Shown: positions 1 through 20,200 of the stretch, piece after piece
Position numbering within the stretch: the first letter of the stretch is position 1
Layout of the letters: every line of letters begins with the position of its first letter
Assembly: GCA_010356995.1 (NCBI GenBank)
Contig: ML996710.1
Location: forward strand, 314,333 to 334,532
From: Trichodelitschia bisporula
Lineage: Eukaryota > Ascomycota > Dothideomycetes > Phaeotrichales > Phaeotrichaceae
DNA: 20,200 nucleotides
Reading direction: 5' to 3'
Position numbers and translations under genes: made by a program
Notes under the pieces: generated by a model
Databases searched by the model: none
Told to the model about the DNA's origin: nothing
The model's input: only the letters and a program-made list of their open reading frames with translations

Positions 1-101
1 GGCCGGGACCGCCAGCACTAACAGCACCAGCTCCCACTGGTCCGGTGTGGCGCTATTCGGGCTTGGCGCGGACGAGACGTACAACACGGTCCATGGGTCG
101 T

Positions 102-275
102 TGTTGGAAAGCGGTGGCTGTGTTCAGCCTTACCCAGGTTCAGCCACAGAGCTCGAGTACAAGTAGACTCGGGATCCCTATCTCTTTGACAATCAAGCAA
201 CTTGTTCATGGACAGACCCTCGGTCCAACTTATGATGCTGTGATGTCTTCATTGATCACTCATCCCCTTTCAACA
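102..275 (+). mobile_element. Solo LTR, family LTR-A, copy 1
   Basis: This is a 174-bp element starting TGTTGGAAAG and ending TTTCAACA, flanked by the direct repeat GTCGT (97-101 and 276-280). TG...CA ends plus a 5-bp duplication are the signature of an LTR inserted by an integrase, and no internal region is present, so it is a solo LTR. A TGTTGG start is common in Ty1/Copia LTRs, so Copia is the likeliest superfamily (inference). It sits inside the eqolisin gene. Copies at 16508, 17488 and 19467 are roughly 93-95% alike by eye, which suggests a moderately young family. Confidence 0.85.
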
Positions 276-351
276 GTCGTAGACCGTGCTTAGAGCCAAC
301 CCGCCCGATTCCGCGAAAAAGGCGATTGGTTGGAAGGACGGGACTTACATC

Positions 352-492
352 TGTTGAATTTGTGGTGGCAACCTGGGGTGGCTGGAGTGGAGCCAGGAGA
401 CAGGGGTCGTCTCCCGGCGATGTATATAGTCAGCTCACTTCCCACTGCTAGTCAGTCAAGCAACTCAGACAAGTTCACACTTCATTTTAACA
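352..492 (+). mobile_element. Solo LTR, family LTR-B, copy 1
   Basis: This is a 141-bp element starting TGTTGAATTT and ending CATTTTAACA, flanked by the direct repeat ACATC (347-351 and 493-497). It contains a TATATAG box near 422-428, as expected for the promoter in the U3 part of an LTR. It is unrelated in sequence to LTR-A. A second copy of the same length, about 93% identical by eye, lies in the opposite orientation at 18642-18782. It is inserted in the eqolisin gene between the codons for GTYI and CLSWVG. Copia-like by its ends (inference). Confidence 0.82.
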
Positions 493-1084
493 ACATCTGC
501 CTTTCCTGGGTCGGGACTGATACCTGGGATAGCCCGGACGTGCTGCAGGCGGCAACTGGGTCCCGGTATATCGTTCCAGACGGCAATGTCATGCAGCAGG
601 AGACTTTGGGATGCTTTAAGTGGTTCCCGCTGAGCTGGATCGAATTCGGGGACTTCGAAGTGAAGCCCGGAGATACGGTGCGGTTTCTTGTTTGCGCGCT
701 CGGGACGACAGATGGGCTTGTTTCGCTGGGCAACCCGAGTACCGACACACACACCAGTACCAATCTCGTTTCGCCGGTGGGGACGACGCTCGTGGGCAAC
801 GTGGCGGCATTCATTATGGACGACCCGGACATGAACGGCGCGCCGTACCCGTTCCCCGACTATGGCACGAGCTTTTTCTCCGACTGCCTTGCGGGGACGA
901 ATAAGGCTTCGGAGAAGGACCTGAGCAGTGCGACGTTTATTGATCTGGAGCAGGGAGGGGTCACGTTGAGCACGGCGGTTCCGAACGGCAGTATTTCCAT
1001 GGTGTTTACTAGGAACAGCGGCTAGTGTGCTGCTGCGACTGTCTACTTTCTCACCTATCTGTAGCTAGGTTTCTGCGTCAAGAT

Positions 1085-3316
1085 CTAATCATCGGCCCGC
1101 TCCCTCTCTCTCTTGAACAGGTTCCAGTAGAGAGCGTTTGTGGACAGCTGCTGGAGCGACACATCATGAAGAAGCCAGAACGCGGCGCGCTTTCTATCCT
1201 CGTCACTACGCACGAACTTAGTAAAGTCCTCAATATCCTTCATCGCCGCAACCCCCTTCCCCGGCAGGTACTCGCGCATGACCTTTTGACAAACGTCAAT
1301 GACATCCGGAGTCGTAGATGCCACCCGATGAACGAGCATAGCGACATTGGGGACGTAAGCAGGCGCCGGAAGCCAATTCTTTCCGAACTCCTTCACTAGG
1401 AGATCTTTGACGGCCTTGGCCACTTGCTTGCAGATTTCGAAACAGCGCTCATGCATGCCGAGGTAGTCGAACGAGAGTTTCCCTTCCTCCGCAACGAGCT
1501 CCTCCTTGAGAGCGGCGAGCAGCTTCATGTTGGACACGGGAGGAGTCGCCCACTTGCGCAAGTCCTCTGTCAAGTTCTTGGTTTCATTCTCTTGGGCAAC
1601 GACGGCCGTGACGGGCTCCAGGTCAAGAGCAGCGATGATCTTGTCAATGGATTCACCAGTAAAGATTCCGTCCCGCAGAAGTTTCACAATCGGCGTCGGA
1701 GACTCAAACCGACTCTGTGGGCGCGCATGGCCGAGCTTCTCAGCATGAGCATGCACACCGATTGCGTGGAATAAGGCGCGGCTGCATCTCACAATCGTCG
1801 TCGGCGGCTTCGACCAGATTTTGTGCGTCAGGATTGCGTGCTCCATATCCGGCCACTCAATGCCGGCATCCCCCTCGATTTGTACGAGATTGTACAGGAA
1901 TGCCGTCTGCACGACGGTCGACCGCTTGCATGCCATCCGAAGGCCGAGCTTCTGAAGACGAATGTAACGGTCGAAGACAAAAGCGCCGCAGAAGTGAGGA
2001 ACGAGCAACATGTAGACGAAATCTTCCTTCGCATAGCCCCTGGTCCACTGTTTCCTTTTGTCGAAAATATCCGTTTGGAGCCAGTTCTTTGTGTCCTCTC
2101 CCAGCTTGCAGATCTGCTCGTACTCTTCCTGCGGCCAGAGTGACGGACGAGGCAGTGTGTCGATGAACTCAACGTACCGATCCACGACTTTCTGGATACG
2201 CTCCCCATACACCTGGGCATGAGACAGCGGGCGATCCAAGTCAGGACGCATAACGTCATAAGTATCAACTAGAACTTGCAAAGCGAACGCGTGATAAAGA
2301 TTGGCCTCCTCGCGTTTCAGGGTCAAAATCTCTTGCAGTACGCAGGTCATCTCATCGCGCACAGGGCACACCGGCATGACGCGGAGCTCGGTCAACACGA
2401 CCCACAGCAAGCAGCGTATGTTCACCATCTTCGCGTGGTCGGACAGATTCTTGCCGTCAATCTCGCAATTCAGATCGCCGATAAGATCGGGCGCCACTGC
2501 CGGGAAGACTTTATCCGTTGGAAGGTGGTCGATGAGGGTCTCAATCGCCCACATGGCCGGTACGAAAGCCCACTTGCCAAAGGGACTGTAGTATTCCATC
2601 TGCACTGGCGGGCCGGGAGCTTGCGAGAATATCTTGCGGCAGCGCTGTACATCCAGGAAAAGCTCAGGGATGCGAAGCTTCCCGCGCCACACCTTTGCAT
2701 GCTGAGTGAGAAAGGCCTTGCCAGATTTGAGCGCAGCGTTGGACATGGTGGCCGCCGACATCAAGCTAATGTCCCCACGGCGGTACTCCTCCCAAGTTTC
2801 CTTGGAGAAGTCCCGGAGCTGGTGGAGATGCTCAAAGATGGAGAAGACCTGGAAGTGGTCGATAGAGGAAAACTTCTCCTCTGCATTGTGGACTTCCACA
2901 ACCACGTACCGGGGGATCTTGCTGTTTTGGTACTTTTTAAAGCCGCCTTCGGTGGCTTTGGGCTTCCACTGGTGGTAGATGGGGGTAAAGACGTCCAGAA
3001 AGAGGCACTGCTGCCCCTGGAGCATGTGCGTGTGCTCTTCGCCCCAGAACTCCACAGTGGCGGCGAGGCGGAGTTTGAAGAGACGCTCCAGAATCTCGAC
3101 CACGGGCTTCAGCACCGTGACATTTTTCTGTGTGGCAAACTCGGCCATGTCGCGCATCTCCTCAAGCGAGATCTTGACCTCTTGAGCGCCCGACTGGACC
3201 GCGGGCATGTCGTACCCCTTCTTCTTCACGGCCTCAACCAGCCACTGCGCAATGCAGCCAAGGTCGTGCTGATACCTAGTCCAGATGTCGGACAACATGG
3301 TCGGCGCCTCTGCCAT
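1085..3316 (-). CDS. DUF6604 domain protein, intronless
   Basis: This encodes a 744-aa protein read without interruption from ATG 3316 to TAG 1085. The N-terminal stretch WTRYQHDLGCIAQWLVEAVK matches the start of DUF6604, a domain of unknown function found at the N-terminus of many ascomycete proteins (Y-x-x-Y-K-x-D-T...WL...A-x-x-x-G-Y). The remainder looks like a helical, charged, soluble protein with no signal peptide or membrane segment. I chose ATG 3316 (MAEAPTM) because the 71 residues of open frame upstream, to 3529, are hydrophobic and low in quality and the domain begins just after it; 3298 is an alternative in-frame ATG. It converges on the eqolisin gene with 59 bp between stops. 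The function is unknown; DUF6604 proteins have no established reaction. Codon use looks normal, with no sign of decay. Confidence 0.85.
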   Translation of the reverse strand: MAEAPTMLSDIWTRYQHDLGCIAQWLVEAVKKKGYDMPAVQSGAQEVKISLEEMRDMAEFATQKNVTVLKPVVEILERLFKLRLAATVEFWGEEHTHMLQGQQCLFLDVFTPIYHQWKPKATEGGFKKYQNSKIPRYVVVEVHNAEEKFSSIDHFQVFSIFEHLHQLRDFSKETWEEYRRGDISLMSAATMSNAALKSGKAFLTQHAKVWRGKLRIPELFLDVQRCRKIFSQAPGPPVQMEYYSPFGKWAFVPAMWAIETLIDHLPTDKVFPAVAPDLIGDLNCEIDGKNLSDHAKMVNIRCLLWVVLTELRVMPVCPVRDEMTCVLQEILTLKREEANLYHAFALQVLVDTYDVMRPDLDRPLSHAQVYGERIQKVVDRYVEFIDTLPRPSLWPQEEYEQICKLGEDTKNWLQTDIFDKRKQWTRGYAKEDFVYMLLVPHFCGAFVFDRYIRLQKLGLRMACKRSTVVQTAFLYNLVQIEGDAGIEWPDMEHAILTHKIWSKPPTTIVRCSRALFHAIGVHAHAEKLGHARPQSRFESPTPIVKLLRDGIFTGESIDKIIAALDLEPVTAVVAQENETKNLTEDLRKWATPPVSNMKLLAALKEELVAEEGKLSFDYLGMHERCFEICKQVAKAVKDLLVKEFGKNWLPAPAYVPNVAMLVHRVASTTPDVIDVCQKVMREYLPGKGVAAMKDIEDFTKFVRSDEDRKRAAFWLLHDVSLQQLSTNALYWNLFKRERERADD

Positions 3317-3997
3317 GACGAGGAACGAGGAAGGTAGAATGAGGTGTTGAATGTTCAACGGGAAAGATGGAATGAGGTATGTCGAAAGCTCAACGAAAAT
3401 GGCGTGCAAGGAGGTTTGTCTGACGTTGAACGAAAGAGGCGGGCAATGAGGTTCATCAATCAAGAAAAGGAGAGTGACGGAGATGTTGTAGGTTGAGTGA
3501 GAGTTCGAACGAAGCGACGAATTAGTCAAAATGGGGGGGGAGGGAAGTCAACAGGGTTGGTGGTGGTAGACGTTGGGGTCGGTGGAAGAAGTAGGAGGAG
3601 GAAGTCGAGGAAGTCGAGGAAGTCGAGGAAGTCGAGGAAGTCGAGGGGTTCGGTGAAAGAAGACGCCGACAGCGCAGTGAATGAAGCGAAGCTAGGCGGG
3701 CGCCCACAGCGGCTAAGGAGAAACTCACGACGCAAACATAGGAGCACGTGCCCGGCATTGACTACAGAATCGTCAGACTACTTCATTTCAAGTCGGATCA
3801 AGCCCAGCCCAAGAAGGGTTCACTCGACGAGACTCAAGTCAGACCAAACCGAGGATTAACTCCAGACAAGTCAAGGTCATCAAGTCATAAGGGTATTCAT
3901 AAGGCAAGGAAACTAACCATCGAACCGTCGCCGCAGGACCGCCGCCGGGATCCCATCCCACCCACGCCAAACACCAATTCAAACCTCATGATATCGG
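3317..3997. other. Intergenic region upstream of the DUF6604 gene
   Basis: This is 681 bp between two co-oriented minus-strand genes. It should hold the DUF6604 promoter and 5' leader and the 3' end of the rhodopsin-like gene. Read on the minus strand it is C/T-rich near 3530-3600, a common feature of fungal promoters. It contains a 9-bp microsatellite at 3601-3645. No convincing TATA box was found and no gene is supported. Confidence 0.5.
3601..3645. repeat. 9-bp tandem repeat (GAAGTCGAG)x5
   Basis: Five perfect copies of GAAGTCGAG lie 285-329 bp upstream of the DUF6604 start codon. On the minus strand the unit would read as Ser/Thr or Leu-Asp-Phe repeats in short open frames, but nothing else in those frames looks like protein, so I treat it as a non-coding microsatellite. 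Confidence 0.85.
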
Positions 3998-5499
3998 TCA
4001 AGACTCAGCGCGCACCGTTACTGTCCCACGGTCCGCCACCGCCGTCAGGTCAATCACGTCGTCATCCGCGTCGCTCAGGAAGCTGCGCCCGCGCAGCAGA
4101 CTCAGGTCGCTCGCGCTAACCGTTGGCTGCTTTGCGTACGGGTTGCGTGCGTCCCAATCGCGCGCGCTGGGGTGGTACGATTCACGTATGTCGACGCTGT
4201 GCAAGGTGCGAATCTCGATGCCCTTCTCCGTCGGAACCGCTGGACGGCGCCCTAACCGCGCAAGCAGTGTGCGCGCAGGCCGAGTCACGGCGTCGAGCCG
4301 CCCATCTCCGTCTCCATTCCCACCACCTCTGCCTTTATTCCACTCCTCAGCCCCGCCTCCACCCGACAGCGTGCGCCGACGCCGCTTTTCCGCCGTCACC
4401 GTCACCGTGTACCCGTACCCGTCCAGACCAATGCCCTCAATGTCAAACTTGATCTTCATCATGCGTTCGGCACGCGCTGCATTCGCCGGCAGCTTGCGGT
4501 CTAGCGATGAGGTCGTACTGTAGTAGCTGTTCGATGGGTTCTTGTCCCAGTGCAGCAGGCGGCCGAGTACGGGGCGCAGTGCGGGTGCAGAAGCGCAGAT
4601 CTAAGAAGTTAGTGACGTCTGATCGCAAAGGACATTGGACCCACCATGGCAAGGCAAATCTCCACCTCCGAGCATATCCAATGCGGTCCCGACCACCACG
4701 TGAGATCATCCGAGTCGAATAGGATCCACACGTAGTACGTGCGCACGCAGCCGACGACGGCGACCAGAAACCCCAAGCACAGCAGGCTCATCACCGCCCA
4801 TCGCTGGGCCGAGTCCATCTTTAGGCGGAGCAATACCGGCACTGGCATCGCCGCCACCAACGCCTCGCTGAAGGTGTTGAATGCGCTCAGGATCGTGTAC
4901 ACGTATGCCTCGTTCACGCAGCGCCCGGGCGACGGCCACTCGAAGTAGGCGTGGATCGGAATGCATGCAAACACAATCGTCCCCAGGTACGATAGGTAGA
5001 TCCCCACAACCAAAAACGTCGCCGCGTGCACCACCCAGCGGTACTTCCGCAAGTCCAGGTGATTGAGGAGCCGGTAGTACAGCACCAGAAGCGATAGGCG
5101 GACGGCGCTGCTCGAAGTGGTCCAGAAGATTTTGAGCACAAAGTTGGCCTTCGTACCGGGCGTCAGGAACTCAGGCTTTGCCTCCCACAAATGGCGGTCC
5201 CACCAAAAGCGGTGGTAGGCGTAGAGAAGCGTCCCGAGGTCCCCGAGGGCGCAGAACTGTTTACAGTTAGATGAGTCAAAGAGCCGAAGAGAATCACACA
5301 CCCAGGCAAACAAGATCAGCGCATCGTCGAGTCCAAACCAACGCCGCACAAAGATGCGTGTGTGCAGGCGCGTCAAGACGACGGCCGTCGCCAGCGAAAA
5401 GAAGACGCCATTAACAACGTACAATGCCGGCCCGCGCTTCTCAGGCACGTATCCCGCCGGCGGCCAGGTAGAGACAATCTCAGGATGCAACAGACGCAT
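3998..5499 (-). CDS. Fungal rhodopsin-domain (PTH11-like) seven-helix membrane protein
   Basis: Spliced from three exons this gives about 470 aa: exon 1 is 5499-5302, exon 2 is 5256-4645, exon 3 is 4600-3998. Intron 1 (5257-5301, 45 nt) and intron 2 (4601-4644, 44 nt) start GTGTGT and GTGGGT, carry CTAAC branch sites and end in AG, both in phase 0. Splicing restores the family motif SEVEICLAMICASAPALRP, which unspliced reading would end after a few residues. Helices are visible at VNGVFFSLATAVVL, LDDALILFAW, FWTTSSSAVRLSLLVLYYRL, WVVHAATFLVVGIYLSYLG, YTILSAFNTFSEALVAAMPV, MSLLCLGFLVAVVGCVR and WICSEVEICLAM. A long, polar, Gly/Arg-rich cytosolic tail follows, as is usual. ATG 5499 fits the family's short extracellular N-terminus; 5592 is also in frame. 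The plasma-membrane location and possible receptor role come from the family; the ligand is unknown. Confidence 0.85.
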
Positions 5500-6959
5500 G
5501 ATAAAAGGCCATGCTATAGACGATCTCAGATTGACTTTCAACGGCGAGCTAGCGACATATAGTAAATGCCCCGGGCCCGGCTGAAAAGACAAGTGCAGCT
5601 GTCTTTACCAGCGCAACCGCGCAAGGCGGTGCCAAAGCGGACAGGGCGCGATATCGTCAACCACTCTCGTTCGCGCATGGCGGAGCAAGGCTCTGACTCG
5701 GGGGCGCAGGAGCAGCAGGGAATAGAACGCGGGGCGCATTGGGCCGCGAGCGTCCAGTCTGCGCGCGTTTCACTACCGCGACGTGCGCCACGGCCGGGGG
5801 GACAACCGGGTAGGTGGCTGGGAGTGTGGGTGAGGCGCTTTGTGGTGGTGAAGCGGGTTCCGGATAGCCGTCATGGTAGCGGTTGCGCTGTTGCCGGTGA
5901 ACGATCGGGAAGGGGGTGGCTGAATCCGCAAGGGAGGAGACTGTACGAAAGGGATTCAAAGAAGAGAATGGAAGGAGAGATGAAGCGATGGCATAAGCAA
6001 CGAGGAACGATGATGATGCGCGCGAAGGATGGTGGTTGACGTTGAAACGAGACAAGTCGAGACAATCGCCGGTCCCGGCTCCGCCTGCGCTCCTTAGTCA
6101 GCAAGCGGGCCGCAGAGCCCGCAAAGTGCCGCGTGTAGGCACAGTGACAAAACCAAAACAATATCGTGAAACCTGAGTTTGGCGCTCGTCGCCCATCAGC
6201 CATCGACTGTCAAAAACAAACACTACAGCAGCCTTTTGCTTTTGACTCGTATCTGCCCGAATTCAGTCGTTCGCGTCCTGGAGCACCGTGCTGTTCCGCG
6301 CCATCTCCTGCATATTCCTTCGGCTACGTCCTTCGCCTGCGTTCGTCGCTTGTTATCGTGCGGCGCCAACCCCACGATCTCGACGGCCTGTCCCTGCAAG
6401 CCCGGAACACGCATCGGAATATTCCTCGAAGCCGTGTACGGAGGTCTTCTAGAATGACGCTCCGACGCTCATGCGCGCTGTGCCAGAGCCTTGCCGTTGT
6501 CTGGGCAGCGCCAGCTACTGGTCGCTCAAGATTGATCGCCTGAATCGCTTGCAGCCACATCCACCAAATCGGCATCGAGTCAAACCCCCTCCATCCCCCG
6601 CTAACAGACGCTCCCAACTCGTCGACCGTCATGGAATGGCTTCACATCAAATCCTTGTCTATGGCCAAACTTGTCAGCCCTCCTCAGCCCTCTTAGGAAA
6701 ACGAATGCTGTCAGCAACCACCACTCCGCATACCGGACCCCCGTCGCCCATTTCCATTGCCAATGCCAGCCGCATTCCAGCCTTCTTTTTCTCGAAAGCC
6801 CTAACCAGGCGGTTAACCGGCTCTTGGCCTGAAAGTTTGACGCCACGGCGATGCAGCCGCAGCGGCGGAAGCGCCATCGAGGCCTGTTGTCGCCAACCAT
6901 CTGCCGAAGATCTCTGCCGACTGTGGCGCACGTCGCTTGATGGCACTGGAGAAAGCGCA
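5500..6959. other. Intergenic, no gene recognised
   Basis: This is upstream of the rhodopsin-like gene. Several open frames up to about 150 codons exist on both strands, but they are rich in Arg, Ser and Pro, lack recognisable motifs and overlap each other, as expected by chance in GC-rich DNA. The first few hundred bases probably hold the promoter and 5' leader of the gene at 5499. No repeats, tRNA boxes or transposon parts were seen. Confidence 0.5.
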
Positions 6960-7274
6960 ATGCCGAGGGGAGCGCGGCGTGCAGCAAAGAGTGGGCGCAT
7001 TGATCGACGATACCAGGTACGTTGGTACATAATTACTGGTCGGCGCCACTACAATACATTCGGCCTCCATCTGGCATCGTCTGGCCTCGTCGTGTTCACG
7101 GAACATGCCGCGCAGTTGCTCACCAGGGCCGCCATTCCGCCGTCTTACGTATTGGAGTTCCACGGCGACAACATGGCGCTGATGACTTTGTTGACCAACG
7201 GTGTGTGCAGTCACCATTACTCCTCCATCCCCACAGCCCTGCCGTCCCGTGTCCCCGCCTTCCTACTACGGTAG
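6960..7274 (+). pseudogene. Possible distant relative of the A/B/C gene family
   Basis: From ATG 6960 an open frame gives about 104 aa. The middle part, LHLASSGLVVFTEHAAQLL followed by TRAAIPPSYVLEF, resembles the N-terminal region of paralog A (LHLDLRHRVYTIGGHACLM, then ADDWISPFPTDY): an LHL block, a hydrophobic strand, HA, then a Leu-rich helix start. The frame stays open to 7274 but the last 30 residues look random, and none of the downstream family blocks follow. The match is by eye and short, so this may be chance. If real, it is a decayed or truncated copy on the same strand about 3 kb from A. Confidence 0.22.
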
Positions 7275-10082
7275 ACTTCTCTACTGCGGCCCGGTCCTAG
7301 CCAAGGGGTACCGACCTTCCGCATGAACCTCTCCGCGTGTGTCCAAGCAGTTTCTCGCACGCAAAAGCTTGATATTGCTTATGCTGGTAAATATTCGCTA
7401 GTTTGCGACTGCTTGCGGGGTAGACTCGTACTGTATACGGTATATCCACCCGCTGGTGGTTCGCTGTGCATCGCCTTCACCATCTCTCAACTCTATGCTT
7501 CCGTCGCTCCGCTAATTCGATCTGGCCCCCATTTCCGGCCCTGATTTTTGGCCAAAACTTTTTAACAATGTCGCATGTCGGGGCTTGTGATACCCAATAT
7601 CTCATCGGTTACCGCAACTGCCTCCCTCTTGCTCCCTTGCCCCGCTCTCCACATCCAACAGCCGTCTTGCGCTTCCAATTTCAGCTCGTCCGTGACTCGC
7701 AAAAATGATGCACACCACTGTCGCTGCGCCCTTTGGACGCCTTTCAAGAGAATTATGTTCTAATGATGATGAAGTCTGCACAATCAGGTCTGACGAGTCG
7801 TACACCTGTGTAACAGTGGCCGTGACGTTGTCCCCGAGAAATCCCGGCTAGTCGTTTTGCCTCCGCCTCAACATTCCTGTCCTTCAAATGGTGGATTCCC
7901 ACACCTCCTGCCACCAGCTTGCCGGTACACAGCGATGCTTAGAGCGTTAAGGCTGCATGTCCCGAGCATACTCTTCTTCTGCTCCGCAGAATCTCCGTGT
8001 TTTCTTCTTTTTTTCGCAAGCCTTTTCAAACCATGCTATAGTCCCCCTGCGATTACATCTCGACCGAATTAGGAACGAATGGGCTGCACTTTGCCTGCGC
8101 CACCTATTTTTTATGAGAACTCGATGTGGAAAGAAGCGTACGATTTAGGGACGACGACGTCGAGACCTCTCCTAGGCAATACCCCGAACAGATCTAGCAC
8201 TTTGGACTTTGCCTTTCCGTCGTGTGCTGGTTTCTTCGCCGCGACCGACGCCTGCCCCCCAAAGCTTGCGGTGCACTTGACGGTTTGTTAGCTGGCTCCG
8301 CCGGCACTTGCAACGCTCGCTCTGCAAGACGAGATGGAGTGCCTGGCATGAAATCGCGACTTCCTGCATGAGAAGTCAGTTTACTCGTAGTACCTCCGTA
8401 TATCATGCCACAAAGCTTCCCTCCGGATGACGCATCTACCACCAAGGTCCCTTCATGTCGTTCGTCGTCGCGGTGTGGCCGTGCTCATTAAGGTTAAGCA
8501 CTGCCCAATAGCATGGCTACTTGGCAAATCTTGTCCGACTACACCTCGTACCCTTCTCTCTGTTCGTAGCTCTCTATCTCATCATCAACAAGTTCACATC
8601 TATCTTTCCGAATTCGTCAGTATTGCCCGTCAACAAACGCGCTTGACCTATCTCTCATATTGCCTCTGGAATCCGAAGCAGGCGTAATTCCGATCGGTGC
8701 TCAGCGATCAGCGCATGCGGACAAACGACTCGAGAGCCATTACAAGCGATGCCCAACGTCATCTGCGGATGGGAACCAGGGCGCAAATGATTGTGTCGTT
8801 TCTGAATGTGTAAATGGAACCTGTTCCGGTGTTGAGGCCAAAGCCGTTAATCATTAATAACTCATAGCGATGCATCCTTTCCTGTGCTCAACGGGAGTGA
8901 AAGTGCGTGTCGAAAACTCGGACCGCTCCGATTCAGATCTCCGGCCCGACTTTGCCTGCTAACAGAGAGATCCGACATTCATGCCTTTGGACAGCTCAGG
9001 AACCTTCTAGTGAGAGCGCACGTGATTATTAGGCTCAAAGTCGTGTCACCCTGCTACGGCGCCCTGGTCCCGCATTACGGTCTTGACAGTAGCATGATCA
9101 CACCTGACCGTCAATTTACCACGACACCTCCCCGCAAGCCGCACGTTGTCCCGGAAGTCCGCCACCGCTTCAATGGGATCGTCACAAAGGCATTCCTCAG
9201 CTAGATGTCGGTTCACGTTCGGCGGTACTGATGCGACCTTGTTTTCCGGAAGTGTCACTTTAACTGGATTCCCAACCCGATTACTCATTCGGAGGCCTTC
9301 CCAGCTCCAGTGGTATGCCGAATGGCTCCTCTAGGCTCGGACCAACTGTTATTTTTCGACCTCGCTGGAAGACCCATCTGGTGTTCACATCAAATTTGGA
9401 ACTCCCGCGCTCTCGGCGTTGTTCTCGTAAGTCGGACTTTTGCGGTCAGTTGCATCTTGACTCCAATGTCTCTCGCTCAGCTCAGTCAATATCTACTCCC
9501 AAAGCTCGCTAACTGATGCTTTACATCTTATCCGCACAGCTTTTTTGGATCATCCGGTTCCAGCAAGTCTATCGACGCATAAATTAGCTCTGCATCTTTT
9601 CATACCTGGTCTGTGAAACATTAGATATGAACTTCAATACCCGATCTCGCTTTAAGATGTAGGAGCTGCGCGTCCCCTCTGAATCCTGGGTCCTGCCTAA
9701 CCGGGGATCATCGGTTTTTGGAAGGCTAGCTGTACCAAGGTTGGATATTACGCGTACAGTGCCCTTGAGGTAATTTACCTTGAAGTTTATTTGACATGCC
9801 TCCGGCCACCATCGCATCGGACATACCTCCGTCCACCGATATACCGCCCGAGCCTTAAAAGATGCAAACCCCGGCGCTCTCTGCTGAGCGTTCTCTGTTT
9901 CTCCAAACTTGGACCCGCACTAAATAGCCAGATTTCTCGGTATGGAGTACAAGATACCCTTGCTCCGGCACTTCATTCCATTAACACTACTGCAGAACCC
10001 TAGCCTTCTCCACCGTTCGCCAACCTATCCATCCCCGTTCCTGAAGCCAGTTGGGCCATTGAATAGCCGCTAACCGCCCGCC
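7275..10082. other. Long gene-free stretch
   Basis: This is 2.8 kb with only short, overlapping open frames of random-looking composition. I find no domain motifs, no LTR ends with target duplications, no tandem repeats and no RNA-gene promoter boxes. The last few hundred bases must include the promoter of paralog A. It could be old, decayed repeat or gene sequence too diverged to recognise by eye. Confidence 0.5.
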
Positions 10083-10816
10083 ATGCGCGACCCGCACAAT
10101 GACGAAAGATACACGGTAACAGTCAACATTCTCAACTTTTTAAACCACTGACAAATTAGGAAATGGAAATCTTGCGGGCAACCTGCGAGCTTCATTTAGA
10201 TCTCCGCCACAGGGTCTATACCATTGGCGGACATGCCTGTCTCATGGCTGACGACTGGATCTCTCCCTTTCCGACCGATTACCCTCCCATCACCATCAAC
10301 GGCCGCACGCTCACCGACGAGAATCCGCTATGCATTCAGGGCGTGCTCTTCAAGACCTTGCACCTTGTCCTCGCGGACCAGTTCTTAAACTTTTGCCCCG
10401 CCTATTACTGGGAAGATTCCGATTCGCTTGATGTGAGGATGGGCCTCAAGCTACGCTGCGCAACCCTCCATGGCCCGGAGACGCCGAAGTTCCGGGCGGA
10501 TCTGCAGGCTGTGACTTTTCTCGCCTGCAAGCTCAGCGAACGAGGCGCAACTGTTCGCCCCCTGGCGGCGGGGCTTGTGCCCGTGAGTCCGTTCCAGATG
10601 CTTGTGGTTCGCCAACATCTCGCTGTATACCGTTGTCTGGAGATTTTCGATAAGGTGGGCGGCCGGCAGTTTGAGATTGAATGGGTCCCCGGCAGCGAGC
10701 AAGCTCGGCTGTACGAGGAGTTTCTCAATTATCTGCAGCCGGAGGTACGTCCCCAATTTGCTTCAGTGCGGGCGCCGGGACAGGGTAGTGAAGACATAAA
10801 AGCAGACTCTCAGTAG
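10083..10816 (+). CDS. Paralog A, family with nucleotidyltransferase-like N-terminus
   Basis: This has two exons: 10083-10115 and 10160-10816, with a 44-nt intron (GTAACA...CTGACAAATTAG). The product is about 229 aa. An in-frame stop lies four codons upstream of ATG 10083, which supports this start. The product aligns with paralog C along its length: RVYTIGGHACLMADDW with C's PFVVMGRTAAVLHGYTG; FQMLVVRQHLAVYRCLEIFD with HMVSAALWMMEHHVLDIFE; then VGGRQFE with VGSREFE. The intron sits at the equivalent site, 24-25 residues before the Gly motif in both. Hydrophobic strand + GGHA... + TDY recalls the GG(x)AxxLHG...TxDxD start of nucleotidyltransferase folds, but the second catalytic Asp is not evident, so activity is doubtful. 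The family is unnamed to me and the fold is inference. It is soluble, without a signal peptide. The C-terminal ~15 residues are unique to A. Confidence 0.68.
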
Positions 10817-11185
10817 CACTCCTGTAGGCCATTGAAGGCTCTTTACCTCTACGCAATGGAATGACACTTATATTTCCATAGTTCTTCCTGTAATGTGATG
10901 TGCCTTTTGCATCTTGCTAAGCGCTTCTCGATCACAAAGTGAGGAAGTTGTGATAACGTATGATTCTTGTTGTATGTGCTCGATAAAAAGGCCTGGATTC
11001 AGCTCTCTTTGTTGAAAAACGCCTGTCTGCAGCCGGCATGTCGGTCGGAACCGTGCCGATGGATCGACAGACGGCAAAGCTCACGACTGGGACCGATGAA
11101 ACTAGGGCCCGAAGGACATCCAGCACCGACATCCGCCGTGGGGATAAATATAGTCGATCCCCTTTCTCACCTCCTCGCATTCATC
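10817..11185. other. Intergenic between paralog A and a possible remnant
   Basis: This holds the 3' flank of paralog A and then a TATA-like stretch (GATAAATATAG at about 11141-11151) followed by a C/T-rich run. That layout resembles the promoter region of paralog B, but no intact gene follows. Confidence 0.4.
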
Positions 11186-11335
11186 CACGTCACCCTATAT
11201 TTGCTGCCCTTTGATTTGCAGCTAATGGCGCTCATACCACTATATTTGGATTCCACGCGCAAATGGCGCCGAGATGCGAAGAAGTCGGTAGAGCTACTCA
11301 GGCGGGCTCTAACTCCCCAGTCCCAGCCTTTTTAG
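11186..11335 (+). pseudogene. Possible remnant of the A/B/C family
   Basis: The open frame here reads LYLLPFDLQLMALIPLYLD and then WRRDAKKSVELLRRAL. This matches the central block of paralog C (FRVLPYDMLLALALGQG, then EHFTDVLFAAKQ) in the L-P-[FY]-D-[LM] motif and in the spacing of about 29 residues to the next helix. Paralog B has the related block VRFLVEPPDIFLTISL. The N- and C-terminal family blocks are absent. It lies between paralogs A and B on the same strand. The match is short and by eye. Confidence 0.32.
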
Positions 11336-11547
11336 CTTTTATATACACTGGTAGCGAGATGTCATGACCATCGATATGGCATGTCCACGTACTCTGGTAG
11401 CGAGATATTACTACTCCAGCTTTGGCACATTCACCTTGTGAATTTTCCTCAGGTTTAACAACTGAGTGGCAGAGAAGTTACCGCATCTTCCTCACCTCCA
11501 TTTATACAAGCTCAAAGTTCTCCCCATAAGCTCTCCGCAACTGGAAG

Positions 11548-11557
11548 TATATATAAA
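11548..11557 (+). promoter_or_regulatory. TATA box upstream of paralog B
   Basis: TATATATAAA lies 109-118 bp upstream of the ATG at 11666 and is followed by a C/T-rich leader. This is a standard arrangement for a fungal core promoter. It suggests paralog B was once a transcribed gene. Confidence 0.45.
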
Positions 11558-11665
11558 TCAGTCATTTTGTACTTGGGCCTCAGTATCCTTCTCGCAACAT
11601 TCTTCACCTCCACTTATCCAGCGCTTCTTCATACCGGCGTACCGCTGGTGAAACCTATTTCGAAG

Positions 11666-12330
11666 ATGGCGAGCTCCACTACTAGTGACACTGTCGCTGC
11701 AGTTGCTGCTTTGCGAAACGAAGACGCCCTGTGCAAATTTGGGGGCCATTGGACTCGTCGGAATTACAAATCCACGGCGAACCTCTTTCGACTTCAGCGA
11801 ATCCTCACCACCCTCCGACGAGCAGACAGCATCCTCCTTGGGCCTCCAAGGCACAGTTTGAGAACTTTATATCCGCACCCCCTGACTCCTTTTCACCGAC
11901 CTCCCGGGCGAACGACGGCACTATTTCAGTAGCGCCAAATTTGAACCTGGTTCGATTCCTGGTCGAACCGCCGGATATTTTCCTGACAATCAGCTTGACG
12001 AAATCCGTCCTTTACGATCCGGGTTCGCCGATGTACAACCGGTCGCTTCACCATGTGGTTCTCGCGGCGGAGCAGATTCATGCCTACAAGCGAGCCATTC
12101 GGCTTGAGATTCTGAGTAAAGTCCGCCTGGACTGCTTTCAGATGGTCCTGATAGTCCAGTGGATGAAGCATCGCGGAGCTCTAGAGCTTTTTGAAAAAGT
12201 AGGTGGTCGTCGATTTGAACAGCCGTGGGAGCAAAACACGGAATGAGACATTGAGGAGTATCAGCATCAGCTGGACTTTTTTACGCCCGATGAGTTCGTG
12301 CTCATGGGTTCTATGCGAGCGGCCAACTAG
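11666..12330 (+). pseudogene. Paralog B, broken copy of the A/C family
   Basis: The N-terminal part from ATG 11666 contains DTVAAVAALRNEDALCKFGG, which aligns with C's DTALSGLTAALEGTPFVVMG. The reading then moves to another frame (open from 11731), where VRFLVEPPDIFLTISL matches C's FRVLPYDMLLALAL. SLHHVVLAAEQ then matches HFTDVLFAAKQ, and ALELFEKVGGRRFEQPWEQN matches VLDIFESVGSREFEKAWKDN. A TGA at 12244-12246 falls where C has NTEEEMAEY; beyond it the frame continues DIEEYQHQLDFF...MGSMRAAN to 12330, matching C's tail. So there is one premature stop and one frame change (or an unrecognised intron near 11730-11830). B keeps the family's C-terminal signature better than A does. It has probably lost function unless the stop is read through or the truncated form is used. 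Confidence 0.65.
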
Positions 12331-12862
12331 TAGCACTCGACGGCAGGAGGGCTATGATCTATGTTAGTACACTTTCGGTTCCAAGGAAGATTTCTGACTT
12401 GGGGCAGCTTGATATAATGCTTCTGGCCCCCTGGCATCCAACGGCTCACAATAATTGTCGATATATACGACTCATGTAAGGCTTTCTATACTCTCCAAAA
12501 TATACTACCTTCTGGATGACGGATGGAATGCTGATGCGCCGCAGGCTGGTCTCGCAAAACACTGCCCCTTTTCAAAATCGAAGGGACTTCGACAGCTCAT
12601 ATCGGCCGGAGTTGAGATGGAAAGCCTACCGTCTCATCCGGGGTACGGTCAGTATGGCTTCGCCAGATCGGTTTGTCCTTGCCATAGAGCTTGGCCGCCC
12701 GGCCCGACGGATTGCACGAGAGTCCTCACCACTCATCTCATCAGCCACCAGAAGACAGCAAACCCCCGACCTATACAACGCCGAGGACAATGGTACACCC
12801 GCCTGTAATTTGTTCACGACTTGGCGCAAGGTCAGAGCACAGTCCAAGCCTGCGTCCCAGCT
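12331..12862. other. Intergenic between paralogs B and C
   Basis: Open frames here (up to 171 codons) run into the C/T-rich leader of paralog C, are low in complexity at their ends and share no motif with the family. I see no repeat or RNA gene. Confidence 0.45.
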
Positions 12863-13027
12863 GTTTAAATATCAACTCGCTGTCAAACTTTCCTCTCCCC
12901 AACTTTTCCTCCTCACTCTCTCCACCTTTCCCAAAGCAATCATCCTCCCACGCAACATTATCCGTTTGCGAAATTCCTCATTCCCTGTCCCACAAACACT
13001 CACGCTCTCCAAACATCAACATCCACC
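12863..13027 (+). promoter_or_regulatory. Putative promoter and leader of paralog C
   Basis: A TTTAAATA TATA-like element (about 12864) is followed by about 140 bp of strongly C/T-biased sequence on the coding strand and a good start context (CACC before ATG 13028). Such pyrimidine-rich leaders are typical of expressed genes in Pezizomycotina. No specific regulator site is recognised. Confidence 0.45.
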
Positions 13028-13848
13028 ATGAAGCAGATGCTCTCCCACCTCGCGCAAGCCGCCTTTGAATACCCCAAGCTGCGCGCCCAGCTCACCGATA
13101 CCTTCGGATCTCACGCCTCCAACAGCTACCAAAACTTCTCCATGCGCATCACCGCCATGAAGGCCGAGCGCGAGGTAAGTCAAATCTCCTCATTCCACGC
13201 AACAATCCCACTGACGCATCATAGCGCAAGGCGCGACTCGACACTGCCCTGTCCGGACTGACCGCCGCCCTCGAAGGCACTCCCTTCGTTGTCATGGGGC
13301 GCACCGCGGCTGTCCTCCATGGCTATACTGGCGAAATGTGGGAGATAACCTTCATGTGCCGCCGTGGCCAGAAGATTCCGAAGGAGCTTGAAGGATGGAA
13401 GGTCCGCGCAATGCGGGTCAGCGATGAACACCTGGAGGAGGTTGTCAAGCTGTCCAAGACGCGCCGCAACTTCCGCGTTCTGCCATACGACATGCTTCTC
13501 GCGCTCGCGCTTGGTCAGGGCGCCGCCTGGGGTCACCCTTCCATGGCTTCGGAGCACTTCACTGACGTGCTCTTTGCCGCCAAGCAGATGCGCAAGAAAT
13601 GCAAGGTCGTATCTCCTGCTGCCCTGACGTACTGCAAGCTCTCTGCGGCCCACATGGTCAGTGCTGCTCTGTGGATGATGGAGCACCACGTTCTCGACAT
13701 CTTTGAGTCCGTCGGCTCCCGCGAGTTTGAGAAGGCTTGGAAGGACAACACCGAGGAGGAAATGGCCGAGTACCAGGAGATCATCGACGAGTTCACCATG
13801 GCGGACATTCGGGCGATGGGGTCCCACCGCGGGCCCGTCATCTGGTAG
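13028..13848 (+). CDS. Paralog C, intact family member with nucleotidyltransferase-like N-terminus
   Basis: This has two exons, 13028-13174 and 13225-13848, around a 50-nt phase-0 intron (GTAAGT...CTGAC...CATAG). The product is 256 aa. Residues 1-49 form a basic, helical leader. Around 50-90 comes LDTALSGLTAALEG, then TPFVVMGRTAAVLHGYTGEM. This resembles the helix-strand-G(G)-x-A-x-x-LHG opening of nucleotidyltransferase folds of the MNT/AbiEii type, although the expected DxD acids would be replaced by E-x-x-E at best. Residues ~140-185 carry VLPYDMLLALALGQG and HFTDVLFAAKQM, reminiscent of the later helices of that fold. The C-terminal signature is HHVLDIFESVGSREFEKAW followed by an acidic NTEEEMAEYQEIIDEF. 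Paralogs A and B share these blocks. There is no signal peptide or membrane helix. It is the only copy with a strong promoter, good start context and no lesions. The function is unknown; the fold is my inference. Confidence 0.8.
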
Positions 13849-14399
13849 ATGCGCTTGGTCCACGACTTGGTTTCGGTCGGCACTTGTCTCTGGGACTTTT
13901 ACGCTCCTAGGGCGGCTGTCGGCGTCGTCTGGGCGGGATGGATTTTCGGATAAACTTTAGGCGCGTTCGTCTTGAATCTTGAGCGATGTACTTAGCTGAT
14001 TCAATGCAATTTCATGCTTTCATTATTGAACGCGGTGATAAACAGAATGGCGATTGTGATTCTTTAGGCATACGAAAAGAATTCTATGGCAGTCACTTCC
14101 TCTCGTCTGAACCTCGATGGGATCCTTCACCGTCGTCGCCAGCGAACTTAACGGATCATCAACCCCCCGAAACACGTGATCGTGCAACGTTGAAGCACCG
14201 ACGAGGGACCATTACCCGTGAATCACTTTTCCCCACAACTCCTTTTTCTCACCCACCCCTTCTCATGACCAGCTTAATCTCCCCACCACCACCTCCTCCT
14301 CACCAACTCAATTTCCACTCAACCATACATGCAGGCTCCATGCGGTCAGCCGTTATATAACGCCCATATCCACAGGTTTTTTTTTAGAACATCCGAATT
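13849..14399. other. Intergenic downstream of paralog C
   Basis: This contains the 3' flank of paralog C, then a C/T-rich stretch (about 14220-14330) that looks like a promoter or leader on the plus strand but is not followed by a recognisable gene, and a run of nine T at 14378-14386. Nothing else was recognised. Confidence 0.4.
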
Positions 14400-14756
14400 G
14401 CCGTCGATCGGTACAAGAATCGGCGTGCCCCTGCTTGAGGCAAAGTCAACACGGAGCGCGATGTAGCCCAGATTCGGCTTATTATCTTGACCGACCCGCA
14501 CTACCTCATTGACCCGCGGGCTTCAACCCTCCAACAATACGCATCGACCTTCTCTTGTCTTCAACGAAGACCCGACCTGCTGTCAATCGGTACAAGAGCA
14601 GGCGCGCCCCTGTGTGAGGCAGAGTCAACGCGAAGCTCGACGTAGCCCAGACTTGGCTTATCATCCTGACCGGCTCGCACTACCTCAGTGATCCACGGGG
14701 CCTCACCCCGCCAACAACACGCATCGTCATTTCATCTGTTCATCTCCATTTTATCT
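14400..14756. repeat. Diverged 179-bp tandem duplication
   Basis: Two direct copies (14400-14578 and 14579-14756) align over their length. CGGTACAAGA occurs at 14409 and 14588, and CCAACAA(T/C)ACGCATCG at 14531 and 14711. Identity is roughly 80% by eye, and about four in five differences are transitions. No open frame spans both copies convincingly and no terminal structure or target duplication is visible, so the origin is unclear. Confidence 0.7.
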
Positions 14757-14762
14757 TCACGA

Positions 14763-15146
14763 ATGGGATTGTTCCGCCATCGTAATCTAGCCGCAGTCAA
14801 AGACTACGAGCTCCCCATCACAACATCTACCTCCACCAAACAAATCATCAGCAATGCCAACATGACCACTGACAAAAAGACGGACGAACTCATCAACAAG
14901 GAAACGGCTGACAGCAACGTGCGCTATGCCCTGGATTTGGGGGCTGGCTCCCCCCCCAAAACCGACAACTCCGAGACGACTGATCAAACTGTCGGCATAC
15001 CCGATGTCGTGTTACCCAGAAAGGCAGGCTTGGCACGGCGAACACCGAAGTGGCGAAGATGGACGACGCCGGAAGTCCGATGGACGACGCCGGAAGTCCG
15101 ATGGACGACGCCGGAAGTCCGATGGACGACGCCGGAAGTCCGATGA
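14763..15146 (+). CDS. Orphan small ORF ending in 7-residue repeats
   Basis: From ATG 14763 (MGLFRHRNLAAVKDY) the frame gives about 127 aa; an in-frame ATG at 14688 lies inside the second tandem copy and is less likely. The middle part is Thr/Ser/Asp-rich (TTDKKTDELINKETADSN) and the end is four copies of a 7-residue unit, WTTPEVR, encoded by the minisatellite. The other two frames of the minisatellite are also open; one reads MDDAGSP and continues as MKFRNILETHHGYILFIL to a stop near 15199, so the real frame may change or involve splicing. No family is recognised. Confidence 0.3.
   Translation: MGLFRHRNLAAVKDYELPITTSTSTKQIISNANMTTDKKTDELINKETADSNVRYALDLGAGSPPKTDNSETTDQTVGIPDVVLPRKAGLARRTPKWRRWTTPEVRWTTPEVRWTTPEVRWTTPEVR
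15058..15141. repeat. 21-bp minisatellite, four perfect copies
   Basis: Four identical head-to-tail units of GATGGACGACGCCGGAAGTCC are followed by a partial GATG. The unit is a multiple of three and has no stop in any plus-strand frame, so changes in copy number would keep the frame. Perfect identity indicates recent expansion. Confidence 0.95.
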
Positions 15147-15819
15147 AGTTCAGGAACATCCTGGAGACCCATCACGGATATATACTGTTCATTCTGTAAA
15201 ACTAGAGAAGGCAACAAGCTGGGCAATCAATCTTTTCTCACACAATTCTTTGAGCACTTCCGTCAACACAAACCTCCTTGATCAACCATTTCTTTCTTTA
15301 TATCCGCATTTCACTCCGTGTTCTTCAAGTTCAAAGAGGGCACTGTCATGGGAGTAACCCAAGGCCCCCATTCCTTCTCTCAAGCAACGGCCAGGTTGGA
15401 GCCTCAGGCGCCAACCAGGCCGTCAGCCAATGCCGGGAGCCCAGTACCGGGTAAATGTTTACCCGGCACCGGTACCCCAACAAACCTAAGGGGCTCGCCC
15501 TCACCAGTTTCTTCCCTCTTTATAGCAATCAGCTTGGTTATGTCTCGCCCCATTGCCGTGAGTTCTTCATGCCATGCGGTCCCCTGACAGGCAAGGACGC
15601 GCTTCTCGCAATCCGCCGCTAGCTCCGCAACTGGAAGATACTAGAGCCGCTGCATCCTGGGCTCCGCTTACTCGATCTCAGTATGAAGCCCTTGACTCAG
15701 CCGGCGCTCTAAGGCATCGTCACTGGCGTGATAGCTAGTCAGTCTTTGAAGGGAAAAATTCCTGCTGAAGAAGAGTCCGCGGATGAGGGTGACGAGGGTG
15801 GGGGAGTCTTATCATTATA
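15147..15819. other. Intergenic, mostly featureless
   Basis: Apart from the short continuation of the MDDAGSP frame to about 15199 and the palindrome at 15447-15466, I see no gene or repeat. A 15-nt string, CTCCGCAACTGGAAG (about 15626), also occurs upstream of paralog B near 11532; this may be chance. Confidence 0.4.
15447..15466. repeat. 20-bp perfect inverted repeat
   Basis: CCGGGTAAA-TG-TTTACCCGG has 9-bp arms around a 2-bp centre. The half-site CCGGGTA recurs in the 20-bp repeats at 16286-16344. The shape suits a dimeric DNA-binding protein, but no adjacent gene is well enough defined to assign a role. Confidence 0.6.
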
Positions 15820-16218
15820 TTAGCCAGGTAGATAGCTTCCGCTGCATCTTTCTCTTCCGATACCGAGATCGAGGGCGGTGCTAATCCTTATCGGCTCAAT
15901 CGACACGTCGAGGCGCGGGGTGCCGCTCACCAGGGAATGGAAGACATGGGAGAAGAGATTCTTGCAATCGACGAGATTGCTGACGCCGTCGCTACCGAGG
16001 AGGCTTAGGAGTACCAGCATTTGCGCCTGCTGCAGAATAGACCGCATATTGTATTCAGACGCTCTTTGCGCGTTCAATTCTTGACAAGTAGAGCAATGCA
16101 ATGACTCCACCTGATGTAATAATTGTGCTCCGTACATTAGAAGGCGTGCGCCGTACGTACACGTAGGGTCAAAATGCCATCGAAGTATATGCAGCAGCAT
16201 TCGTACTCTGTAAAACAT
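15820..16218 (-). CDS. Orphan ORF of 132 aa
   Basis: This minus-strand frame starts at 16218. The C-terminal two thirds (for example SILQQAQMLVLLSLLGSDGV and NLFSHVFHSLVSG) look like alternating helices and are more protein-like than most chance frames here, while the first 40 residues do not. No motif or family is recognised. It could be an exon or a fragment of a decayed gene. Confidence 0.25.
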   Translation of the reverse strand: MFYRVRMLLHILRWHFDPTCTYGARLLMYGAQLLHQVESLHCSTCQELNAQRASEYNMRSILQQAQMLVLLSLLGSDGVSNLVDCKNLFSHVFHSLVSGTPRLDVSIEPIRISTALDLGIGRERCSGSYLPG

Positions 16219-16285
16219 CAGCTTGTATATTCTCTAGTGGGGCCCCATCATCGACCGGTATTCACGCCACATGCCAGCTAACGCG

Positions 16286-16344
16286 TGCGGATGCCGGGTA
16301 AAACATGCGGATGCCGGGTAATGCGCCGGAGGCCGGGTATAGCG
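16286..16344. repeat. Three ~20-bp repeats carrying CCGGGTA
   Basis: TGCGGATGCCGGGTAAAACA, TGCGGATGCCGGGTAATGCG and a diverged 19-bp third unit lie head to tail. A further CCGGGTA is at 16484, close to the telomeric motif, and two more form the palindrome at 15447. They might be old subtelomeric repeats or protein-binding sites. Confidence 0.6.
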
Positions 16345-16496
16345 TTCGAAAGCTCTCTGCATATGGTTACAGCATGGGCGTTTCATCAAGATGGTAAGTG
16401 AGTTTGCATTCAGTTGTAGTCGCGAGATTGAGTTCAACGTGCGCTTCAGTTCACGACACCCCAAAAGGTCTAACATTTGAAACCCGGGTAACTGGA

Positions 16497-16699
16497 CCCT
16501 AACCCTATGTTGGAAAGCGGTGGCTGTGTTCAGCCTTACCCAGGTTCAGCCACAGAGCTCGAGTACAAGTAGACTCGAGGTCCCCATCTCTTTGACAATT
16601 AAAAAGCAACTTATTCATGGACAGACCTTTGGTCCAACTTATGATGCTGTGAGGTCTTCATTGATCACTCATCCCCTTTCAGCACCCTAACCTTAACCC
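16497..16699. repeat. Interstitial telomeric repeat split by LTR-A
   Basis: CCCTAACCCTA (16497-16507) lies directly left of the LTR and CCCTAACCTTAACCC (16685-16699) directly right. Allowing for the 5-bp duplication CCCTA, the original tract was 21 bp, about three and a half units of the fungal telomere repeat CCCTAA with one variant unit. In this orientation the C-rich strand reads as at a left chromosome end, so the DNA to the right is what would have been capped. Confidence 0.75.
16508..16684 (+). mobile_element. Solo LTR, family LTR-A, copy 2
   Basis: This is a 177-bp element in the same orientation as copy 1, with TG...CA ends (TGTTGGAAAG, TTTCAGCA) and a perfect CCCTA target duplication (16503-16507 and 16685-16689). 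It landed inside the telomeric repeat. No internal region remains. Confidence 0.85.
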
Positions 16700-17172
16700 G
16701 CCGCCTCTGGCTCATTGTAACCAGCATCGCCCTTCCCCACTCATCGCGCCTTTTCCACCGTCAGCAGTGTGAAGCCACGGGCTATGTCTAAATGTGTGGA
16801 ACAATATCCCCGCCCGTATCGGCCGTTCGCTGCTCGCTATGGGCAAGCCGGGCGGGCTTAGAAAGGAATTCGCGGGCGGCTTGACAAGCACGGGTACAGG
16901 AGAAAGATGGCCTTGATTTTGCTGGCAAAGCTGGTAGGCGCTTTTCTTCGGTACGAATTATGCGCTTTATGGGGAAGGCAGTACTTGGGTGTTCGGCCCT
17001 CAATGACAATGCGTCACGTACATGTGGAGGAGACGAGAGAATTTAGAGGCACGGTATGAAAACACCAGAAGATAATGCATCGCATGGGAAGCAAAAATAT
17101 GGAGTCCATCAACTTAAACTTGAATACGGAATCCATCGTGCAGCATCATTCCATTGGCGGGCGCACCGGCTA
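16700..17172. other. Intergenic right of the telomeric motif
   Basis: This holds the 3' flank of the Cys-rich gene fragment and a minus-strand frame of 73 codons without motifs. No repeat is recognised. Confidence 0.4.
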
Positions 17173-17508
17173 TCAGTCAGAATCCAGTCCATCCGCCGGA
17201 TCCGCGTACTCCGTATCCTTGTGCGCTTCAGCAGTCTCAAACGACAACTCGTCGCCCAGCGGTCCTGTCCACGGGCGCACAGCCTCCGGTTCCGAAACCG
17301 CCTCCATCTCCATTCCCCCAGGGCAGTGGTGGGTCTGAACGCTGCTGCCGCAGGCCGTGCATATGCCGCGGAAGCAATAAGGGTAGATGCGGTATTCCGT
17401 TACCCGGTAGAGCGCTCCGCAGGTCTCCGTCGGGCAGTGGTGAAAAAAGTCTCGGCAGGTGGCAAGATAGGCGTCGGTAGCGGGACGCAGCATCATAAGT
17501 TGGACCAA
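17173..17508 (-). pseudogene. Cys-rich gene tail fused to a partial LTR-A
   Basis: The frame runs 111 aa from ATG 17508 to a stop at 17173. The first seven residues (MVQLMML) come from the LTR-A fragment. The rest is host-like: CRDFFHHC-PTETC, then YPYCFRGICTACG and THHC, with Cys spacing C-x6-C-x4-C-x14-C-x4-C-x2-C-x8-C that suggests metal binding, then an acidic tail ending in DGLDSD. I do not recognise the family. Because the host part begins abruptly at the LTR edge, the original N-terminus is missing, so this is a 3' gene fragment. It could be a short chimeric gene if the LTR drives transcription (inference). Confidence 0.45.
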
Positions 17509-17626
17509 AGGTCAGTCCATGAACTAGTTGCTTGATTGTCAAATAGGTGGGGATCCCGAGTCTACTTATACTCGAGCCCCGTGGCTGAAACTGGGCAAGG
17601 CTGAACACAGCCACCGCTTTCCAACA
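17488..17626 (-). mobile_element. Partial LTR-A, copy 3, reverse orientation
   Basis: About 139 bp match LTR-A in the opposite orientation to the other copies, starting from the TGTTGG end at 17626. The copy is incomplete and has no target duplication; its edge abuts the Cys-rich gene fragment, which suggests it marks a rearrangement breakpoint rather than a simple insertion site. Confidence 0.85.
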
Positions 17627-17832
17627 GACACATAGTGGGGGTTGTAGACGGGCTGGATAGCAGATGGTCAGAGGTAAAGACGAGACGAATCGTTGTCTGT
17701 CAAGGATCAACGATCGTAGCCATATGTATTGATAGAGTGGGGTCCAAGGCCGAGTCGGGGGTGAGCCTACGGCTCAGCCCAACGCACAGCCTAAGGCAGG
17801 ATCTGAAGCTCCCAGGGAGGTTAAGACAAAAT

Positions 17833-18496
17833 TCAGCAAGTGAATTCCATACACAGCACTCGACCAGATGAATACCCCAATGCAATCTTACCCCCGTGAA
17901 CGGCGAGGACGCTCGGACTGCGATACTCGACTGGAAGCCAAAGAAGCTTTTTCGCGCTTATGGTTACCCATTGCCGCACGACAATTATAGGGCGCGGAGG
18001 ATTCGAGCCTGAACCTGGCAGCTGCTTGCTGTCAGGCGAGAAGACCACGGCCATGACCCAATCCAATGGCCCTCGAGCGTCTGCAGCGCCTTTCCCGAGC
18101 CGGCGTCCCACAGCCTGACCGTCTCGTCCCACGATGCCGACGCCAGCTGCTTGCCGTCCGGCGAGAAGGCCACGGCCCTGACCGCTTCCGAATGGCCCTC
18201 GAGCGTCTGCAGCGCCTTTCCCGAGCCGGCGTCCCACAGCCTGACCGTCTCCACGTCCGATGCCGACACCAGCTGCTTGCCGTCCGGCGAGAAGGCCACG
18301 GCCCTGACCCACTGCGAATGGCCCTCGAACGTCCGCAGCGCCGCTCCCGAGCCGGCGCCCCACAGCCTGACCGTCTTGTCGCCCGATGCCGACGCCAGCT
18401 GCTTGCCGTCCGGCGAGAAGGCCACGGCCTCGACATAATCCGAATGGCCCTTGAGCGTCTGCGGCGCCTTTCCCGAGCCGGCGTCCCAGGCTATGA
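17833..18496 (-). pseudogene. C-terminal WD40 fragment of a NACHT/STAND-type protein
   Basis: Three complete and two partial WD40 repeats of 42 aa each show the fungal consensus AVAFSPDGKQLASAS...TVRLWDAGSGKALQTLEGH. Units repeat every 126 bp (starts at 18065, 18191, 18317 and 18443 on the plus strand) and are nearly identical in DNA. After the last repeat comes the closing strand typical of these receptors (WVTISAKKLLWLPVEYRSPS...GYSSGRVLCMEF), ending at 17833. One base is missing relative to the repeat pattern near 18050, so the final part is out of frame with the rest. The N-terminal effector and NACHT domains are absent. In the family, WD40 repeats of NACHT proteins such as HET-E/HET-D recognise non-self partners and evolve quickly by repeat exchange. 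This copy is a dead 3' fragment. Confidence 0.8.
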
Positions 18497-18539
18497 GACG
18501 CCAGGTCGGGAAAGGCGCTGCAGACGCTCAAGGGCCATT
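18443..18539. repeat. Palindrome formed by inverted WD40 units
   Basis: The arms 18443-18485 and 18497-18539 (43 nt each, 3 mismatches by my count) are inverted around an 11-nt centre. Both arms encode the same WD40 segment (SGKA...QTLKGH) on opposite strands. Confidence 0.85.
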
Positions 18540-18568
18540 CAGAAGCGGTCTGGGCCGTTAAGTGGTAG
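18497..18568 (+). pseudogene. Inverted WD40 remnant
   Basis: On the plus strand 18506-18568 reads SGKALQTLKGHSEAVWAVKW and then a stop. This is part of a WD40 repeat like those on the minus strand next to it, but facing the other way. It ends abruptly in unrelated sequence. Confidence 0.65.
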
Positions 18569-18630
18569 GGGATATGCTGCTAGGAAGTAGGATATGTGCC
18601 GCTAAATTGTAGGGGGGCATGCCGCTAGGT
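18561..18630. repeat. Three degenerate ~22-25-bp repeats
   Basis: The pattern GTAGG(n)ATATG(n)GCCGCTA recurs about three times between the WD40 remnant and LTR-B. Units differ by small gaps. It is not similar to either LTR. Confidence 0.4.
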
Positions 18631-18641
18631 GCCACGGTATG

Positions 18642-18782
18642 TGTTAAAATGAAGTGTGAACTTGACTGAGTTGCTTGATCGACTAGCAGTGGGAAGTGAG
18701 CTGACTATATACCTCGCCTGGAGACAACCCCCGTCTCTTGGCTCCACTCCAGCCACCCCAGGTTGCCGCCACAAATTCAGCA
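18642..18782 (-). mobile_element. Solo LTR, family LTR-B, copy 2, without target duplication
   Basis: This is 141 bp, the same length as copy 1 and about 93% identical by eye, in reverse orientation, with both ends present. The flanking 5-mers (GTATG on the left, CGCAG on the right) do not match. It therefore sits at a junction between unlike DNA: WD40-side debris on one side and the SCC2 fragment, cut off in LLLR, on the other. Confidence 0.82.
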
Positions 18783-20200
18783 CGCAGCAACAGCTCCGCG
18801 GCGGGCCAGTCGGGCGACCCGAGCACGTTGATCAAGTCCTCGATGAAGATGTCGAGCAGGCTGTGGTACGGCTGGTCGTCGGACTTGGTCGACGCGAGCG
18901 CGCGCTGCACGAGGTAGCGAATCACGTAGGAGGCGTTTTTCAGGGCACTGTCGTACGTGCGCGTTCTCAACGAAGAGCAGGTGCATCGCGAGGAACTCCA
19001 TCTTGGTGACCGCGCTCTCCGCGACGTTGACCTTGGATACGAGCATCTCGAGAAGGTGGAACACGGGCCCGCACATGTGCAGCAGCGCGGTCAGCGGTTT
19101 CTTCTGGGAGGCGAAGATTTTGAACGCGTCGGCGCTCATGCGCGCCTCGACGACCGGCACGACGCTGTCGACGACGTGCTCCTGTGCGCGCATCACCCTG
19201 CCGAGCACCACCTCCGAGTACAGCTGCTTCTCCTCGCGGCCGGCGGTCAGCACGCGCCGCAGAATCTTTGCCACGTGGAGCCCCTTCTCCGCGTGATGCA
19301 GCCGGACGGCCCAGTCCGCGACGTCGTCGTCCACGACCAGGTTGATGCACTCGACCGAGGACACCGTATTGTCGCACAGCTTCTGCAGCCGCATCACGCT
19401 GTCGACAGCAACCCGGGAACACGATCCGGTGGCGACGGCGGTGCGGACCGCGTTTTCGATGCGTACTGTTGGAAAGCGGTGGCTGTGTTCAGCCTTACCC
19501 AGTTTCAGCCACAGGGCTCGAGTATAAGTAGACTCGGGATCCCCACCTCTTTGACAATCAAGCAACTTGTGCATGGACAGACCTTTGGTCCAACTTATGA
19601 TGCTGTGATGTTTCCATTGATCACACATCCCCTCTTAACACGTACCTGCAGCGCCTCGGCGAGCATCGGCGGGCCGCCCTCGTCGCCCGGGCCCTGGATG
19701 AAGTACGCGGGGTCGTCGCGCTCCGCGGCGTCGGCCTTTTCGCGCTGGTTGATGCTCAGCTCCAGCACGTCGTGGCGTGGGCGTTTGCACGCCTCTTCCA
19801 CCACCCGCGCGTCGACGTCGGGGAATTCCTGGTACTCATCGCGGCCATGCTGACGCGGATCGTGGAGTTGTCCCCGGCGGCGGCGGCATTGAGCGTACGG
19901 GTCTGCATTTGCTTTGGGGCTTGACATGTATTGTTGGCTCATCGTCTGACTGGACGGGTGGCTGGGCGGTCTGGTGAACAGTGGGCTGGACATTTTGGAC
20001 CACAGTTAGCTGGACCTGGGTATCTTGAACCTGAACGGCTGGCCCGATCTGAACGGTTGGCTGAACCACGGGGGGCTGGACCGTGACTGCTGGCCGAACC
20101 TGAGCAGGCTGGACCGAACGGTTGGCCGAGCCTGAACAGGCTGCTGGACCTGGATGACAGGCCGGACCGGTTTCCGAGCCGTCACTTGGATGCTGCCTAG
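18783..20200 (-). pseudogene. scc2: Cohesin loader SCC2/Mis4 fragment, interrupted and rearranged
   Basis: Scc2 (Mis4, NIPBL) loads cohesin onto chromosomes and is a HEAT-repeat protein of well over 1,500 residues. The blocks seen on the minus strand are DPRQHGRDEYQEFP, CKRPRHDVLELSINQR, LTAGREEKQLYSEVVL, VVPVVEARMSADAFKIFASQ, KVNVAESAVTKMEFLAMHLL (then FVENA) and finally LLDIFIEDLINVLGSPDWPA followed by AELLLR. The order matches the N-terminal third as I remember it from fungal orthologs. Upstream (about 19990-20200) is a Q/P/V-rich repeat region that changes frame at least twice. An LTR-A is inserted at 19467-19640. Between FVENA and the YDSALKNASY block (near 18965) the frame changes and roughly 100 residues seem to be missing. 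The gene stops at LTR-B. It cannot make a working loader, so an intact copy must exist elsewhere. The identification is strong; the size of the gap is from memory. Confidence 0.75.
19467..19640 (+). mobile_element. Solo LTR, family LTR-A, copy 4
   Basis: This is a 174-bp element with TG...CA ends and a perfect CGTAC target duplication (19462-19466 and 19641-19645), inserted antisense into the SCC2 fragment. The host reading is continuous across the site if the element and one duplication are set aside (LAEALQVR, then IENAVRT), so the insertion hit an exon. It is about 93-94% identical to copy 1 by eye. Confidence 0.88.

Follow-up and report, generated by a model that had tools for sequence, protein, structure and literature searches.

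Three neighbouring loci in the genome of Trichodelitschia bisporula raise the question of whether they form one gene family and whether its proteins contain a nucleotidyltransferase (NTase)-like core, as proposed in an earlier note made from the sequence. In the window, that is, the whole 20,200-nucleotide stretch of DNA analysed here, the family copies designated A (10083-10816), B (about 11689-12330) and C (13028-13848) all lie on the plus strand inside 3.8 kb, in line with the 4 kb given in that note. Their features are as follows.

10083..10115 (+): proposed exon 1 of A, 11 codons, phase 0 junction, donor GTAACA; proposed from the sequence only
10116..10159 (+): proposed intron of A, 44 nt, with a CTGAC branch-like site and a TTAG acceptor
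10160..10816 (+): exon 2 of A, a 218-aa open frame including the conserved C-terminal region and the stop
11689..12246 (+): remnant frame of B up to an in-frame TGA, with similarity to the family from about 11905 (local alignment to C)
12247..12330 (+): in-frame homology of B beyond the TGA, closed by a TAG; 27 codons align with the C tail
13028..13174 (+): exon 1 of C, 49 codons, codon score 0.31
13175..13224 (+): intron of C, 50 nt, with a GTAAGT donor, a CTGAC branch-like site and an ATAG acceptor
13225..13848 (+): exon 2 of C, a 207-aa open frame with the G-R-T-A turn, the conserved C-terminal region and the stop

Gene models and the shared intron

C was found to be an intact two-exon gene encoding 256 aa. 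The codon score of its exon 2 (0.34) was the highest of the six frames (runner-up, 0.05), and its codon usage resembled that of the three Pfam-matched training genes of the window (0.29-0.37); for exon 1, the other forward frames scored -0.52 and -0.50, and one reverse frame scored higher than the exon itself (0.40). A is a probable two-exon gene of 229 aa, a reading that depends on its intron being real; an alternative ATG at 10163 opens the exon-2 frame without any intron. Exon 2 of A likewise gave the top codon score of six frames (0.14; runner-up, 0.06). B carries an in-frame TGA at 12244-12246, behind which same-frame homology to C runs on to 12327, and its codon score was -0.05 over the whole frame; the core reached 0.12, a value equalled there by one reverse frame. 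The open frames of A and C and the interrupted homology of B bear out the earlier description of C as intact, A as probably intact and B as broken. By eye, no secretion signal was seen in the family proteins.

Two explanations concerning the state of B were rejected. A B N-terminus lying in another frame was sought by comparing three frames of the stretch at about 11500-11960 with A and C; in the best case, 52 of 500 shuffles scored as high. Repeat-induced point mutation was discarded as the cause of the decay, the composite index being negative in 21/21 window blocks.

The acceptors of A and C (10159 and 13224) are both in phase 0 and sit 114 and 111 codons, respectively, upstream of the conserved region. 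They are two of the nine plus-strand sites in the window that satisfy a simple acceptor rule (CTRAY, 2-15 nt, YAG, plus GTA 40-95 nt before the end). Judged from these sequence features, the intron is likely common to A and C, and the shared intron site claimed previously is plausible.

C-terminal homology and divergence of the first halves

The C-terminal parts of the three copies were shown to be homologous beyond chance: the pairwise z values were 14.3 (A-C), 18.9 (B-C) and 13.7 (A-B), and no shuffle out of 2000 matched the real score for any of the three pairs. The beyond-chance homology of neighbouring loci that defines a paralogous tandem family was thereby found for all three pairs in this part of the proteins, supporting the earlier statement that A and C are true paralogs despite strong divergence. 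The common region comprises about 65 to 95 residues, is predicted to be helical, and includes the signature L[DE]xF[DE]xVG[GS]RxFExxW, present as LEIFDKVGGRQFEIEW in A, LELFEKVGGRRFEQPW in B and LDIFESVGSREFEKAW in C. Both AlphaFold models placed helices across this region, with a pLDDT of about 75-87 in the best blocks. A three-sequence profile run over the window recovered A, B and C, which it does by construction; the next segment had an E value of 4.6.

The N-terminal halves, on the other hand, were not detectably alike. In the A-C comparison, 979 of 2000 shuffles scored as high as the real pair, and the corresponding counts were 163/2000 for B-C and 387/2000 for A-B. By eye, A (GGHA) and C (GRTA) carry G(G/R)xA, which B lacks; LP[YF]D was seen only in C, B having EPPD and A no counterpart. 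Of the ordered blocks said to be shared, the C-terminal signature stands in all three copies; the N-terminal blocks were not confirmed.

At the nucleotide level, no similarity was detected between the A, B and C units (best E, 0.64), which indicates that the duplication is old and rules out a recent tandem duplication. In the aligned codons, identity at positions 1 and 2 was far above the shuffled null for all three pairs (reached by 0 or 1 of 500 shuffles), an excess that arises partly by construction because the alignment was built on proteins. The third position of B-C was at the null (0.28 vs 0.28), the pattern expected from protein-level constraint, and the B-C pattern of change thus points to selection on the protein, as far as the sequences tell. 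Third positions exceeded the null in A-C as well (0.42 vs 0.29, 2/500 shuffles) and slightly in A-B (0.35 vs 0.28, 33/500 shuffles), and the excess in these two pairs is not a clean mark of amino-acid constraint.

A, B and C probably make up an ordinary sort of fungal gene family, one that diverges fast and is uncharacterised. The introns are short with common signals, the codon usage of C is ordinary, and repeat-induced mutation has left no sign, all of which would suit a family annotated as hypothetical in many related fungi, with three copies here and a housekeeping or metabolic role hidden from sequence. We consider this explanation somewhat unlikely, given that no Pfam match reached its cut-off and that strong divergence together with one broken copy would be less usual in housekeeping genes.

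The nucleotidyltransferase question

Family libraries, PDB sequences, fold searches, profile comparison and motifs gave no support to the NTase-like core. No NTase family match was obtained for A, B or C in Pfam, NCBIfam and PADLOC, and the search of PDB sequences gave no credible match. With two AlphaFold models (mean pLDDT, 61.8 and 54.9) as queries, the Foldseek matches listed from the PDB (50 of 284 and 50 of 121) included none at E ≤ 0.001 and none named as an NTase, and structure prediction, by which the earlier note had proposed to check the fold, lent it no support at this low model confidence. An HMM-HMM comparison, the kind of check proposed there, was made with hhalign against eight AbiEii proteins and yielded 0.11% (three-sequence profile), 0.08% (C) and 0.44% (A) in local mode, and 0.05%, 0.19% and 0.09%, respectively, in global mode. 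In the control, 8/8 leave-one-out AbiEii proteins gave 99.47-100%, though these are close relatives of one another. These tests are weak, with three sequences and model pLDDT values of 55-62, and the NTase fold is regarded as unsupported rather than excluded, since only three sequences are at hand.

Motif I-II of AbiEii/DUF1814 and the pol-beta NTases takes the published form hG[G/S]x9-15DhD (PMC3985639). The strict form was absent from A, B and C, and relaxing the pattern gave a single match, in B, within the C-terminal signature and outside the first half. Motif III (KLxAxxxR type) was not found behind a putative core in any copy: the only KLxA sites are those of C at residues 17 and 187, neither of which fits a position just behind the core, and A has KL at 108 and 135 with the remainder of KLxA missing. 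Motif IV, [KR]DxxD, was likewise absent from all three, C having a looser form, KDNTE, at 222, behind the signature. In A (IGGHA) and C (MGRTA), a hydrophobic strand is followed by a turn with glycine, as in AbiEii/DUF1814 (PF08843). The family differs from AbiEii/DUF1814 in the lack of DhD, of strict motif IV and of any profile or fold match in A, B and C, and in being fungal and intron-bearing.

The first half might nonetheless be a degenerate pol-beta/MNT/AbiEii fold that has lost the metal-binding DxD, which would make the protein a pseudoenzyme. The C model runs helix 2-15, strand 21-24, G-R turn, helix 26-30, strand 38-42 and strand 59-64, an order that fits a fold of this type. In addition, the 13 residues counted by eye in C from G-R to E-I-T, where DhD would be expected, fall inside the published 9-15, and hhalign, in a non-significant alignment, set VMGRTAAV of C opposite AbiEii motif I. 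The stretch in question has, however, a block pLDDT of only 43-61 in C, and residues 1-87 of the A model are below 50; no profile, sequence or fold match (for Foldseek, among the matches listed) accompanies it; strict motifs II and IV are missing in all three copies, with KLxA solely in C; and the hhalign score of the profile (13.0; A alone, 17.14; C alone, 11.80) was reached by column-shuffled profiles, at least 10 of 30 of which scored 14.19 or more. We regard a degenerate NTase as doubtful.

Other family matches were assessed in the same manner. The C-terminal half of C, one of eight proteins in that Pfam scan, matched cytosol aminopeptidase M17 (PF00883) at E 0.0084, but the score (15.9 bits) lies below the curated cut-off of 25, A and B have no M17 match, and the M17 metal-site motif was not seen by eye; a peptidase M17 identity was rejected on the score. 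DUF5106 was rejected as well, its Pfam match being below the cut-off. No counterpart of exon 2 of C was confirmed in viral contigs (600 pattern stretches, 0 confirmed) or prokaryotic genome contigs (20, 0 confirmed), and none matched in plasmids and phages; exon 2 of A had no match in plasmids, and A/B/C alignments gave 107 stretches in prokaryotic genome contigs and 58 in viral contigs, with 0 confirmed in either. The contig scans detect only places sharing a short peptide pattern, and as the collections are viral, phage, plasmid and prokaryotic, absence there says little on fungi. The C model had no match at E ≤ 0.001 in a viral fold library. Among the papers listed in the literature searches, no title or abstract opening described such a family, from which absence from print is not claimed.

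Putative role and neighbourhood of the family

We tentatively favour a small, old, locally duplicated, intron-bearing fungal family, with C working, A probably working and B decaying, whose products, as judged from sequence, would be non-catalytic binding proteins with a variable first half. Such proteins would presumably be intracellular, in keeping with the missing secretion signal, and would act without catalysis, a property suggested by the lack of a match to any known enzyme family, although an unfamiliar active site might escape notice in three sequences. The helical C-terminal part, which stays constant next to first halves that are no longer recognisably alike, may mediate self-binding or contact with a common partner, and a putative copy-specific contact surface would be supplied by the variable first half. 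Copies would arise through local duplication and then die, as B may now be doing.

A further reading appears improbable, in which the first half derives from a catalytically dead NTase and now serves for recognition, diversifying fast; the VG[GS]RxFE signature would mark a new conserved helical domain attached to it, and copies of this undescribed fungal family would be born and die in local clusters. The C-terminal signature offers a sufficiently specific handle on a fungal family unrecognised at cut-off by the Pfam, NCBIfam and PADLOC models used. Should fungal surveys give conserved C-termini with fast-changing first halves across strains, the family would become a candidate for a part in recognition or conflict; for now, it is one further uncharacterised small fungal gene family.

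Elsewhere in the window, no tRNA genes were found by ARAGORN and no Rfam match reached the gathering score. An NLR-type WD-repeat gene fragment lies on the minus strand at about 17985-18590, its array consisting of 126-nt (42-codon) units about 85-91% alike in DNA. Highly alike repeats have been described for fungal NLRs (PMC4986451, PMC2873952), and the fragment resembles HNWD-type NLR WD-repeat genes in its units. It is a neighbour of A, B and C and not a relative: these had no WD or nucleotide-binding domain match in Pfam. The close likeness of the units to one another, a feature described for fungal NLRs, and the strong divergence of the first halves of the family would suit a fast-evolving recognition or signalling partner in a non-self recognition neighbourhood. 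We consider this very improbable: the array lies over 4 kb away on the opposite strand, a scan of 17 of the 72 window ORFs of at least 100 aa showed no nucleotide-binding domain, and nothing connects array and family. The earlier description of the region as rearranged agrees with repeats and fragments of genes close to the window ends, which nothing ties to the family.

Gene models and state of the three copies

The three neighbouring plus-strand loci, A, B and C, were read from the sequence as follows.

10083-10115, plus strand: A, proposed exon 1 (11 codons)
10160-10816, plus strand: A, exon 2
12244-12246, plus strand: in-frame stop TGA in B
13028-13174, plus strand: C, exon 1
13225-13848, plus strand: C, exon 2

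The joined exons encode 256 aa in C and 229 aa in A, for which an ATG at 10163 provides an alternative start. The codon scores of C (0.31 bits per codon in exon 1 and 0.34 in exon 2) were comparable to those of three Pfam-matched window genes (0.29-0.37), which also served as the training set, while one reverse frame of exon 1 scored 0.40, counting against the codon evidence. A scored lower than C (0.14 per codon). The whole frame of B was not coding-like (-0.05); its core was weakly so (0.12), but a reverse frame tied at 0.12, again counting against this evidence. That B is broken, as the earlier note had proposed, was confirmed by the in-frame TGA, behind which 27 more codons align to the tail of C.

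Relationship among A, B and C

Whole-protein local alignments gave z values of 10.9 (A-C), 32.5 (B-C) and 19.2 (A-B), and no shuffle out of 1000 scored as high; for the C-terminal parts alone the values were 14.3, 18.9 and 13.7, respectively, again unreached in 2000 shuffles per pair. The N-terminal halves, however, showed no likeness beyond chance, as-high scores being obtained in 979 (A-C), 163 (B-C) and 387 (A-B) of 2000 shuffles. Global alignment of full-length A and C with free ends yielded a z of 4.0 (4/1000 shuffles reached the score). Thus, of the ordered blocks once thought common to the three loci, the C-terminal signature L[DE]xF[DE]xVG[GS]RxFExxW was found in all three, whereas the N-terminal halves were no more alike than shuffles and LP[YF]D occurred in C only. 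Since those halves are not alike beyond chance, the pairing of IGGHA in A with MGRTA in C is plausible but not established; other alignments of the same sequences placed these motifs elsewhere.

Conservation at codon positions 1 and 2 was far above the shuffled null in all three pairs, partly by construction, as the alignment was built on proteins. At position 3, B-C matched the null (0.28 vs 0.28), A-B exceeded it slightly (0.35; 33/500 shuffles) and A-C exceeded it (0.42; 2/500 shuffles). No nucleotide similarity was found between the units (best E 0.64), and all 21 window blocks had a negative composite index for repeat-induced mutation.

The exon junctions of A and C are both in phase 0, and each proposed intron carries a branch-like CTGAC and ends in a TAG acceptor, as TTAG in A and as ATAG in C. 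A simple acceptor rule (CTRAY, 2-15 nt, YAG, plus GTA 40-95 nt before the end) picked out 9 plus-strand sites in 20.2 kb, including 10159 (A) and 13224 (C); a site of this kind would fall by chance in five given in-phase positions with a probability of ~0.002. Counted from the conserved C-terminal region, and so independently of aligning the first halves, the acceptor lies 114 codons upstream in A and 111 in C. The proposal of an intron at the same relative site is plausible, and the acceptor position offers the strongest argument for a shared ancestry of the first halves of A and C as well. It is not proof, because exon 1 differs between A and C (49 codons in the latter) and A could start at 10163.

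The nucleotidyltransferase proposal

The earlier note had also assigned the family a nucleotidyltransferase-like (MNT/AbiEii) core. A, B and C had no match at E up to 10 to any nucleotidyltransferase model of Pfam, NCBIfam or PADLOC, in searches whose filters discard most weak matches, and a PDB sequence search returned nothing credible (best E 0.39 with C alone, 0.52 with the profile). AlphaFold models from the three-sequence alignment had mean pLDDT values of 61.8 (C) and 54.9 (A), with a pTM of 0.52 each; Foldseek found no PDB match to either at E<=0.001, and none of the best 50 of 284 matches (C) and 50 of 121 (A) was named as a nucleotidyltransferase. When compared by hhalign with a profile built from eight AbiEii proteins, the A-B-C profile, C and A reached probabilities of 0.11%, 0.08% and 0.44% in local mode; the corresponding global-mode values were 0.05%, 0.19% and 0.09%. 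At least 10 of 30 column-shuffled profiles (ten best, 18.55 to 14.19) outscored the A-B-C profile (13.0), and for A alone (17.14) two exceeded and one equalled the score. All eight left-out AbiEii proteins were recovered at 99.47-100%, which, these being close relatives, shows that the method runs, not that it can reach distant ones. A, B and C gave no match to the published AbiEii motifs I-II, III and IV (PMC3985639). The sole points favouring the fold were the element order in the low-confidence C model and where its glycine turn is placed. Taken together, a nucleotidyltransferase fold is unsupported by these searches and models, and is kept as a possible but less likely reading.

The likeliest reading of A, B and C, placed in no named family, is a locally duplicated fungal family of fast-diverging, probably intracellular proteins whose conserved C-terminal region is predicted to be helical. 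Such proteins would work by binding, without catalysis. We consider this reading as a whole possible rather than probable.

Surrounding genes and repeats

The window sequence is fungal, and the following features were identified.

294-1025, plus strand: peptidase A4 ORF (Pfam)
3547-1085, minus strand: DUF6604 ORF (Pfam, E 7.7e-16)
5604-4609, minus strand: fungal rhodopsin ORF (Pfam)
18527-17985, minus strand: WD40 repeats ORF (Pfam)
17985-18590, minus strand: array of ~3.7 WD40 units, each of 126 nt and about 85-91% alike at the DNA level
18777-19634, minus strand: fragment of a gene, with a match to PDB chain 5t8v_A (E 5.7e-18, residues 45-228)
102-275, 16508-16684, 17488-17627 (inverted) and 19467-19640: four-copy dispersed repeat, ~140-175 bp, 88-96% alike (blastn)
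352-492 and 18642-18782 (inverted): a 141-bp stretch of the peptidase A4 ORF and its second copy, 93% alike

The Pfam scan covered 17 of the 72 window ORFs of at least 100 aa; all those scanned between ~7.3 and 17.5 kb fell under the cut-off. The DUF6604 ORF is unbroken (820 aa), and a literature search for DUF6604 together with "fungal" found no paper.

The suggestion of a rearranged region is supported: the dispersed repeat, possibly a mobile element remnant or segmental duplication, the inverted A4 copy, the 5t8v_A-like fragment and the WD array all lie near the window ends. No tie between these features and the A-B-C family was found. Chain 5t8v_A is the cohesin loader Scc2 of Chaetomium; by eye, the fragment has a possible continuation in another frame at 18683-19090. 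The WD array resembles the strongly conserved arrays of repeats in fungal NLR genes for non-self recognition, described with highly alike WD repeats in PMC4986451 and PMC2873952, although the likeness here was seen in DNA and the criterion of those papers is at the protein level. Because the 17 of 72 ORFs scanned yielded no nucleotide-binding domain, the array is perhaps a fragment.

An adjacent direct duplication of ~161 bp (14387-14546 and 14566-14726, 81% alike) was also observed, as was a perfect 21-bp tandem repeat of 4.2 copies (15058-15145), translated in one open frame as repeats of the heptapeptide RWTTPEV.
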